Below are positions 1 to 64,000 of a stretch of 64,000 bases of DNA, piece by piece (positions within the stretch are counted from its first letter, which is position 1; each line of letters begins with the position of its first letter). Position numbers and translations under genes: made by a program. Below the pieces are notes generated by a model. It had not been told where the DNA came from. It saw nothing but the letters and a program-made list of their open reading frames with translations, and did not search any database. Origin of the DNA: Deferribacter desulfuricans SSM1 (GTDB lineage Bacteria; Chrysiogenota; Deferribacteres; Deferribacterales; Deferribacteraceae); assembly GCF_000010985.1 (NCBI RefSeq), contig NC_013939.1, forward strand, positions 773,501 through 837,500, read 5' to 3'.

Positions 1-1558
1 TGGTGCAAGCCTTGCTGGTAAAAGGGCGATGACTTGTATGAAGCATGTGGGTTTAAATGTTGCTGCTGATCCTTTGATGACGGCAAGTTATACCGGTGTA
101 AATGGTGGGCTTGCTGTTGTTGTAGCTGATGACCCAAACATGTATAGCTCACAAAATGAGCAAGATAGTAGAAATTATGCAAGATTTGCAAAAGTTCCTA
201 TGCTTGAGCCTTCAGATTCTCAAGAAGCAAAAGATTTTTTGATAAAAGCCTATGAGATTTCTGAAAAATTTTGCACACCTGTTTTGGTTAGAAGCTGTAC
301 AAGATTGTCTCACAGTAAAACAGTTGTTGCGCTTGGGGAAAGAGGGGAAGAAGTTGATTTTGGGCTAGAAAATAATATTCCAAAATGGGTGATGGTGCCT
401 GCCAACGCAAGAAACAGGCGCAAATTTGTAGAAGAAAGACTTGTAAAACTCGCAGAGTTTTCCAAAAGTTCTGATTTAAACAGAGTAGAGATAAATTCAC
501 CTAAAATTGGTATTATTTGTTCAGGTGTAGTTTATCAGTATGTAAAGGAAGCGATGCCTGATGCTTCTATTTTAAAGCTTGGTATGGTTTACCCTATAAG
601 TTTTGATATGGTTAGAGAGTTTGCATCAAAAGTAGAAAAACTTTATGTTGTGGAAGAGTTAGATAGATTTTTAGAGACAGAGATAAAAGCGCAAGGGATC
701 AAAGTAGAAAATTTAAATAGAGATGTATGTGGAGAGCTCTCTGTTGATAAAGTTAAAGAGCTATTTGGAATAAAAGAAGATATAAATGTTGAAAAACTTG
801 AATTGCCAAATAGACCACCAAATATGTGCCCAGGATGTTCGCACAGAGGGATGTTTTATGCAATTAGCAGATTAAAACTTTTTGCTGTTGGTGATATTGG
901 CTGTTATACTCTCGGTTTACTGCCACCTCTTAGTGCAATAAACAGCACTGTTTGTATGGGTGCTAGCGTATCTATGACTCATGGTATTGATAAGGCTTCA
1001 GATGGGAAGTTGGCGAAAAAGGCTGTTGCAGTAATTGGAGATTCTACATTTTTACATACAGGCGTAAACGGTTTGATGAATATTGTTTACAATAAAGGTT
1101 TTTCAACAGTAATTATTCTGGATAACAGGATTACTGGTATGACAGGTCATCAACCAAACCCTGCTACTGGTATTACTATCAAAGGTGAACCTGCGCCAAA
1201 AATAGATTTTGAAATATTAGCAAGAGCAATAGGTGTAAAGCATGTATATACAGTGGATCCTTTTGATATAAACCAGTGCTTAGAAGTATTAAAAAGAGAA
1301 GTGGAAAGAGAAGAGCCAAGCGTAATTATTACAAACAGACCATGTATTTTTGCAGATAGGACAGTTATTTCAAGCCCTTATTTTGTTGATACAGAAAAAT
1401 GTACGGGTTGTAAGGCCTGCACAAGAATAGGGTGTCCTGCTATATTGTGGGATGACAATGAAAAACAGGCTTTTATTGATGAGACTTTATGTACTGGATG
1501 TGGATTATGCCCAAGGGTATGTAGATTTGATGCTATTCATCAAAGAGGTGAGAAATGA
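1..1558 (+). CDS. iorA: Indolepyruvate:ferredoxin oxidoreductase subunit alpha (5'-truncated by window edge)
   Basis: Oxidatively decarboxylates aryl-pyruvates from aromatic amino-acid transamination to aryl-acetyl-CoA, passing electrons to ferredoxin; cytoplasmic. The frame is open from base 2, so the first ATG at 29 is internal and the true start lies upstream. About 518 residues are visible. In order they show the end of the pyrimidine-binding domain, a thiamine-diphosphate domain (CPGCSHRG, GDIGCYTLG, GDSTFLHTG) and a C-terminal 2x[4Fe-4S] ferredoxin module (CTGCKACTRIGCP and CTGCGLCPRVC). The C-terminal ferredoxin separates IorA from pyruvate or oxoglutarate enzymes. The stop overlaps the iorB start by 4 nt (ATGA), so the subunits are translationally coupled. 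Confidence 0.95.
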   Translation, partial: GASLAGKRAMTCMKHVGLNVAADPLMTASYTGVNGGLAVVVADDPNMYSSQNEQDSRNYARFAKVPMLEPSDSQEAKDFLIKAYEISEKFCTPVLVRSCTRLSHSKTVVALGERGEEVDFGLENNIPKWVMVPANARNRRKFVEERLVKLAEFSKSSDLNRVEINSPKIGIICSGVVYQYVKEAMPDASILKLGMVYPISFDMVREFASKVEKLYVVEELDRFLETEIKAQGIKVENLNRDVCGELSVDKVKELFGIKEDINVEKLELPNRPPNMCPGCSHRGMFYAISRLKLFAVGDIGCYTLGLLPPLSAINSTVCMGASVSMTHGIDKASDGKLAKKAVAVIGDSTFLHTGVNGLMNIVYNKGFSTVIILDNRITGMTGHQPNPATGITIKGEPAPKIDFEILARAIGVKHVYTVDPFDINQCLEVLKREVEREEPSVIITNRPCIFADRTVISSPYFVDTEKCTGCKACTRIGCPAILWDDNEKQAFIDETLCTGCGLCPRVCRFDAIHQRGEK

Positions 1559-2124
1559 AAGTTGATATTTTGATGGTTGGTGTTGGTGGACAGGGTATTG
1601 TTCTTGCAAGTGATATTGTATGTGATGTTGCACTTCTTGAAGGGTATGACGTAAAAAAGAGTGAGATACATGGGATGGCTCAAAGAGGGGGTAGTGTAGT
1701 ATCTCATGTGAGAATAGCTGATAAAGTTTATTCCCCTGTTATCCCTTTTGGTCAGGCTGATATTATCGTATCTTTTGAATATATGGAGTTTTTAAGGTAT
1801 TTAGAATATAAAAATGAAGATACAAAATTATTATTAAATACTAATAAAATCTATCCACCTTCAGTGGCTATGGCAGAGGCTGATTATCCTGAAGATACAG
1901 TTGAAAATTACAAAACAAAATTTGCCATTTTAGTGGAAAAAGATGGTTTAAAACTTGCTGAAAAAGCAGGAAATGTGAAAGCAGTGAGCACAGTTATGCT
2001 TGGGGCACTTGCTAAAATACTTGATTTTAAAAAAGAGAGCTGGTTAGAGGTAATAAAAGATAGAGTCCCTTCTAAAGTTGTAGATGTAAATATCAAGGCT
2101 TTTGAATTAGGGTATGCTGATTGA
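1555..2124 (+). CDS. iorB: Indolepyruvate:ferredoxin oxidoreductase subunit beta
   Basis: Gamma-type catalytic subunit of the Ior complex. The 189-residue length is normal for IorB. It begins with the family's GVGGQGIVLASDI motif and carries the SEIHGMAQRGGSV segment typical of this subunit, at about residues 40-52. It starts inside the iorA stop codon (ATGA overlap) and its own 3' end overlaps the following PHP gene by 11 nt, so the three genes form one transcript. Function follows from pairing with iorA; regulation is not visible because the promoter lies outside the window. Confidence 0.94.
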   Translation: MKVDILMVGVGGQGIVLASDIVCDVALLEGYDVKKSEIHGMAQRGGSVVSHVRIADKVYSPVIPFGQADIIVSFEYMEFLRYLEYKNEDTKLLLNTNKIYPPSVAMAEADYPEDTVENYKTKFAILVEKDGLKLAEKAGNVKAVSTVMLGALAKILDFKKESWLEVIKDRVPSKVVDVNIKAFELGYAD

Positions 2125-2974
2125 CTTGCATATCCATACAAATTTTAGCTCTGATGGTGAGTTTTCTCCTTTAGAAATTTATAAAGAGATTAAAAAAAGA
2201 GGGGTTTCCCTCTTTTCTATTACCGATCACAACAGTATTGATGGTGTATTAGATCTTTATTCAAAAGTTGATATTGCTGATAATATTTCTTTTATCCCTG
2301 GTGTAGAATTTTCCTGTAAATTTAAAGGGGAAGAGATACATCTTTTAGTTTATAACTTTCCTTTAAATGATGAAAGAGTAACTTATCTAATAGACAAGTT
2401 TAAAGAATTAAAGATTGAGCAGGCAGTAAAAAGGGTTTATAAGCTAAAAGAGTTGGGTTTTAAAGTTGATGTTGAAGAAGTTTTAAAAGAATCTAACGAA
2501 AAAGGGATTAGTGGTGTAACATTTCTCAATGTTTTAAAAAAATATCCAGAAAATAGAGAAAAGCTGTTTGACTATTTAGAAGGGGATAAATCAGATTCAC
2601 CATATACAAATTTTTATTTTGATTTTTTTAGAAAGGGTGGTTATGCCTATGTGGATGCAGATTTGCTTGATTATATTGAAACGGTAAATCTACTAAAAGA
2701 TGAAGTTTTAGTTATTGCTCATCCAGGGCTTTATCCTAAAAGTATGATAAAAGATTTAATTATAGATGGTATAAAGGGGGTGGAGGTTTATAGCTCTTAT
2801 CACAATGATAAGTTTCAAAATGAGTTTCTTTTGTTTGCAGAAGAAAATAATCTTGTTGCAACAATTGGTAGTGATTTCCACGGTCCGAATATAAAGCCTG
2901 ATGTTGATTTTATCAATTTTGAATTAGAAACCAACAAACAACAAAAAATAAAAAACTTATTAAAGATATTGTAA
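2114..2974 (+). CDS. PHP-domain metal-dependent phosphoesterase
   Basis: A 286-residue cytoplasmic protein of the PHP superfamily (3',5'-nucleoside bisphosphate phosphatase/YciV-like group). The N-terminus has the metal-binding motif DLHIHTNFSSDG, followed by FSITDHNSIDG near residues 35-46, IAHPGLYP at about 200 and a terminal GSDFHG, the usual His/Asp ligands in order. The closest family members dephosphorylate pAp-like nucleotides or 5'-phosphorylated nucleic acids, but the substrate cannot be read from sequence. The start overlaps iorB by 11 nt, so it is co-transcribed, yet no functional link to Ior is obvious. Confidence 0.85.
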   Translation: MLIDLHIHTNFSSDGEFSPLEIYKEIKKRGVSLFSITDHNSIDGVLDLYSKVDIADNISFIPGVEFSCKFKGEEIHLLVYNFPLNDERVTYLIDKFKELKIEQAVKRVYKLKELGFKVDVEEVLKESNEKGISGVTFLNVLKKYPENREKLFDYLEGDKSDSPYTNFYFDFFRKGGYAYVDADLLDYIETVNLLKDEVLVIAHPGLYPKSMIKDLIIDGIKGVEVYSSYHNDKFQNEFLLFAEENNLVATIGSDFHGPNIKPDVDFINFELETNKQQKIKNLLKIL

Positions 2975-3063
2975 AAAGATTAAACTTTCAAACGATTGAA
3001 GATAAAACATAGGTTGAATATTTTGATTAATTGTTGTATTATAAATAATCTGGTAAATAAAAA

Positions 3064-5364
3064 ATGTGCCCAAAGGAAAAATCTATTTTTGGAAAATATA
3101 GAAGATATTTTGATGCAATCAATGATGCCGTTTTAATAATAGATAAAAACTATAATATTAATGATGCCAATATCAAAACTGAAGAACTTCTTGGCATTAA
3201 AATTAAAGATATTTTAGGAGAAAAGTGTTTTGTAGTTTTAAATGTTGGTTTTTGCCCTGGAGAGAAATGCCCATTACCTAAATGTAAATTAAATAAGAAA
3301 AGAAGTGCTTTTGAAACTAAGATTAATGGTAGATTTTATAAGGTGATTGTTGATCCTGTTTTTGATGATGATGGTAATTTTGATGGTTCAGTCCATATTA
3401 TCATGGATGTGACGGCTAATAAAGCTAAAGAGTTGCATCTAAGCCAGCAATTAGCAATTAATAATGAAATATTGGAAAATGCTCTTGTGTGGATTGATAT
3501 TCTTGATAAAGAAGGGAATGTGGTACTGTGGAATAAAGCTGCTGAAAGGATTTCTGGGTATAGCTCAGAGGAGGTAATAGGTAATCCTAAAATTTGGGAG
3601 TGGCTTTATCCAGATGAAAATTATAGAAATGAAATTTTTCAAAAAGCAAAAGAGATACTTGAAGGGAAACTGAATGTCATTGATTTTGTTACAAAGATAA
3701 GAACCAAATCTGGTGAAGCAAGATATATCTCTTGGTATTCAAATAAACTGTATGATGTGGAAGATAATTTTTATGGCAGTTTAGCAATTGGTATTGATGT
3801 CACTGATAAAGTAAAAGCTGAGGAGAAACTCAGAAAGAGTGAAGAGAAATTTAGAGTGGCGTTTTATACTAGTCCAGATGCTGTTAATATAAACAGATTG
3901 GAAGATGGTTTATATGTTTCTTTAAACAAAGGTTTTACTGATATTACTGGATATACCGAAGAAGAGGTGATAGGTAAGACAAGCAAGGAACTAAATATCT
4001 GGTATGATTATAAGGATAGAGAATATTTAACAAAACAACTTAAAGAAAATGGAATTGTAAGAAATTATGAGTCAAGGTTTAGAATTAAAGATGGATCTAT
4101 TAAATATGGTTTAATGTCAGCATGTATTATAGAGATTAGTGGTGAAAAATATATTTTAAGCATTACAAGAGACATAACTGATTATAAAAAAGCTATTGAA
4201 GAAAAAGAGAAATTACAACAACAATTATTTCAAGCACAAAGATTAGAGTCAATAGGACGTCTTGCTGGTGGTATTGCCCACGATTTCAATAATATGTTGA
4301 GTATTATTTATAGCTACATACAACTTGCACAGATGCATCTTGACGAAAAAAGCCAAGTTTATAGTTATATAAATGAAATTTTTAGGGCTTCTGAAAGAGC
4401 TACAGATCTAGTAAAACAGCTTCTAGCTTTCGCAAGAAAGATGCCAGCTCAGCCAAAAATTATAAATGTAAATGAAATTATTTTTAATATGCTGAAAATG
4501 TTAAAGAGGGTAATACCAGAATCAATTGAATTGAAATTTGAGCCAGTAGATAATAATTGTTTTGTTAAAATAGATGAAGTTCAATTAGAGCAAATTATAA
4601 CAAATTTGTGTGTAAATGCAAAGGATGCTATAAAAGATAAGGGTAGAATTATAATTCAAACACAAAAATATATTGTAGAAGAGGAAGCTAAATCGCTCGT
4701 TGAATTAATTCCAGGAAAATATGTTTTAATATCAATTTCAGATACAGGTGAAGGGATAGAAAAGGAGCATTTGAGCAAAATTTTTGAGCCTTTCTTTACT
4801 ACAAAGGAGCTTGGAAAAGGGACGGGGCTTGGTCTTGCAACTGTTTATGGAATAGTAAAACAAAATAATGGTTTTATTAATGTTTACAGTGAAAAAGGGG
4901 TCGGTACTACATTTAAGATATATTTTCCATTGATAGAGGAAACTAAAGTTAAAAAGTCGGTTGATATGGGCAATAAAGGGTTAATCTATGCCAAAAATAA
5001 TGAAACTATTTTGGTGGTAGAAGATGAAGATTATCTTTTAGATGCTATAAAAATGCAATTAGAAAGTTTGGGATATAGAGTGATCGCTTTTAATAATCCA
5101 GAAAAAGCCTTAGAAAATATAGTAGAGAAAAAAATAGATTTTGATTTGATTATTACGGATGTGATTATGCCAAAAATGAGTGGGAAAGAGTTTTTTGATA
5201 AGGTAAAAGAGGTTATTCATGAGCCAAAAGTAATTTTTTGCTCTGGCTATCCTGAAAGTATAATCTCTGCTGAAGGGATAATCGGTGAGAATATAGAATT
5301 TATCCAAAAACCCTATCATATAGAGGATTTAGCCAAAAAAATCAGACGACTCTTAGACAGTTAA
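3064..5364 (+). CDS. Multi-PAS hybrid histidine kinase with C-terminal receiver
   Basis: A 766-residue cytoplasmic sensor with no transmembrane segment. The first PAS (about residues 15-115) carries four cysteines, C55, C64, C69 and C74, in the C-x8-C-x4-C-x4-C arrangement often seen in PAS domains that may hold a metal or respond to redox. Two more PAS domains follow (about 130-250 and 260-375). Then come a HisKA dimerisation helix with GGIAHDFNNML (phospho-His), a HATPase domain (NLCVNAKDA, DTGEGI, GTGLGLATVYG) and a receiver domain (VVEDED, phospho-Asp in ITDVIMPKMSG, terminal QKPY). It stands alone with no output regulator beside it, so its target is unknown. The start has no good ribosome binding site; ATG 3064 is the first in frame. 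Confidence 0.9.
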   Translation: MCPKEKSIFGKYRRYFDAINDAVLIIDKNYNINDANIKTEELLGIKIKDILGEKCFVVLNVGFCPGEKCPLPKCKLNKKRSAFETKINGRFYKVIVDPVFDDDGNFDGSVHIIMDVTANKAKELHLSQQLAINNEILENALVWIDILDKEGNVVLWNKAAERISGYSSEEVIGNPKIWEWLYPDENYRNEIFQKAKEILEGKLNVIDFVTKIRTKSGEARYISWYSNKLYDVEDNFYGSLAIGIDVTDKVKAEEKLRKSEEKFRVAFYTSPDAVNINRLEDGLYVSLNKGFTDITGYTEEEVIGKTSKELNIWYDYKDREYLTKQLKENGIVRNYESRFRIKDGSIKYGLMSACIIEISGEKYILSITRDITDYKKAIEEKEKLQQQLFQAQRLESIGRLAGGIAHDFNNMLSIIYSYIQLAQMHLDEKSQVYSYINEIFRASERATDLVKQLLAFARKMPAQPKIINVNEIIFNMLKMLKRVIPESIELKFEPVDNNCFVKIDEVQLEQIITNLCVNAKDAIKDKGRIIIQTQKYIVEEEAKSLVELIPGKYVLISISDTGEGIEKEHLSKIFEPFFTTKELGKGTGLGLATVYGIVKQNNGFINVYSEKGVGTTFKIYFPLIEETKVKKSVDMGNKGLIYAKNNETILVVEDEDYLLDAIKMQLESLGYRVIAFNNPEKALENIVEKKIDFDLIITDVIMPKMSGKEFFDKVKEVIHEPKVIFCSGYPESIISAEGIIGENIEFIQKPYHIEDLAKKIRRLLDS

Positions 5365-5423
5365 AATTATAAATTAAATAAGTATACAAGAGATTTACAG
5401 AATAAGATGATATGTTTTTTAAC

Positions 5424-5500
5424 TGGATTGCTTCGCTAACGCTCGCAACGACGGCATTCTGTGGTCAACGATGCAGGGAATGTTGCCGAATCAATCTCAT
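5424..5500. repeat. Degenerate copy of the ATTGCGAG...CGAAGCAAT inverted repeat
   Basis: The left arm GATTGCTTCGCTAACGCTCG is followed by a decayed right arm ending GCCGAATCAATCT. It is the same repeat family as the elements at 22.1, 28.6 and 39.0 kb, but mutated between the arms. It lies in the 183-bp gap between convergent genes, and no terminator T-tract accompanies it. Confidence 0.65.
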
Positions 5501-5547
5501 AATTATATTAATTATCAATATGTTATTCTATTGAGCAACTTCCACAT

Positions 5548-6858
5548 TTAAATATTAAATTGCTTTTCTAACATAATATTTAGAATTGTTCTATCAGTAT
5601 CAATCATACCTTCTTTGCTAATTTTACCCATACTCTTGATAGTGTCCTCAGTAGTGGATCCTATAATCCCATCTGATGATTGAGCAATTATCCCTTGTAG
5701 TGATAAAAGTGCAGATCTTACAGCTGAGCCACCGGCTGTTGCAAGTTTCAACGCACATCCAGCTTTTGCACCATCACAAATTACACCTGCAAGATCCTGA
5801 ACTACATTTTTTATAGCTCCACCTATATGTTTTTGATTACCACCTAAGAGATATGCTATCCCTGCAGCTGCTCCTGCACCTGCTGCAATTGAACAACCAC
5901 ATACTGCAGAGAGTCTACCTGTAAATGATTTTATATAAGCAGTTACAATATGACTCAAGGCAATAGCTTTATAAACTTCTTTATCGCTAACTTGCACATA
6001 ATTTTTTACAATCCAAATAGGTAATATTGCAGTAAGACCATGGTTGCCACTGCCTGCAGAACTCATAGCCGGAAGACTTACTCCTGACATTCGTGCATCA
6101 GCAGCAGCAGATGTGTATATTCTAGCATCTGTTTCCATATCTCTCGTAATAAGTTTTTGTCTGACCATCCTATCAATAGCTAGTCCTACTCCAAGGCCAG
6201 GGCCGTGTTTTAACCCGTATTCAGCCAATGCCATATTTGTATCAACACCTTCTTTAATAAATACAAAATCCTCATCATCTAAATCATCAAGCATATCTAT
6301 TAAATTATCTAAACTTAAAGATGAAAGCCATTTTTCCATTTCTGCTATAGATTCTTTATTCTTTTTTACTTCAGTAAGTAAGTAGTCATTAATGATTCTT
6401 TCACCATTTTTATAAAGTGCAGTGATGTTATTATGATAATTTTCAATAATAGCCTGGCTATTTTCTCTGTCTGTAATAATTTTTGTGTCAATATAAATTC
6501 CTTTTTTTTCATTTAGTATATTTATTTCTATTATACTTTTTTTCACTAAATTTTCTGCTTCACTTAAAATATTTTCATTGGCTAGTGATAAAATTTCTAA
6601 CTTTAATTCAGGCTTTTTAATAATAATACCGAGAGCAATGGCAAGATGTAGGCCACTTTTTCCATTTGTCCCTGGAATAGCTACAGCTAGAGCATTCTTA
6701 TATAAATTTGGGTCTAATCCAACCTTTATTGATTTAATATTTGATGTATCTGACAATAAGCTTGCCGCAGCTGCCGAGCAAAGGGCTAAAGCAACTGGTT
6801 CAGTACAACCTAAAGCTGGAGCAACTTCCATTCTTAGTATTTCTTTAACTGTGTACAT
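5548..6858 (-). CDS. UPF0597/CdsB-type Fe-S L-cysteine desulfidase or serine dehydratase-like protein
   Basis: A 436-residue cytoplasmic enzyme, the exact length usual for the YhaM/UPF0597 family. Members catalyse oxygen-sensitive, PLP-independent deamination of L-cysteine (to pyruvate, sulfide and ammonia) or L-serine. Conserved cysteines are in place: GCTEP at residue 18, CGCSIAAGAG in the C-terminal half, and the paired C-x6-C in CDGAKAGC that ligates the [4Fe-4S] cluster in the Methanocaldococcus enzyme. The start chosen is the ATG at 6858, 9 codons inside a longer open frame, because AAAGGAGG lies directly before it. Cysteine versus serine as substrate is unresolved. Confidence 0.85.
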   Translation of the reverse strand: MYTVKEILRMEVAPALGCTEPVALALCSAAAASLLSDTSNIKSIKVGLDPNLYKNALAVAIPGTNGKSGLHLAIALGIIIKKPELKLEILSLANENILSEAENLVKKSIIEINILNEKKGIYIDTKIITDRENSQAIIENYHNNITALYKNGERIINDYLLTEVKKNKESIAEMEKWLSSLSLDNLIDMLDDLDDEDFVFIKEGVDTNMALAEYGLKHGPGLGVGLAIDRMVRQKLITRDMETDARIYTSAAADARMSGVSLPAMSSAGSGNHGLTAILPIWIVKNYVQVSDKEVYKAIALSHIVTAYIKSFTGRLSAVCGCSIAAGAGAAAGIAYLLGGNQKHIGGAIKNVVQDLAGVICDGAKAGCALKLATAGGSAVRSALLSLQGIIAQSSDGIIGSTTEDTIKSMGKISKEGMIDTDRTILNIMLEKQFNI

Positions 6859-6880
6859 GTAGCCTCCTTTAAAGAAGTAC

Positions 6881-6908
6881 ATTATATTAGAAATAAATAT
6901 ATTTTCAA
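6881..6908 (-). promoter_or_regulatory. Sigma-70-type promoter of the cysteine desulfidase-like gene
   Basis: On the minus strand, TTGAAA (6903-6908) and TATAAT (6881-6886) are separated by 16 bp. This places the transcript start about 16 nt before ATG 6858. The rest of the 6859-7195 gap is AT-rich with no convincing gene; a patch around 7097-7145 is richer in G+C than its surroundings and is unexplained. Confidence 0.6.
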
Positions 6909-7195
6909 ATATAAATTCAGTAATATTGAATATTGACTTTTTGAAGCTTGGAAAATTTATTATTTAAGTTGTGGAAATTAACAGTAAAAATTTAACTTTT
7001 TAATATTGTTTTATAAGTACTTATAATAGTTATATTTTTCAGTTTCTGAACAAATTAAATAAATTATGAATAAATTAGTGAAATATTTTTTCTTCAGGCG
7101 ATAGTGTGTCGGATTAGTCCCGTCAAAATCACCGTCAGTCTTTTTTGTTAATTTTCTGTTAGGCTTTGTAAGTGATTTATAGATAGAAAAAACGA

Positions 7196-7271
<76 letters not shown>

Positions 7272-7337
7272 TCATCCATCAAAAGCAGGGTGTTTTTACA
7301 AAAATTATTTAACAAAGTCAAGCACTTTTTTAAAAAA

Positions 7338-8123
7338 TTATCCTTGCCAGCCTAATCGTTTGGAAATTTCTCTAGCATATTTTTTAGCTGTAGGATAAAT
7401 CTCATCAAATATTTTTTCATCTGTCATTCTGCATGCTGGACCTGTAACACTTAAAGCAGCAACAGGTACACCTAAATAGTCTTTTATTGGGACAGCTATG
7501 CACCTGACTCTTTCTTCGAACTCTTCGTTATCGAGTGCATAATCGTTTGCTAATACCTCTTTTAGGTGTTTTTTCAATTCAGGCAAAGATGTGATAGTGT
7601 TGTTAGTATATCTTTTTAGTCTTGCACCCATATACATGCTATTGATTTCTTCTTCTGACGCATAAGCAAGTTGTATTTTTCCAATAGCTGTACAATAAGC
7701 AGGAACATCTTTTCCAACCCTTGATACAACTCTAACATTTTGATTTGCTTCAACCATATCTAAATAAACCACAAACCCTTTTCTTAAAATTCCTATATAA
7801 ATTGATTCATTAACTTCAGCTACAATCTTTTCCATAAAAGGTCTTGCAAGTTTTAATATATTTAATTTATTGATAAACTGTTGTCCAAGGTTGAAAATTT
7901 CTATACCTAATCTGTAGTTTTCTGTTTCAGGGTTTTGCTCGATATAACCTCTTGACTCAAGTGTTGCAAGAAGCCTAAAAACATTGTTTTTATGTAAGCC
8001 AAGTGCTTTGCTGAGCTCTGTTACTCCAAACTCATCTTTATTTTCACTGGTTCTAAATACTTCAAATAGTTGTAGCGCGTGTAAAACTGATTGAACAAGT
8101 TTTACATTTGATTTGTAAGTCAC
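7338..8123 (-). CDS. IclR-family transcriptional regulator
   Basis: A 261-residue DNA-binding protein. Residues about 8-70 form the winged helix-turn-helix (GVTELSKALGLHKNNVFRLL), and residues about 80-255 form the IclR effector domain (VNESIYIG, GKIQLAY, ERVRCIAVPI, AALSVTGPA). It starts with GTG at 8123, positioned just after AGAGGTGAG. The gene stands alone between tRNA-Phe and the metal-ATPase operon, so its target is not evident. IclR regulators in anaerobes often control aromatic or organic-acid catabolism, but nothing in the neighbourhood confirms that here. Confidence 0.92.
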   Translation of the reverse strand: MTYKSNVKLVQSVLHALQLFEVFRTSENKDEFGVTELSKALGLHKNNVFRLLATLESRGYIEQNPETENYRLGIEIFNLGQQFINKLNILKLARPFMEKIVAEVNESIYIGILRKGFVVYLDMVEANQNVRVVSRVGKDVPAYCTAIGKIQLAYASEEEINSMYMGARLKRYTNNTITSLPELKKHLKEVLANDYALDNEEFEERVRCIAVPIKDYLGVPVAALSVTGPACRMTDEKIFDEIYPTAKKYAREISKRLGWQG

Positions 8124-8152
8124 ATCTCACCTCTCATTAATATTTCTAATAA

Positions 8153-8181
8153 AATATAACACTGTTTAATTGAAAAATCAA
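8153..8181 (-). promoter_or_regulatory. Sigma-70-type promoter of the iclR-like gene
   Basis: On the minus strand TTGATT (8176-8181) and TATATT (8153-8158) are 17 bp apart. Transcription would start near 8146, about 23 nt before the GTG start. The surrounding 8124-8299 gap holds no other recognisable element. Confidence 0.55.
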
Positions 8182-8299
8182 CTAAACATATAAATAAAAT
8201 TAAATATGACAGTTAATTTATTTAACAAAATATATGTTGTCAATTTTTATTTTCTGTTAAAAAGCAAATAATCAACTTTTTAATTCTCTTGTTCTAAAA

Positions 8300-10408
8300 T
8301 TATTCATAATTTTTTAGTTTTTTAATAAATATCCTCATTGAGTTTAGAACAGCTATTAGTGCCACACCCACATCCGCAAATACTGCCTGCCACATTGTAG
8401 CAGCCCCAGCTATACCCAAAGTAATAAAAATAACTTTTACAGCTAAAGAGAATATGATATTTTCCTTAGCATTTTTTTTGGTAAGTTTAGCAATTTCGAT
8501 AGCTTTTGGCACAGATATAGGGCTGTCATCCATTATAATTATATCTGCTGCTTCTATTGTGATACTACTTCCAATACCACCCATAGCTACACCTACATCA
8601 CTAACGGCAATCACTGGGGCATCATTGATCCCGTCACCAACGAAAACTACTCTTTTCTTTTTATTTTGGGCTGATAACTTTTCTTTAATTTCATTTACTT
8701 TTTTTATTTTATCTTGTGGGAGTAGGTTTGCATAAAACTCTTTAATCCCTATTTGATTTGCAATTTTTGAGGCAGCACTGTAATTATCCCCAGTCAGCAT
8801 AATTATATTTTGGATACCGAGTTTTTTAAGTTTATCTAAAGCTAACTTTGATTCGCTTTTCACTATGTCATCGATTAAAATGTATCCCAAGAATTTGTTA
8901 TCTACTGCAACATAAACTACAGAGTGGTCAACATCACAATCATCATGTTCTATATTCATAAGATGCATAAGTCCATCATTACCAACGAAAACAGTTTTTC
9001 CAAATACCTTTGTTTTTATTCCATAACCTTTAATTTCTTCATATTCTTCTATTTTATTTATATCTATTTCACCTTTGTATTCATTGAGTATTGCTTTTGA
9101 TATTGGGTGGTTAGAGTTAAACTCTGTATAAGCAGCAAATTTCAAGATTTCTTTTTCCGTAGCTCCGTTTTTAGTTACAATTTTATTTATTTTGAATACA
9201 CCTTCTGTTAAAGTTCCTGTTTTATCAAAAGCCACAGCTCCTGTATCTGTTAAAGCTTCTAAATGATTACTACCTTTTACTATAATTCCATTTTTAGCTG
9301 TTTTGCCTATCCCTGCAAAATAAGAAAGTGGTATCGAGATTACGAGCGCGCAAGGGCAGGAAATAACAAGTAATATCAATGCACGATAAATCCATAAAGT
9401 ATAGCTTTCCTGTAAAACTAATGGAGGTATAAAAGCTATAAAGACTGCAGTATAAACAACTATAGGAGTGTAGATTTTAGCAAATTTTGTAATAAATTTT
9501 TCGGTTTTTGACTTATTTTCTGTGGCATTTTCCACTAAATCTAAAATTTTAGATATTGTAGAGTCTGAATAAGGTTTTGTAACTTTTATTTTTAGGAGGT
9601 TACTATCATTAATCATCCCTGATAATATTTCATCGCCTTTTTTTACTTTTTTTAATTTGGACTCTCCAGTTAGTGCTGATGTGTCTATAAAACTCTCACC
9701 TTCTATAACTACCCCATCTAATGGAATTTTTTCACCTGGTTTTACTACTATTATTTCACCAGCATTAACTTCGTCTGGTTTTTTAGTGATATATTTTCCA
9801 CTTTTAATTACTGTTGCGTATTCTGCTTTTAGGGAAAGTAAATTGGTAATCGATTTTTTAGATCTATCTACAGCCAGATCTTGTAAAAATTCTCCAATGA
9901 TGTAAAAAAGCATTACCGCAACAGCTTCTGGTAACTCTTTGATAAAAATAGCACCAATTGTAGCAACAACAATTAGAAAATTTTCATCAAAAAGCTGTCT
10001 ATTTTTTAAGTTGTTCAATGATTTTAAAATTACAGGGTATCCAATTAAAAAGTAGGGTATAAGGAATAAAATATATTCTACAGTTAAGTTTGGGACAGAG
10101 ATGTTTTTATAAATTAATGCGATTATGTAGAAAAAGAGAGATAAAAATATTTTTGTAAGCATAAATTTTTTGTTAAATTGTTCGTTATCATTATTTATTT
10201 TACTAAAATCGATTAATTCAACACCTGGATCAGTGCTTTTTACTATTTCATTTGCTGTGTTGAAGTAGTCTTTTTTTAGGAGAACTGTTTTATTTGTAAA
10301 ATTAACATTAATAGTATTGTCATTGAGCCCTTTTTGAAGAGCTGTTTCGATTTTTGCAGCACAACTTGGACAATCTAAATTTTTTAGAATATATCTTCTC
10401 TTATCCAT
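8300..10408 (-). CDS. Heavy-metal P1B-type ATPase (Zn2+/Cd2+/Co2+ efflux)
   Basis: A 702-residue inner-membrane pump that expels soft divalent cations using ATP. Domains in order: a heavy-metal-associated domain (LDCPSCAAKIE, residues 11-21); membrane helices from about 83; the actuator loop TGES at 247-250; the intramembrane CPC metal site at 351-353 (SCPCALVISIP, the ZntA/CadA form); the phosphorylation motif DKTGTLT at 395-401; HP at 434-435; and GDGINDAP in the hinge. The start overlaps the upstream arsR gene by 8 nt. A zinc, cadmium or cobalt substrate is favoured over copper by the CPC context and the CzrA-like repressor. Confidence 0.93.
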   Translation of the reverse strand: MDKRRYILKNLDCPSCAAKIETALQKGLNDNTINVNFTNKTVLLKKDYFNTANEIVKSTDPGVELIDFSKINNDNEQFNKKFMLTKIFLSLFFYIIALIYKNISVPNLTVEYILFLIPYFLIGYPVILKSLNNLKNRQLFDENFLIVVATIGAIFIKELPEAVAVMLFYIIGEFLQDLAVDRSKKSITNLLSLKAEYATVIKSGKYITKKPDEVNAGEIIVVKPGEKIPLDGVVIEGESFIDTSALTGESKLKKVKKGDEILSGMINDSNLLKIKVTKPYSDSTISKILDLVENATENKSKTEKFITKFAKIYTPIVVYTAVFIAFIPPLVLQESYTLWIYRALILLVISCPCALVISIPLSYFAGIGKTAKNGIIVKGSNHLEALTDTGAVAFDKTGTLTEGVFKINKIVTKNGATEKEILKFAAYTEFNSNHPISKAILNEYKGEIDINKIEEYEEIKGYGIKTKVFGKTVFVGNDGLMHLMNIEHDDCDVDHSVVYVAVDNKFLGYILIDDIVKSESKLALDKLKKLGIQNIIMLTGDNYSAASKIANQIGIKEFYANLLPQDKIKKVNEIKEKLSAQNKKKRVVFVGDGINDAPVIAVSDVGVAMGGIGSSITIEAADIIIMDDSPISVPKAIEIAKLTKKNAKENIIFSLAVKVIFITLGIAGAATMWQAVFADVGVALIAVLNSMRIFIKKLKNYE

Positions 10409-10688
10409 GTCTTATATGCTCCAATGCGTTTTCAAAAAGCTTTTCCACGTGGTCATCATCTAAAGTGTAATAGATGTTTTTGCCGTCTCTTCTGCTTTTC
10501 ACAAGTTTTGCAACTTTAAGGTTATTTAGCTGGTGAGAGACAGCAGAAACGGAGATATTTAACTTATCAGCTATATCATTTACGCATAACTCTTTTTTGT
10601 CTAAGATACTTAAAATTTTGATTCTGGTTGGATCACCCAATATCTTAAAAAGATACGACAGTCGTTCGATTTCATAATCCTTTAACAT
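10401..10688 (-). CDS. ArsR/SmtB-family metal sensor with a CzrA-type alpha-5 site
   Basis: A 95-residue winged-helix repressor that should release DNA on binding metal, de-repressing the pump it overlaps. The recognition helix is NISVSAVSHQLNNL (about residues 44-57). The C-terminal helix has D78-x-H80-x10-H91-x2-H94, which reproduces the D-x-H-x10-H-x2-H alpha-5 zinc/cobalt site of Staphylococcus CzrA. The alpha-3 box reads ELCVND, so it keeps one cysteine but lacks the second Cys of the ELCVCD cadmium/lead site. Zinc or cobalt sensing is therefore inferred. The gene overlaps the ATPase start, and an operator-like palindrome covers its promoter. Confidence 0.93.
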   Translation of the reverse strand: MLKDYEIERLSYLFKILGDPTRIKILSILDKKELCVNDIADKLNISVSAVSHQLNNLKVAKLVKSRRDGKNIYYTLDDDHVEKLFENALEHIRHG

Positions 10689-10701
10689 ATAAAACTCCTA
10701 T

Positions 10702-10747
10702 ATTTGTTCATTTGTTCAAATTTATGATTGATAAAATGATTTGTCAA
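10702..10747 (-). promoter_or_regulatory. Promoter and ArsR-type operator of the metal-efflux operon
   Basis: On the minus strand TTGACA (10742-10747) and TAAATT (10719-10724) are spaced by 17 bp. Overlapping the -10 is an imperfect 20-bp palindrome at 10702-10721 (ATTTG...CAAAT with two TTGTTCA copies), resembling SmtB/CzrA operators. A repressor bound there would block RNA polymerase directly. Repressor binding is inferred from position and family. Confidence 0.65.
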
Positions 10748-10818
10748 GAAAAATTTCCTTTATTTTTCGATAAAAAAGAATTATTAGTTAAATAGTAAGA
10801 AAATATGGGAGATTTTTT

Positions 10819-11142
10819 ATGAATGTGATTTTTTTCAATATAATTTTTATAATAAATCAGCTGATGGTGTCTGCACACTTTTTAAGGCATTCAAATATTG
10901 TTTTAACGGCTTTTTTTATGATTTCTATCATTATAATTTTTTTTAATGAAAAGATTAAAAACAACCTTATTAAAACTCTTTCTATAATCAATATTCTTGT
11001 ATGGTTATTTACTATGTATCAAATTGTAAAAATTCGAATTGCATTTCATGAGCCGTTTATTAGAGTAATCATAATTTTGGGAGTAGTTATTATTTTAAAT
11101 ATAGTTACTTTATTATTTTATCCAAAAAAAATTAATCGTTGA
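10819..11142 (+). CDS. Small integral membrane protein of unknown function
   Basis: A 107-residue protein made almost entirely of four predicted hydrophobic helices (about residues 3-20, 24-42, 50-68 and 77-101) with short loops and a basic C-terminal tail (PKKINR). No family is recognised. A GGGAG ribosome binding site sits about 8 nt before ATG 10819, and codon composition matches the neighbours, so it is probably real. It is the first gene rightward from the metal-efflux promoter and lies 61 bp before leuS; whether it belongs to the leuS transcript is unknown. Confidence 0.6.
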   Translation: MNVIFFNIIFIINQLMVSAHFLRHSNIVLTAFFMISIIIIFFNEKIKNNLIKTLSIINILVWLFTMYQIVKIRIAFHEPFIRVIIILGVVIILNIVTLLFYPKKINR

Positions 11143-11203
11143 TTTATTCGTTTTATTTTTATAAATCTTATTATTACTGTAAAAATATCAGGAGGAAATA
11201 CGT

Positions 11204-13765
11204 ATGAAATACAACCCTGCGGAGATAGAGCAAAAATGGCAAAGTAAATGGGAATCTGAAAAGGTTTTTAAATGTGAAGCTGATAACAGCAAAAAGAAAT
11301 ATTATTGTTTAGAAATGTTCCCTTATCCATCAGGGAAAATCCACATGGGGCATGTTAGAAATTATGCAATTGGTGATGTGATAGCTCGTTATAAGTTGAT
11401 GCAAGATTATAATGTTTTGCATCCAATGGGGTGGGACGCTTTTGGTTTGCCTGCAGAAAATGCTGCTATAAAAAATAAAGTTCATCCTGCTAAATGGACT
11501 TATTCAAATATCGAATATATGAAAAAACAGCTTAAAATGCTTGGTTTGAGCTATGACTGGGATAGAGAAATTGCAACTTGTGATCCTGAATATTACAAAT
11601 GGGAGCAAAAAATATTTATTGAGATGTTTAATAAAGGGTTGGCTTATAAAAAGACATCGTTGGTAAACTGGTGCCCTGATTGTAATACAGTTTTGGCTAA
11701 TGAGCAGGTCGAAGATGGTAAATGCTGGAGATGTTCAAATGAAGTGGAGATAAAAGAGATTGAAGGATGGTTTTTCAAAATTACTGATTATGCTGAGGAA
11801 TTACTTGAATATACCTATAAACTTTCTGGTTGGCCAGAAAGAGTTCTTACAATGCAAAGAAACTGGATTGGCAAATCAGTGGGAGCTGAGATAGATTTTA
11901 AAGTTGATGGTATTGATGAAAAAATTACTGTTTTTACAACAAGGCCTGATACCTTGTATGGTGCCACATTTATGTCTATTGCACCAGAGCACCCTATTGC
12001 TAAAAAACTGTTGTCTGGTACTGAAGTTGAAAAGGATGGGTTAGCTTTTATAAATGAGATATTGAAAGAGGATAAAATTAGTAGAACAGCAGAAGATAAG
12101 GAGAAAAAAGGATTTTTTACGGGTAGATACGCTATAAACCCTGTAAATGGGATGAAAATACCTATTTATATAGCAAATTTTGTATTGATGGATTATGGTA
12201 CTGGTGCTGTTATGGCTGTTCCTGCTCATGACCAGAGAGATTTTGAGTTTGCTAAAAAGTACGGGTTAGACATTATTGTGGTAATTCAACCTGATGGTGA
12301 ACAGTTAGATCCTGAGAAGATGACAGAAGCTTATACCGGCCCAGGAAAAATGGTAAATTCAGGAAAATTTGATGGTTTGGATAATGAAAAGGGGAAAGAG
12401 GAGGTCATTAAATATTTAGAAGAGCTTGGAGTTGGTAAAAAAACTGTGAATTATAGATTGAAAGATTGGGGGATATCAAGACAGAGATATTGGGGTACGC
12501 CAATCCCTATAATTTATTGTGATGATTGTGGAGCTGTACCTGTTCCTTTTGAAGATTTGCCTGTTAAGTTGCCTACCGATGTGGAAATAACTGGTGCAGG
12601 CAATCCTTTAGAGCAGTGTGAGGAGTTTGTAAAAGTAAAATGTCCAAAATGTGGCAAAGATGCAAGAAGAGAAACTGATACAATGGATACTTTTGTTGAG
12701 TCAAGCTGGTACTTCTTAAGGTATTGTTCACCTCATTGTGACACGAATATTTTTGATAAAGATGAAACAGAATATTGGATGCCAGTTGATCAATACATTG
12801 GTGGAATAGAGCATGCTATCCTTCACCTATTATATTCAAGGTTTTACACCAAGGTGTTGCGTGATTTAGGCTATATAAATTTTGATGAGCCTTTTGAAAG
12901 ACTTTTGACTCAAGGTATGGTTTGTAAGGAATCTTATAGATGTGAAGAACACAACTGGTTATTCCCTGAAGAAGTTATCGATGGAAAATGTAAACATTGT
13001 GGTAGAGATGTAATTATCGGTAGAATTGAAAAGATGAGTAAGTCTAAAAAGAATGTGGTGGATCCTGAAGCCTTGATTGATCAGTATGGTGCTGACACAG
13101 CAAGACTATTTTCACTTTTTGCAGCGCCACCTGAAAAAGATTTGGAGTGGAGTGAGCAAGGTGTAGAAGGTGCTTTTCGTTTTATAAATAGGGTTTGGAG
13201 ATTGGTAGTTAATCATATAGATTTGATTAAAGAGTATTATGGTAAAAGTTATAATGTGGATGGAAAGCTTGAAAAAGAGATTTTATACCATACTCATTTG
13301 ACTGTTAAAAAGGTTACAAATGACATTGAGCGTTTCCAGCTTAACACTGCAGTTGCAGCTATTATGGAATTTACAAACAATTTATATCTAATAGAACCAA
13401 AATTAGCATCGGAGTCAGAAAAAGCTCTGTTTGCTGATGCACTTGTAAAGCTAATAAAGATTATTTCACCGTTTATACCTCATGTTGCTGAAGAGTTATG
13501 GAATAGGTGTGGGTTTGAAGGGTATGTATCAAAAGCTGACTGGCCAGCTTATGATGATAAATTTACTGTAAAAGATGAAATAACTATTGCTGTGCAAATA
13601 AATGGAAAAGTTAGGGCTCAGATTAATGTGCCAAGAGATATTGAAAAGGATGAAGCTATAAGGCTTGCTAAAGAAAACGAAAAGGTTAAGAACTATATTG
13701 ATGGTAAGCAGTTGATAAAAGAGATCTATGTGCCAAATAAGCTCGTTAGTTTGGTAGTTAAATGA
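11204..13765 (+). CDS. leuS: Leucyl-tRNA synthetase
   Basis: Charges tRNA-Leu with leucine in the cytoplasm. The 853-residue length is typical of bacterial LeuRS. Visible are the class I HIGH-equivalent ([12 protein letters not shown], near residue 45), a zinc-binding insertion (CPDC...CWRC), the CP1 editing domain ([12 protein letters not shown]), a second Cys motif (CDDC...CPKC), the KMSKS loop and the C-terminal anticodon and tail domains ([10 protein letters not shown]). The start at 11204 follows AGGAGG by about 8 nt. It begins a leuS-lptE-holA operon, overlapping lptE by 4 nt, the same order as in Escherichia coli. Confidence 0.97.
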
Positions 13766-14265
13766 AAAAATATTTTGTATTGTTGCTGGTGATATTTGTC
13801 CAGCTGTCCTGCGGATATAGGATAGCTGGACTTGATGATGTTAATGTAAAAGAAAGATTTTTTGTTTCTGATATTTTAAACTTAACATCTGAATCTGAAT
13901 ATACATCTGTTTTAACTTCTGAAATATATGATTTTTTTAGTAAACATAATTTACTAAGCAAGAGCAAAGAAAATTCAGCTCAACTTGTGGTAAGGTTAAA
14001 AAAAGTAAATTATGAAAGTAAAATTTTGCAGTCTTATTCAAGGGCCACATCTTCTGATTTAAATATCATTGTTGATATAGAAGTTAAAAAAGATGGGAAG
14101 AGTATTTACAAAAACACATTTACTGATTCAAACTCTTACATAATCAGTACTAACATTACAGAAACCTTAAACAATAGGAATGAAGCTTTTGTAAAAAGTA
14201 TAAACAATATTTTGATGGATTTTATAAATGACTACAAAGAAAAAAATATTAATAGCGGGAAGTGA
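13762..14265 (+). CDS. lptE: LptE-like LPS-assembly lipoprotein
   Basis: A 167-residue outer-membrane lipoprotein predicted to plug LptD in lipopolysaccharide export. It has a signal peptide ending in the lipobox VQLSC (Cys 17), followed by GYRIAG as in LptE proteins (CGYxxxG). The C-terminal part has alternating beta-type sequence and ends in a helical tail. Sequence similarity within LptE is low, so the call leans on the CGYR start, the size and position between leuS and holA, the classical LptE slot. The start is coupled to the leuS stop (4-nt overlap). Confidence 0.75.
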
Positions 14266-15106
14266 TAGTTTTATTTCTGATAGGTTAGATGAGTTAATTC
14301 CTGATGATGAAAATATTGAAATTAAGAGGTACAATGAGGAAAATTTTAATATTGAAGAAGTAGTTGATTTTATTTCTACAATATCACTCTTTTATGAAGA
14401 TAAATACTTAATTGTTAAAAATATTCATAAAATTAAAGAGTTAGAAGACAGTTTGAATTATTTTTCAGGTGAGTCAGAAGCACATATTGTGTTTACATCT
14501 GAAAACAATAATCTTATTAAATTATTTAAAGATCATTTTGAAATTATAAAAGAAACAAAACATTCATATAAAGATTTTGTAGTGCAGGTTATGGAAATTT
14601 TTAAGTCAAAAGGGGTTGATATTGAGTTTAATGAGGCTAAAGAGATTTATGAGCTATGTGGACGAAATATTGACTTGATAAAGCAGGAAGCAGAAAAGAT
14701 ATCAATCTTTTTTTATAATCAGAAAATTGAGAGCTTTGATGAAATTTTGAAACTTATAAGCTCCTCAAATGTTAATCTTGTATTCAAATTTTTGGATTCA
14801 TTTTATGTGAGAGATAAAAGAAAAACATTAGAATACTTAAATGAAATGATTTCGGCTCATGAAAATCTAATGATGGTGTTTTACATGCTTGCAAAAAGAG
14901 CTAATGAGATGTTTTATTATAAAATTAATCCAGAACTTGTTAGCGGTCATGCTTATAAAATTTCGCAAATAAAGTCAGCAGTAAGTAAGTGGAAACTTGA
15001 TGAACTTTCTCAACTAATAGAAAATTTATATTTTATTGATAAGAAATTAAAAATATCTACTATTTCTTTGGAAAATGAATTAATTTCATTAATCAATTCA
15101 TTGTAA
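14228..15106 (+). CDS. holA: DNA polymerase III subunit delta
   Basis: Clamp-loader delta subunit, which opens the beta sliding clamp. The protein has 292 residues with no Walker A motif, as expected for delta. A divergent AAA+-like N-terminal region (residues about 5-130) is followed by the conserved AKEIYELCGRNIDLIKQEAEKI-type segment (written in part) and the C-terminal helical collar domain (LMMVFYMLAKR). The start codon overlaps the end of lptE by 38 nt; no later in-frame start preserves the N-terminus. Assignment rests on domain pattern plus leuS-lptE-holA order. Confidence 0.82.
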   Translation: MTTKKKILIAGSDSFISDRLDELIPDDENIEIKRYNEENFNIEEVVDFISTISLFYEDKYLIVKNIHKIKELEDSLNYFSGESEAHIVFTSENNNLIKLFKDHFEIIKETKHSYKDFVVQVMEIFKSKGVDIEFNEAKEIYELCGRNIDLIKQEAEKISIFFYNQKIESFDEILKLISSSNVNLVFKFLDSFYVRDKRKTLEYLNEMISAHENLMMVFYMLAKRANEMFYYKINPELVSGHAYKISQIKSAVSKWKLDELSQLIENLYFIDKKLKISTISLENELISLINSL

Positions 15107-15286
15107 AAATTAAATTTCATTTTTGTAGTTGAATACACATCAATATATGCTTGACTTGATACTTACAAGTAAAATGCATTGAAAAGCAATTTTAGTAGCT
15201 ATAATTGCTATTATTGTATAACTCTCTTGTTTTATTTTTAATAACATTGTTTGTATTATTTAATAGAATATAAAGAACAAGTTTAC

Positions 15287-15314
15287 TTTACAATTTATAT
15301 ATCTGTGTTATAAT
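15287..15314 (+). promoter_or_regulatory. Sigma-70-type promoter of the three-gene secreted-protein operon
   Basis: TTTACA (15287-15292) and a perfect TATAAT (15309-15314) are separated by 16 bp, 18 bp before the start codon at 15333. The remaining upstream gap (15107-15286) is AT-rich and shows no other clear element. Confidence 0.6.
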
Positions 15315-15332
15315 TCATTAACGAGTGAGATA

Positions 15333-18300
15333 ATGAAAAAGTTATTAATAGCTGTTGCTATTTTAATAATTATTCTTACAAATGTTTATTCATTTGAAAT
15401 CAGTGATACTTATGTATATCTCCCTTCTTCAGAAGAAGTTACGAAATTATATGGTAAGGATTTTGTTGAAAGTAATGTGGATTTTTTACCTATTTATAAG
15501 AACAAAGTGGATTATGATGGATTAAAATCTTCTAAGCTTTTTGTAGAAAAAGGTACTAATAATTTCATTTATATTTTAATAAATTATACCAAAGATGCAG
15601 ATTCAGCTCTTACAACGTTTTTTCAAAATTTAGAGAGGGCATTTGCTGCGAGCGGTAAAAATAAAAAAGCAGAAAAATTAAACATTGGTGATAAGGGCTT
15701 CTTTATGCCAGGAGATATGGGGGTATATGGAGTAAAATATGGTAATTTTTTGATTAGAGTAAATTGTACTAATGTTTTTGATGGGAAGAAGGCACTTGTA
15801 TGGATTTTAGATAAAATTGTTAATAAAAAAAATTCTAACAATGTAAATTTGGCTAAGATAAAGTATTTACTGATAAATGAGCTTTATCTTCCCAAATCCA
15901 ATATTATAAACAAGGCTGGTGTTAAAAAGATTAAAGTAGGAATTCAGTTGTTAAATAATTATAAGGAAGTTTATTCTTCTGTTAAAGATTGTGAATTAAA
16001 TTTAAAGCAAGAGTTAAATAGTTTTAATGTAACGGTTAAATATCCTGTAAATAGAAAGTTTTTAGATATTTTGGATAAATTGAATGGTGGTAGTTTTTTT
16101 GTATTATCTATTTCTGGATATAAACCTTTGATTATAAATTTAGATAAGCAGGATTTTTATTTATTATCAGATCATATAGAGTATAGGCATGATTCTTCTT
16201 TGAGTATGGATCTTTTTAAAGAACCTGTTTATTGTAGTAAAAACGGTCATATAGATGAATCAGTATTGTTTAATAGAAAGCTTGGTAAATATTTTTGGTT
16301 AGTTAATTCAAGAACAGATTATATAACTATTGCAGAATACGATAAAAAGAGCGGAATTAGCAAAATACGATTAATTAATAACAAATATAAAGTTAAAAGT
16401 CCTAAGTTGATTCTTGATGATAAGGGGGATATTGTTGTAATACATGGCTATAAAGATGAGCTATATACAATAATCGATAATGAATTAGAGCCTATTGCAA
16501 AGCCAAATATTATAGGTGAGAAAAATTTTGATTTTGATCCATACAAATATTACCTTTTTAAAGGCGAATTGATTAGAGAAGGGGAATGGTTGGTCCCTTA
16601 CTATAGTTCTTATAATCAGATAAATATTATTCCTCCGTATTCTAATTATAGTTATGTGAGGGATTATTTTTGTGATAAACTAAAAGTAGTATCATGTGGT
16701 TATAATACGTTGAAAAAAGAAGTTTTGGCTAAAAATTTGAAGTTTGAAAATTCGGCTCAAGTTTATGTTTATTGGAAAGGAAGATTTGAAGTAAAAGGAG
16801 ACCTTAAGAAAAAACCAAGAACTGAAATATTAAGTAAAAGAAAAACTGATACTTGTAGCGAAGAAGTAACATCAATAGAGTATCAGTGCAATTCTTTTAA
16901 AGATTATTTTAATGGAATAAAAGTTGCTGATGTAGATATGACAACTGATGATTATCGAATGGAGTGTATAGAGGCAAGAGATTTGCCTGTGAATTGTGAA
17001 GGTAATCTTTTTGTACCTGTGAACTTTGGTGTTAAAATAAAATTTTGTGGACTTAACAAATGTATTATGAATAAGTATGAAGGTCCTTATGATGAGATAA
17101 GATATTGTGACAATGGAGTTATCAAAAGTAAGGAGATTCATCATTCTGGGTGGATAACTTTTGAAGATCAGAATCAAATGAATATAAAAGTTAAAGTAAA
17201 CAAAGTAAAATATAATGAAAAAGAAGATAACTTCTTTGTTTCAACTAAAAATGCAAAAAGATTGGTTTTTCATGGTCGTGTAATAAGCAAGGATGGAAAA
17301 CCTATTGTTGATTCGACAGTTTCTATAAATGGAAAAAGTGTTAAAACTGATAGTGATGGAAGATTTGAAATTATTTTTGATATCAATAAAGGATCAGAAG
17401 TAAAAGAATATGATTTGGAGTATACTTTATATAAGAAAATAAGTGGTTTAAATATTGAGCTTTTATCTCAAGAGAAAATTTATCCTAATGGTGGTTATTA
17501 TAAGATTAAAATAAGCGCTTTGAATGACAAAAAGCCTCTTAAAAATACGGAAATTTCAATAGAAAAAATAACTTCTTTTTATAGGAAAGATGGTAAACAG
17601 ATTTTCCCTTCAGGTTTTGAAAATGGTATGTTTATTGGAAAAAAAGAAGAAACAGATGATAAAGGTATATTGACTTTTAGCTTTAAATCTCCCGATTTTA
17701 AAGGTGATGGTATAAAGAAATTTCACAATATTCTTTTTCCAATATTTGCTGAAATAAAAGTTTGTGAAACTATAAATCATTATTGTGATTCTTTTAAAGT
17801 AATAATAGATGATCCTGCTCCTAAAATAGAAGTAAGAATCCCATCGGGTATTGAGGAAGGGGTTTGGCAATTAAAACCTTCTACTATAAAGATTGAAGAT
17901 CCAGACAGTAAAAATTTTACAATTCAGATTAGAGCATATGGCAGATTAAAAACAGTGGGTAGAGATACTATAACCAAGAAAAATGAGCCTCTTATATATA
18001 AAACTGATAAAAAATTTATTGAGTTTTACTATGAACCTTTAAAATTTGGAGACGATTTAGCTGGAAATTTACCAAACGTTTTGAAAATGTATTTAGATAC
18101 AAACTTGAATGTTTTATTAGGTTTTGTTGGAGTAGGAGGTAGTGTTTTAGCGGAAGGTGGAACAAAAGCATTAACTAATATTCCTGATTTTAAGATTAAA
18201 AATCTGGTTATTAAGACATCTATTTTGAATAAAGCTAATATTAATATAAGTAACAAAGAGACATTTTTAAAATATTTATATGATTCTTCAACTAAAGGTA

Positions 18301-18791
18301 TGTCTGCTTCTATGATGGGACTAACTTTGGGAGATATGAAGGAGGGCGTAACTACTCCGGATATTGTTAGTATTACTGATTGGAGTATAGGTTTTGTGGA
18401 TTTAATAGGCGGTTCTTTTTCTAATTCGATAACTCATAGTAAAGCTTTTAAGGTGAAGTCATTAGAAAAATTGGGGGGAGCTACTTTAAAGAAGTTTTCA
18501 AAATCTGGCTCTTTAAATAAATTAATAAAAGTTTTGAAAATTGATAAGTTAAGTAAAATTTTAGGAGAAAATAGTGGTTTAAGTGGAGCACTATCTGTGG
18601 AGTTGGCAAAAGCATTGTGGGCAAATGCAAAGACAACTTACGAGATTTTTAATCAATATAAACAGATAGCAGAATCATATCAGGATATAATTTTCGTTCC
18701 TGTTGCAATTAGTGTTACAGATGAATCTGGTTATGGTACGTCTGTTATTAGAAAAGTTGGTGTAAAAATTAATAAATTAAATAATTGGTAA
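15333..18791 (+). CDS. Large exported protein of unknown function with a carboxypeptidase-regulatory-like domain
   Basis: An 1152-residue protein with an N-terminal signal peptide (hydrophobic residues about 4-19, cleavage near VYS-FEI). I recognise no overall family. Residues about 480-620 are cysteine-rich, suggesting disulfides or bound metal. Residues about 643-690 look like a CarboxypepD_reg/peptidase-associated beta-sandwich (GRVISKDGKPIVDSTV, then TDSDGRFEI), followed by further beta-rich, Ig-like sequence. From about 905 onward it turns into a glycine- and alanine-containing, partly amphipathic region with GFVGVGGSVLAEGG and basic repeats. A cell-surface or periplasmic role is inferred. 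It heads an operon with two other exported proteins. Confidence 0.8.
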   Translation: MKKLLIAVAILIIILTNVYSFEISDTYVYLPSSEEVTKLYGKDFVESNVDFLPIYKNKVDYDGLKSSKLFVEKGTNNFIYILINYTKDADSALTTFFQNLERAFAASGKNKKAEKLNIGDKGFFMPGDMGVYGVKYGNFLIRVNCTNVFDGKKALVWILDKIVNKKNSNNVNLAKIKYLLINELYLPKSNIINKAGVKKIKVGIQLLNNYKEVYSSVKDCELNLKQELNSFNVTVKYPVNRKFLDILDKLNGGSFFVLSISGYKPLIINLDKQDFYLLSDHIEYRHDSSLSMDLFKEPVYCSKNGHIDESVLFNRKLGKYFWLVNSRTDYITIAEYDKKSGISKIRLINNKYKVKSPKLILDDKGDIVVIHGYKDELYTIIDNELEPIAKPNIIGEKNFDFDPYKYYLFKGELIREGEWLVPYYSSYNQINIIPPYSNYSYVRDYFCDKLKVVSCGYNTLKKEVLAKNLKFENSAQVYVYWKGRFEVKGDLKKKPRTEILSKRKTDTCSEEVTSIEYQCNSFKDYFNGIKVADVDMTTDDYRMECIEARDLPVNCEGNLFVPVNFGVKIKFCGLNKCIMNKYEGPYDEIRYCDNGVIKSKEIHHSGWITFEDQNQMNIKVKVNKVKYNEKEDNFFVSTKNAKRLVFHGRVISKDGKPIVDSTVSINGKSVKTDSDGRFEIIFDINKGSEVKEYDLEYTLYKKISGLNIELLSQEKIYPNGGYYKIKISALNDKKPLKNTEISIEKITSFYRKDGKQIFPSGFENGMFIGKKEETDDKGILTFSFKSPDFKGDGIKKFHNILFPIFAEIKVCETINHYCDSFKVIIDDPAPKIEVRIPSGIEEGVWQLKPSTIKIEDPDSKNFTIQIRAYGRLKTVGRDTITKKNEPLIYKTDKKFIEFYYEPLKFGDDLAGNLPNVLKMYLDTNLNVLLGFVGVGGSVLAEGGTKALTNIPDFKIKNLVIKTSILNKANINISNKETFLKYLYDSSTKGMSASMMGLTLGDMKEGVTTPDIVSITDWSIGFVDLIGGSFSNSITHSKAFKVKSLEKLGGATLKKFSKSGSLNKLIKVLKIDKLSKILGENSGLSGALSVELAKALWANAKTTYEIFNQYKQIAESYQDIIFVPVAISVTDESGYGTSVIRKVGVKINKLNNW

Positions 18792-18795
18792 TGAT

Positions 18796-19602
18796 ATGTT
18801 AAAAAGAATAATTATTTTAGTATTTTTTGTTCTAGTTTATTCATTGATTTATGCTTATGATAATTATGAATCTATTATTAATGAGTATGTGGAAGCTTGT
18901 CAGTCTAAAGATTTAGATAAGATTGCAAATCTTATAGATAATTCTAATAAAAGTTTTTACCAAAAAGTTCTGGCTTTACATAAAGCTATTTTTGATAGTA
19001 TGGATTTAAAATTTAACAATGTTAAAGTGATAGATAAAAAAAGTTATAGTGATATAGATATTGTTACAGTTGTTACTGATATCGATCTTAAATCTGGTAA
19101 AGAGGTATTTAATAAAAAAGATAACTATATTTTTGTTTTCAGAAAAAGCAATGTTAAGATAATCAAAATAATAAATGATGTTAATTTTAAATTATATAAG
19201 AAAGCTGCTATTTATTCATATTTTTTAAAGCAATTGTTTGCTAATCAGGATGCCAGTGTAGAAGATAATAGTTCTATTAAAAATTTAAAAGCTTATAATA
19301 ATCTTGTTAAAATAGATTTATTAGCTACAAGTAAAGATGATAATATATTAAATAATAACGATTCTTCTTTGAATTTTAAAGTTTCTTATGATGGGGATTC
19401 AATGTTTTTTGGTTATTTTATTGTAAAAATGGTTGGTAATGAGAAGGAGGTTCATAAGGTACCTTTGCTATTAAAAAAAGGCATGGTTAAAAATATTGTT
19501 ATAAAATCTCAGATAAAACCTTTTTCTAGTGGTGAATATGTGGCTAATGTTGTTGATAGTAGATATAATTTAGTTTCAACATTTAAATTTATAATTAAAT
19601 AG
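18796..19602 (+). CDS. Exported protein of unknown function
   Basis: A 268-residue protein with a signal peptide (LKRIIILVFFVLVYSLIYA, cleavage near YAYD). It begins 4 nt after the preceding gene. The N-terminal part after the signal looks like an NTF2/SnoaL-type fold (EYVEACQSKDLDKIANLID, a helix pattern typical of such folds), and the C-terminal half is beta-rich. No catalytic motif is visible. Function is unknown; the operon position suggests it works with the 1152-residue exported protein. The NTF2-like idea is inference from helix pattern only. Confidence 0.75.
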   Translation: MLKRIIILVFFVLVYSLIYAYDNYESIINEYVEACQSKDLDKIANLIDNSNKSFYQKVLALHKAIFDSMDLKFNNVKVIDKKSYSDIDIVTVVTDIDLKSGKEVFNKKDNYIFVFRKSNVKIIKIINDVNFKLYKKAAIYSYFLKQLFANQDASVEDNSSIKNLKAYNNLVKIDLLATSKDDNILNNNDSSLNFKVSYDGDSMFFGYFIVKMVGNEKEVHKVPLLLKKGMVKNIVIKSQIKPFSSGEYVANVVDSRYNLVSTFKFIIK

Positions 19603-19611
19603 AGGTGGGCT

Positions 19612-20331
19612 ATGAAGAAAAGTTTGATACTGGTTATGTTGATGATTTTAATTGCTGCATGTACTCAAGATATGCAAAAACTCAAAGAGGAGAATAAGCG
19701 TTTATTAATTCAGATGAGTAATTTACAAAATAAAAATGATGAATTAAGTACTGAGTTAAAGAAATGTAATAAATTAAATAAAATTTTAAAAGAGGAAAAA
19801 AGCTATAACTATACTGAATTAGCAAATTTAAGAAATGAATTAAGAACATTTTTAAAACAACAAATAATGCAGATTGAGAAATTAACAAATAAAACTGTTT
19901 TAATGGATTATGTAGGGGGAGAGGTAATAAAAAGGGAAGGGAAAAATCTTGAAGGTAAGTTGTTAGTCTATAAAGGGAAAGTTTTTTCAAGTGGAGATGA
20001 GATAAGAGGGGTAAGGGGGTTCTTTGCAAGAGATACCAAAATTCAATTGAAAATATTTAGAAAGTTTGAAAATAAATATGTTTTGGTTGGAGAGTCTAAA
20101 CTATATTCAGTAAAAGCGGGGAAACAATATATACAACTTGAAAATAAAATTGTTTTAGATCAAGGGGATATAATAGGTATCTATTTTCCTAAAGGTTACA
20201 TAGATGTTTATTATAATAAGGTACCAGGAGGATTTGTGATATTATCAAATACACCTAAGTTGGGTGAATCGATAAATTTGAAAGAAGCACAATTTACATT
20301 TTCAATAGGACTAATGGGCTATTTTGAGTAG
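19612..20331 (+). CDS. Coiled-coil lipoprotein of unknown function
   Basis: A 239-residue lipoprotein: signal peptide MKKSLILVMLMILIAAC with lipobox IAAC (Cys 17). Residues about 20-85 are a charged heptad-rich coiled coil, followed by a beta-rich globular domain (about 100-239). AGAGGTGGG precedes the start. Third gene of the exported-protein operon, 9 nt downstream of the second. It may anchor the other two proteins to a membrane, which is inference. It ends 9 bp from the end of the convergent protease gene. Confidence 0.78.
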   Translation: MKKSLILVMLMILIAACTQDMQKLKEENKRLLIQMSNLQNKNDELSTELKKCNKLNKILKEEKSYNYTELANLRNELRTFLKQQIMQIEKLTNKTVLMDYVGGEVIKREGKNLEGKLLVYKGKVFSSGDEIRGVRGFFARDTKIQLKIFRKFENKYVLVGESKLYSVKAGKQYIQLENKIVLDQGDIIGIYFPKGYIDVYYNKVPGGFVILSNTPKLGESINLKEAQFTFSIGLMGYFE

Positions 20332-20340
20332 ATATTAACA

Positions 20341-22065
20341 TTACTTTTTTTTGTTAAGAAAGCGTAGTTTTGCTCTGTAAAGTATAAATAGAATTAGTAG
20401 TATAAAATTATTTGAAGTTCCAGTGGAGCAACCTCCTCCACCGCCACTACTACTTTGACTACTTTCATTATTAACTGTATTTTGTTGTTCATGTTTTATT
20501 GTATATAAAAAATCATATAAATTTAATCTTTTCCCAGAATAATTTTTTAAATCTTCACCTGTTGAGTAAAGGAAATTTACTATTTCTGATTCAGTTAGTG
20601 AAGGCTTTTCTAAGAGTGCTAATGCCACGGCTGCAGAAACAACAGGTGTAGCCATAGAAGTGCCAGATTCATATGCGAAAGCATCAGATTTGTTACTCCC
20701 TCCAATCTTTAAGAAATCAATTTTTACAGCTCCAGCACCACCTTCATAGCATATTTTGTATTTCACATTTTGAGATGTAGTAATATTTGATACAATATAG
20801 TAAAATTCATTATTTTGTATGCCACTTTGACTTGTTAGCTTTACCCATGTAGAGCCGTTATCAAAAGAATTATAGACCACTATTGAGCCATTATCAGTAT
20901 TAATATTAGCTAATGCAACAAACTTTTTATAAGTAAAATTTTGTAGTTGAAATGTGTTCAATAATGTTGTTTCAATAGAGTTATTATCACAATTGACAGA
21001 ACTATTTGTTGAAAAAGTTAAATAATTATTTTCTACCTGCCAACCATTATAACTAAGGTTATCAATACTCCCTGAAAAGTCTTCATTTATTATTAAATAT
21101 GGATTAGATATGTTTTTTAAAAGAGATTCATTGTAGGTGCTGATAATATAATCTCCTGGAGCGTAAATATCTACCCAGGCCCCATAATTTGAATAGGATG
21201 CAAGATAATCATCCTCTTTTGTGGCTCCCACACTTATTACACCATTGTAAGCAGCAGGATAATTTTTAATATCATCACCATCATTACCAGCTGCAGAAAC
21301 TACGATAACTCCTTTATTAATTAGTTGATTTATTGCATTATATTCTTCATCACTATAATCGATACCACCTAAACTCATATTTACAACTTTTATAGGATAG
21401 CCTTTATCTATTAAGTCTAAAATTTTTGCGATAGATTCTAATTCATCATCAATTGTAATACTTGCATCTGTTCCACAAGCGATTTTTAAATTTAAAATTT
21501 TAATTTTGTTATTTGTAATACCCGCAATACCAAAACTGTTGTCCGTATTTGCTGCTATTATACCTGCAACATGTGTCCCGTGTCCCACTATATCGTAAGT
21601 GGAGTTATCAGAGTTGCAAAATGAAAAGCCATAATTACCAAAATCTCCACCGTTTAAAATTTTCCCTTCTAAATCTACATGATTGTATGCAATACCTGAA
21701 TCCACTACAGCAACAATAAGTTCATCATTACTATTGACTAAATCAATTGCTTCTGGCCAGTTGATATCGGTATCATTTTCGTTGTTTAAATACCACTGTT
21801 TATCAAAAAATTCATCATTTGGTATATAAAAAAGCTCTCTTTTAACAGGTTTTACATATTCCAATTCATCTTCATTATAGTATTTCAAGATTTCATTTTT
21901 ATCCCCTTTTACATACGTTCGGTTTCCTATTGAAAACTGTTTAATTTTTTTGTCATAAATTTGAATAAATTTTTTAAAGTTTGGATTTTTGAGTTTAAAA
22001 AGCTCACTATGAGCAAAACTACTTATTATCAGAATTATAAATAAAATTTTAATGATTAATTTCAT
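20341..22065 (-). CDS. Secreted subtilisin-like (S8) serine protease with GGGGGC sorting tail
   Basis: A 574-residue exported protease. Signal peptide residues 1-20, then a short propeptide-like region, then a catalytic domain with D122 (VDSGIAYNH), H162 (GHGTHVAGI) and S470 (SGTSMATP). An insertion of about 150 residues between the Asn/oxyanion region (SAAGNDGDD) and the Ser carries a beta-sandwich-like segment. The C-terminus is a serine-rich linker, GGGGGC at 541-546, a hydrophobic helix and a basic end (RAKLRFLNKKK). That is a Gly/Cys-CTERM sorting signal of the GlyGly-CTERM or Synerg-CTERM kind. Cell-surface attachment after tail processing is inferred; no sorting protease is in the window. 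Confidence 0.9.
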   Translation of the reverse strand: MKLIIKILFIILIISSFAHSELFKLKNPNFKKFIQIYDKKIKQFSIGNRTYVKGDKNEILKYYNEDELEYVKPVKRELFYIPNDEFFDKQWYLNNENDTDINWPEAIDLVNSNDELIVAVVDSGIAYNHVDLEGKILNGGDFGNYGFSFCNSDNSTYDIVGHGTHVAGIIAANTDNSFGIAGITNNKIKILNLKIACGTDASITIDDELESIAKILDLIDKGYPIKVVNMSLGGIDYSDEEYNAINQLINKGVIVVSAAGNDGDDIKNYPAAYNGVISVGATKEDDYLASYSNYGAWVDIYAPGDYIISTYNESLLKNISNPYLIINEDFSGSIDNLSYNGWQVENNYLTFSTNSSVNCDNNSIETTLLNTFQLQNFTYKKFVALANINTDNGSIVVYNSFDNGSTWVKLTSQSGIQNNEFYYIVSNITTSQNVKYKICYEGGAGAVKIDFLKIGGSNKSDAFAYESGTSMATPVVSAAVALALLEKPSLTESEIVNFLYSTGEDLKNYSGKRLNLYDFLYTIKHEQQNTVNNESSQSSSGGGGGCSTGTSNNFILLILFILYRAKLRFLNKKK

Positions 22066-22086
22066 AATTATTATCCTTTTTAGATA

Positions 22087-22324
22087 TGTTGCACAACATG
22101 CTTACCTCTTGTTAGTTAATATAATCATGAGATTGCTTCGTCGCATTTGCTCCTCGCAATGACAGGGAAACTTGTCATTGCGAACAAAGTGAAGCAATCT
22201 TCTGCTTCAACGTTTTACTCGAGATTGCTTCGGCAGCTTATGCTGCCTTGCAATGACACAAGATACTGTCATTGCGAGCGTTAGCGAAGCAATCTGGAAC
22301 TTGAGTATATTTTACTGTGCAACA
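22087..22324. repeat. Tandem pair of ATTGCGAG...CGAAGCAAT inverted repeats flanked by 9-bp inverted repeats
   Basis: Two inverted-repeat units lie at 22127-22200 and 22219-22295. Each has outer arms GAGATTGCTTCG and CGAAGCAATCT and inner arms meeting as CGCAATGAC...GTCATTGCG. The variable cores differ between arms. The block is bounded by TGTTGCACA (22087-22095) and its exact inverse TGTGCAACA (22316-22324). It fills the gap between the protease and chemotaxis genes. It could act as a hairpin or a non-autonomous mobile unit; no transposase is present. Confidence 0.8.
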
Positions 22325-22328
22325 CCCT

Positions 22329-24116
22329 CTATTTATTTAAACAAAAAGCCACTACAGGATCGAAACCAACCCTTATAGCACCCCAATGCTTGCCATCTAT
22401 AAAAATGGGCATTGATAGATCACAAATAATCTCTCCAGTATCTCTCATATATGTTTGAAGTAAAAATTTTTCTTGATTCCTTGCTGCTGCAATACCAGTA
22501 AGGTCATTAAAAATCCTTTTATCTCTACTGCTAATAAGGTCTTGTTCATAATTGCCTGTCAATGGTTTTGAGTATTTAGAATTATGCGTTGGTGCATAAC
22601 CGTTTTTATCCACACAAAGTGTAAATATAGCACCTGGTATCTCATTTACTGCTTCATCATAAATCCTCTGTAACTCCTTTTCAAAATGCTTATCATAAAC
22701 AGTGGAGTATTTTTGTGGGTTAGTGTTAGGAATTGGTCTGTAATTTGTATCAAAAATATTTACACCACTATTTTTAATGTTGTTAATTTTTTCAACACAT
22801 AGCTCTTTATATTTATTTGCTAACTCAGTTATTGTTTCAAATTTACACTCACCAGCACCTGTTTTAAATTTTGAAACAAGTACCTGCATAAGTTGTGTTT
22901 CTTTGTTGAGCTCTTCCGTAGCACTATTTGCTTCATCCATGCTTGTTAAAACATCTTGACTTAGGTTGTAGATTTCTTCCACACTTTGATGAATTTCGTT
23001 ATTTGTGATAGATAATTCTTCTATAGCTGATGCAATCTTTAATAACTGTTCTCCGTTAACTTCAAATTCTTGTATCATTTGTTGAAACTGATTTGCCGTT
23101 TCACCAATAATTTCTGTAGTGTCTTTAACATCATCAACTATCTGCTCGCTTTCTTCTTTTGTTGTTTTAACATTTGTTATCATATTTTTTATATTTTCGT
23201 TTATATCATCTGTTGCTGATTTTACTTTTTCTGCAAGCTTTCTTACCTCATCAGCTACAACCGCAAAACTTCTACCATGCTCACCCGCTCTTGCTGCCTC
23301 TATTGCAGCGTTTAATGCTAGCAAATTTGTTTGATCTGCAATATCTTGAATCAAACCTAAAACCCCTTTTATCTGCTCAGAGCTATTACTCAAAATATCA
23401 ACAACATTTAGAAATTGCATAAACTGATCATTTACCTTTTGAATTTTATCTGCAACTTCATTCATTTTCTCTAGAGAATCTTTTGCTGAATTTATATTAT
23501 TTTGAGTTGATGAAGTCACATACTGGGTATTCTCTGTAATTTCAGTAATTGCAACATTTGCTTCATTACTTGCATTGAAAACTTGCTCTGCCAACTCCCC
23601 TTGTTTTTTTGAATTGAGAGTTGCTTTACTTATTTTTGCTTTTACTTTTGCAGAACTTATTGCTATGAGGATACCGTGAGATCTTACGGAATCGATTATT
23701 TCTCTTAATTTTTTCAAAAAGCTGTTGTAACTGTTTGATAATTCACGAAACTCGTCATATGTTGTTACAGGAAGGTCTTTTGATAGATCACCTTCGCCAC
23801 TTCCAATTTCATTAAATATTTCAATGATTTTTTTTACAGGTATTAATGTTAAATATCTTAAAAAATATAAGATAAAACATGAGGATAAAAATGACAAGAT
23901 AAGTATAGCTAAATAGTATGTATTTGTGGTAGATAAAACTTTAGCTACTTTTTCAAAATTATTATTTGAGATAAAATTTATTATTTTAGATTTTGAATTT
24001 AAGAAAATTATGTATGTTATTATTTGAAATAAAAACAAAAAGAAAATATTTCCGATTAATTTTTTGGTTATAGAATTAAAAAATGTTTTTTCAAAAAATA
24101 AATAGAGTTTTTTCAT
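22329..24116 (-). CDS. Methyl-accepting chemotaxis protein with a C-terminal sensor-like domain
   Basis: A 595-residue chemoreceptor. Two membrane helices lie at about 20-45 and 62-92 with almost no periplasmic loop. A HAMP linker (about 93-145) leads to a methyl-accepting signalling domain with the hairpin tip [21 protein letters not shown] (shown in part in neighbouring descriptions as [20 protein letters not shown]). After the signalling domain, residues about 425-595 form a separate globular domain resembling a Cache/PAS-like sensor (ending [10 protein letters not shown]). Sensing is therefore probably cytoplasmic. GGAGGT precedes the ATG. No che genes are adjacent. Confidence 0.92.
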
Positions 24117-24130
24117 TAAAGACCTCCATC

Positions 24131-24388
24131 TTATAGAAAATAAGTTACCCCTTGTATGTTTTTGATCTTTTTATAGATTTCGAATAATTCATCTTTATTA
24201 ATAACTTCCACCTCAACTGTTACTGATAGGTATTTATTCGACTTACTTAGATTAAACTTTAGGTTTTTGTTTTTTTTGTTTTGAAAAAGTAAGATTACTT
24301 TATTTTTAAAAATTTCGGTATTGATACCAATAATCTTAAAAGTGTATAATGTGGGAAATTCTATTACCTCATCAATGTTAATATTCAT
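24131..24388 (-). CDS. DUF493 (YbeD-like) small protein
   Basis: An 85-residue protein with the ferredoxin-like beta-alpha-beta layout of the DUF493/YbeD family ([13 protein letters not shown] start, [20 protein letters not shown] toward the end). YbeD sits near lipoate ligase in Escherichia coli and may be regulatory, but its role is unproven. The start chosen is ATG 24388, two codons inside a GTG, because AAAGAGG is correctly spaced to it. It lies 10 nt downstream of the radical SAM gene and is probably the last gene of that operon. Confidence 0.7.
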
Positions 24389-24398
24389 ATACACCTCT

Positions 24399-25574
24399 TT
24401 ATGTTATATAATCACACAATGTTTTTTTATTCAAGAAATTTTTACTGTATTCCATTTGTTTAATCCACATTCCAAAAATTTTCCCTTTACCTTCTAGTGA
24501 TTTAAGTTTTTTTAATGATTTGTCGCTGATTGGTGTTGGTGTTTTATTTTCAAAAAAACTTCCAGGAAGTGGCATGAAGTAGTGAGCGTGCACCCTTACT
24601 TTTGACTCCCATTTTTCAATCCATTTTATACTCTGTTCTATATCTTTATCTGTTTCATCTGGTAATCCAAAAATAAAGTCCACGTCCACACCAAATCCGT
24701 ATTTTAAGAATAGGTTTATTGTTTTTTCTACCTGTATCAAATCAGTTGGTCTATTTATAATTTTTAATAATCGTTCACTGGCAGTTTGAAGACCAATAAC
24801 TACTTTTTTGTTTGAACAGTAATGGTTCATCAGTTTTATTAAATCTTCATTTACATGAAAAGGGTTTAGCTCAGATGGAAAAGAGCCAAAAAATATTCTT
24901 CCATTATTCTTTGTAATAGATTTTATGGTTTTAAAAAGTTCTTCGATGGCTTGTAAGTTAATTCCATTTTTATAGTTATATATGCCAGCATCAGGAGTTA
25001 TAAAACGAAAATCTGTTTTTTTATTTTTGTATGCAAAATCAACATCAATTGCTATAGATTCTATATTTCTATGTCTTATTTTCCCTTTAAATAGTTTTGG
25101 AGTTTGGCAATAGTGGCAATTAAACAAACAGCCCCTTGTAATTTCAATTGGTCCAAAGATATGGTGTTTTTTTGGATAGGAACTAAACTCATTTAGATTA
25201 GTCGAAATTGTTTGTCTGTATATTCTTTTTAGGCTGTTTTCTAATAAATCGTTTACAATTTCTTTTACGGCAATTTCACCTTCACCTACACAAACAGAAT
25301 GAAAGTAATTTAAACATTCATCGCTTTTAGCAGATGGGTGAGGCCCACCACAGATTAAGACATTCTTATCTATTAGTTTCTTAGATAGTTTGAAATAGAA
25401 ATCTTTATTTAATGAATTAAATGAGCAAAATATTACTGAGTTTTTAATCTGTTTTTGTGATGCACTTTCATTGGAAATTATTTCATATGGAAAGTCGAAA
25501 TATTTCTCAAAACTCGCAGCAATTGCTCTTATTGAATATTTGTTGTATTTATCTTTTATAAAAATAAAATTCAT
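24399..25574 (-). CDS. B12-binding-like/radical SAM protein (MJ_1487-like family)
   Basis: A 391-residue protein. Residues about 1-110 form a cobalamin-binding-like Rossmann domain (ICGGPHPSAKSDEC, CVGEGEIAVKEIV), and a radical SAM core follows with the cluster motif ITRGCLFNCHYCQTPK (C-x3-C-x2-C). Downstream motifs VIGLQTASERLL and DVDFIFGLPDET are those of B12-radical SAM proteins. Such enzymes often carry out methylation or ring rearrangement on complex substrates; the substrate here is unknown. It overlaps the nfeD gene by 4 nt (ATGA) and is probably co-translated. Confidence 0.85.
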   Translation of the reverse strand: MNFIFIKDKYNKYSIRAIAASFEKYFDFPYEIISNESASQKQIKNSVIFCSFNSLNKDFYFKLSKKLIDKNVLICGGPHPSAKSDECLNYFHSVCVGEGEIAVKEIVNDLLENSLKRIYRQTISTNLNEFSSYPKKHHIFGPIEITRGCLFNCHYCQTPKLFKGKIRHRNIESIAIDVDFAYKNKKTDFRFITPDAGIYNYKNGINLQAIEELFKTIKSITKNNGRIFFGSFPSELNPFHVNEDLIKLMNHYCSNKKVVIGLQTASERLLKIINRPTDLIQVEKTINLFLKYGFGVDVDFIFGLPDETDKDIEQSIKWIEKWESKVRVHAHYFMPLPGSFFENKTPTPISDKSLKKLKSLEGKGKIFGMWIKQMEYSKNFLNKKTLCDYIT

Positions 25575-26812
25575 GCAGCAACTTTTTTCACTACTAAAGT
25601 TAGCCCTTTGACATCAACAACTAATACTTTATCATTAACATTGATATCGTCTTCAGAAATTATATCCCAGTATTCTCCGTTTATAAAAATTTTCCCTTTT
25701 TTTCCATCCCATTGCATAACTTCTGCTGTCATCCCTATTAGTTTTTCAGAGCCTGTTTCAGGTTTTCTTTTGAAATCCTTAAATATAACTTTTCCTAAAA
25801 TAAAAGCGATTAGTCCTATCAATCCAATGATAGTGAGAATCATATAAATAGACACACCTATCCCCATACTACCTTTTACTTTAAACAACATGTTAAGACC
25901 AATTGTTATTAAAATAATAGCAGATATTGTGAGCAAACCATAGCTTGGAATAAAAATTTCTAAAATTAATAAGAGAATACCTGATAAAAATATCAGGAGA
26001 GCTAATAGATTTATTGGTATAATATTTAATCCTAGTAAAAAAAGTATGAATGAAATTATCCCTAATCCTGCAAAAATAAAAGTTCCACCAAATTTAATTT
26101 CAAGATATATTGATAAAAGTGTGATAAATAAAAGTAATACCAAAATATCTGGGTTGCTAAGAAAAAATTTAAGTTTTTCAAATTGAGTAGGCTCAATCTC
26201 TTCAATCTGGATATTATCATTAAATATATTTTTTAAATACATATTTAGTTCTTGATTATTTTTTACGACTTTGTCTATAAGCTTAAATTTTAAAGCTTCC
26301 TGTGCAGTATAACTTTTAGAATCTTTAACCATTGATATTGCTTTTTCAATATTTCTATTTCTTTTTTCTGCAATGGATTTCATAAAAGCAATAGTATCGT
26401 TTTCTATCTTTTTACGCATATCTCCATCAATATCTTTACCAAAAATTGACACAGGATGAGCAGCACCGATATTTGTTCCTTCAAACATGATGGCATAATG
26501 AGAAGCCAGCACAATAAACGAACCAGCTGAGCCAGCTCTTGCTCCAGGTGGAGAAACAACTGTTATCACAGGGATTTGAGAAGTAAATATGGATTGAACA
26601 ATTTCTCTTGTAGATGTTAGTAGTCCACCTGGTGTGTTTAAGTATAATATTAGCCCATCTTTATTTTCACATTTTTTTATCGTTTGTTCTATAAATTTAG
26701 ATGTTACTGGTGAAATTACACCATCTATTTTTATTGCACAGAGGTTGGCTGATATTCCGTATCTAACTAAAATAAAAAATATAAATAGGGTTAAGATAAA
26801 TTTATTTTTCAT
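25571..26812 (-). CDS. NfeD-family membrane-bound serine protease (ClpP class)
   Basis: A protein of about 413 residues from ATG 26812. After a signal peptide, residues about 25-215 form a ClpP-like protease domain (GLILYLNTPGGLLTS; nucleophile Ser in RAGSAGSFIVLAS; SKSYTAQEAL). Four or five membrane helices (about 220-340) and a terminal OB-fold NfeD domain (GMTAEVMQWDGKKGKIFING) follow. The long form cleaves the stomatin C-terminus and is thought to act in membrane quality control. A start 13 codons upstream is open, but the chosen Met begins a clean signal peptide. It overlaps trmB by 11 nt. No stomatin gene is adjacent, which is unusual. Confidence 0.88.
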   Translation of the reverse strand: MKNKFILTLFIFFILVRYGISANLCAIKIDGVISPVTSKFIEQTIKKCENKDGLILYLNTPGGLLTSTREIVQSIFTSQIPVITVVSPPGARAGSAGSFIVLASHYAIMFEGTNIGAAHPVSIFGKDIDGDMRKKIENDTIAFMKSIAEKRNRNIEKAISMVKDSKSYTAQEALKFKLIDKVVKNNQELNMYLKNIFNDNIQIEEIEPTQFEKLKFFLSNPDILVLLLFITLLSIYLEIKFGGTFIFAGLGIISFILFLLGLNIIPINLLALLIFLSGILLLILEIFIPSYGLLTISAIILITIGLNMLFKVKGSMGIGVSIYMILTIIGLIGLIAFILGKVIFKDFKRKPETGSEKLIGMTAEVMQWDGKKGKIFINGEYWDIISEDDINVNDKVLVVDVKGLTLVVKKVAA

Positions 26813-27467
26813 TTTTAAGATGGAAAAAGTAAACACCAGTTTTTGATGCAAACTTTCTATAATATTTGGTTGGGAAATAATCTATAAGCTCTTCTTTATA
26901 CCAGGTGTTCCATATAGATTTAAATTTACCACACAATATTAAGTTTTCAACGATTTCATTTTTATAATCTTCATGGTCAGTTGCAATAAAAAGCTCCCCG
27001 TCTTTTACGAGCTTATCTGATAACAACTGCAAAAATTCTGGTTTTAATAATCTGCGTTTATGATGTTTTTTCTTCGGCCATGGATCTGGAAAGTTTACAA
27101 AAAATCTTTTAACACTATTATTTTCAAAAAGTGCTACAAAAAATTTGGCATCAAAATGGATTAGTCTAACATTTTGGAGATTATTTTTTTCTACACGATG
27201 AATGGCTTTTCTGATAACCTTTTTTACAACTTCAAAACCTAAAAAGTTTTCATTTTGCCATTTTTGAGCGTAATGAGCTATAAATTCTCCATTTCCTATT
27301 CCTATTTCTACATTTACAAGGTTATCATTTTTGAAAATATCTTTAAAACTAATAGATTCATAGTTTGCAAATGGTTTTAGTTGAGGTTTTATTTCCTCAG
27401 AAAAAACATAAACTTTACTTTCGAAATCCAATTTTAAATTTATTTTATTTACTACATCTGCTTCCAT
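26802..27467 (-). CDS. trmB: tRNA (guanine-N7-)-methyltransferase
   Basis: Adds m7G at position 46 of tRNAs using S-adenosylmethionine; cytoplasmic. The 221 residues include an N-terminal extension, the SAM-binding motif VEIGIGNGEFI, the FLGFEV acidic strand and the family signature VNFPDPWPKKKHHKRRL, with the catalytic Asp and basic tRNA contact. The C-terminal FEEKFxxxG-like end is replaced by RKFASKTGVYFF. It overlaps the MBL-fold gene upstream by 16 nt and nfeD downstream by 11 nt, so the cluster is one tightly packed transcript. Confidence 0.93.
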   Translation of the reverse strand: MEADVVNKINLKLDFESKVYVFSEEIKPQLKPFANYESISFKDIFKNDNLVNVEIGIGNGEFIAHYAQKWQNENFLGFEVVKKVIRKAIHRVEKNNLQNVRLIHFDAKFFVALFENNSVKRFFVNFPDPWPKKKHHKRRLLKPEFLQLLSDKLVKDGELFIATDHEDYKNEIVENLILCGKFKSIWNTWYKEELIDYFPTKYYRKFASKTGVYFFHLKNEK

Positions 27468-28327
27468 CTAACTCCTTTATCGTAATAAACTTTTAATTTG
27501 TTATCTGATTCTAACCAGCTTAAATAACCTTTTACAGTTGAATTTATTAGGCTGATTAAATCTAAATTGATATGGATATCAAGCTCATTTATCAAAATAT
27601 CTGTAATCTCCTCTGCAGTATTTCCATCTGCATATTTATAAATTTTATTATAAATATCTAATAGGTGTTCTTTATTAATTTTGATCACATTTGTAGATTT
27701 GTTTTTTGATAAAATCCCTTTGTGACAAAAAATTATTTTTTCAAAATTGAGTTTTTCTAATTTTTCTAAGGATTTGTAGTATTCTTTTGGATTGAATAAA
27801 TAGAGGAGCTTATATTTTTCTATCAATTCCTCAGAAAACAGTGCATCACCTACAAAAAGAATATTTTCAATTTTAAATCCTATCTGTGCAGGTGAATGGC
27901 CAGGTAGATCAATTATTTCTATGTTAAGATCATCTAAGATTTGAGTAGCCAAATCTATAGGCTTTGCTGATTCAACTTTTTCGGCCTTAAGAAATTTGCT
28001 AGTAATAGCAGTATAAGCAGCACCACCATAAAGAAGTGATGGTTCTAAATATGGATAGGTTAAAAAGGATAATTCATTTTTATGTATATAGACTTCACAC
28101 CTATATTTGTTGTGAAAGAAAAAGTCCCCACCTACGTGATCTGCATGAGAATGTGTATGAAAAATCGCTTTAACACTTTTTCCTAATAGTTTATCAATCT
28201 TTTTAGCGTTGGACGCATCAAGACAGCTGTCAAACAAAATTACTTCATCATTTAAAACCAAACCGCAAGTATAAGATGCTTTTTGATCAATTACAAAAAG
28301 ATTATCCGTTATTTCAATAATTTTCAT
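27452..28327 (-). CDS. MBL-fold metallo-hydrolase
   Basis: A 291-residue cytoplasmic protein with the metallo-beta-lactamase dinuclear metal motif HTHSHADHVGGD at about residues 57-68, then DLPGHSPAQIGF and FVGDALFSEE. The remaining C-terminal part (about 200-291) is a helical winged-helix-like extension (AEEITDILINEL). Related proteins include glyoxalase II-like hydrolases, flavoprotein diiron domains and persulfide dioxygenases; the exact substrate is not determinable. It overlaps the DUF1858 gene by 14 nt, which hints at a redox or sulfur role, as inference only. Confidence 0.85.
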   Translation of the reverse strand: MKIIEITDNLFVIDQKASYTCGLVLNDEVILFDSCLDASNAKKIDKLLGKSVKAIFHTHSHADHVGGDFFFHNKYRCEVYIHKNELSFLTYPYLEPSLLYGGAAYTAITSKFLKAEKVESAKPIDLATQILDDLNIEIIDLPGHSPAQIGFKIENILFVGDALFSEELIEKYKLLYLFNPKEYYKSLEKLEKLNFEKIIFCHKGILSKNKSTNVIKINKEHLLDIYNKIYKYADGNTAEEITDILINELDIHINLDLISLINSTVKGYLSWLESDNKLKVYYDKGVRWKQM

Positions 28328-28517
28328 TTATAAATTTCTCTAATTCATTTATTAGCTCATCAGGATTTATACCATGCATCATACACCCTTTTTCAATAGA
28401 TTCATTTTGTACTCCAAGACAGCTAACACAACCCATATTAAATTTTTCAAATACTTCAACAACCTTAGGATATTTTCTCAAAACGTCTACTATAATCATA
28501 TCTTTACTTATTTTCAT
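28314..28517 (-). CDS. DUF1858-domain small protein
   Basis: A 67-residue protein matching the DUF1858 pattern: VVDVLRKYPKVVEVFEKFNMGC with a C-x2-C pair (GCVSCLG) and a third Cys (GCMMHG). The domain occurs alone or fused to hybrid-cluster and MBL proteins and is thought to relate to redox or disulfide chemistry. It starts after AGGGGGTGAG and overlaps the MBL gene by 14 nt. It is the first gene of the six-gene minus-strand operon that extends to DUF493. Confidence 0.82.
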   Translation of the reverse strand: MKISKDMIIVDVLRKYPKVVEVFEKFNMGCVSCLGVQNESIEKGCMMHGINPDELINELEKFINENY

Positions 28518-28593
28518 AACTCACCCCCTATGATTAGCAAATATAACATTAAAAATAATTATTGACAATTTAAAATTAGCAAATTGATATTTA

Positions 28594-28671
28594 TGAGATT
28601 GCTTCGGCAGCTTACGTTGCCTCGCAATGACCACAAAATTTGTCATTGCGAGCGTTAGCGAAGTAATCTGG
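28594..28671. repeat. ATTGCGAG...CGAAGCAAT inverted repeat element
   Basis: Left arm GAGATTGCTTCGGCAGC, centre CTCGCAATGACC...TTTGTCATTGCGAG, right arm CGTTAGCGAAGTAATCT. Closely matches the second unit at 22219-22295, including the GGCAGC...GTTGCC core variant on the left and the CGTTAGCG variant on the right. Located between the korB 3' end and the DUF1858 promoter region. Confidence 0.8.
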
Positions 28672-28707
28672 GAATTTGAACAGTTATTACTGTTTAATAC
28701 AAATCTT

Positions 28708-29559
28708 TTATTTGTATAATTTTAACAATGGGGATATGTCTTTTAATTTTACACCTTGTTCACATAGCGTTTTTTCTTTTAAAACACCATGCTGTTCTTC
28801 ATATGTAGGTTTTGATTTATCTTCATAAATAATACCTAGAGCATATTTATCTTTTTCAAAAGCCAATTTAAAAGCGCTTTCCTTGTTATTTGAATTATAG
28901 TTTTCGTCTAAGAAATATATACGACTATCATAATAATCATATGAGTAATCCCTTGCAAAAGATACACAAGGCTGTAATACATCTATTAGTGCAAATCCTT
29001 TGTGATTGATTGCTTTTTTAATCAATTCTTTTAAATGTTCACTTTCTCCAGAGTAACCTCTTGCAATGAAAGTGGCTCCTGCAGATAATGCAAATGCAAT
29101 AGGGTTAACTGGTTCCTCAAAAACTCCCTCTGGAGTTGATTTAGTAACGGTACCTCTTTTAGCAGTTGGAGATGCTTGACCAGTTGTGAGGCCGTAAGTC
29201 CTATTATCATGCACTATATATGTTAAGTCTATATTTCTCCTCATAGCATGCACAAAGTGTCCCATACCCATCCCATAGCCATCACCATCGCCACCATTTG
29301 CAATGACTGTTAATTTATGGTTTGCAAGTTTCACGCCAGTTGCTACAGGTAGAACTCTTCCATGCAATGAGTGAAACCCGTAGCATCTAATATGATTTAC
29401 CATTTTACCTGAACAACCTATACCTGAGACTGTTACCACTTCCCAAGGATTTAGATTAAGATCAGCAATTGCACCTTTCAAAGCATTCCAGATAGCATAG
29501 TTTCCGCAACCTGGACACCATACTGGAGTTTTACCTGTATTCAATTCATGTGCCTTCAT
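28708..29559 (-). CDS. korB: 2-oxoacid:ferredoxin oxidoreductase subunit beta (2-oxoglutarate type)
   Basis: Thiamine-diphosphate subunit of 2-oxoglutarate:ferredoxin oxidoreductase, interconverting 2-oxoglutarate and succinyl-CoA with ferredoxin. The 283 residues start with TPVWCPGCGNYAIWNAL (TPP and cluster-domain start). ThDP motif GDGDGYGMGMGHFVHAM and the metal loop NRTYGLTTGQASPT follow, then VLQPCVSF. A Cys pattern consistent with one [4Fe-4S] cluster is present (C15, C18 and C49 region). It sits 3 nt after korA. It could also act in reductive carboxylation if the TCA cycle runs backward. Confidence 0.88.
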   Translation of the reverse strand: MKAHELNTGKTPVWCPGCGNYAIWNALKGAIADLNLNPWEVVTVSGIGCSGKMVNHIRCYGFHSLHGRVLPVATGVKLANHKLTVIANGGDGDGYGMGMGHFVHAMRRNIDLTYIVHDNRTYGLTTGQASPTAKRGTVTKSTPEGVFEEPVNPIAFALSAGATFIARGYSGESEHLKELIKKAINHKGFALIDVLQPCVSFARDYSYDYYDSRIYFLDENYNSNNKESAFKLAFEKDKYALGIIYEDKSKPTYEEQHGVLKEKTLCEQGVKLKDISPLLKLYK

Positions 29560-29562
29560 AGT

Positions 29563-31242
29563 TTACTCCCCTAAATATTCTAAAATTTCTTCTGTAAAAA
29601 ATGGTCTTCCGTCATATTTTAAAAATTTGTCTTCAATAATTATCCCGGTATTTTCAGCTATAACCTGTCCTAATTGACCTAAGAAATTGTTTTCTATTAA
29701 TACAAGTTTGTTTGCACTTTGTAATAAAGCTTTAGTTTCATCCCAATTTATTGGATATATTGCAGGAAAGTGTATAAAATTAAAATCTTTGTTATATTTC
29801 ATAGCTTCAAGTAAAACAGTTTTTGTTGAGCCCCAGCAAACAAATGTGGTTTCAGCAGTTTGGTCACCATATAACTTAGGTTGTGGCATATCATTTGCAA
29901 GAGAATTTAATTTTTTAAACCTTCTATCTTGCATTAATTTTCTTACTTTTGCATCATCACTTACAAAACCGTATTCATCATGCTCATTACTTGGAGTTTT
30001 ATGAATACCACCTATTGTTCCAGGAAAAGCTCTTTGAGGGATTCCATCTTTAACTTCTTTGTATCTTGGGAAAAATTCTAACGGTTTGTCTTTATCCCCT
30101 TCGAAGACATAACCTCTATCAATTTTTAATGCATTGAGATTAAACTCTGTATCCATAAAGAGCGATTCTGACAAATATTTGTCGGAAAGGACAAAGGTAG
30201 GGATTTGATATTTTTCAGCAATGTTTAAAGCTTCATTTACTGCATAAAAAAGCTCTGTTATATCTCCAGGAGTAAAAACAGCTCTTACAAATTCATCTTG
30301 AGAAGCATTTAAAACAAATTTTAAATCAGCTTGTTCTTGCCAAGTGGGCATCCCTGTAGCTGGTCCTGGTCTTTGACTTATAAAAAAAAGTATTGGAGTT
30401 TCGGTAATTGCGGCAAGACCCAACCCTTCAACCATTAATGAGAAACCACCACCAGATGTTCCTGTCATAGCTCTTGCACCAGCGTAGGCTGCACCTATAG
30501 CCATCGTTACTCCGGCTATTTCATCTTCGGTATGCTTAACAATAATCCCATAATCTTTTGCGTATTTAGCTAAAAAATGGAGTACTGTGGAAGCTGGTGT
30601 CATTGGATAGGTGCTGTAAAAGTTTACACCAGAGGCTATTGCTGAGAGAGCTGTAGATTCATTTCCTGTAACAATTATATGATTTTGGTAATCTTTCTTT
30701 TCAAAATTAAAGTTGAAGGTATTTTTGCAAATATCATAACCTATTTTTAATGCACTTAAGTTAATTTCATGATGTTTTTCAGGCATTGTTTCTTTTATTA
30801 CATCTTCGAATATTTTGTAATCAATCTTTAACAGTTTAGCGACATATCCTAATGCAAGAGTATTTTTTACAATATCTTTTAAGTTGTTCTCTTTTAAGAT
30901 TTTACTTAAAGGGATGTCTATTATTTTTGCATTAATTTTTTCTTTATCCACTTTTAATTTTTCAAAATCTGCAATAACAGTGACATTTTCTTCTATTTTT
31001 TCTTTTTCGAATGAAAGTTTTGTAAATGTGAGTAAAATATCTGTTTTGATATAAGGGTTATATACAGGCTCGTCAGATATTAAAAGCTGATAAGAGTTAT
31101 ATCCACCACGTATTAATGAAGGGTATTCCGGGTAACCCATGACATAAAAACCGCTTCTTTTTAATACTTTTGCAAACATGGGGCCCATACTCATAACACC
31201 AAATCCTGCTGGTGCAGCTATTTTTAATGAAATAAGGTTCAT
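29563..31242 (-). CDS. korA: 2-oxoacid:ferredoxin oxidoreductase, fused gamma-alpha subunit (2-oxoglutarate type)
   Basis: A 559-residue protein with the gamma domain at the N-terminus (residues about 1-180, APAGFGVMSMGPMFAK) fused to the alpha domain (about 190-559). The alpha part shows STYPMTPASTVLHFLA, HTEDEIAGVTMAIGAAYAGARA (in part), GTSGGGFSLMVEGLG and SQRPGPATGMPTW, which are substrate-CoA-side motifs of the Kor/Oor group. With korB it forms a two-gene complex; no separate delta-ferredoxin subunit gene is adjacent. GAGAGGT precedes the start. Confidence 0.88.
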   Translation of the reverse strand: MNLISLKIAAPAGFGVMSMGPMFAKVLKRSGFYVMGYPEYPSLIRGGYNSYQLLISDEPVYNPYIKTDILLTFTKLSFEKEKIEENVTVIADFEKLKVDKEKINAKIIDIPLSKILKENNLKDIVKNTLALGYVAKLLKIDYKIFEDVIKETMPEKHHEINLSALKIGYDICKNTFNFNFEKKDYQNHIIVTGNESTALSAIASGVNFYSTYPMTPASTVLHFLAKYAKDYGIIVKHTEDEIAGVTMAIGAAYAGARAMTGTSGGGFSLMVEGLGLAAITETPILFFISQRPGPATGMPTWQEQADLKFVLNASQDEFVRAVFTPGDITELFYAVNEALNIAEKYQIPTFVLSDKYLSESLFMDTEFNLNALKIDRGYVFEGDKDKPLEFFPRYKEVKDGIPQRAFPGTIGGIHKTPSNEHDEYGFVSDDAKVRKLMQDRRFKKLNSLANDMPQPKLYGDQTAETTFVCWGSTKTVLLEAMKYNKDFNFIHFPAIYPINWDETKALLQSANKLVLIENNFLGQLGQVIAENTGIIIEDKFLKYDGRPFFTEEILEYLGE

Positions 31243-31270
31243 ACGTTACCTCTCAATTAAATATTTAGTA

Positions 31271-32131
31271 TTATTTTAATTTAATTCTATATTTTTTCAA
31301 CAGAATATCTGGATGATAAGAAGATTTTGCTTTTCTTAATGCCATTTGCCCTAAGTCCTGTTCAAAGTTGAGATATTTATATTTATTAGGTAGTTTTTTT
31401 GCAAAATCGTTATAAATAAATTGATAAATCCCTTTATATTTTTTTAAACCTTTTGCAAAATGTATCAAAAATAAATCTTGGTTGTGTTCTTCTCCGATAA
31501 TGAAACCTGCTGGTTTCCCGTTTACATAATAAATCAATCCACAAAGAACTAATTCTTCTAAAAGGTCAAGAGCTTCAAGGCATTCAAAGAAATCAGTTTC
31601 TTCTTTAGTAAATGAATTTTCATTAATCCATTCTTCAAGAATTTTTTTTGCATTTTCAGTATCATTTTTTAATAAAGGTTTTACCTCTACTTCATATAAA
31701 GTCTTAAATTGTTTTACGAGATTTCGCTTTTTATGCAGTTTTCTCCCACTATAAGATGATATTTTTTCAACCGTATAAATATAATCTGAATCACCATCAT
31801 AATAGTAGTGATTAAATTCTTGAAAGAATGGCAACCATTTTTCATCAATAGGGAATATGTAGTCTACTTCATCTTGCAAATTCTTAAAAAAATCTACTGT
31901 GTTTTCATTTATTTCGAATATTGGCATAAAATAGACTTTATTATCATATGTTTTACCTTTTACTAATAAATAATCATTATTTTTAAATTTGGTTTTACAG
32001 ACATGGTATTGATGTTTCTTCCTAAAAAGGTACAAATTTGCAAAATTGTATTCAGAAATCATCGTGTTTATGCTTTTAAGTTTATGAAACAGAATATCTT
32101 TGTGTGATAGTTCTAACTTTTCACAGTTCAT
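31271..32131 (-). CDS. DUF2156 protein (phosphatidylglycerol lysyltransferase-like GNAT fold)
   Basis: A 286-residue protein resembling the stand-alone DUF2156 family, related to the C-terminal aminoacyl-transferase domain of MprF. Features: KLELSHKDILFHKLKS start, YSGRKLHKKRNLVKQF in the middle, YYVNGKPAGFIIGEE (GNAT-like strand) and NFEQDLGQMALRKAKSSYHP near the end. No membrane helices are present, so it lacks the MprF flippase part. The acceptor is unknown. It overlaps the MATE transporter by 11 nt, suggesting co-expression. Confidence 0.78.
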   Translation of the reverse strand: MNCEKLELSHKDILFHKLKSINTMISEYNFANLYLFRKKHQYHVCKTKFKNNDYLLVKGKTYDNKVYFMPIFEINENTVDFFKNLQDEVDYIFPIDEKWLPFFQEFNHYYYDGDSDYIYTVEKISSYSGRKLHKKRNLVKQFKTLYEVEVKPLLKNDTENAKKILEEWINENSFTKEETDFFECLEALDLLEELVLCGLIYYVNGKPAGFIIGEEHNQDLFLIHFAKGLKKYKGIYQFIYNDFAKKLPNKYKYLNFEQDLGQMALRKAKSSYHPDILLKKYRIKLK

Positions 32132-33425
32132 CCTTCTGCCACCTCTTTGATTTGTAATGACGAAAAATCAAAAAACACTGAATAAAAATTGATAAGTTCA
32201 TACACCACCAAATAAATGTAGCATCAAATTTTAAAAAAACAACCCCAATAAAAGCTAATGGGATTCTAATTAGCCATAAAGATGACAACACAATTTTCAT
32301 GACACTTTTTGTATCACCTGCGCCAGATATTCCACCTCCTAAAATTACTCCAAAAGCCATAAAAGGTTCACTTATCATACTAATGATAAGATATTTAACA
32401 GTTTCCTTTATGACAACTTGGTTGTTTGAGAGTATGTTTGCAATTTTGTTCGCATTTAAGATAATAATTATTGTCATAAAGGTAACTATAATTGCTCCCA
32501 TAATTGCAGTTACAATCCCATTTTTGTAAGCTTCATTCTTTTTCTTTTCACCTAAGAGATTACCAACTATTACCGCATTTGCCATATTAAAAGCAAAAGC
32601 TGGTAAAAATATTGCAGATTCAATTCTTATACCATTTGTAAATGCTGCCATTACTTCAACAGGATTGGTTTTTAATTTATTGATGATAAAGAAGAGAACA
32701 GTAGATCCTAACTGCCACCCAATTTGTAGAATGCCACTAGGTACACCAACTTTTAAAACTTTTGTTATTATTTCTATTTTTGGTACAATAAATATAATGT
32801 ATTTACTGAGGTAAATGGTATTTAATATAGCTCCAATGATTACGCTAAATACAGTAGAAAGTGCTATCCCTTTAAAATATAAATTGGTATGAAAAACAAA
32901 ATAAAAATTTAATCCCACGTTAGATAAACAAATAATTATCATTGTTAAGAGTGAAAGTTTAACTTTGTTGATAGATCTTAGCACTCCATTGGTTAATATA
33001 AGAATATAATGAAAAAGCACTCCAAATGTGTAAATATAAGCGAGTTCAGCAGCTATGTTTCTTATCTCTTTATGAATGGGCATTAGAAGAGTAATTTTTT
33101 TTGCGAATAAAACTCCAAAAATTGTTGTGATGAATCCGATTAAAAGAGCAAAATAATATACCGTGCTTATTGAGATTTTTAAATTTTTTTCATTTTTTTC
33201 ACTCCATTTTCTGGAAATTAGAGCAACAGTTCCCATTGTTACAGCGTTTATTACAACAATTAAAACAAAATATATTTGAGAGACAAAACCAACAGAGGCT
33301 TGATATTCTTTGCCGAGTTTACCTGCAATATATACATCAGTGATAGAGATAATAAACTCGGCAAACATAATCAAAATCATTGGCCAGCTAACTTGCCAAC
33401 TTTTTTTAATTAAACTTTTCACCAA
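32121..33425 (-). CDS. MATE-family multidrug/Na+ antiporter
   Basis: A 434-residue inner-membrane transporter with twelve predicted helices in two homologous halves. N-terminal SWPMILIMFAEFIISITDVYIAG is characteristic (partial quote VSWPMILIMFAE), and GGGISGAGDTKSVMKI near residue 360 is a conserved loop. Members exchange Na+ or H+ for cationic drugs or metabolites. It starts 82 bp from the divergent haem operon and is followed by the DUF2156 gene. Substrate not determinable. Confidence 0.9.
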   Translation of the reverse strand: MVKSLIKKSWQVSWPMILIMFAEFIISITDVYIAGKLGKEYQASVGFVSQIYFVLIVVINAVTMGTVALISRKWSEKNEKNLKISISTVYYFALLIGFITTIFGVLFAKKITLLMPIHKEIRNIAAELAYIYTFGVLFHYILILTNGVLRSINKVKLSLLTMIIICLSNVGLNFYFVFHTNLYFKGIALSTVFSVIIGAILNTIYLSKYIIFIVPKIEIITKVLKVGVPSGILQIGWQLGSTVLFFIINKLKTNPVEVMAAFTNGIRIESAIFLPAFAFNMANAVIVGNLLGEKKKNEAYKNGIVTAIMGAIIVTFMTIIIILNANKIANILSNNQVVIKETVKYLIISMISEPFMAFGVILGGGISGAGDTKSVMKIVLSSLWLIRIPLAFIGVVFLKFDATFIWWCMNLSIFIQCFLIFRHYKSKRWQKDEL

Positions 33426-33507
33426 TTAAACCATCATATTTTTATAGACAAGTATAGCGTTTATATGTAAATTACTCAATGTATTTATTTTATTTCGGAG
33501 GACCATA

Positions 33508-34296
33508 ATGTTTTTTGATATAGCTTTTGTTTTTTATCTTTTGGCTTTACTTCACAGTATGTTATATTTTTTCTTGGGGTATAAAAACTTAATTAAAGTA
33601 ATCAATATTTTTGTTTTTTTAGGATTGGTTTTAAATACTATGTTTTTGGTTAAGATTTTTACATTAAGTGGGAATTCCCCTTTTGACACTATTGGTGAAA
33701 TATTTACTTTTTTGGTATTTTCAATAAATATTGTTTATCTGATTTTGTATTGGATTTACAAAAGGCCACTTTTATACATAATAATCTCACCAATAATTTT
33801 GATTCTCTCTATAGTTTCGATTTTTACATTAGATAATGTTTATGCCACATCTTCTAATAAAAATTTTTGGCTGTATATTCATTTACCGTTTGTAATTTTT
33901 GGTACAAGTTTATTTTTAATGTCGGCAATAACCGGTTTTATATATTTTTTGCAAGAAAGACAGTTAAAAAAGAAAAACTTTGGCATTTTATTTAATCGCT
34001 TTCCTCCTTTAGAAACAATAAATAAGCTTAATAACTTTACTTTATTAACAGGTTTTTCATTTTATACTGTTGGTGTTATAAGTGGTTTTATATGGTCATT
34101 TTATATGACAAGCTTTTCACTATTTTCTAACCCTAAAATCTTATTTGCTTTGATTAGCTGGATTATTTTTGGGATTATTATAATGTTAAAATTTATTCGT
34201 GGGTTGAGTCCAAAAAATATCGCGTTGTTGAGTATTTTAGGTTTTATATCTATTTGTATAACATATTTTATTGTTTTTTTATTGATGAGAGGCTGA
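33508..34296 (+). CDS. CcsA/HemX-type cytochrome c assembly-like membrane protein
   Basis: A 262-residue membrane protein with eight predicted helices, of the CcsA/HemX superfamily. The arrangement next to hemA matches the hemX position known from Gram-positive and deltaproteobacterial haem operons, where HemX can modulate glutamyl-tRNA reductase level. Conserved features include an early His (ALLHSMLYF), GNSPFDTIGEIFTFLVF and WLYIHLPFVIFG. CGGAGGA precedes ATG 33508. It is separated from hemA by 1 nt. It could alternatively take part in haem delivery to c-type cytochromes. Confidence 0.82.
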   Translation: MFFDIAFVFYLLALLHSMLYFFLGYKNLIKVINIFVFLGLVLNTMFLVKIFTLSGNSPFDTIGEIFTFLVFSINIVYLILYWIYKRPLLYIIISPIILILSIVSIFTLDNVYATSSNKNFWLYIHLPFVIFGTSLFLMSAITGFIYFLQERQLKKKNFGILFNRFPPLETINKLNNFTLLTGFSFYTVGVISGFIWSFYMTSFSLFSNPKILFALISWIIFGIIIMLKFIRGLSPKNIALLSILGFISICITYFIVFLLMRG

Positions 34297-34297
34297 T

Positions 34298-35563
34298 ATG
34301 CAATTAGCTGTTGTAGGGATAAATCACAATACTGCTCCTGTAGAAATTAGAGAAAAATTATCATTGGATGATTCTCAATTAAAAGATGAATATGAATTGA
34401 TCCTTGGTAATGAGAGAATTTATGAAGCACTTATTATATCTACATGCAATAGGGTGGAGTACTATATTGTAACTGATGACTTTTTATGTAATGTAGAGAG
34501 TGTTATAAACCGCTTTGCTGAACGGATTGGTGAAGATGTGTATGAGATTAAAAAATATATTTATATTTATTGTGGTAATGAAGCATTAAAACACTTATTT
34601 AAAGTAGCTTGCGGTCTTGATTCTTTAGTTTTAGGTGAGCCTCAAATATTGGGGCAGGTAAAAGATGCTTTTGATAAAGCGAAAATGTATGGCAGATATG
34701 ATACGTATTTAAAACAGTTAGAACAATATACTTTAAAAACAGCGAAAAAGGTGAGAACTCACACCGGTATTTCAGAAAATCCAGTTTCTGTAAGTTATGC
34801 TGCAGTTGAATTAGCAAAGAAAATTTTTGGTGATTTAAAAAATAATATAGCTTTGATTATTGGTGCAGGTGAAATGTGTGAATTGGCAGCTAAACACTTA
34901 GTGACTTCAAATATTAAAAAGATATATGTTACAAATAGGACATTTTCTCGAGCTGAGATATTAGCTGAAGAAATTAATGGGGAAGCTATTCCATTTGATA
35001 ATTTTTATAACAAATTGAACGAGGTGGATATAGTTATAAGTTCTACTGGAGCGCCAACTTATATTTTGACCTATGAGCAAGTTAAGTCAGTTATGAAGCA
35101 GAGAAAATATTCACCAATGTTTTTTATAGATATAGCAGTTCCAAGAGATATTGACCCAGAAATAGAACGGCTTGATAATGTTTATGTTTATGATATTGAC
35201 GATTTAAAAGAGGTTGTGGAAGCTAATAAAAGGGAAAGACAAAAAGAAGCAGCGAAAGCGTTAAAATATATTGAGCAATCAGTAGAAGATTTTAATAGGT
35301 GGCTAAAATCTCTAAATATTGTTCCGGTTATAAAGCTTATCAGATCAACATTTGAGGACTTAAAAGAGAGTGAACTTGAGAGATTTTTTAAGAAAAATAA
35401 GATAGAAGATGAGGCGCTTAAAAAGCAGATTTCTTACCTTTTGACTTCATATATGAATAAAGTTTTACACAATCCTCTTAATGTTTTGAAGAGTAAAAGT
35501 GCAGATAATGCAAAATATACTATCGCTGAAGCGGCTGAAATATTATTTAAATTAAAGGAGTGA
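34298..35563 (+). CDS. hemA: Glutamyl-tRNA reductase
   Basis: Reduces Glu-tRNA to glutamate-1-semialdehyde with NADPH, the committed step of the C5 tetrapyrrole pathway. The 421 residues contain the catalytic Cys50 (ISTCNRVEYY), GLDSLVLGEPQILGQVK, the NADPH motif ALIIGAGEMCELAAKHL and the C-terminal dimerisation helices. It is the second gene of the haem operon. The 3' end is separated by 2 nt from hemC. The downstream partner hemL is not in the window. Confidence 0.97.
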   Translation: MQLAVVGINHNTAPVEIREKLSLDDSQLKDEYELILGNERIYEALIISTCNRVEYYIVTDDFLCNVESVINRFAERIGEDVYEIKKYIYIYCGNEALKHLFKVACGLDSLVLGEPQILGQVKDAFDKAKMYGRYDTYLKQLEQYTLKTAKKVRTHTGISENPVSVSYAAVELAKKIFGDLKNNIALIIGAGEMCELAAKHLVTSNIKKIYVTNRTFSRAEILAEEINGEAIPFDNFYNKLNEVDIVISSTGAPTYILTYEQVKSVMKQRKYSPMFFIDIAVPRDIDPEIERLDNVYVYDIDDLKEVVEANKRERQKEAAKALKYIEQSVEDFNRWLKSLNIVPVIKLIRSTFEDLKESELERFFKKNKIEDEALKKQISYLLTSYMNKVLHNPLNVLKSKSADNAKYTIAEAAEILFKLKE

Positions 35564-35565
35564 AA

Positions 35566-36483
35566 ATGAATAAGTTGGTTATTGGGACAAGAGGGAGTAA
35601 GCTTGCTCTCTGGCAGGCAAACCATATTAAGAGTTTGATTGAAAGTACTCATCATATTGATGTTGAATTAAAAATAATTAAAACTACTGGTGACAAAATA
35701 CTTGATACACCTTTAGCAAAAATTGGGGGGAAAGGATTATTTGTTAAAGAGATTGAAGAAGAGCTTTTAAATAAAAATGTCGATATAGCGGTTCATTCTA
35801 TGAAGGATGTGCCTGTTGAGTTGCCAGATGGTTTGGAAGTAGGAGTTTTTCCGGTTAGAGAAGAGCCTTATGACGCTTTTTTATCTGTAAAATATAATAG
35901 TCTTGATGAATTGCCAGATGGTGCAGTAATCGGTACAAGTAGCTTAAGGAGAAAGATTCAGCTGATGCGTAAATATCCTCATTTAGTTATTAAAGATTTA
36001 AGAGGAAATGTTGATACAAGGATTAGAAAACTTACAGAAGGTCAGTATGATGCAATTATTTTAGCTAAAGCTGGACTAAAGAGGCTTGGGCTTTTAGAAC
36101 ATGTGAAACAGACAATTGATGATACTCTTATGATTCCAGCAGTATGCCAGGGAACCCTTGGTATAGAGTATAGAGAAGATGATCAAGATGTTCAAAAGGT
36201 CATAGGTTTTCTTAATCACGAAGAAACAGTTTTTAGGACAAAAGCTGAAAGAGCATTTTTAAAAAGATTAGAAGGTGGATGTCAGGTTCCTCTTGGCTGT
36301 ATTGCAAACCTGGTTGGTGATAGATTAATCTTAAAAGGGTTTTTAGCTAACTTAGATGGTTCAAAGTATATTTACGAGGAGATAGAAGGTGATAAAACTG
36401 ATGCCGTTAAACTTGGACTTAAATTAGCGAAAAATATACTTGGACAAGGTGGTAAGGAGATTATAAAAGAAATTTATGAATAA
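35566..36483 (+). CDS. hemC: Porphobilinogen deaminase (hydroxymethylbilane synthase)
   Basis: Polymerises four porphobilinogens into hydroxymethylbilane. The 305-residue protein includes IGTRGSKLALWQA at the start, HSMKDVP (catalytic Asp 81), GTSSLRRKIQL and GGCQVPLG, in which Cys239 carries the dipyrromethane cofactor. ATG 35566 is chosen over a GTG two codons upstream because AAAGGAG is spaced correctly for it. It overlaps hemD by 8 nt. Confidence 0.97.
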   Translation: MNKLVIGTRGSKLALWQANHIKSLIESTHHIDVELKIIKTTGDKILDTPLAKIGGKGLFVKEIEEELLNKNVDIAVHSMKDVPVELPDGLEVGVFPVREEPYDAFLSVKYNSLDELPDGAVIGTSSLRRKIQLMRKYPHLVIKDLRGNVDTRIRKLTEGQYDAIILAKAGLKRLGLLEHVKQTIDDTLMIPAVCQGTLGIEYREDDQDVQKVIGFLNHEETVFRTKAERAFLKRLEGGCQVPLGCIANLVGDRLILKGFLANLDGSKYIYEEIEGDKTDAVKLGLKLAKNILGQGGKEIIKEIYE

Positions 36484-37198
36484 AAAAATATCTAATGTAT
36501 TAGTAACAAGACAGCCTGATCAATCAGTTGAATTTATTAACTTATTATCAAAGAATGGTTTTTACCCTTTTTTACTGCCGTTAATTGAAACAATACCTTT
36601 AAATAATAAACCTATTCGAAAAAGTTATGATTATATCATCTTTACAAGTGAGAATTCTGTTAGATATTTTTATCCATTAATGGATAGTGTGGATTTTAAA
36701 TATGTTGTGGCTGTTGGTGAAAAAACTAAAAAAAGATTGGAAGATTTAAATATTGTTGTGGATTTTGTCCCTAATGAATTTAGTGCTGACGGGTTAATTA
36801 AACTTTATGAAAATAAAGATTTAGAGGGAAAAACTTTTTTGGCTCCCACAACGAAAAAATCTAAAGATGACTTGAAAGAATACATTGAGAGTAAGGGCGG
36901 TATCTTTGAAAAGTGTTTTATCTATGATACAACTTTAAAAAAATACCCTGAACATTATATTGATGGATTTTTGGTAGAAAATAATATCGATACATTAACA
37001 TTTGCTTCGCCTAGTGCTGTTGAGTCATTTTTTAGCCAAATTAATAATTTAGATAAAAATTGTTATACTTTCGTTGCAATAGGGAAAGTTACTGCAAGAA
37101 AGTTAGAAGCAAGTGGTGTGTCTTGTGTATTTCCAGAAAAATATACGATTTTAGATGTTATTGGTTTGTTAAAAAAAATAAGGGAAAATGGAGGTTGA
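36476..37198 (+). CDS. hemD: Uroporphyrinogen-III synthase
   Basis: Cyclises hydroxymethylbilane with ring-D inversion. The 240-residue protein has two alternating Rossmann-like lobes; family sequence conservation is naturally low. Recognisable elements are [13 protein letters not shown] at the N-terminus, [26 protein letters not shown] and [13 protein letters not shown] followed by [13 protein letters not shown]. It overlaps hemC by 8 nt and precedes hemB by one base, so identity is strongly supported by context. Confidence 0.9.
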
Positions 37199-37199
37199 T

Positions 37200-38165
37200 A
37201 TGTCTTTTCCATTAATTAGAGGTAGAAGGTTGAGGAGAAATGAAACCATTCGCAGAATGGTAAGAGAAACAAAATTATCAGTAGATGATTTGATATATCC
37301 ATTATTTGTAGTAGAAGGTGAAAATATCAAAAATGAGATTAAATCTATGCCTGGAAATTATCAAATGAGTATAGATAATATTGTAAAGGAGTGTATAGAG
37401 ATAGAAAAATTAGGGATACCTGCCGTTATTCTCTTTGGGATACCAGAACTTAAAGATGAATTGGGAAGTGAAGCATATAATGATGAAGGTATTATTCAAA
37501 AAGCAATTAAAGCAATAAAAGAAAATACAAGTAAACTTTATGTGATTACCGATGTTTGTATGTGCGAATATACGAGTCATGGACATTGTGGAATAATTAG
37601 AGATGGTGATGTGGATAATGATGAAACTCTAAAATATCTTGCCCTTGAAGCTTTGAGCCATGCTAAAGCCGGCGCAGATATGGTGGCACCAAGCGATATG
37701 ATGGATGGTAGGGTAGCAGCTATACGTGATATTTTGGATGAACATGGTTATTATAATATTCCAATAATGAGTTATGCGGTTAAATATGCTTCATCATTTT
37801 ATGGTCCTTTTAGAGAAGCTGCTGAAAGTACCCCTGCTTTTGGAGACAGAAGATCATATCAAATGGATCCTCCTAACAGGCTTGAGGCTTTGAGAGAAGC
37901 TGAAATGGATATTATGGAAGGTGCAGATATAATTATGGTAAAACCTGCTTTGCCTTATTTGGATATAATTCGTGAAGTAAAAGATAATTTTAATGTTCCT
38001 GTTGCTGCATATAATGTAAGTGGAGAATATTCTATGATAAAAGCTGCTATAGAGAAAGGGTGGCTTGATGAGAAGGTAATTTTTGAATCACTGATTTCTA
38101 TAAAAAGAGCTGGAGCAGATTTAATATTAACCTATTTCGCAAAAGAGATAGCGGAGAAATTATAA
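37200..38165 (+). CDS. hemB: Delta-aminolevulinic acid dehydratase (porphobilinogen synthase)
   Basis: Condenses two 5-aminolevulinates to porphobilinogen. The 321-residue enzyme has the cysteine zinc site [14 protein letters not shown] (the Zn2+-dependent class rather than the Mg2+ type), the Schiff-base lysines in [14 protein letters not shown] and [12 protein letters not shown], and RRSYQMDP. The start chosen is ATG 37200, since GGAGG overlaps the end of hemD 5 nt upstream; a longer frame from 37188 would place the ribosome site inside the gene. The stop codon TAATG is shared with the next gene. Confidence 0.96.
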
Positions 38166-38917
38166 TGGAAGACTTATTTAAAGACTGTTATGCATTTAGA
38201 TGGGATGGATCTCATTTAGAAGAGATACATTTTTATGAAAAGGTGAAATCAAGTGATTTGATTGGTATTGATGAGCAAAAAAAATTGGTTATAAAAAATA
38301 TAGAATCATTTATAAATGAGGGTATTGCTTTAAATATGCTTTTGTGGGGAGAAAGGGGGTGTGGTAAATCTTCCTTGGTAAATATGCTTTTGAATGAATA
38401 TCACAATAAAGGTCTTAGAATTATAGAGTTTTCTCAGGAAAAAATAGAAACTATTTATCAATTATTTAAAATCTTAAGGCCTCAAGAAAAACACAGATTT
38501 ATATTGTTTTTTGATGATATCTCTTTTGACGATCAGGATATTTTTTATCGTAAGTTTAAATCTATTATGGAAGGTGGCTTAGAATCCAAGCCAACTAATA
38601 TAATTTATGTGGCAACATCAAATAAAAGACACCTTATTACAGATAAAGTTTTTGATACAGAATCTGTATCTCATTATGATAGGGATGAAATTAACGAGGC
38701 AATTTCTTTGTATGCTAGGTTTGGTTTGGTTATTGGATTTTATCCTATCAAGAGAAATACTTATTTGGATATATGCAAAAAATATATGAAAGAATATGGT
38801 ATTGAAGAATGGGAAGGTTGGGAGAAGGAAGCGGAAAGTTTTGCCATAAATAGAGGTGGAAGAACCGGTAGGGTAGCGAAGCAGTTTGCTATTTATAAAA
38901 AGATTTTTGGCAATTAA
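38165..38917 (+). CDS. DUF815-family AAA ATPase
   Basis: A 250-residue ATPase of the DUF815 family. Walker A is WGERGCGKSSLVNML (about residue 61-75), Walker B is FILFFDDISFDDQD and an arginine-finger region YDRDEINEA follows. The family's function is not established. It overlaps hemB by 1 nt and closes the haem operon, but no link with haem is known. The sequence ends with AINRGGRTGRVAKQFAIY, a conserved family tail. Confidence 0.85.
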   Translation: MEDLFKDCYAFRWDGSHLEEIHFYEKVKSSDLIGIDEQKKLVIKNIESFINEGIALNMLLWGERGCGKSSLVNMLLNEYHNKGLRIIEFSQEKIETIYQLFKILRPQEKHRFILFFDDISFDDQDIFYRKFKSIMEGGLESKPTNIIYVATSNKRHLITDKVFDTESVSHYDRDEINEAISLYARFGLVIGFYPIKRNTYLDICKKYMKEYGIEEWEGWEKEAESFAINRGGRTGRVAKQFAIYKKIFGN

Positions 38918-39020
38918 CATTTAAACTTTGATAGATATACATTTAAACATAATATATAAAAATTTTAAACTCAACATCTCCCACACTGAATGGCGGGGTC
39001 GAAATGATCAATTTCCAAGT

Positions 39021-39051
39021 TATTGCGAGGAGCGAATGCGACGAAGCAATA
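39021..39051. repeat. Single-arm copy of the ATTGCGAG...CGAAGCAAT repeat
   Basis: TATTGCGAGGAGCGAATGCG followed by ACGAAGCAAT. One arm only; differs from the left arm of the 22127-22200 unit (read on the opposite strand) by one base in the core. It lies in the 261-bp gap between the convergent DUF815 and citrate synthase genes, which otherwise holds only the citrate synthase terminator. Confidence 0.75.
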
Positions 39052-39120
39052 TCAAATTTATTTGACTAACTTGATTTGTGCTGGTTCTTTTAAGAAGATT
39101 AATTTTGATTAATTGTATAA

Positions 39121-39154
39121 TAAAAAAAGGGTGCTCGCAAATGAGCACCCTTTA
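39121..39154 (-). terminator. Rho-independent terminator of citrate synthase
   Basis: AAAGGGTGCTC (39126-39136) and GAGCACCCTTT (39143-39153) form a perfect 11-bp stem with a 6-nt loop. Read on the minus strand it is followed by a T-tract, placing it 25 nt after the citrate synthase stop. Confidence 0.9.
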
Positions 39155-39178
39155 ATTTTTAAAATTTTATTTTTAGAA

Positions 39179-40489
39179 TTACTTTTTGATACCAGCGATT
39201 TCTTCAAGCATATCAGTAGTAACTGATTTTGGTCTTTCAATTGGATAACCAAGAGCTCTATCCCAAGTGATGTTAGCAAGAACGCCAAGAGCTCTACCAA
39301 TACCAAACAATACAGTATAGAAGTCGTATTCTCTAACGCCATAGTACCACTGAATAACACCAGAGTGAGCGTCAACGTTTGGCCATGGGTTTTTAGCTTT
39401 ACCATGTTTTTCAAGTACACCAGGTACAACTTCATAAAGCATGCTAACGATTTGGAACAGTTCATCATCTGGTAAGTGTTTAAGAGCAAACTCTCTCTGA
39501 GCTGTATATCTTGGGTCAGTTTTTCTAAGAACTGCGTGACCATAACCAGGGATAACCTGACCGCTGTTAAGTGTATCCCAGCAGAATTTTTCAAGATCTT
39601 CTTTAGTAGGCATTTTGTCACCGTATTTTGCACGAAGATCTTGAATCCACTTAAGAACTTCTTGGTTTGCTAAACCATGTAATGGACCAGCAAGACCATT
39701 AAGACCAGCAGAAAGTGAATAGTAAGCATCAGAAAGTGCTGATGCAACAAGATGTGTAGTGTGAGCAGAAACGTTTCCACTTTCATGATCTGAGTGAAGA
39801 ATGAAATACATTCTCATAACATCATCATAAGGTTTATCAATACCCATCATGTGAGCGAAATCACCACCAAAATCTAAGTCAGGGTTTGATGGGATTGGAG
39901 TATCACCTTTATATTTCATTCTATAGATATAAGCACCTATTTCTGGCAATTTAGCTAATAAGTCCATTACATCTTCATACATATATTCCCAGTAGTTAAA
40001 TTTATTCATTTTTCCTTCTGCATAAGCTTTTGCAAATTTAGATTCTCTTTGCATAGAGAGAACTGCAGCAGAGAACATAGTCATAGGATGAGTATCTCTT
40101 GGCATAGATCTTAAAAGATCATATACGTATTGAGGTACTTGTTTTCTTTTTTTGAATTCTTCAATAACTTCTTGCACTTCTTCTTCTGTAGGTATTTCAC
40201 CAGTTAATAATAGGTAGAAATGACCTTCAACATAAGGCATTTCGCAGCCAGCTGGTTTAGGAAGTTTTTCCATTACTTCTGGGATTGTATATCCACGAAA
40301 TCTAATCCCTTCATATGGGTCAAGATAAGAAATATCAGTTACTAAACACTTAATCCCTCTCATACCGCCAATAACTTGAGAAATTGTTACATCACAAACC
40401 TTCACATCACCATACTCTTTTACAAGTCTAGTAGTTCTTGGTCTGTGCTCTTCAATCTTCTTGGCTAATTTTTCTTTCAACTTACTCAT
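39179..40489 (-). CDS. gltA: Citrate synthase, eukaryote-like (Geobacter-type)
   Basis: Condenses oxaloacetate and acetyl-CoA to citrate. About 436 residues from the ATG at 40489, chosen because GGAGGT lies just before it. The sequence resembles the eukaryotic-type citrate synthases known from Geobacter, with a long N-terminus (RGIKCLVTDISYLDPYEGI, GYTIPEVMEKLPK). Catalytic residues are visible: His in LHSDHESGNVSAHTTHL, His in GYGHAVLRKTDPR and Asp in NVDAHSGVIQWYYG. In some anaerobes such enzymes run in the citrate-cleaving direction; direction is not readable here. Strong terminator immediately downstream. Confidence 0.95.
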   Translation of the reverse strand: MSKLKEKLAKKIEEHRPRTTRLVKEYGDVKVCDVTISQVIGGMRGIKCLVTDISYLDPYEGIRFRGYTIPEVMEKLPKPAGCEMPYVEGHFYLLLTGEIPTEEEVQEVIEEFKKRKQVPQYVYDLLRSMPRDTHPMTMFSAAVLSMQRESKFAKAYAEGKMNKFNYWEYMYEDVMDLLAKLPEIGAYIYRMKYKGDTPIPSNPDLDFGGDFAHMMGIDKPYDDVMRMYFILHSDHESGNVSAHTTHLVASALSDAYYSLSAGLNGLAGPLHGLANQEVLKWIQDLRAKYGDKMPTKEDLEKFCWDTLNSGQVIPGYGHAVLRKTDPRYTAQREFALKHLPDDELFQIVSMLYEVVPGVLEKHGKAKNPWPNVDAHSGVIQWYYGVREYDFYTVLFGIGRALGVLANITWDRALGYPIERPKSVTTDMLEEIAGIKK

Positions 40490-40733
40490 AGATACCTCCT
40501 CAGGTTTAATCATATTTTATTATAAAACACTTTTTATTTTTATCATTCTTTACAACATATGTCAATAAAAAATTGTATACAATATGCAAAATGATGTTTT
40601 TATTATACAGTATTATTTTTAGAATTATCAGTATGTTATATTTAATCTATTCAAAATTATAATAATTACTATTTGCTAAATTAAAGATAAAATACTATTT
40701 GACTAGAGTAAGATTAGGTTGTAATAATTTATT

Positions 40734-41576
40734 ATGTATGGTTATTTTTTAATTTTATTAAGTGCACTGTTTCATTCTTTCTGGAATGTGTTACTTAAAG
40801 ATTCTGAAAATAAATATTTTTTTAATTTTCTAATGCATCTTACAAACCTTGTTATATTTTCAATAATGTACCTGTTGTTTTTTAAAGATTTTTTATATTT
40901 TGATAAAAATATTTTTATCTATTCTTTTATTGCTGCAACTTTTTTTTCTGGTTATCATATTTGTTTATCCACTGCTTATAGATATGGTGAGATAAGTAGT
41001 TATTACCCAATTGTTAGTAGTTCACCTGTATTTGTACTTATTTGGGCAATTGTTTTTTTAAAAGAGAAACTTACAATTTCTGGCTCTATAGCTATATTTC
41101 TAATTATTGCTGGAGTTTTCTTTGTCGGTTTAGTGAAATATAGTAAGGCTGAAAGTATTAAAGGGGTTTATTTTTCTTTATTAGCTGCTCTGTTCTATTC
41201 TTTTGGAGCTATTATAGATAAAATTGGGGTTAGTCGAAAAAACTTTATCCTTTATATTTATCTATTAACGCTGTTTATGACAATATACATGTATATTTTT
41301 AATTACAAATTTATTGGTAGGGGTTATTCCTTTTATCTTAAAAATTACTTTTGGAAAATTTTACTGGGTGGTTTTATACTTTTTAGTTCAGTTTTTTCCT
41401 ATAGGTATGGTTTGACAATGGTAAATGTTTCCTATGCAGTTTTTATTAGACAAGCAAATATTTTATTTGGACTATTATTTGGATATTTAATATTTAGAGA
41501 GAAAATTCATAGATACAAAGTAGTTGGAGCTATACTAATAGCTGTTGGAGTTGTTATTATAAAATTAAACACTTAA
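40734..41576 (+). CDS. EamA/DMT-superfamily permease
   Basis: A 280-residue inner-membrane protein with ten predicted helices arranged as two EamA repeats (residues about 3-135 and 145-280), the drug/metabolite transporter fold. Recognisable positions are YHICLSTAYRYGEISSYYPI near the end of repeat 1 and FLKEKLTISGSIAIFLIIAGV. Members export amino acids or other small metabolites; substrate unknown. No clear ribosome binding site precedes ATG 40734. A sigma-54 promoter begins immediately after its stop codon. Confidence 0.88.
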   Translation: MYGYFLILLSALFHSFWNVLLKDSENKYFFNFLMHLTNLVIFSIMYLLFFKDFLYFDKNIFIYSFIAATFFSGYHICLSTAYRYGEISSYYPIVSSSPVFVLIWAIVFLKEKLTISGSIAIFLIIAGVFFVGLVKYSKAESIKGVYFSLLAALFYSFGAIIDKIGVSRKNFILYIYLLTLFMTIYMYIFNYKFIGRGYSFYLKNYFWKILLGGFILFSSVFSYRYGLTMVNVSYAVFIRQANILFGLLFGYLIFREKIHRYKVVGAILIAVGVVIIKLNT

Positions 41577-41592
41577 TGGCACGTGTTTTGCT
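41577..41592 (+). promoter_or_regulatory. Sigma-54 (-24/-12) promoter, perfect consensus
   Basis: TGGCACG (41577-41583), 4 bp, then TTGCT (41588-41592) matches the sigma-54 consensus TGGCACG-N4-TTGCW at every defined position, with GG-N10-GC spacing. It starts one base after the EamA stop codon and points away from it, into a gap with no plus-strand gene. Transcription would start near 41603. Confidence 0.75.
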
Positions 41593-41602
41593 ATTTAAAA
41601 TT

Positions 41603-41662
41603 TTAGGTAGTGGAACAACCACGCCAGATAAAAATTGGGGTTGAGGGGGCCCCCTCTTTTTT
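41603..41662 (+). ncRNA. Candidate sigma-54-dependent small RNA (about 60 nt)
   Basis: Between the sigma-54 promoter and a strong terminator lies a 60-nt segment with no start codon. It contains a short hairpin GTGG-AACAA-CCAC (41610-41622), a single-stranded purine-rich stretch including ATTGGGGTTG, then the terminator stem. The boundary at the 5' end is estimated from the usual 12-nt distance after the -12 element. Expression is unproven; alternatively it is a leader for antisense transcription into the minus-strand genes beyond. Confidence 0.5.
41643..41662 (+). terminator. Rho-independent terminator after the candidate small RNA
   Basis: GAGGGGG (41643-41649) is followed directly by CCCCCTC (41650-41656), a perfect 14-bp palindrome, and then six T (41657-41662). 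The hairpin is followed by a T-run only on the plus strand. It ends at the stop codon of the convergent 75-residue gene. Confidence 0.75.
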
Positions 41663-41888
41663 ATTCTGTCGAAATAATTACTTCTTTTTTGTTTAAATGT
41701 TGGATAATGTTGTAATGTTCATCTGTTATCAAAGTTATTATGGTTTTTCCGTTTTCATTTTTTCTTGCTGGTCTAATATCGATTACTTTTGCTTTAATGC
41801 GTTTTTTTATTGGAACAGTTGTTTTATTCTTTTTAGCTCTATCATTTACAATCGGAAAAGTTATTGCTGGTAATATTTTAATATCCAT
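41661..41888 (-). CDS. Small hypothetical protein
   Basis: A 75-residue, basic protein with no recognised family. It shows a beta-rich pattern (KVIDIRPARKNENG, IITLITDEHYNIIQHL). AGAGGTT precedes the start at good spacing, and it lies 35 bp after the coiled-coil gene, so the two probably form a small operon. Convergent with the candidate sigma-54 small RNA, whose terminator abuts its stop codon. Real coding is likely but function is unknown. Confidence 0.5.
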   Translation of the reverse strand: MDIKILPAITFPIVNDRAKKNKTTVPIKKRIKAKVIDIRPARKNENGKTIITLITDEHYNIIQHLNKKEVIISTE

Positions 41889-41923
41889 ATTTAACCTCTG
41901 TTATTATTATCGGATATTTTGAT

Positions 41924-42280
41924 TTAATCTTTATAGAATTCGTTTAAAAAAGAGTGATCATAGAGTCCTAAAAACTCTCTATGTTGTTTAAATTCATTTA
42001 GATACTTGTTAAATAAATTGTTTAATTTTAGAATTCCTTTGTTAGATTCTTTTATTTTATTATCAATACGCTGATTTAATTTGTTTAAAATTATTTTCTT
42101 CTTTTTTTTACTGTTGTTATATTTTAAGGAGATTCTTTTTTTTATATTTTTTAATCTATTTAGTTTATTCTTTTCCTCAAGAAGCATTTTATGTGCAATT
42201 TCTACTTTTTTTGAGTAATTTAAATAAGTTTCACTCTTTAGTTGATTTATTTCCTGTTTTAAATATGATAATTCGTCCAT
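41924..42280 (-). CDS. Small coiled-coil hypothetical protein
   Basis: A 118-residue, lysine-rich protein that is almost entirely alpha-helical with heptad periodicity (LSYLKQEINQLKSETYL at the start, KIKESNKGILKLNNLF later). No family is recognised; FliJ-type or other coiled coils have similar composition, but there are no flagellar genes nearby. No obvious ribosome binding site precedes ATG 42280. Divergent from the DNA glycosylase gene with only 37 bp between. Confidence 0.45.
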   Translation of the reverse strand: MDELSYLKQEINQLKSETYLNYSKKVEIAHKMLLEEKNKLNRLKNIKKRISLKYNNSKKKKKIILNKLNQRIDNKIKESNKGILKLNNLFNKYLNEFKQHREFLGLYDHSFLNEFYKD

Positions 42281-42317
42281 AAGTTATTTATAAGCTATTT
42301 TTGGCTATGGTTCAAGT

Positions 42318-42959
42318 ATGTTAAATAGATTGTACAATATATTATTTGCTAATTATGGAGATCTAAATTGGTGGCCTGCTGAAACCCCATTTGAAGTTTG
42401 TATTGGTGCTATTCTAACACAAAACACAAACTGGAAGAATGTTGAAAAAGCAATTAACAATATGAAAATAAAAGGTGTCTTATCTCCAAAAGAGATTTTA
42501 AATACAGACTTAAATGTGCTAAAGGATTTAATAAAACCAGCTGGCTTTTATAATCAAAAAGCAGAAAGATTACAAATATTTTGTAACTTTATTATGAATC
42601 AGCTAAATGGTGACATTTTAAATTTAAAAAAATACAGTATTCATGAAGCGAGAGATAAACTGTTATCTTTAAAAGGGGTTGGGAAAGAGACTGCTGACTC
42701 AATTCTTTTATATGCATTGGATTTTAAAATATTTGTTGTTGATGCTTATACTATGAGGCTTTTTAGAAGGTATGGGATTGGTTATTTTGATAACTATGAT
42801 AAATGTCAAGATTTTGTTCATAAAGATTTTCATGGCGAGCTTTATGATTACAAAAATTTTCATGCTTGTATTGTTGAAATTTGTAAAACTTATTGTAAAA
42901 AGAAACCTCTATGTAATATATGCTTGTTGAAAAAATATTGTAAAAAAGTATTGGAGTAA
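42318..42959 (+). CDS. HhH-GPD DNA glycosylase, endonuclease III/MagIII-like
   Basis: A 213-residue base-excision repair enzyme with a helix-hairpin-helix (LKGVGKETADSILLYAL, about 115-131), the catalytic Asp in FVVDAYTMRLF and a C-terminal Cys cluster (CKTYC...CNIC...YC) that could bind [4Fe-4S]. In Nth the hairpin reads GVGRKTA and the Lys is the lyase nucleophile; here that position is Glu (GVGKETA). The protein is therefore expected to be a monofunctional glycosylase, like the 3-methyladenine enzyme MagIII. Substrate is inferred. rnpB starts 13 nt after its stop codon. Confidence 0.85.
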   Translation: MLNRLYNILFANYGDLNWWPAETPFEVCIGAILTQNTNWKNVEKAINNMKIKGVLSPKEILNTDLNVLKDLIKPAGFYNQKAERLQIFCNFIMNQLNGDILNLKKYSIHEARDKLLSLKGVGKETADSILLYALDFKIFVVDAYTMRLFRRYGIGYFDNYDKCQDFVHKDFHGELYDYKNFHACIVEICKTYCKKKPLCNICLLKKYCKKVLE

Positions 42960-42972
42960 TAATATAATGAAT

Positions 42973-43378
42973 GGGTGAGATGGTCGGGTGATCGCCTAAC
43001 CAATAGGGTTAGGAGGAAAGTCCGGACACCACAGGGCAGGGTAGTCGGTAACACCGACCTGCCGTGAGGCAGGGAAAGTGCCACAGAAAACAGACCGCCG
43101 AGCACCTCATTGTAAGTATTTTAATAGTAACAATAAAACACCTAAAATGAGGTGCTCGGTAAGGGTGAAAAGGTGGGGTAAGAGCCCACCGCTTCATCTG
43201 GTGACAGATGAAGGCATGGCAAACCCTACCCGGTGCAAGGCTAAATAGGTGAGCGCTTGAGGGTGGCCCGCCCGATGCTCACGGGTAAGCCGCTTGAGCT
43301 TGCTGGTAACAGCAAGTCTAGAGAAATGATCACCGCCCATTTATGGGTACAGAATCCGGCTTATAGACCATCTCACCC
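42973..43378 (+). ncRNA. rnpB: RNase P RNA, bacterial type A
   Basis: Catalytic RNA that matures tRNA 5' ends. A perfect 13-bp P1 helix joins GGGTGAGATGGTC (42973-42985) to GACCATCTCACCC (43366-43378). Conserved cores are present: AGGAAAGTCCGGACACC near 43013, ACAGAAAACAGACCGCC near 43084, AACCCTACCCGGTGCAAGG near 43221, GAAATGATCACC near 43322 and TACAGAATCCGGCTTA near 43348. P12 is an extended helix CCGAGCACCTCATT...AATGAGGTGCTCGG closing an AT-rich loop of about 35 nt. Length is 406 nt. The 3' end overlaps the convergent mltB stop codon. Confidence 0.97.
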
Positions 43379-43389
43379 TATTTTTTTTG
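43366..43389 (+). terminator. Possible rnpB terminator using the P1 arm and a T8 tract
   Basis: The 3' arm of P1 is followed by TA and eight T residues (43381-43388), which lie inside the last codons of the convergent gene. P1 itself plus this T-run could act as the terminator; no separate hairpin is seen. Confidence 0.4.
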
Positions 43390-44278
43390 ACAATATTAAA
43401 ATGGTGAGAGCATAATTGATACTGTTGTTATATTTGAGTATTGCTCTAAAGTTTTGAAAAGTTAACCAATAGCTGTTATCGACTTTAATAATCTTAACAA
43501 CATAATTTTTTCTAAGATTATATGGTATTTGTATATATCTTTTTATTTTGTATAGTTTTACAGTTTTATTGAGATTGATTTTATTGATATTTTTTATTTT
43601 GATTTTTATTGCAGTGGGTTCCCCTTTTTTGAAGCCTGCCTTTTGGAGATAGTTTGCCACACTTCCAATAGCATCAGGTATCTCTTTTATTATGTCAGTT
43701 TTACCGTTTTTGTTAAAATCTACTGCATATTTCAATATATTAGATGGCATAAATTGTGGTATACCTATGGCTCCAGCATAAGAAGAATAAATTTTGGTAG
43801 TGTTTAGCTTGTTTTTGTAGCAGAAAAAAAGAAAACTTGCTAACTCATTTGTAAAGTAGTTTTCCCGACGTTTGTATTTTGTGGCTAGAGTATATAAGCT
43901 ATTTAATGCTTTAAATCTAAATTTGTGTTTACCATAAAACGATTCTATACCTATAATAGCTGCAATTATACGATAATCTACATTGTATGTCTTGGAAGAT
44001 TTTCGTAGCCAGTATTTATATTTTTTAATAAAATTCCTACCCTGTATGATTTTATCTCTATTTATTAATAGCTTTTTATATTTATAAAAAGGGAGTTTTT
44101 CTTTTGGATTATTTATGAGCTTTAAAACATTTTCATCTACACTTGCTTTTGATAAAACTTTTATTATATACTCATCTGGAATATTGTATTTCTTTTTTAT
44201 AATATGGGTGATATTTGATGAATAAACTGTAGGAAAGCTTAATAAAAAACAAAGTAAAATAATTATAATAATTTTCAT
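43373..44278 (-). CDS. MltB-like lytic murein transglycosylase
   Basis: A 301-residue exported peptidoglycan-cleaving enzyme (SLT_2/MltB family). Signal peptide residues 1-20 (LCFLLSFPTVYS); no lipobox Cys, so it is soluble or peripherally bound. The catalytic Glu is in IIGIESFYGKHKF (about residue 113), and the conserved segments SYAGAIGIPQFMPSN, DFNKNGKTDI and AIGSVANYLQKAGF follow. The last six bases, including the TGA stop, overlap the 3' end of rnpB on the opposite strand. Confidence 0.9.
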   Translation of the reverse strand: MKIIIIILLCFLLSFPTVYSSNITHIIKKKYNIPDEYIIKVLSKASVDENVLKLINNPKEKLPFYKYKKLLINRDKIIQGRNFIKKYKYWLRKSSKTYNVDYRIIAAIIGIESFYGKHKFRFKALNSLYTLATKYKRRENYFTNELASFLFFCYKNKLNTTKIYSSYAGAIGIPQFMPSNILKYAVDFNKNGKTDIIKEIPDAIGSVANYLQKAGFKKGEPTAIKIKIKNINKINLNKTVKLYKIKRYIQIPYNLRKNYVVKIIKVDNSYWLTFQNFRAILKYNNSINYALTILILSKKIG

Positions 44279-44323
44279 GACAACTAATTTACTATTTTAA
44301 AATATTATTACAAGGGTAGGCTA

Positions 44324-44809
44324 ATGAAAAAATTGGAAATAGTAGAAGGCTTAGAGGAGCATTATCAAAAAATAAATAAAAAATATAATAAGGGGAGTAG
44401 CTTCAATCCTTTTAAGTATTATAAATATGTTGATGGAAAAAATGTCCCAGTTTTTTTTATAGGGACTCCTGGTCTGGCTGTGGCAGTGAGTGCCACCTTG
44501 GTCGCGGGATTACTGTTTTATTTAATCCAGTTTCCTTTTAAACTTTATATTTGGATACCTTTTGGTATTTTTGTAGCTTTTATTATGAGGCTTGCTGTAA
44601 AGATAGACAAGGCAAGACAAATAAGAAGTTTTTCGTCTCATTTAGTATTAAGAGGGTTAAATTTTTTAAAGGAATTCAATAAAAGTCAAAATTCAGATTA
44701 TCTTAATGAGGCTGTTAAAATTCTTGAAGAAGCCAATAAATGGGTTGATGATCCAAGATTACAGAAACAAATCGAGATAGCCAGATCTTTTGATATAATA
44801 GAGAAATAA
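44324..44809 (+). CDS. Hypothetical membrane protein
   Basis: A 161-residue protein with a soluble N-terminal part (about 1-48), two adjacent membrane helices (about 49-69 and 73-92) and a soluble helical C-terminal part (LNEAVKILEEANKWVDDPRLQKQIEIARS) that resembles a TPR-like helical pair, quoted here only in part. AAGGGTAGGC precedes the start. No family recognised. It lies divergent from mltB, with 45 bp between, and convergent with the cytochrome gene. Confidence 0.7.
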   Translation: MKKLEIVEGLEEHYQKINKKYNKGSSFNPFKYYKYVDGKNVPVFFIGTPGLAVAVSATLVAGLLFYLIQFPFKLYIWIPFGIFVAFIMRLAVKIDKARQIRSFSSHLVLRGLNFLKEFNKSQNSDYLNEAVKILEEANKWVDDPRLQKQIEIARSFDIIEK

Positions 44810-44810
44810 A

Positions 44811-44831
44811 AAAGGGGAACGGCTCCCCTTT
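44811..44831 (-). terminator. Rho-independent terminator of the triheme cytochrome (possibly bidirectional)
   Basis: AAAGGGGA (44811-44818) and TCCCCTTT (44824-44831) form an 8-bp stem with a 5-nt loop between convergent genes. A run of six T follows on the minus strand; on the plus strand only three T follow, so it mainly serves the cytochrome transcript. Confidence 0.8.
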
Positions 44832-44836
44832 CCACT

Positions 44837-45178
44837 TTATTTATGACACTTATTACAAGATTTTCCTCTTGGCACTTTTTTAGCCTTATGACATGGCCAG
44901 CAAAACTCTTTGTGTACTTTATTACCAGTTCCTTTTACAACACCTGGATTAAACTCGCCACCTTTTTTGATATTTTTAAGTTTACCACCATTTGCGTCAA
45001 GGTGACATTCTGTACACTGATTTTTTGTTTGGTGGAACCAGTGAGGAAATTTAACTACTTTTTTAGTGGTTTTTGGAACATTAAACTTTTTAGAAAGGTC
45101 GATTACTTCTGGACCTTGTCCAGCAATTACGATAGATGAAAACACTATCAATGCTAGTAATATAAATAATTTTTTCAT
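44837..45178 (-). CDS. Triheme c-type cytochrome (c7/c3-like), periplasmic
   Basis: A 113-residue exported cytochrome. Signal peptide about residues 1-19 (cleavage near VIA-GQG). The mature part has exactly three haem sites CTECH, CWPCH and CNKCH, with distal-ligand candidates in FPHWFHQ and NKVHKEF. Pattern and size fit the cytochrome c7/c3 superfamily that carries electrons across the periplasm in metal- and sulfur-reducing bacteria. AAAGGAGG precedes the ATG. A divergent promoter region separates it from the LysM lipoprotein gene. Confidence 0.92.
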   Translation of the reverse strand: MKKLFILLALIVFSSIVIAGQGPEVIDLSKKFNVPKTTKKVVKFPHWFHQTKNQCTECHLDANGGKLKNIKKGGEFNPGVVKGTGNKVHKEFCWPCHKAKKVPRGKSCNKCHK

Positions 45179-45207
45179 TGAAAAACCTCCTTTTAATATT
45201 TTATCAA

Positions 45208-45236
45208 CTTATATTATATATCCTATAAATTGTCAA
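45208..45236 (-). promoter_or_regulatory. Promoter of the triheme cytochrome gene
   Basis: On the minus strand TTGACA (45231-45236) and TATAAG (45208-45213) are 17 bp apart. The transcript would start about 24 nt before the start codon at 45178. Confidence 0.6.
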
Positions 45237-45257
45237 ATATATTAAAGCTATTGATAT

Positions 45258-45286
45258 TTGACAAAATAGAAGTAGTATGTTAATAT
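45258..45286 (+). promoter_or_regulatory. Promoter of the LysM lipoprotein gene
   Basis: TTGACA (45258-45263) and TAATAT (45281-45286) are 17 bp apart, followed by AGGAGG and ATG 45314. The two divergent promoters lie within 80 bp and could share a regulator site. Confidence 0.65.
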
Positions 45287-45313
45287 TAAATAAAAAATCA
45301 GGAGGATATCGCT

Positions 45314-46135
45314 ATGAGATATTTTAAAATGTTGCTTTTAATTACAGTAGTTTCAGCTTTTTTGTTTTCTTGTGCAAAACCACCTGTAAAAAAATATTCT
45401 GATGCGCAAAAGTCTGTTAACGAGGCTTGGGCAGTTGACGCTGATAAATGTGCTCCAAAGGAGTATGCTGCTGCAAAGAAATCTTTTGAAGAAGCAGAAA
45501 AGGAGATGGAAGAAGCTAAAAATCATACATTCAAAGGTAAATATTATGATAGAGCTGAAGCTAAATTAGAAGAAGCAAAAGCAAAAGCTGAAAAGGCTAA
45601 AAAAGTGGCTCAAAAGAGAAAAGAGGCTGCTGATAAGATAGGGAAAGATCTTGATGAGATGAGAGACGAGCTTGATTCTATTAAAGATGATGCTAAAAAA
45701 TATGACCCTGTAGCTTATGCTGAAGCTGAGGCACTTTATGAAAAAGCACAAAAAGCTGTGGATGACTGTAAACCAGGAGAAGCTAATTTACTTATGACAC
45801 AGCTTGAGGAGAAAATTGCTAAAATTAAAGAGAACATTGCAAAAGCAAAAGCTGAAGAGATGAAGAAAGCTCTTGAAAAAGAGAAAGCAGCTAAGGTTGA
45901 AAATTACACTGTTGTAAAAGGTGATTGTTTGTGGAAAATATCTGAATTGAAATATATGAACCCATTTATGTGGCCATTAATTTATTGGACAAATAAAGAT
46001 ATGATAAAAGATCCAGACTTAATTTATCCAGGACAAGTGTTTAAAATTAAAAAGGATTTTACAAGCACAGAAAAGTATGATGCAATTAATTTTGCTAAAA
46101 ATAGAGGTCCTTGGTCACTTTTTGACGGTAAGTAA
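45314..46135 (+). CDS. Coiled-coil lipoprotein with C-terminal LysM domain
   Basis: A 273-residue outer-membrane or periplasmic lipoprotein. Signal peptide ends in the lipobox LFSC (Cys 20). Residues about 35-195 are an Ala/Glu/Lys-rich helical stalk with DUF4398-like repeats (AKKSFEEAEKEMEEAK, AEALYEKAQKAVDDC). A LysM peptidoglycan-binding domain follows (YTVVKGDCLWKISEL, about 197-250, ending PGQVFKI). It probably tethers the outer membrane to peptidoglycan. AGGAGG precedes the start. Confidence 0.88.
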   Translation: MRYFKMLLLITVVSAFLFSCAKPPVKKYSDAQKSVNEAWAVDADKCAPKEYAAAKKSFEEAEKEMEEAKNHTFKGKYYDRAEAKLEEAKAKAEKAKKVAQKRKEAADKIGKDLDEMRDELDSIKDDAKKYDPVAYAEAEALYEKAQKAVDDCKPGEANLLMTQLEEKIAKIKENIAKAKAEEMKKALEKEKAAKVENYTVVKGDCLWKISELKYMNPFMWPLIYWTNKDMIKDPDLIYPGQVFKIKKDFTSTEKYDAINFAKNRGPWSLFDGK

Positions 46136-46175
46136 TATTTAATATATTTTAAAGATTTGTTGTTTGAAAATTTGA

Positions 46176-46293
46176 ATATCTCCGAGTGTATAAGCCTAAG
46201 GCTTAGCTAAGGTTTATACACCGGTTGGGCGTTAAAGCCCCCAGGGTATAAGTGGAAACGCTTATGCCTCCCGACTTGGAAAGGAGATGCTGG
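46176..46293 (+). promoter_or_regulatory. Molybdenum-cofactor (Moco) riboswitch aptamer
   Basis: Long structured leader before a mod/moe operon. Visible helices: ATCTCC (46178-46183) with GGAGAT (46283-46288) as the closing stem; GTGTATAAGCC (46186-46196) with GGTTTATACAC (46211-46221), a P3-like arm; GGGC/GCCC around 46227-46240; CCAG (46241-46244) with CTGG (46290-46293); and a 10-bp stem 46245-46254/46259-46268 capped by a GAAA tetraloop. GCCTCCC and GGAAAGG are elements known from Moco RNAs. The P3 arm fits Moco rather than the tungsten-cofactor variant, which is inference. Confidence 0.78.
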
Positions 46294-46300
46294 TTATAAC

Positions 46301-46338
46301 GCCGGTTATCCTAGTTGGGGGTAGCCGGCTTTTTTTTT
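46301..46338 (+). terminator. Riboswitch-controlled intrinsic terminator
   Basis: GCCGGTTATCC (46301-46311) pairs with GGGTAGCCGGC (46319-46329) through 11 positions, two of them G-T, followed by nine T. It lies directly before the ribosome binding site of the molybdopterin-binding gene. TAACGCC (46297-46303), which includes its first three bases, can instead pair with GGCGTTA (46228-46234) of the aptamer, giving an anti-terminator. Confidence 0.85.
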
Positions 46339-46348
46339 GGAGGTTATT

Positions 46349-47374
46349 GTGTTTCGAAAAGTCAAAATTGAAGATGCAGTTGGCTTGAAATTGGCACATG
46401 ATATTACAGAAGTTAATTTGGATAAAAACTTTAAGGGTGTTGCTTATAAAAGAGGTTATAAGATTAAAAATGAAGATATTGAACATTTCAAATCATTAGG
46501 TAAATATTTTGTTTACGTGATGGATGAAGAAACCTTGGAAAGTGTGGTGCATGAAGATGATGCAGCTAAGATGCTTGCTCCTTTAATTGCAGGAGAAAAT
46601 ATAGATTATGATAAACCCTCTGAGGGAAAAGTAAATTTTTATGCAAAAATTAATGGATTGCTTAAAGTTGACAAAGAAAAGATTATTGCAATAAATCGAT
46701 TGCAAATCCCATCGTTACCAACAAAACATTCAAATATCCCTGTAAAAGAAGGGGAGGTGGTTGCTGCTTTTCGTATTATCCCATTGTATTGTGATAATTC
46801 AATCATTGAAAAAGTTAAGGAAATTTTAGTTATCCCATCTTTAGATGTAATACCTTTTAAATTCAAAAAAGCAGGTGTAATTGTAACAGGTAATGAAGTC
46901 TATTATGGGAAAATTACTGATAAATTTTTGCCTAAAATTTCTTCTAAGCTTAAAAAGTTTGATGTAGAAGTTATTAAGTCTGATATTTTGCCAGATGAAA
47001 AAGATGTAATTGTTAATAAAATTAAAGAGTATATAAAAGATGTTGATATTTTATTTATTACAGGTGGTACATCTGTTGATCCTGATGATAATACTAAACT
47101 TGCAATTAGAGAAGCTGGGATTGATATTATTCAGGAGGGGAATCCTATTCAACCAGGAAATAATTTTACGATAGGTTATTATAATGATATCCCGGTTTGT
47201 GCTGTTCCTGCTGCTGCGCTATTTTATAAAGCGACTGCATTAGATATCTTTTTGCCAAGGCTAATAGCTGGTGATAAAATTTCAGTAGACGAGATAGCTG
47301 AATACAGTATTGGCGGACTGTGTCATTTTTGTAAAGTGTGTGTATTTCCAGTTTGTCCATTTGGTAAGGCTTAA
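46349..47374 (+). CDS. Molybdopterin-binding (MoeA/MogA-fold) protein
   Basis: A 341-residue cytoplasmic protein related to MoeA and to the stand-alone MoCF-biosynthesis domain proteins. N-terminal SLN-like region, then the MPT-binding core AGVIVTGNEVYYGKI and ILFITGGTSVDPDDNT. It ends with a cysteine-rich tail (CHFCKVCVFPVCPFGKA), which is absent from classic MoeA. The GTG start at 46349 is chosen since GGAGG lies 5 nt upstream and the preceding codons lie in the terminator T-tract. It shares TAATG with modC. First gene after the Moco riboswitch. Confidence 0.85.
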   Translation: MFRKVKIEDAVGLKLAHDITEVNLDKNFKGVAYKRGYKIKNEDIEHFKSLGKYFVYVMDEETLESVVHEDDAAKMLAPLIAGENIDYDKPSEGKVNFYAKINGLLKVDKEKIIAINRLQIPSLPTKHSNIPVKEGEVVAAFRIIPLYCDNSIIEKVKEILVIPSLDVIPFKFKKAGVIVTGNEVYYGKITDKFLPKISSKLKKFDVEVIKSDILPDEKDVIVNKIKEYIKDVDILFITGGTSVDPDDNTKLAIREAGIDIIQEGNPIQPGNNFTIGYYNDIPVCAVPAAALFYKATALDIFLPRLIAGDKISVDEIAEYSIGGLCHFCKVCVFPVCPFGKA

Positions 47375-48432
47375 TGATTGAAATATCTATAAAGAAATAT
47401 TTTAGAAGGAAAACTTTTGTTTATAATTTTTCTTCGAATAAGCAACGAATAGTTGTTTTTGGCCACAGTGGAGCTGGTAAATCTAATCTTGTAAAAATGA
47501 TTGCTGGATTTTACCCCCCTGATGAAGGTTTTATAAGTATAAATGGAGTTACTTTTTTTAAAAAAGGGGAGATAAATTTATCAATCGATAAGAGGAGAGT
47601 AGGGTATCTTCCTCAAGAGTACACTTTATTTCCTCATTTAACAGTTTTAAATAATATTTTATATGGTGTTAAAATAAGAAAAATAAAAGCTGACAGAGAA
47701 CTGTTTGAATTTCTTATTAATACACTTGAAATAGGTGAATATCTTGATAAGTATCCTTCAGTTTTATCAGGTGGGCAAAAACAGAGAATAGCTATTGCAA
47801 GGGCATTAATGGTAAATCCTAACATTTTATTGTTTGATGAACCCTTTTCGTCATTAGATAAACCGATAAAAGAAAGATTGATTGATTTAATCAATATTAT
47901 TTTGCAACGGATGGATAAACCAGCAATTTTTATAACACACGATATTGATGACGCATATCTTCTTGGTGATGATGTTGTGGTGATTAAAGATGGAAAGGTG
48001 ATTGAGTATGGTAATAAATCATCAATTTTTAATAAGCCTCAATATGTAGAAACAGCAAAACTAATAAATTTTAAGAATATTTGGGCGATTGATAAAGCTG
48101 GAAACGGTTATTTGATAGCCAATAATGAAAAATTATTGACTATTAATGCCATAGATGGTGCTAAATATGTAGGGATAAGACCAGAAAATGTGATGATAGT
48201 TAGAAAAGATGCAAAAGATAAAAAAGAAAATCAATTTGAAGTAGCTGTTAGGTGGATAAAAAGGCTGAGCGGGTTTTGTGAAATTAAGGTAGAACATGGT
48301 AACCTTGGAACTATTTATATTAAGTTGCCAGAACATGCTTTTAATAAATTAAATATTGTAGAAAATGAGAATATAAATATTTCTTTAAAAAGTGAATCAT
48401 TAATAACGATGAAAGAGGTTACAAATGGTTAA
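47374..48432 (+). CDS. modC: Molybdate ABC transporter ATP-binding protein
   Basis: Couples ATP hydrolysis to molybdate uptake through ModB. The 352 residues contain Walker A FGHSGAGKSN, Q-loop YLPQEYTLFPH, signature LSGGQKQRIAIARAL, Walker B ILLFDEPFSSLD and switch His ITHDIDDAYLLGD, then a C-terminal TOBE-like domain (about 240-352). The molybdate role rests on context (modA, modB, moeA and the riboswitch). The start shares a base with the preceding stop (TAATG) and the end overlaps modA by 8 nt. Confidence 0.9.
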   Translation: MIEISIKKYFRRKTFVYNFSSNKQRIVVFGHSGAGKSNLVKMIAGFYPPDEGFISINGVTFFKKGEINLSIDKRRVGYLPQEYTLFPHLTVLNNILYGVKIRKIKADRELFEFLINTLEIGEYLDKYPSVLSGGQKQRIAIARALMVNPNILLFDEPFSSLDKPIKERLIDLINIILQRMDKPAIFITHDIDDAYLLGDDVVVIKDGKVIEYGNKSSIFNKPQYVETAKLINFKNIWAIDKAGNGYLIANNEKLLTINAIDGAKYVGIRPENVMIVRKDAKDKKENQFEVAVRWIKRLSGFCEIKVEHGNLGTIYIKLPEHAFNKLNIVENENINISLKSESLITMKEVTNG

Positions 48433-49162
48433 AAAGGTTTTTATCATCTTTTTTTTGCTATGCTCATTAGGTTTTACTCAGGATATTTATTTCTATGTTG
48501 CATCATCAATGTCAAAACCTGCAAATGAAGTTGTCAATAATTTTAATAAAGTATCTAAAAATTTTAAAGTTGTATTGTTAACTGGTGGATCTGGCCAGTT
48601 ATTAAATAAAATTGTTTTTTCTAAGAAGGGGGATTTATATTTACCTGCATCTAAAACTTTTAAGGATAAAGCTGTCAAGTTAGGATTGGTGGTTGAATCT
48701 ATAGATTTATTATATCAGACACCGGTTTTTGGTTTATCAGAGAATGGGAAGAAAAAGATAAAATCTTTTGATGATATAGTAAAAAAAGATGTAAAGATTG
48801 CCCTTGGTAACCCAAAAACAATGGCTCTTGGTAAAATTTTTGAAAAAATAAAATTAAAATTACCCGAAGATATAGTGTTAGGTATTGAGAAAAATTGTGT
48901 AGTTAAAGCTGTAAATGTTGCTCAGATTGTTAATTATTTAAAAACCAATACGGTAGATGTTGGAATTGTATTTGATTCTGTAGCAAAAGTGCATGGATTT
49001 AAATATGTATCTTTTCCTGAAAGAGCTACGGTAAAAGATGTCGCAAGCGTAAATTTGTTGAATATAAGTAGCAACATTGAAAATGCAAAGATATTTCTAA
49101 AATATCTGCTTGAAAATAAAGGGATTTTCAAAAAATATGGTTTTGAAGTGATAAAACAATGA
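48425..49162 (+). CDS. modA: Molybdate ABC transporter substrate-binding protein
   Basis: Periplasmic oxyanion-binding protein of 245 residues with a signal peptide (residues about 1-18, LLCSLGFTQ). The mature N-terminus YFYVASSMSKPANEVVNNF and LLTGGSGQLLNKI carry the Ser residues that typically contact molybdate; GDLYLPASKTF and TPVFGLSENGKK follow. Overlaps modC by 8 nt and modB by 4 nt. Tungstate binding cannot be excluded on sequence alone. Confidence 0.9.
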   Translation: MVKKVFIIFFLLCSLGFTQDIYFYVASSMSKPANEVVNNFNKVSKNFKVVLLTGGSGQLLNKIVFSKKGDLYLPASKTFKDKAVKLGLVVESIDLLYQTPVFGLSENGKKKIKSFDDIVKKDVKIALGNPKTMALGKIFEKIKLKLPEDIVLGIEKNCVVKAVNVAQIVNYLKTNTVDVGIVFDSVAKVHGFKYVSFPERATVKDVASVNLLNISSNIENAKIFLKYLLENKGIFKKYGFEVIKQ

Positions 49163-49929
49163 AATTTTCAAAGGTTTCAGCTTTATTAGCTTTACTACTT
49201 TCTTTGTTGATTATGATGTTGATACTATATTCTTTTAAAGATGTTAGTCTAAGCAGTATAAAAGAAATAGTAATTGATAATGGTTTTTTATCTGCTGTGA
49301 AATTTGGTTTTTTAACAGCAACAATGGCAACATTCTTTTCAGCAATTTTTGGAATTCCTGCAGGTTATTATCTTGCAAGGCATAAAAAGGGTTTTTCAAA
49401 AGTACTCGATGTATTTTTTGATGTTCCATTAATAATTCCACCACTTGTTGTAGGGGTTTTGATACTTAATTTATTTAACTCACCTTTTTTGAGTAAATTT
49501 TTTAATGTTATTTTTGATTTTAAAGGTGCAGTAATTGCTCAATTTTTTATTTCATTCCCATTTACTTTAAAATCTGCAAAGAGTGCTTTTGAGCTTGTCC
49601 CTCCTATTTATGAAAGGATTGCAATGACTCTCGGAGCAGGTTATTTTCGTTCCTTTTATGATACCACTTTTAAACTTGCATTCAGAGGGATTGCAGCAGG
49701 GATTATGCTAAGTTGGCTTAGAAGTTTTGGTGAATTTGGTGCTACTTTGATGGTAGCTGGCGGTATTCCCGGTAAAACAGAAAATGTACCAATAAATATT
49801 TATTTAAATATGACTGAAGGTAACTTCGAAAAAGGTATTGCTGCAAGTGTTTTGACAGTTATTTTAGCATTTCTGGTTATTTCTATAATAAAAATAATTT
49901 TTGATAAAAGAAGGTGGGATGATGCTTAA
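49159..49929 (+). CDS. modB: Molybdate ABC transporter permease
   Basis: Inner-membrane permease of 256 residues with six predicted helices and the permease EAA-like coupling loop (ERIAMTLGAGYFRSFYDTTF, about 155-174). The segment SWLRSFGEFGATLMVAGGIPG is a ModB hallmark (quoted in part, RSFGEFGATLMVAGG). Start overlaps modA by 4 nt (ATGA) and the 3' end overlaps moeA by 8 nt. Confidence 0.92.
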   Translation: MKFSKVSALLALLLSLLIMMLILYSFKDVSLSSIKEIVIDNGFLSAVKFGFLTATMATFFSAIFGIPAGYYLARHKKGFSKVLDVFFDVPLIIPPLVVGVLILNLFNSPFLSKFFNVIFDFKGAVIAQFFISFPFTLKSAKSAFELVPPIYERIAMTLGAGYFRSFYDTTFKLAFRGIAAGIMLSWLRSFGEFGATLMVAGGIPGKTENVPINIYLNMTEGNFEKGIAASVLTVILAFLVISIIKIIFDKRRWDDA

Positions 49930-51121
49930 ATATGAAGATGCAAAAGATATTATTTTAAACTGTTTTAATGAGGTAAAAGCAAAGAGTATCAATGTAATTA
50001 AGAGTTTTAATTATGTTTTAGCTGAAGATATTGTAACTATTAGGGATTATCCTGATACAAAAAAGAGTGCTGTTGATGGTTTTGCTATAAAGGGCTTAGA
50101 TAGAAATAGTTATAGGATAGTAAATACATTTTCTCCGGGAATGCAAGTCGATATTAATTTGGGAAAAGGGGAAGCCGTATTTGTGATGACTGGTGCTGTG
50201 GTTCCTGAAAATGCTGATGCTGTAGTGCGAGTGGAAGATTGTGTGATAGATGGAGATATTGTAACTATAAATTGTAACTTAACTAATGGGATGAATATTA
50301 ATAACATAGGTGAAGAAGTTGGTATAAATCAGCACGTTGTAACAAAAGGCGTTTTGATTAATGAGAGGATTTTTCCAATATTATGTTATCTTGGACTGAA
50401 AGAAGTAAAAGTATATGAAAAGCCCAAAGTTGGTATTTTTACAACAGGCAATGAGATATTAGAGCTTGGGGAGGATTACAGAAAAGGGTTTGTTTACAAT
50501 ACAAACAGATATATAGCTGAATGTTTTTTGAAAAAGTTGGAAATTCCCTATGAATATTATGGTAATATAATTGATGATGAAAATTCTGTTTTTAACGCTT
50601 TTGCTGAAATGACCGAAAAGTATGATATAATTATCAGTTCGGGTGGGATTTCAATGGGGAAATACGATTTTGTCAAGAAAGTATTAAATGATAAAAAATT
50701 TGATATAGTAGTGAATAAGACGAAGATAAAACCAGGTAGTCCATTACTTGTGGCAAGAAACAATAATTGTATGATTTTTGGAATGCCAGGGTATCCAGCA
50801 GCATTTTTTACAAATTTTGTATTATATCTGTTACCTTTTATTAAAAAAGCTTGTGGTTTTAGAGATTTTGAAAATAAAATTGTTGATGTTATACTAAAGG
50901 ATTATATGCACTCTAGGAAATCATCTGATTATTTCAATAGGGCAACTATAAAATATGAAAATGGTAATTTTCTCGCCTATGGTGTAGGTTCTCAAAAGAC
51001 TTCTCACTTTATAAATTTTGCTAAAGTAAATGGTTTTGTTAGAATTAAAGAGGGTGTTGGTGATTTGAAAGCTGGAGATAAATGCGAAGGATTGATTTTT
51101 AACTTTGAGAGTATATTATGA
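49922..51121 (+). CDS. moeA: Molybdopterin molybdenumtransferase
   Basis: Inserts molybdate into adenylated molybdopterin to finish Moco. About 399 residues: N-terminal extended domain KSAVDGFAIKG, the MPT-binding core FTTGNEILELGEDY and IIISSGGISMGKYDFV, FGMPGYPAAFFTNF, and a C-terminal beta domain. The start is chosen at ATG 49922 (an adjacent ATG at 49919 is also possible) after AAGGTGGG; a longer frame begins with TTG. It overlaps modB by 8 nt and shares ATGA with the radical SAM gene. Confidence 0.95.
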   Translation: MLKYEDAKDIILNCFNEVKAKSINVIKSFNYVLAEDIVTIRDYPDTKKSAVDGFAIKGLDRNSYRIVNTFSPGMQVDINLGKGEAVFVMTGAVVPENADAVVRVEDCVIDGDIVTINCNLTNGMNINNIGEEVGINQHVVTKGVLINERIFPILCYLGLKEVKVYEKPKVGIFTTGNEILELGEDYRKGFVYNTNRYIAECFLKKLEIPYEYYGNIIDDENSVFNAFAEMTEKYDIIISSGGISMGKYDFVKKVLNDKKFDIVVNKTKIKPGSPLLVARNNNCMIFGMPGYPAAFFTNFVLYLLPFIKKACGFRDFENKIVDVILKDYMHSRKSSDYFNRATIKYENGNFLAYGVGSQKTSHFINFAKVNGFVRIKEGVGDLKAGDKCEGLIFNFESIL

Positions 51122-52044
51122 AATATATTTTTGGGCCAGTTCCATCACGAAGACTCGGTGCTTCGTTGGGTGTAAATTTAGTTCCAAAAAAGATTTGTTC
51201 ACTTGATTGTGTGTATTGTGAAGTGGGGAAAACCACCGACTTTGAAATTGAAAGAAAGAGATTTTTTGCCCCAGATGATCTGTTGTCCGAATTCAAAATC
51301 ATTTATGAAAGAAAAAAAGATATTATAGACGTTGTGACATTTACTGGTGCTGGTGAGCCCACATTAAATATTGATCTGACATATCTTGCTAGTGAAGTTA
51401 AAAAAAATATTGATAAACCATTAGCTGTACTTACAAATGGAACATTGCTTTTTAGAGAAGATGTTAGGAATGAGTTGCTCATTTTTGATATTGTTGTGCC
51501 AAGTTTTGACGCAGTTAGTGAAGATATATTTAAAAGAGTAAATAGGCCTCATCCGGAGCTCAAAATTGAAAAGATTATAAAGGGGTTAAAAGAATTTTCT
51601 CAGATTTTTAAAGGCAAACTATTTGTTGAAATTCTTTTAGTCAAAGGGGTAAATGATAGCAATGAGGAGTTAGATAAAATAGCAAATGTTTTAAAAGATA
51701 TTAATTATACTAAAGTTCAGCTTAATACTGTGTTTCGTCCACCTGCTTACAAAGGTTTTCAAGGTTTAAATGAAGGTGAGTTGTTAGAAAAAGGGTTATA
51801 TCTTGCTAAAAAAGGGGTAAAGGTTGAAACTGTTGGATCTTTCATCAAATCTTTAAGCAATAATAATGAAAACCTTGAAGAGGATTTGATTAGTTTGCTT
51901 TCGATGAGACCTTGTACTTTAGATGATTTAAAACTTTTATTCGAAAGGTCGGATATAGAAAAAATTATCAATAAATTAATTATTGATAATAAGTTAACAA
52001 AAGTTATTATAAATAAAGATGAGTTTATAAAAGTTAGAGATTGA
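51118..52044 (+). CDS. Radical SAM protein (COG0731-like)
   Basis: A 308-residue Fe-S enzyme. N-terminus FGPVPSRRLGASLGVNL leads to the cluster motif CSLDCVYCEVG (C-x3-C-x2-C), then TFTGAGEPTLN (SAM-binding GE motif), LTNGTLL and PSFDAVSEDIFKRVNRPHP. A C-terminal winged-helix-like segment (about 245-308) is present. Its substrate is unknown. It overlaps moeA by 4 nt and is the last gene of the Moco-riboswitch operon, so a role in molybdenum-enzyme maturation is possible but unproven. Confidence 0.85.
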   Translation: MKYIFGPVPSRRLGASLGVNLVPKKICSLDCVYCEVGKTTDFEIERKRFFAPDDLLSEFKIIYERKKDIIDVVTFTGAGEPTLNIDLTYLASEVKKNIDKPLAVLTNGTLLFREDVRNELLIFDIVVPSFDAVSEDIFKRVNRPHPELKIEKIIKGLKEFSQIFKGKLFVEILLVKGVNDSNEELDKIANVLKDINYTKVQLNTVFRPPAYKGFQGLNEGELLEKGLYLAKKGVKVETVGSFIKSLSNNNENLEEDLISLLSMRPCTLDDLKLLFERSDIEKIINKLIIDNKLTKVIINKDEFIKVRD

Positions 52045-52069
52045 CAATATGATGTTTTTGTTTTAATTT
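52041..52069 (+). promoter_or_regulatory. Promoter of the ferritin gene
   Basis: TTGACA (52041-52046), which overlaps the radical SAM stop codon, and TAATTT (52064-52069) are 17 bp apart. The ATG at 52097 follows AGGAGG. No clear Fur-type palindrome is visible here. Confidence 0.55.
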
Positions 52070-52096
52070 AGAATAATTAAAAATTAGGAGGTCAAT

Positions 52097-52606
52097 ATGA
52101 TTAGTAAAAAGATGGCTGAAGCATTGAATGAACAACTAAATAAGGAGCTTTTTTCTGCTTATTTATATTTATCTATGTCTGCTTATAGTGAGCATATTGG
52201 ATTGAAAGGTTTTGCAAACTGGTTTTATGTACAATACCAAGAGGAAATGACGCACGCAATGAAATTCTATAAGTATATCTTGGATCAAGGTGAGCAGGTA
52301 AAACTAAAGGCAATTGAGCAGCCAGATCAGGAATTTGAGTCTCCTCTTGATATGTTTGAAAAAACCCTAGAGCATGAAAAATTTATAACAAAGTCTATAA
52401 ATGATTTAGTAGACTTGGCTATACAAGAAAAAGATTATGCTACTCATACCTTTTTACAATGGTTTGTTACTGAACAGGTTGAAGAGGAAGCAAGCGTTAA
52501 TGAAATTTTGGATCAATTAAAGCTGGTACAAAATTCAGGGAATGGACTATTTATGGTTGATAAGGAATTGGGTAGTAGGACATTCCAGCCACCAGCAGAT
52601 GCTTAA
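52097..52606 (+). CDS. ftnA: Ferritin (non-haem FtnA type)
   Basis: Iron-storage protein of 169 residues forming a four-helix bundle that assembles into a 24-mer shell. Ferroxidase ligands are visible: Glu in NEQLNKELFSAYLYLSM, Glu-x2-His in QYQEEMTHAMKFYKYI, and QWFVTEQVEEEASVNEI. LAIQEKDYATHTFLQWF is typical of FtnA rather than bacterioferritin, and no haem-binding Met is recognised. AGGAGG precedes the start. It is monocistronic. Confidence 0.95.
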   Translation: MISKKMAEALNEQLNKELFSAYLYLSMSAYSEHIGLKGFANWFYVQYQEEMTHAMKFYKYILDQGEQVKLKAIEQPDQEFESPLDMFEKTLEHEKFITKSINDLVDLAIQEKDYATHTFLQWFVTEQVEEEASVNEILDQLKLVQNSGNGLFMVDKELGSRTFQPPADA

Positions 52607-52616
52607 AATTTCATGC

Positions 52617-52651
52617 TTGACATTTTAACTTTTGGATAGTAGTTAGATAAT
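52617..52651 (+). promoter_or_regulatory. Probable promoter of the aroF attenuator transcript
   Basis: TTGACA at 52617-52622 is a perfect -35, with several -10 candidates downstream (TAGTTA at 17 bp, or GATAAT at 52646-52651 with a long spacing). The exact start of transcription is uncertain and decides which leader start codon is used. Confidence 0.4.
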
Positions 52652-52768
52652 ATGAGTGAAGTTTTAATGATGTCCATTATTAAAAAATCAGAAATTTCTC
52701 AGATGAGTTGTCCATATTCTTATAGATTTTTTTACTTTTTTTATAACATTTTTAGAGGTGCCGCCTGA
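52652..52768 (+). CDS. Aromatic-rich leader peptide of the aroF attenuator
   Basis: A short frame encoding 38 residues, ending FYFFYNIFRGAA. Residues 22-34 contain nine aromatic residues of thirteen: Tyr 22, 24, 28, 31 and Phe 26, 27, 29, 30, 34 (codons 52715-52753). It stops with TGA at 52766-52768, inside the first arm of the anti-terminator. Alternative in-frame starts are ATG 52667, 52670 and 52703; none has a strong ribosome binding site. All keep the aromatic run. The pattern is that of pheL-type attenuation leaders. Confidence 0.7.
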   Translation: MSEVLMMSIIKKSEISQMSCPYSYRFFYFFYNIFRGAA

Positions 52769-52838
52769 ATTGGCCATAATATTGTATTAAAAAATATAAA
52801 GGCCACAGGCGGCAAAACCGCTTGTGGCCTTTTTTTTT
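52760..52838 (+). promoter_or_regulatory. Phe/Tyr transcription attenuator (anti-terminator/terminator switch)
   Basis: Arm A is GCCGCCTG (52760-52767) plus GGCC (52772-52775). Arm B is GGCC (52801-52804) plus CAGGCGGC (52806-52813). A and B are complementary over 12 bp with a small internal loop. Arm B also forms the 5' side of the terminator with arm C (52818-52829). A ribosome stalled on the aromatic codons leaves A free to hold B; one that reaches TGA covers A and lets B pair with C. Confidence 0.75.
52801..52838 (+). terminator. Attenuator terminator before aroF
   Basis: GGCCACAGGCGG (52801-52812) pairs with CCGCTTGTGGCC (52818-52829) in a 12-bp stem with one G-T and a CAAAA loop, followed by nine T. 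The AAAAGGAGG of aroF follows immediately. Confidence 0.92.
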
Positions 52839-52856
52839 ATCTAAAAGGAGGTTGTT

Positions 52857-53876
52857 ATGATTGTAGTAATGAAAATTGGAGCATCAAAAGAGCAGTTGAA
52901 AGAGGTTTGTGATAAGGCTAAAGATCTCGGTTTTACTCCGCATGTCATTTACGGTAAAGAGAGAAATGTTGTTGGTCTTGTTGGAATAGGTGGAAGAAGG
53001 GACGAGGTTGGTATAATCGAGGATCTTCCAGGTGTTGATCGAGTAGTTCCAATAACTAAACCTTATAAGTTGGCAAGTAAAGAAGTAAAGCAAGAAACCA
53101 CAATAGTTGAAGTAAATGGAGTCAAGTTTGGTGGAGAAGAGATCGTTGTTATTGCAGGGCCATGCTCCGTGGAAAATGAAGAGCAGATAATAAAAACAGC
53201 AGAGTATGTAAAAGCTGCTGGCGCAAAGATGCTTAGAGGTGGTGCTTTCAAACCAAGAACGAGTCCTTATTCTTTTCAAGGTTTAGGTGAAGAGGGGCTT
53301 AAACTTCTTGCTAAAGCTCGTGAAATAACGGGGCTTCCAGTTGTTACGGAAGTTGTTAACCCAAGAGATGTTGATGTTGTTTATAAATATGCTGATATGT
53401 TTCAAGTTGGAGCTAGAAATATTCAGAATTTTGCGCTTTTAAAATTGCTTGGGCAAACAGACAAACCTGTTTTGCTAAAAAGAGGGATGGCTACAACTAT
53501 TGAAGAGTTTTTAATGTCAGCTGAATATATCTTATCTGAAGGGAATAAAAACGTAGTTTTGTGTGAAAGAGGGATTAGAACTTTTGAAACTGCAACAAGG
53601 AATACTTTGGATATTAGTTGTGTGCCCGTGGTAAAAGAGAAATCCCATTTGCCTATAATTATTGACCCATCCCATGCATCAGGTCATTGGCATTATGTCC
53701 CTGCACTTTCTAAGGCAGCAGTGGCTGTTGGTGCAGATGGATTAATTATAGAAGTTCATCCTGATCCAGAAAATGCTATGAGCGATGGTGCTCAATCTTT
53801 GAAACCTGATGTATTTTTAAGGCTTATGGGGGAGCTGAAAAGTGTTGCATTAGCAGTTGGTAGATATTTGCATTGA
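52857..53876 (+). CDS. aroF: 3-deoxy-7-phosphoheptulonate (DAHP) synthase with N-terminal regulatory domain
   Basis: First enzyme of the shikimate pathway, joining phosphoenolpyruvate and erythrose-4-phosphate. Of 339 residues, about 1-70 form a ferredoxin-like regulatory domain as in the Thermotoga maritima enzyme, which is feedback-inhibited by Phe and Tyr; the rest is the AroA-beta barrel. Motifs are [50 protein letters not shown] and [13 protein letters not shown], with metal Cys, His, Glu and Asp. AAAAGGAGG precedes ATG 52857. An attenuator upstream would regulate transcription by the same amino acids. Confidence 0.96.
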
Positions 53877-53881
53877 GAGGG

Positions 53882-53910
53882 TGCCACTGTTTAGTGGCAA
53901 CTTCTTTTAT
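53882..53910 (+). terminator. Weak hairpin after aroF
   Basis: TGCCACT (53882-53888) and AGTGGCA (53893-53899) form a 7-bp stem with a GTTT loop, followed by ACTTCTTTTA, a poor T-tract. It probably ends aroF transcription but could leak into the TPR gene. Confidence 0.5.
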
Positions 53911-53958
53911 TATTAAGTTTTGCTTGTAAATTGTATTTTTCCAATTTAAAATATCAAT

Positions 53959-55902
53959 ATGATTAAGAAGATCTGTTTATTTTTACTTTTTTCAGTATCT
54001 GTATTTGCTTATGGTATTTATGTAAATGAATCTGAATTTGCAACAGAAATAAAAATTGATAATATAAAACCTTTTATTTCAGAGATTACTAAAAGTGATA
54101 ATAGTTTAATTATAAAACTTACAACTTCTGCCAAATTGTCTTCTATTAAAAAATTTCAAAACAAGTTTGTTGATAAATTGGAGGTTAAAGATGATAAAAT
54201 GATTGTCAAATTTAATGATAATGTTGATTATTTTTATAGATATGATGATAATAATCTTTTACTTATATTTGCTCCAAGAAAAGAGATATCTGATATTAAG
54301 CTGAAATCGATAATTGAGAAACCCATCCTTAAAGCTAAATCCAAAAAAATCAAAGATGCTGATGCTGAAAAGGTTTTAGCAGAAGCTGATGAGTATGTTA
54401 ATAATGGGCTTTATAACAATGCTATAACAAAATTATTAGACTTAATAAGCACACATAAAAATGATTTTTATGCACAAGAAGCCTATTATAAACTTGGTAT
54501 GGTTTACTACAAGCTTGGAGAGGATGATCCAAAAAATTATTTGAAAGCGGCAGATTATTTAGCAGATTTTGCTTCGAAATTTCCTGACCATTATCTTGCT
54601 TCAGATGCTCTTTATTATTCGGCTTTGAGTAAAGAAAAAGCAGGGATGTATTATGAAGCTATATTTGATTATAAAAGGGTTATTTTAACTTATCCAAATA
54701 CACTAAATGCAAAAAAGAGTTATTTTAAAATTGTAAATATATATGAAAATATTGGGCAATATGATAAAGCTATCAACGCATTAAAGGAATATTCTGATAA
54801 GTTTGAGGATAACTCTGTTGAGGTTTTAGCAAGGATTGGTAAACTATACTTTCTTTTAAAAGATATTGAATTGGCGAAAGAATACTTTATTAAGATTATT
54901 GATAAAAAAAATGATATTTTAAAACTCGGTCCAGATACACTTTTTGCTATTGCAAAAACATTTGAGGTGAAAGGGGAAATTGATTATGCGATAAATATTT
55001 ATTCTAAGATTTATAATATTTATCCGGAAAGTAAATATGCTGACTTGGCAATGTACAACACAGCTCTGTTGATGGAAAAGAAGGGGAAAGATCGTCTAGC
55101 AGATAGTTTGCTGTTGGAATGTAAGGATAAATATAAAAATAGACAAGGTGGAGAAAAGGCAGCAATACATTATGCTGAAAAACATCTGAAAGAACAACCC
55201 ACTGAATACTGGCTAGATTTTTTTAGTGATATTTTGTCTAAAAGTAGCGATGTAAACAATATGGCAAAAGCTAACAGATTGATAATTGAGTCTTTTTATT
55301 ACTCAAAGCGTTATGATGAAGCATTAGCAAGTATAAAAGAGTTTGAAGCGAAGTTTTTTGATTCTTTAGAGTTAAATAGAGTTTACGATATTAAGCAAAA
55401 AATTTATTTAGAATATGCGAAAAGATTCTTGAAAGAAGGGAATTATAGCTTGAGTAAAAGCTATGTGGACAAATTATTACAAGAATTTCCAGATTCTAAA
55501 TATAGAGTTGAGGCAGCAAAAATTAGCGAAAGTATTTCTCTTATTATTGTAAGGAAAGAATTTACTAATACAAAGTATGAAAAGGCGTTATCGTTAGCTC
55601 AAGATTATTTATTAAATCACAAAAGTATCTATTTTAAGACAGAATGGGATAAATTAATTGGTGATTTATATTACAGGCTTTATAAAAAAGCTTTGAAAGA
55701 AGGTAATGAAGTAAAGGCTGTTGCTTTGGCCAAAGAGTATATGGTTTATTATCCAAATGGTAAATATAAAGGGGAGTTTTTAGACTACATATTTAATTAT
55801 TTAATGAAGATGACTCTGAACTATATCAAAAATGGTGATTATATTAAAGTTATAAAATTGTATTCTGATAATAGTGGTTGGATTAAGAAAATGAATAAAT
55901 AG
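53959..55902 (+). CDS. Exported TPR-repeat protein (N-terminal part; probably frameshifted)
   Basis: 647 residues with a signal peptide (residues about 1-17, LFLLFSVSVFA), a beta-rich AMIN-like N-terminal domain (about 20-115) and then TPR-type helical repeats (about 125-640), for example NNAITKLLDLISTHKNDFYAQE. Homology is of the tol-pal/YbgF or BamD-like TPR kind, suggesting a periplasmic scaffold. It ends prematurely at 55902 while the next frame keeps coding the same kind of repeat without a start codon. Probably one longer protein, broken by a single-base change near 55890-55900. Confidence 0.82.
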   Translation: MIKKICLFLLFSVSVFAYGIYVNESEFATEIKIDNIKPFISEITKSDNSLIIKLTTSAKLSSIKKFQNKFVDKLEVKDDKMIVKFNDNVDYFYRYDDNNLLLIFAPRKEISDIKLKSIIEKPILKAKSKKIKDADAEKVLAEADEYVNNGLYNNAITKLLDLISTHKNDFYAQEAYYKLGMVYYKLGEDDPKNYLKAADYLADFASKFPDHYLASDALYYSALSKEKAGMYYEAIFDYKRVILTYPNTLNAKKSYFKIVNIYENIGQYDKAINALKEYSDKFEDNSVEVLARIGKLYFLLKDIELAKEYFIKIIDKKNDILKLGPDTLFAIAKTFEVKGEIDYAINIYSKIYNIYPESKYADLAMYNTALLMEKKGKDRLADSLLLECKDKYKNRQGGEKAAIHYAEKHLKEQPTEYWLDFFSDILSKSSDVNNMAKANRLIIESFYYSKRYDEALASIKEFEAKFFDSLELNRVYDIKQKIYLEYAKRFLKEGNYSLSKSYVDKLLQEFPDSKYRVEAAKISESISLIIVRKEFTNTKYEKALSLAQDYLLNHKSIYFKTEWDKLIGDLYYRLYKKALKEGNEVKAVALAKEYMVYYPNGKYKGEFLDYIFNYLMKMTLNYIKNGDYIKVIKLYSDNSGWIKKMNK

Positions 55903-56569
55903 ATCTGATATATCTGTTTTAAAAGGGTATTTAGCATTTTGTTATTTTAAGTTGGGTGATTATGAAGTATCAAAAAAGATATATAACGAGATAAAGGTGT
56001 ATGATAATTCGATTGTAAATTTGTTAGGGATACTTTTTGGGGAGAAAGTTACTGAAGATAATGTTAATAAATTGTCAAAAAATGATTTAATGATTATTTT
56101 TGACGAATTAAATATAAATAAAAAGGATGATTTGATAAGGATTTTAAAATTTTATAAAAAAGATTTGGTTTTAAGATATGATTTACTTTTGAAAATTATT
56201 TACACATTAGATGGTGACAAAAAATATAATGAATTAAAAAAAGCCTATCAGAATTTATCCGCTTTAGGTATGGATTCCCAGTTTCCAAAAATTTACGAAG
56301 AGCTTGGCGTATTAGAATTTAACAAGAAAAATTATCAAGTAGCTTTAAATTATTTTAAAAAATATTTATCAACTGCTAAAAATAAAGAAGAGATACCAAA
56401 GGTTTATTATTATACAGCTAAAAGTTATTTACAGCTAGATGATAAAATGAATGCAGTTTATTATTTTGATAAATTGATTAAAGAGTATCCAAAAAGTTTT
56501 TATAAAAATCTTGCTGAGAAAGAGGTGAAAGAGTTACGGTGGATAGAAAAGATAAAAAAAGCGAGTTAG
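55895..56569 (+). pseudogene. 3' continuation of the TPR protein in the +1 frame
   Basis: Open frame from 55895 just after a stop at 55892-55894, reading RSDISVLKGYLAFCYFKLGDYE and onward as TPR repeats (about 220 residues). Protein-like sequence continues upstream of the first possible start (TTG 55952), which has no ribosome binding site. It thus appears to be the tail of the preceding gene rather than an independent gene. Whether this is real decay, a sequencing error or recoding is unknown. It overlaps the kinase start by 31 nt. Confidence 0.7.
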
Positions 56570-57654
56570 AACTTTTAAGCGAAGCTTTTAATGTTTTTAA
56601 TACTGCGACTGAAAAATTACAAGATAGTTATCAAAAATTAAAAGAGGAAACAGAAAAGCTTAGAAGAGAGATTGAGGAGAAAAATAAACAACTTGAAGAA
56701 ACTTCTTCGCTACTTTCATCAGTTTTAATGAGCACACAAAGTGCTATCGTTGCAATTTCCAAAGATAGAGAGATTATTTTGTCAAATAAAAAGTTTGAAT
56801 ACTTTTACTGTAAATATAAAGATGAATTTATAAACAAAATTTGTGAATATAGAGAAAATGGGTCTTATGAATTTGAAATTGGGAAATCGACATTTAGAGT
56901 TCATGTTGGCAATTTTAAACATTCAGATGTGGAGGGTTGGACGTATTCTATTGAAGATATTACTCATTTAAAAGAGTTAGAAGAAGAGCATAGAAGAGAT
57001 GAACATCTAAAATCGATGGGGGTGATGGCTGCAAACATAGCCCATGAGATAAGAAATCCTCTTGGTAGTATTGAGTTGTTTGCCTCATTGCTTGCTAGAG
57101 ATCTTAAAAATGATAAAGAGAAACGTGTATTGATTGATTCTGTATTGAAAGGGGTCAAAAGTATCAATAATACTATATCAAATATATTGCTATTTACAAA
57201 AGAAGTTACATTAAGCAAAAAAGAGTATTATTTGGCTGATATTGTTGATGATGTTGTTTTATATCTTAGACACTTAATGAATGATAAAAAAATCAAATTT
57301 ATAAATAAAATAGATGATGATTTTAAAATTTACTGTGATAGTGAATTAATGAAGCAGGTTTTTATGAATCTTATTCATAATGCGATAGACGCTGTTGATG
57401 CAAATGGTGAAATTAGAATATATTGCAAACAAGAGGAAAAGTTTGACGTTATAGTTGTAGAAGATAATGGCTGTGGCATTGATGAAGAGTTTATAAAAAA
57501 AATATTTATCCCTTTTCATACATCAAAAACAAAGGGGACTGGACTTGGATTGTCAATTGTTTATAAAATTATTAAAGCTCATTCTGGTAATATATATGTT
57601 GAAAGTGATGGGCAAAGTTTTACAAGATTTATTATTAAGTTAGGAAGGTGTTAA
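56539..57654 (+). CDS. NtrB-like PAS histidine kinase
   Basis: A 371-residue soluble kinase: N-terminal coiled coil (about 1-55), PAS-like domain (about 56-145), dimerisation helix with HEIRNPLGSIELFASLLAR (phospho-His) and HATPase domain (NLIHNAIDAVDANG, VEDNGCGI, GTGLGLSIVYKII). It starts with GTG 56539 within the end of the TPR gene and ends 1 nt before the NtrC-like regulator gene. The two form a cognate pair. The signal is unknown; there are no membrane segments. Confidence 0.88.
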   Translation: MDRKDKKSELELLSEAFNVFNTATEKLQDSYQKLKEETEKLRREIEEKNKQLEETSSLLSSVLMSTQSAIVAISKDREIILSNKKFEYFYCKYKDEFINKICEYRENGSYEFEIGKSTFRVHVGNFKHSDVEGWTYSIEDITHLKELEEEHRRDEHLKSMGVMAANIAHEIRNPLGSIELFASLLARDLKNDKEKRVLIDSVLKGVKSINNTISNILLFTKEVTLSKKEYYLADIVDDVVLYLRHLMNDKKIKFINKIDDDFKIYCDSELMKQVFMNLIHNAIDAVDANGEIRIYCKQEEKFDVIVVEDNGCGIDEEFIKKIFIPFHTSKTKGTGLGLSIVYKIIKAHSGNIYVESDGQSFTRFIIKLGRC

Positions 57655-57655
57655 G

Positions 57656-59086
57656 ATGTCAGAGATAAAAAGGGTTTTAGTCGTTGATGACGATGATAAT
57701 ATGAGAAATGGATTAAAATTGACAATTTCAAGGATGGGTATTGATGTGGATGTAGCTATTGATGCAAATGATGGGTTTGAAAAGGCTATGAAAACAAATT
57801 ACGATTTGATAATCTCTGATATAAAGATGCCAAAGATTGATGGGATTACATTTTTTAAGATGCTTAAAAATGCAGGAGTAAAGACCCCTTTATGCTTCAT
57901 AACAGCTTATGCCACAGTGGAGACAGCTGTTGAGGCTTTGAAACTTGGTGCTTTTGATTATATTATAAAACCTTTTCCACCTGAAGTTATTGAAGAGCTA
58001 ATAGAGAGAGTGTTTAGTATAAATAATCTTAAACAAGAGGATCATAACGAAGATAGAAAATATGTTTATAAAAGCCGGTATATGGCAGAAATATTTAATC
58101 TTGCATTAGATGTGGCAAGCTCTGATGCCACAGTTTTGATTACAGGCGAATCTGGGACAGGTAAGGAAGTTTTAGCTAAGTTTATACATGAAAATAGTCG
58201 CAGAAAAGCTAAACCTTTTGTGGCCGTAAATTGTGCTGCAATACCAGAAAATTTAGTGGAAAGTGAGTTTTTTGGATACGAAAAAGGTGCTTTTACTGGT
58301 GCTGAAAAGAGAAAACCAGGTAAATTTGAGATTGCTGATGGTGGGACAATTCTATTGGATGAAATAGGGGAGATCCCAATTAATCTCCAGGCTAAGCTTT
58401 TAAGAGTGTTGCAGGAAAAAGAGATTGAGAGGTTGGGAGGTTTAAAACCTATACCTGTTGATGTAAGAATAATTGCTACGACAAACAGGGATTTGCTTGA
58501 GGAAGTAAAAAAAGGGAATTTTAGAGAAGATTTGTATTACAGATTAAATGTAATAAACTTACATATTCCGCCACTTAGAAGAAGGAAAGATGATATTTTG
58601 CATCTTGCTGAGTTTTTCGTGGAAAAGTATTCAAAATTAAATCGTAAAAAGGCTAAAAATCTTAGTGAAGACGCCAAAAGTACTTTAGTTAATTATGATT
58701 GGCCTGGAAATGTAAGAGAGTTGGAGCATACTATAGAAAGGGCTGTGATATTATCCAAAGGGGATAAAATTACTTCAAAAGATTTGTTTTTGCATGGTTT
58801 GGTTTTTCATGAAGAATCTTTAGTTGAAGAAGTTAAAACAGTTGATAGTGATATAAGCAATGATGAAGACAGTAAAGAACCTGAAAAAATAAGTTTTACT
58901 AATACATTGAAAAATAGAAGTATAGCTGATGTTGAAAAGGAACTTATTTTAAATACATTAAAAGATGTTGGTGGGAATAGAACCAAAGCTGCTGAAATTT
59001 TGGGAATTACAGTTAGAACACTTAGAAATAAGTTGAAAGAATATAGAGAACAGGGTATCGATATTGATAAATATTTAAATGATTAG
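57656..59086 (+). CDS. NtrC-family sigma-54-dependent response regulator
   Basis: A 476-residue activator: receiver (VVDDDDNMRNGL, phospho-Asp in LIISDIKMPKIDG, KPF) at about 1-125, AAA+ sigma-54 activator domain (Walker A GESGTGKEVLAKFIH, sigma-54 contact loop GAFTGAEKRKPGKFE, FREDLYYRLNV, WPGNVREL) at about 140-370, and a C-terminal Fis-type HTH (GGNRTKAAEILGITVRTLRN). It activates genes with sigma-54 promoters; one perfect site lies at 41577-41592, but a link is only speculative. The cognate kinase is directly upstream. Confidence 0.95.
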   Translation: MSEIKRVLVVDDDDNMRNGLKLTISRMGIDVDVAIDANDGFEKAMKTNYDLIISDIKMPKIDGITFFKMLKNAGVKTPLCFITAYATVETAVEALKLGAFDYIIKPFPPEVIEELIERVFSINNLKQEDHNEDRKYVYKSRYMAEIFNLALDVASSDATVLITGESGTGKEVLAKFIHENSRRKAKPFVAVNCAAIPENLVESEFFGYEKGAFTGAEKRKPGKFEIADGGTILLDEIGEIPINLQAKLLRVLQEKEIERLGGLKPIPVDVRIIATTNRDLLEEVKKGNFREDLYYRLNVINLHIPPLRRRKDDILHLAEFFVEKYSKLNRKKAKNLSEDAKSTLVNYDWPGNVRELEHTIERAVILSKGDKITSKDLFLHGLVFHEESLVEEVKTVDSDISNDEDSKEPEKISFTNTLKNRSIADVEKELILNTLKDVGGNRTKAAEILGITVRTLRNKLKEYREQGIDIDKYLND

Positions 59087-59143
59087 TTGAAATTTTAGAT
59101 AAGAAACACTATCTTATAGTTGTTAAAATAAAATGAGGCCTTC

Positions 59144-60379
59144 ATGGATATAAATAAAACATTTATTGGTAGACAACCTATACTTGATGTAAGTGGGAAA
59201 GTTTTTGGCTACGAACTTCTTTTTCGCAAAAGCGGTGTTTCTAGTAGTGCCGTAATAGATGATCCATTTAAAACTGTTATAGAGACTTTTTTAAATGCTT
59301 TGGAGCATTTTGGTATAGATGTGTTAGTTGGTAAGGGGTATGCTTTTATTAATGTTAATAAAGAAGTAATTATGTCACCTGTTATTGAACTTCTTCCTAG
59401 CACGAGAGTTATTTTAGAAATTTTAGAAGATGTTACTGTTGATGAGGAGTTAATAGATAGGATTGAAGAGCTTAGACTAGAAGGTTATATGTTTGCTCTA
59501 GATGATTTTGTATTAGAGAAAACAAATATCGATTCTTTAAAAAAATTAGAGCATTTAATCGATATTGTAAAAGTAGATATTTTAAACTTAGATGAATCTG
59601 AAATTATTAAAGTGACAAACCATTTGAAAAAGACTAATTTTTTACTACTTGCTGAAAAAGTGGAAACATTTGAACAATATGATTTATGTAAATTTTTAGG
59701 TTATGAGTATTTCCAGGGGTTTTATTTTGAAAAACCGCAAATTTTAGAGGCTCAAAAAATTGATCCAAAAAAGTTTGGGATTTTAAGGCTTATTAATCTA
59801 ATAAATAAAAATGCAAGCATTAAGCAGATTGTAGATGCATTTGCTTTACAACCTGATCTGAGTATTAGTTTACTAAAATTTATAAATTCAGCTGCTTTTT
59901 TTCTAAGAAATGAAGTGAAATCTATTAGACATGCAATAAGTTTAATAGGGATGAGAAAGCTTTTGAACTGGTTGATTATGCTTAGTTACGTTTCGAAAGA
60001 TGATTCAGGATTAGATTCACCACTATTTCAAATGGTAGCAGTAAAAGCAAAGACTATGGAAATTTTGTGTAATGATTATTTGAAAAAGTCTGATTGTGAC
60101 AGTGCTTTTTTGGCTGGCTTATTGTCAAATATTGATGTGCTTTTTTCGATGCCAAAAGAGAAGTTGTTAAAAGAATTTGCTATTTCTGATGACATAAAGA
60201 AAGCTGTGCTTGATTACTCTGGTTATTTGGGTGAATTATTAAGAATAGTGGAACAGTCAGATAAAAATGAGGATGTGGAAGAAATAGAAAATTCACTTGG
60301 TTTAACTTTAGATAACATTATTGATGCAAAAATAAAAAGTTATAATTGGTTTTACAACCTTGTTAAAGAGTTTGCATAG
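59144..60379 (+). CDS. EAL-HDOD (YuxH-type) signalling protein
   Basis: A 411-residue cytoplasmic protein. The N-terminal EAL domain (about 5-200) starts GRQPILDVSGKVFGYELLFR. The substrate motif is ELLFR and the VEILE-like segment is VILEILEDV, while the acidic metal site is partly altered (ALDDF kept), so c-di-GMP hydrolysis is doubtful; it more likely senses or regulates. The HDOD domain (about 205-400) contains INSAAFFLRNEVKSIRHAIS. No partner is visible; GAGGCC precedes the ATG. Confidence 0.88.
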   Translation: MDINKTFIGRQPILDVSGKVFGYELLFRKSGVSSSAVIDDPFKTVIETFLNALEHFGIDVLVGKGYAFINVNKEVIMSPVIELLPSTRVILEILEDVTVDEELIDRIEELRLEGYMFALDDFVLEKTNIDSLKKLEHLIDIVKVDILNLDESEIIKVTNHLKKTNFLLLAEKVETFEQYDLCKFLGYEYFQGFYFEKPQILEAQKIDPKKFGILRLINLINKNASIKQIVDAFALQPDLSISLLKFINSAAFFLRNEVKSIRHAISLIGMRKLLNWLIMLSYVSKDDSGLDSPLFQMVAVKAKTMEILCNDYLKKSDCDSAFLAGLLSNIDVLFSMPKEKLLKEFAISDDIKKAVLDYSGYLGELLRIVEQSDKNEDVEEIENSLGLTLDNIIDAKIKSYNWFYNLVKEFA

Positions 60380-60388
60380 ACTTTATGA

Positions 60389-61225
60389 TTAATTATTTTT
60401 TGTGGTAATTAGTTTTTTAAATAGTAATTGTGTAGCTAATTTACCACCTAAATATGGTGGAGAGTTTATTTTCTCTGAAAGGTTCAATTTATAATATTCA
60501 CTATAATTTTCAAAAAAAACATTTAAAGAGTTTAATGCTTTAATAGGGTTTTCAATATTGTTAAAATTTAAATTATTTGGTAAGGTATTGTACATTTTAT
60601 AAACACCAGTTACAACTTTTGTCATAAAATCCAAAAAATCTAAGAAATTTTCAGATACTTTTATAGGTGCATTTTTTACTTTTGCGTAAGACTTTATTTT
60701 TCCTACGTTATATATTTTCTTGTTACATTTATCTTCAATGCTTAAATTATCAAATTCAGTGTATGATTCCCAGTAGTTACCAGCTGAGCCAAAACCTCTA
60801 AAACCATTTCCGTAGATATTTATTGTAATTTTTCTTAATTTGCCACTTAGAACATAATAACAATTAATATGTTGTAAACTTTGCGGATTTATAATTTTAT
60901 AACCAGCATTATTTAGTTCTTCTAAAAAACCTATTTTTGTTTGAAATAGAGCAATATTTTTTATTAAAGATTTAAATTCCTCAGATGGGCCAAAATTAGC
61001 AGGTTGTTTAACCTGTAAAAGTCCATCAAAATAGTCAATAGTAACATCATTAGTATTGAAATCTATCTTATTTACAAAAGGGGTAGTATTATCAAGTGGA
61101 ACATTTAATTCTAATGGCTTGATTTGGGTAAAAGGAAGATTCCTGGTTGATTTAGATGCACAACCAAACATCATTAGTATTAAAAAGATTAAGAAAACAA
61201 ACTTTTTAATAATATCTTTTGGCAT
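60389..61225 (-). CDS. Putative lipoprotein of unknown function
   Basis: A 278-residue protein with an N-terminal signal and lipobox (LMMFGCASKS, Cys near residue 22). The rest is beta-rich, with a DVTIDYFDGLLQVKQP segment and a helical tail. No recognised family. It begins 17 nt after the upstream epimerase gene ends and may be co-transcribed with it and cysS. No strong ribosome binding site is visible. Confidence 0.65.
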   Translation of the reverse strand: MPKDIIKKFVFLIFLILMMFGCASKSTRNLPFTQIKPLELNVPLDNTTPFVNKIDFNTNDVTIDYFDGLLQVKQPANFGPSEEFKSLIKNIALFQTKIGFLEELNNAGYKIINPQSLQHINCYYVLSGKLRKITINIYGNGFRGFGSAGNYWESYTEFDNLSIEDKCNKKIYNVGKIKSYAKVKNAPIKVSENFLDFLDFMTKVVTGVYKMYNTLPNNLNFNNIENPIKALNSLNVFFENYSEYYKLNLSEKINSPPYLGGKLATQLLFKKLITTKNN

Positions 61226-61241
61226 TTTAATTTTGCAAAAT

Positions 61242-62213
61242 TTAATCTCTTAGTTTTATGTCAAAAGCAAAATCTTTATTGTCTAAAAACCAGTTTACTG
61301 TATTTTCTAATCCTGTTTTGAGGTCTACCTTTGGTTCCCAGCCAAGAAGTTCTTTAGCTTTTGTGATGTCTGCCCAAGTGGCCATCATATCTGCTTTATG
61401 AAAATCTTTGTTAATTATTTTTGCTTTTTTACCGAGCAGCTCTTCAACATATTTAATCATATCTATCAATTTATTTGGGTTATTATTTCCAAGATTGATG
61501 ATTTCATAACCAATCTCTTTTAAGGCTTTAACGGTACCATCAGCTATATCTTCAACATAGGTAAAATCTCTTGATTGCGAACCATCACCATAAACTATAA
61601 TTGGTTCATCTTTATAAATTTGTGAAATGAATCTGAAGACACTCATATCAGGTCTACCTGCAGGACCATAAACTGTAAAATATCTTACAACAGACACATC
61701 GATACCATAAAAATAGTGGTAGGTGTATGCTGTAACCTCAGCTGATTTCTTTGAAGCTGCATAAGGAGAAATTGGAGTATTTACAGGTTTATCCTCAGTA
61801 AAGGGCATTTCTTGCCCAGCATAAAGACTTGATGTGGATGCCAAGACAAACTTATTTACACCATAATCTTTAGCAAGCTCTAATAGGTTTAATGTCCCTG
61901 TGGAATTTGTTTCAAAATAAACAAAAGGATTTTCTATACTGTATCTAACTCCAGCTCTAGCAGCAAGATTAATTATTGCATCAAATTTATGGTTTTGAAA
62001 AAGCACAGACAAACTGTCATAATTTGATATATCAAGTTTATAAAATTGGAAATTTTCGTTTTTAAGCAACTCGTTTTTTCTATATTCTTTCAATCTCACA
62101 TCATAGTAATCGTTTAAATTATCTACTCCAATTACTTTGTGTCCGTCATTTAATAGTTTTTTAGCAGTAAAATAACCTATAAAACCTGCTGCACCTGTTA
62201 ACAATATATTCAT
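61242..62213 (-). CDS. NAD-dependent sugar epimerase (UDP-glucuronate 4-epimerase-like)
   Basis: A 323-residue short-chain dehydrogenase-type enzyme acting on nucleotide sugars. Rossmann motif TGAAGFIGY, VIGVDNLNDYYD, LAARAGVRYSIENPFVYFET (typical of UDP-glucuronate 4-epimerases) and catalytic Tyr-x3-Lys in SPYAASKKSAE with STSSLYAG. It probably supplies galacturonate or another epimer for lipopolysaccharide or surface glycans. Start overlaps the cysS end by 4 nt (ATGA). Confidence 0.9.
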   Translation of the reverse strand: MNILLTGAAGFIGYFTAKKLLNDGHKVIGVDNLNDYYDVRLKEYRKNELLKNENFQFYKLDISNYDSLSVLFQNHKFDAIINLAARAGVRYSIENPFVYFETNSTGTLNLLELAKDYGVNKFVLASTSSLYAGQEMPFTEDKPVNTPISPYAASKKSAEVTAYTYHYFYGIDVSVVRYFTVYGPAGRPDMSVFRFISQIYKDEPIIVYGDGSQSRDFTYVEDIADGTVKALKEIGYEIINLGNNNPNKLIDMIKYVEELLGKKAKIINKDFHKADMMATWADITKAKELLGWEPKVDLKTGLENTVNWFLDNKDFAFDIKLRD

Positions 62214-63655
62214 TTTAACCCCTCATGTTTTTTTATTGCTCTGTATCTTGTCCCAGTTGGTGTATCTAATAATTCTATCCCGAGAGATTCTAACTCATCT
62301 CTTATTTTATCGGCAAGTTCAAAGTTTTTGTTTTTCCTTGCGTTTGTTCTTTCTTCAATTTTTTTAATTAATTCACTTTCAGATATAGGTAAGTTTGAAG
62401 CAAACCATTCTTTAGGAGTTTTATTTATTATTCCTAGCACTTGATTTACTATTTTTTTAAAGTTGTTAGTAAGTTTTAGTATCTCTTCATAGGTTTCTTT
62501 AACAACTTTTTGATTGAGTAATCTGTTTATTTCTTTAATATAATCAAATATAGCAGCTAAAGCTTTTGCAGAGTTAAAATCATCATCCATACTTGTTTCA
62601 AATTCTTTTTTGAAATTTTCAAAGATTTTATTTGCTTCTTCTAAATAATTTTTCCCTTTTTTAGATACAACATAGTGTTCAAGATCATCTAAAAAGGTAT
62701 AGATTCTATTTAAAGATTGCTCTGCTTCTACTAAATGATCAAATGAAAAGTCTATGGGGCTGCGATAATGTGTTGTTAAAAGAAAAAATCTTAATACTTC
62801 TGGGTCAAATTCTTTAATAATCTCTCTTATTGTAAAAAAGTTCCCAAGAGATTTTGACATTTTTTCTTTGTTAATATTTACAAAACCGTTATGAATCCAG
62901 TATTTTGCAAACATCTTTTCTTCTGCTGCTTCGCTTTGAGCAATTTCATTTTCATGATGAGGAAATATAAGGTCTTTCCCTCCACCATGAATATCAAAAG
63001 GAATTCCTAATAATTTTGCACTCATTACACTACATTCTATATGCCAGCCAGGTCTCCCTTTCCCCCACGGGCTTTCCCAGTATGGCTCATTTTCTTTACT
63101 TTTCTTCCATAGAGCAAAATCAAGAGGATTCTCTTTTCTTTCATCAACTTCTACTCTAGCACCTGCCAATAATTCATCTAAGTTCCTCTTGGAAAGTTTA
63201 CCGTAATCTTTAAACTTTTCGACTCTGTAATAAACATCTCCGTCAACAACGTATGCATAACCTTTTTCAATCAATTTTTCGCATAGTTTAATCATTTCAT
63301 CTATAAATTCTGTAGCTTTTGGGGTGAAATCAGGTGGCATAATGTTTAATTTTTCCATGTCATAATCGTGTTCTTTAATAAATTTTTCTGTTAGCTCTTT
63401 CCAGTGTATATTTTCTTCATTACTTCTTTTAATTATTTTGTCGTCAATATCAGTAAAATTTTTGACAAATGTTACATCGTACTCTTTATAAATAAGATAT
63501 CTTCTGATTATATCAAAAACTACAGAGCTTCTTGCATGTCCTATATGGCAGTAGTCATAAACTGTTACACCACAGACATACATTCTAACTTTATTATCTT
63601 GAAGTGGAATAAATTCTTCTTTTTTACCTGTTAATGTGTTAAATATTATTAGCAT
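62210..63655 (-). CDS. cysS: Cysteinyl-tRNA synthetase
   Basis: Charges tRNA-Cys. The 481 residues show the class I HIGH (YDYCHIGHARSSVVFD), zinc ligands C29, C in GWHIECSVMS and HHENEIAQSEA, and KMSKS (EKMSKSLGNFFTIRE). C-terminal helical domains follow. The start at 63655 is the first ATG. It overlaps the epimerase by 4 nt and is probably co-transcribed with it. Confidence 0.97.
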   Translation of the reverse strand: MLIIFNTLTGKKEEFIPLQDNKVRMYVCGVTVYDYCHIGHARSSVVFDIIRRYLIYKEYDVTFVKNFTDIDDKIIKRSNEENIHWKELTEKFIKEHDYDMEKLNIMPPDFTPKATEFIDEMIKLCEKLIEKGYAYVVDGDVYYRVEKFKDYGKLSKRNLDELLAGARVEVDERKENPLDFALWKKSKENEPYWESPWGKGRPGWHIECSVMSAKLLGIPFDIHGGGKDLIFPHHENEIAQSEAAEEKMFAKYWIHNGFVNINKEKMSKSLGNFFTIREIIKEFDPEVLRFFLLTTHYRSPIDFSFDHLVEAEQSLNRIYTFLDDLEHYVVSKKGKNYLEEANKIFENFKKEFETSMDDDFNSAKALAAIFDYIKEINRLLNQKVVKETYEEILKLTNNFKKIVNQVLGIINKTPKEWFASNLPISESELIKKIEERTNARKNKNFELADKIRDELESLGIELLDTPTGTRYRAIKKHEGLK

Positions 63656-63718
63656 TCTTAACCCCTTTGAACATTAGAATTTATCCTTTTAGTATATAAA
63701 ACTTTTTTGTTTAATCAA

Positions 63719-64000
63719 TCATTTTATGTTATGACATTTTATGAAATGCCCATCTGAAATTTTAATTTCTTCAAGTTCTTTATCACAAACCGAGCTATAA
63801 TTTGGACATTTTTCAGCTAAAGGGCAATATGTATTATCTATTTTTCTGTGTGTGCTAAAATTTGTTAAATCTTTTGAAAGTAAAAGTTGTTTTGTATAAG
63901 GGTGCAGAGGCGATTTTATTATTTTATCAGTTTTGCCATGCTCTACAATTACCCCTTTATAAATAACATAAACATAATGACAAAGAAAGTAAACCACTGC
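63719..64000 (-). CDS. Oligopeptide/dipeptide ABC transporter ATP-binding protein, C-terminal end (truncated by window edge)
   Basis: The frame stays open to the window end. The visible part of about 93 residues begins AVVYFLCHYVYVIYKGVIVEHG, the region after the switch His, continues SPLHPYTKQLL, and ends with the cysteine-rich Opp/Dpp tail CPLAEKCPNYSSVCDK. That tail is the oligopeptide/dipeptide transporter C-terminal domain, so it is OppD/OppF/DppF-like. The upstream nucleotide-binding motifs lie outside the window, and exact identity cannot be given. Confidence 0.85.
   Translation of the reverse strand, partial: AVVYFLCHYVYVIYKGVIVEHGKTDKIIKSPLHPYTKQLLLSKDLTNFSTHRKIDNTYCPLAEKCPNYSSVCDKELEEIKISDGHFIKCHNIK

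Follow-up and report, generated by a model that had tools for sequence, protein, structure and literature searches.

Leader peptides have been proposed before aroF in other bacteria. In Corynebacterium glutamicum, a leader peptide containing F-Y-F is predicted upstream of the gene (PMC4046766). The uORFC-13-1 motif of Acholeplasma combines a frame with Phe codons and a terminator before aroF, for which the same mechanism as that considered below is proposed; it is reported with a ribosome-binding site (RBS), and solely in Acholeplasma and environmental DNA (PMC8632094). An aromatic leader before Escherichia coli aroF is a hypothesis cited in PMC8632094 and PMC2659441. Leader peptides can also be translated from the very start of a transcript: the attenuator leader peptide of Sinorhizobium meliloti trpL is made from a transcript that begins at its ATG (PMC7298713), and leaderless leader peptides are described in Streptomyces lividans (PMC8079986). 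A 2010 survey placed the leader peptides then known in Proteobacteria and Actinobacteria alone, before adding its own Firmicutes case (PMC2965389). The original prediction for the present locus knew of no case in Deferribacterota, and our search of the open-licence literature for leader peptides or attenuation in Deferribacter or Deferribacterota likewise found no relevant paper.

We focus here on the region upstream of aroF in Deferribacter desulfuricans SSM1, within a window of 64,000 nucleotides (the whole stretch of DNA analysed) that is part of a 2,234,389-bp contig; the genome comprises 2,542,933 bp in two contigs. As read from the sequence and its comparison between species, this region very probably acts on aroF by ribosome-mediated transcription attenuation, with charged tRNA-Phe and tRNA-Tyr as the signal sensed (Table 1). 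First of all, the 38-codon frame lies exactly where it had been placed; it translates as MSEVLMMSIIKKSEISQMSCPYSYRFFYFFYNIFRGAA and ends in a UGA stop at 52766-52768, which falls within arm A as had been proposed. The claim of nine Phe/Tyr codons among the thirteen before IFRGAA needs correction, since the count there is eight, and nine is reached only when F34 is included (codons 22-34). Nine F/Y in 13 codons occurred in one of 2000 intergenic dinucleotide shuffles and, among the 1481 short ORFs of the window, in one other, at position 8924 with a GTG start. Second, an intrinsic terminator spans 52798-52838, between the leader frame and aroF, with a B:C pairing of 12 bp, or 15 when the A/T flanks are counted. 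Third, arm B can pair instead with arm A, again over 12 bp and with an internal loop; the three arms, the run of nine T and the mutual exclusion of the two pairings that share arm B are all as first described. Compared with shuffles, the terminator segment folds with a z-score of -8.0 and the anti-terminator segment with one of -5.4. The locus thus has the codon run, the intrinsic terminator and the exclusive, covarying anti-terminator of a classical attenuator, with the effect of ribosome position seen in silico.

Table 1. Features of the aroF leader region and of related loci (plain numbers are positions in the window; L numbers denote loci)
Feature	Position	Strand	Basis or remark
-35 element TTGACA of the proposed leaderless promoter	52617..52622	+	sequence; spacing in relatives
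-10 element TAGTTA (weak), 6 nt before ATG	52640..52645	+	17 nt spacer from -35
Leader peptide frame, 38 codons, Phe/Tyr rich	52652..52768	+	without strong Shine-Dalgarno
Control codons Y22-F34, core run F26-Y31	52715..52753	+	Phe/Tyr in 9/13
Arm A, 5' arm of anti-terminator, contains UGA stop	52760..52775	+	folding; cross-species pairing
Arm B, shared: 3' arm of anti-terminator and 5' arm of terminator	52801..52813	+	folding; cross-species pairing
Arm C, 3' arm of terminator	52818..52829	+	folding; cross-species pairing
T9 run of intrinsic terminator	52830..52838	+	sequence
Shine-Dalgarno AGGAGG of aroF	52846..52851	+	strong; duplex -12.5 kcal/mol
aroF, DAHP synthase type I-beta	52857..53876	+	PF18152 (ferredoxin-like regulatory domain) and PF00793
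Terminator-like hairpin 3' of aroF	53882..53899	+	hairpin/terminator search
Aromatic cluster pheA-hisC-aroF2-tyrA-aroA-cmk-ispH	L113:1548-8381	-	most names by sequence inspection
F/Y/W-rich frames before aroF in Ignavibacteria, Planctomycetota, Pyramidobacter and Clostridia	L037, L039, L040, L042, L045, L055, L068, L072, L076, L080 and others		

In the mechanism that we propose, a ribosome would load without a Shine-Dalgarno sequence at the 5' end of the transcript, which would coincide with the A of the leader's ATG or adjoin it. When Phe- and Tyr-tRNA are abundant, the ribosome would reach the stop within arm A and cover A, leaving B free to pair with C, and the T run would end transcription. 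Under shortage of Phe or Tyr, on the other hand, it would stall in the aromatic run, 8-13 codons upstream, leaving A free; A:B would then pair as B emerges, C would be without a partner, and RNA polymerase would continue into aroF. The full-length RNA at equilibrium prefers the terminator even with arm A free. Since this preference holds in either ribosome state, the switch must be kinetic, with A:B forming first during transcription. We modelled this by masking the nascent RNA with a ribosome whose leading edge was assumed to lie 12 nt past the first base of the A-site codon. With the ribosome on the core or the last pair of aromatic codons, B paired upstream with a mean probability of 0.70 (0.84 for the leader in the window), which dropped to 0.05 with the ribosome at the stop. 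The model fits poorly at three loci (L096, L098 and L100) when the stall is set at the last aromatic codon, and at L094 the A:B pairing is weak (-8.8 kcal/mol for the arm window chosen). Besides the three arms, we saw no protector hairpin; an untranslated transcript should thus read through.

AroF matches were present in all 51 genomes of the phylum that were searched, many of which match only with a second, operonic enzyme; our conservation set consists of 23 distinct leaders from the five families of the order Deferribacterales that keep this aroF. In all 23 the frame runs to 23-41 codons, of which 8-15 encode aromatic residues, almost always Phe or Tyr; its stop (UGA, UAA and UAG are all in use) adjoins or lies within the predicted arm A, a terminator follows that stop, and the A:B and B:C pairings compete. 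The absence from relatives of the aromatic run and the alternating hairpins had been named in advance as grounds for abandoning the prediction, and both are found throughout the set. F or Y makes up 36% of the leader residues, and all four F/Y codons are used (141 TTT, 53 TTC, 34 TAT and 28 TAC). Over six close species pairs, 67 of 70 aromatic positions hold an aromatic residue in each partner; substitutions are few overall, fewer than a test of codon-position bias would need. Covariation was assessed by alignment-free duplex energies, pairing the arms of all species against each other, because MAFFT had put the arms of some families one column out of register. Both pairings covary between lineages: with one representative for each of eight lineages, a control that does not fully remove shared ancestry, 67 of 40320 permutations of partners were as good as the native A:B combinations, and the native B:C combinations were the best of all (1/40320). 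Comparison thus supports the interpretation as a Phe/Tyr attenuator, through the conserved frame, the competing pairings and their covariation. Elsewhere in the phylum, three Chrysiogenes-like genomes have a leader frame of F/Y/W that includes Trp (for example YFWQYYFF), and the loci read in four genomes of family f7 have an aroF2-type enzyme only, with no leader before the gene. A leader is missing from one further aroF (L008), of 77% identity, whose contig is filed under Nitrospira; contamination or transfer could account for its place there.

Judged from promoter spacing, the aroF leader peptide is probably leaderless, with the transcript starting at or next to the A of its ATG. A TTGACA and a TAGTTA separated by 17 nt, the latter ending 6 nt before the ATG, predict a transcript that begins at the ATG. 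The distance from TTGAC to the ATG was chosen as the promoter measure because an unconstrained automatic promoter scan picked doubtful sites in several AT-rich loci. This distance is 35-36 nt in 18 of the 23 Deferribacterales, 17 of which have TA or CA as the first two bases of the -10 element, and in all eight loci tested from Geobacterales, Thermodesulfovibrionales and Desulfuromonadaceae; as background, TTGAC stands 33-37 nt before one of 60 long frames of the window. The five exceptions form one genus, g8 (L097, L101, L103, L104 and L105), whose aroF leaders have a 5' region of 21-34 nt with a Shine-Dalgarno sequence. In g8, the initiation mode appears to have changed within one family. 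Promoter-to-ATG spacing makes leaderless translation in Deferribacterota directly testable.

The same genome has a parallel system before trpE (L115, about 1219-1290), where the -35 element lies 36 nt before the ATG of the leader MKGSIIFNILKSLRNWWWQLIAI, which contains NWWW; two terminators and a series of alternative hairpins come after this leader. Of 30 trpE loci in the phylum, 24 are preceded by a frame in which six codons hold two Trp or more; most of these frames share the spacing and have a run of WWW, although chance seems to explain two or three of them, which stand in distant genomes. The presence of Trp leaders before most trpE genes suggests that classical attenuation is in general use in the phylum, and aroF and trpE offer two parallel natural examples with probable leaderless starts.

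Frames with seven or more F/Y/W in 13 codons precede 43 of the 69 aroF loci read beyond the phylum, against 0.6 expected from shuffles. The 43 are spread over Geobacterales, Thermodesulfovibrionales, Planctomycetota, Clostridia and others, and are compared here at the level of the leader frame. F/Y/W-rich frames before aroF occur in Ignavibacteria, in Planctomycetota, in a Pyramidobacter MAG and in many Clostridia. We give an even chance to the combined reading that leaderless leader peptides are standard for attenuation in Deferribacterota (aroF and trpE) and that the F/Y(W) leader is old and shared across phyla, its start mode switching within one family between leaderless and Shine-Dalgarno; the phyla concerned, through their type I-beta DAHP synthase genes, would be Deferribacterota with the Chrysiogenes-like genomes, Desulfuromonadota, Nitrospirota, Planctomycetota and Clostridia. 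In this wider set, the peptide FYFWYGFYFRP is nearly invariant between Geobacterales and Thermodesulfovibrionales (L013-L016, L018, L019, L021 and L022), and a protector hairpin could form between its YG and RP codons, through ACGGC and GCCGT.

Such strong conservation is what one might expect of an arrest peptide, which would detect free Phe/Tyr within the exit tunnel of the ribosome, in the way that TnaC does Trp, in place of codon-by-codon sensing of tRNA, and the fixed place of the leader stop relative to the RNA arms would suit it. The Deferribacterales residues near the stop, however, are variable (GAA, AAC, CTA, RLR and VAV), aromaticity alone being kept, and the conservation in Geobacterales may stem from RNA pairing of the codons; we thus regard an arrest peptide as improbable. 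Still more improbable is that the terminator simply closes the upstream gene, or restrains aroF constitutively, with the frame an accident of T-rich DNA. A ferritin gene on the same strand (52097-52606) does precede the leader, and ferritin is also found upstream in the other Deferribacter. In other lineages, however, the upstream neighbour is a different gene, divergent in several, while leader and terminator are retained; the terminator thus belongs to aroF, a terminator of the ferritin gene was rejected, and this rival is close to refuted, all the more as the aromatic frame is far above shuffles and kept in 23/23. Scarcely credible is control of the terminator by a ligand- or protein-binding RNA (a T-box, a riboswitch or the target of an RNA-binding protein) with an incidental frame, which would accommodate the alternative anti-terminator, but no Rfam family reaches its gathering score at the leader, whereas the Moco riboswitch and RNase P elsewhere in the window do reach theirs, a T-box has no match there at gathering score or at E up to 10, and the region before the anti-terminator (52640-52780) folds no better than shuffles (z +0.65); riboswitch and T-box were rejected in view of the missing Rfam support.

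Attenuation by a translating ribosome, the reading that we favour, would act on a gene that is likely a single-gene unit, given the hairpin that follows aroF. The original prediction further held that AroF has a Phe/Tyr-inhibited N-terminal domain. The regulatory domain PF18152 is indeed present, but an Ile is aligned with Ser31 of the Thermotoga enzyme, His29 being kept. In the Thermotoga enzyme Ser31, together with His29, is a Tyr-binding residue. The sequence thus supports the claim about AroF only in part, and double control of transcription and enzyme activity by the same amino acids is plausible. AroF2, encoded in the pheA-tyrA operon, retains both His and Ser of the His-x-Ser motif; no aromatic leader was found upstream of pheA in this operon (L113), where the one terminator-like hairpin lies far upstream of pheA, just after the preceding gene. 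Upstream of pheS in the same genome (L117) is a 17-codon frame, MIVWNFYQTFFNIAKSK, with no terminator, which may be chance. Elsewhere in the window, Rfam places a Moco (molybdenum/tungsten) riboswitch at 46168-46302, and the ABC-transporter-like gene group downstream of it (47374-49929) looks like molybdate/tungstate transport.

Among known systems, the Phe leader RF01859 ranks first by bits of the Rfam families (29.2 bits, E 0.004), short of its gathering score of 55. The pheA leader of gamma-proteobacteria that this family describes also has a Phe-rich leader, a terminator and an alternative pairing before an aromatic pathway gene; the Deferribacter leader, on the other hand, precedes aroF, mixes F and Y, has three arms and has a probable leaderless start. 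The C. glutamicum leader likewise stands before a DAHP synthase gene, with far fewer aromatic codons reported and in a different phylum (PMC4046766). uORFC-13-1, which we liken to the Deferribacter leader by its description, differs in having an RBS. The S. meliloti trpL and S. lividans leaders concern Trp or other amino acids in unrelated phyla, and their starts are mapped, whereas ours is predicted. The Deferribacter aroF leader thus very probably belongs to ribosome-mediated attenuation, a known kind of control, and aroF leaders have been proposed elsewhere before; it would extend tRNA-sensing attenuation to Deferribacterota, a phylum for which we found no description, and suggests that translated leaders regulate aromatic synthesis at its entry step much more widely than the few described cases show.
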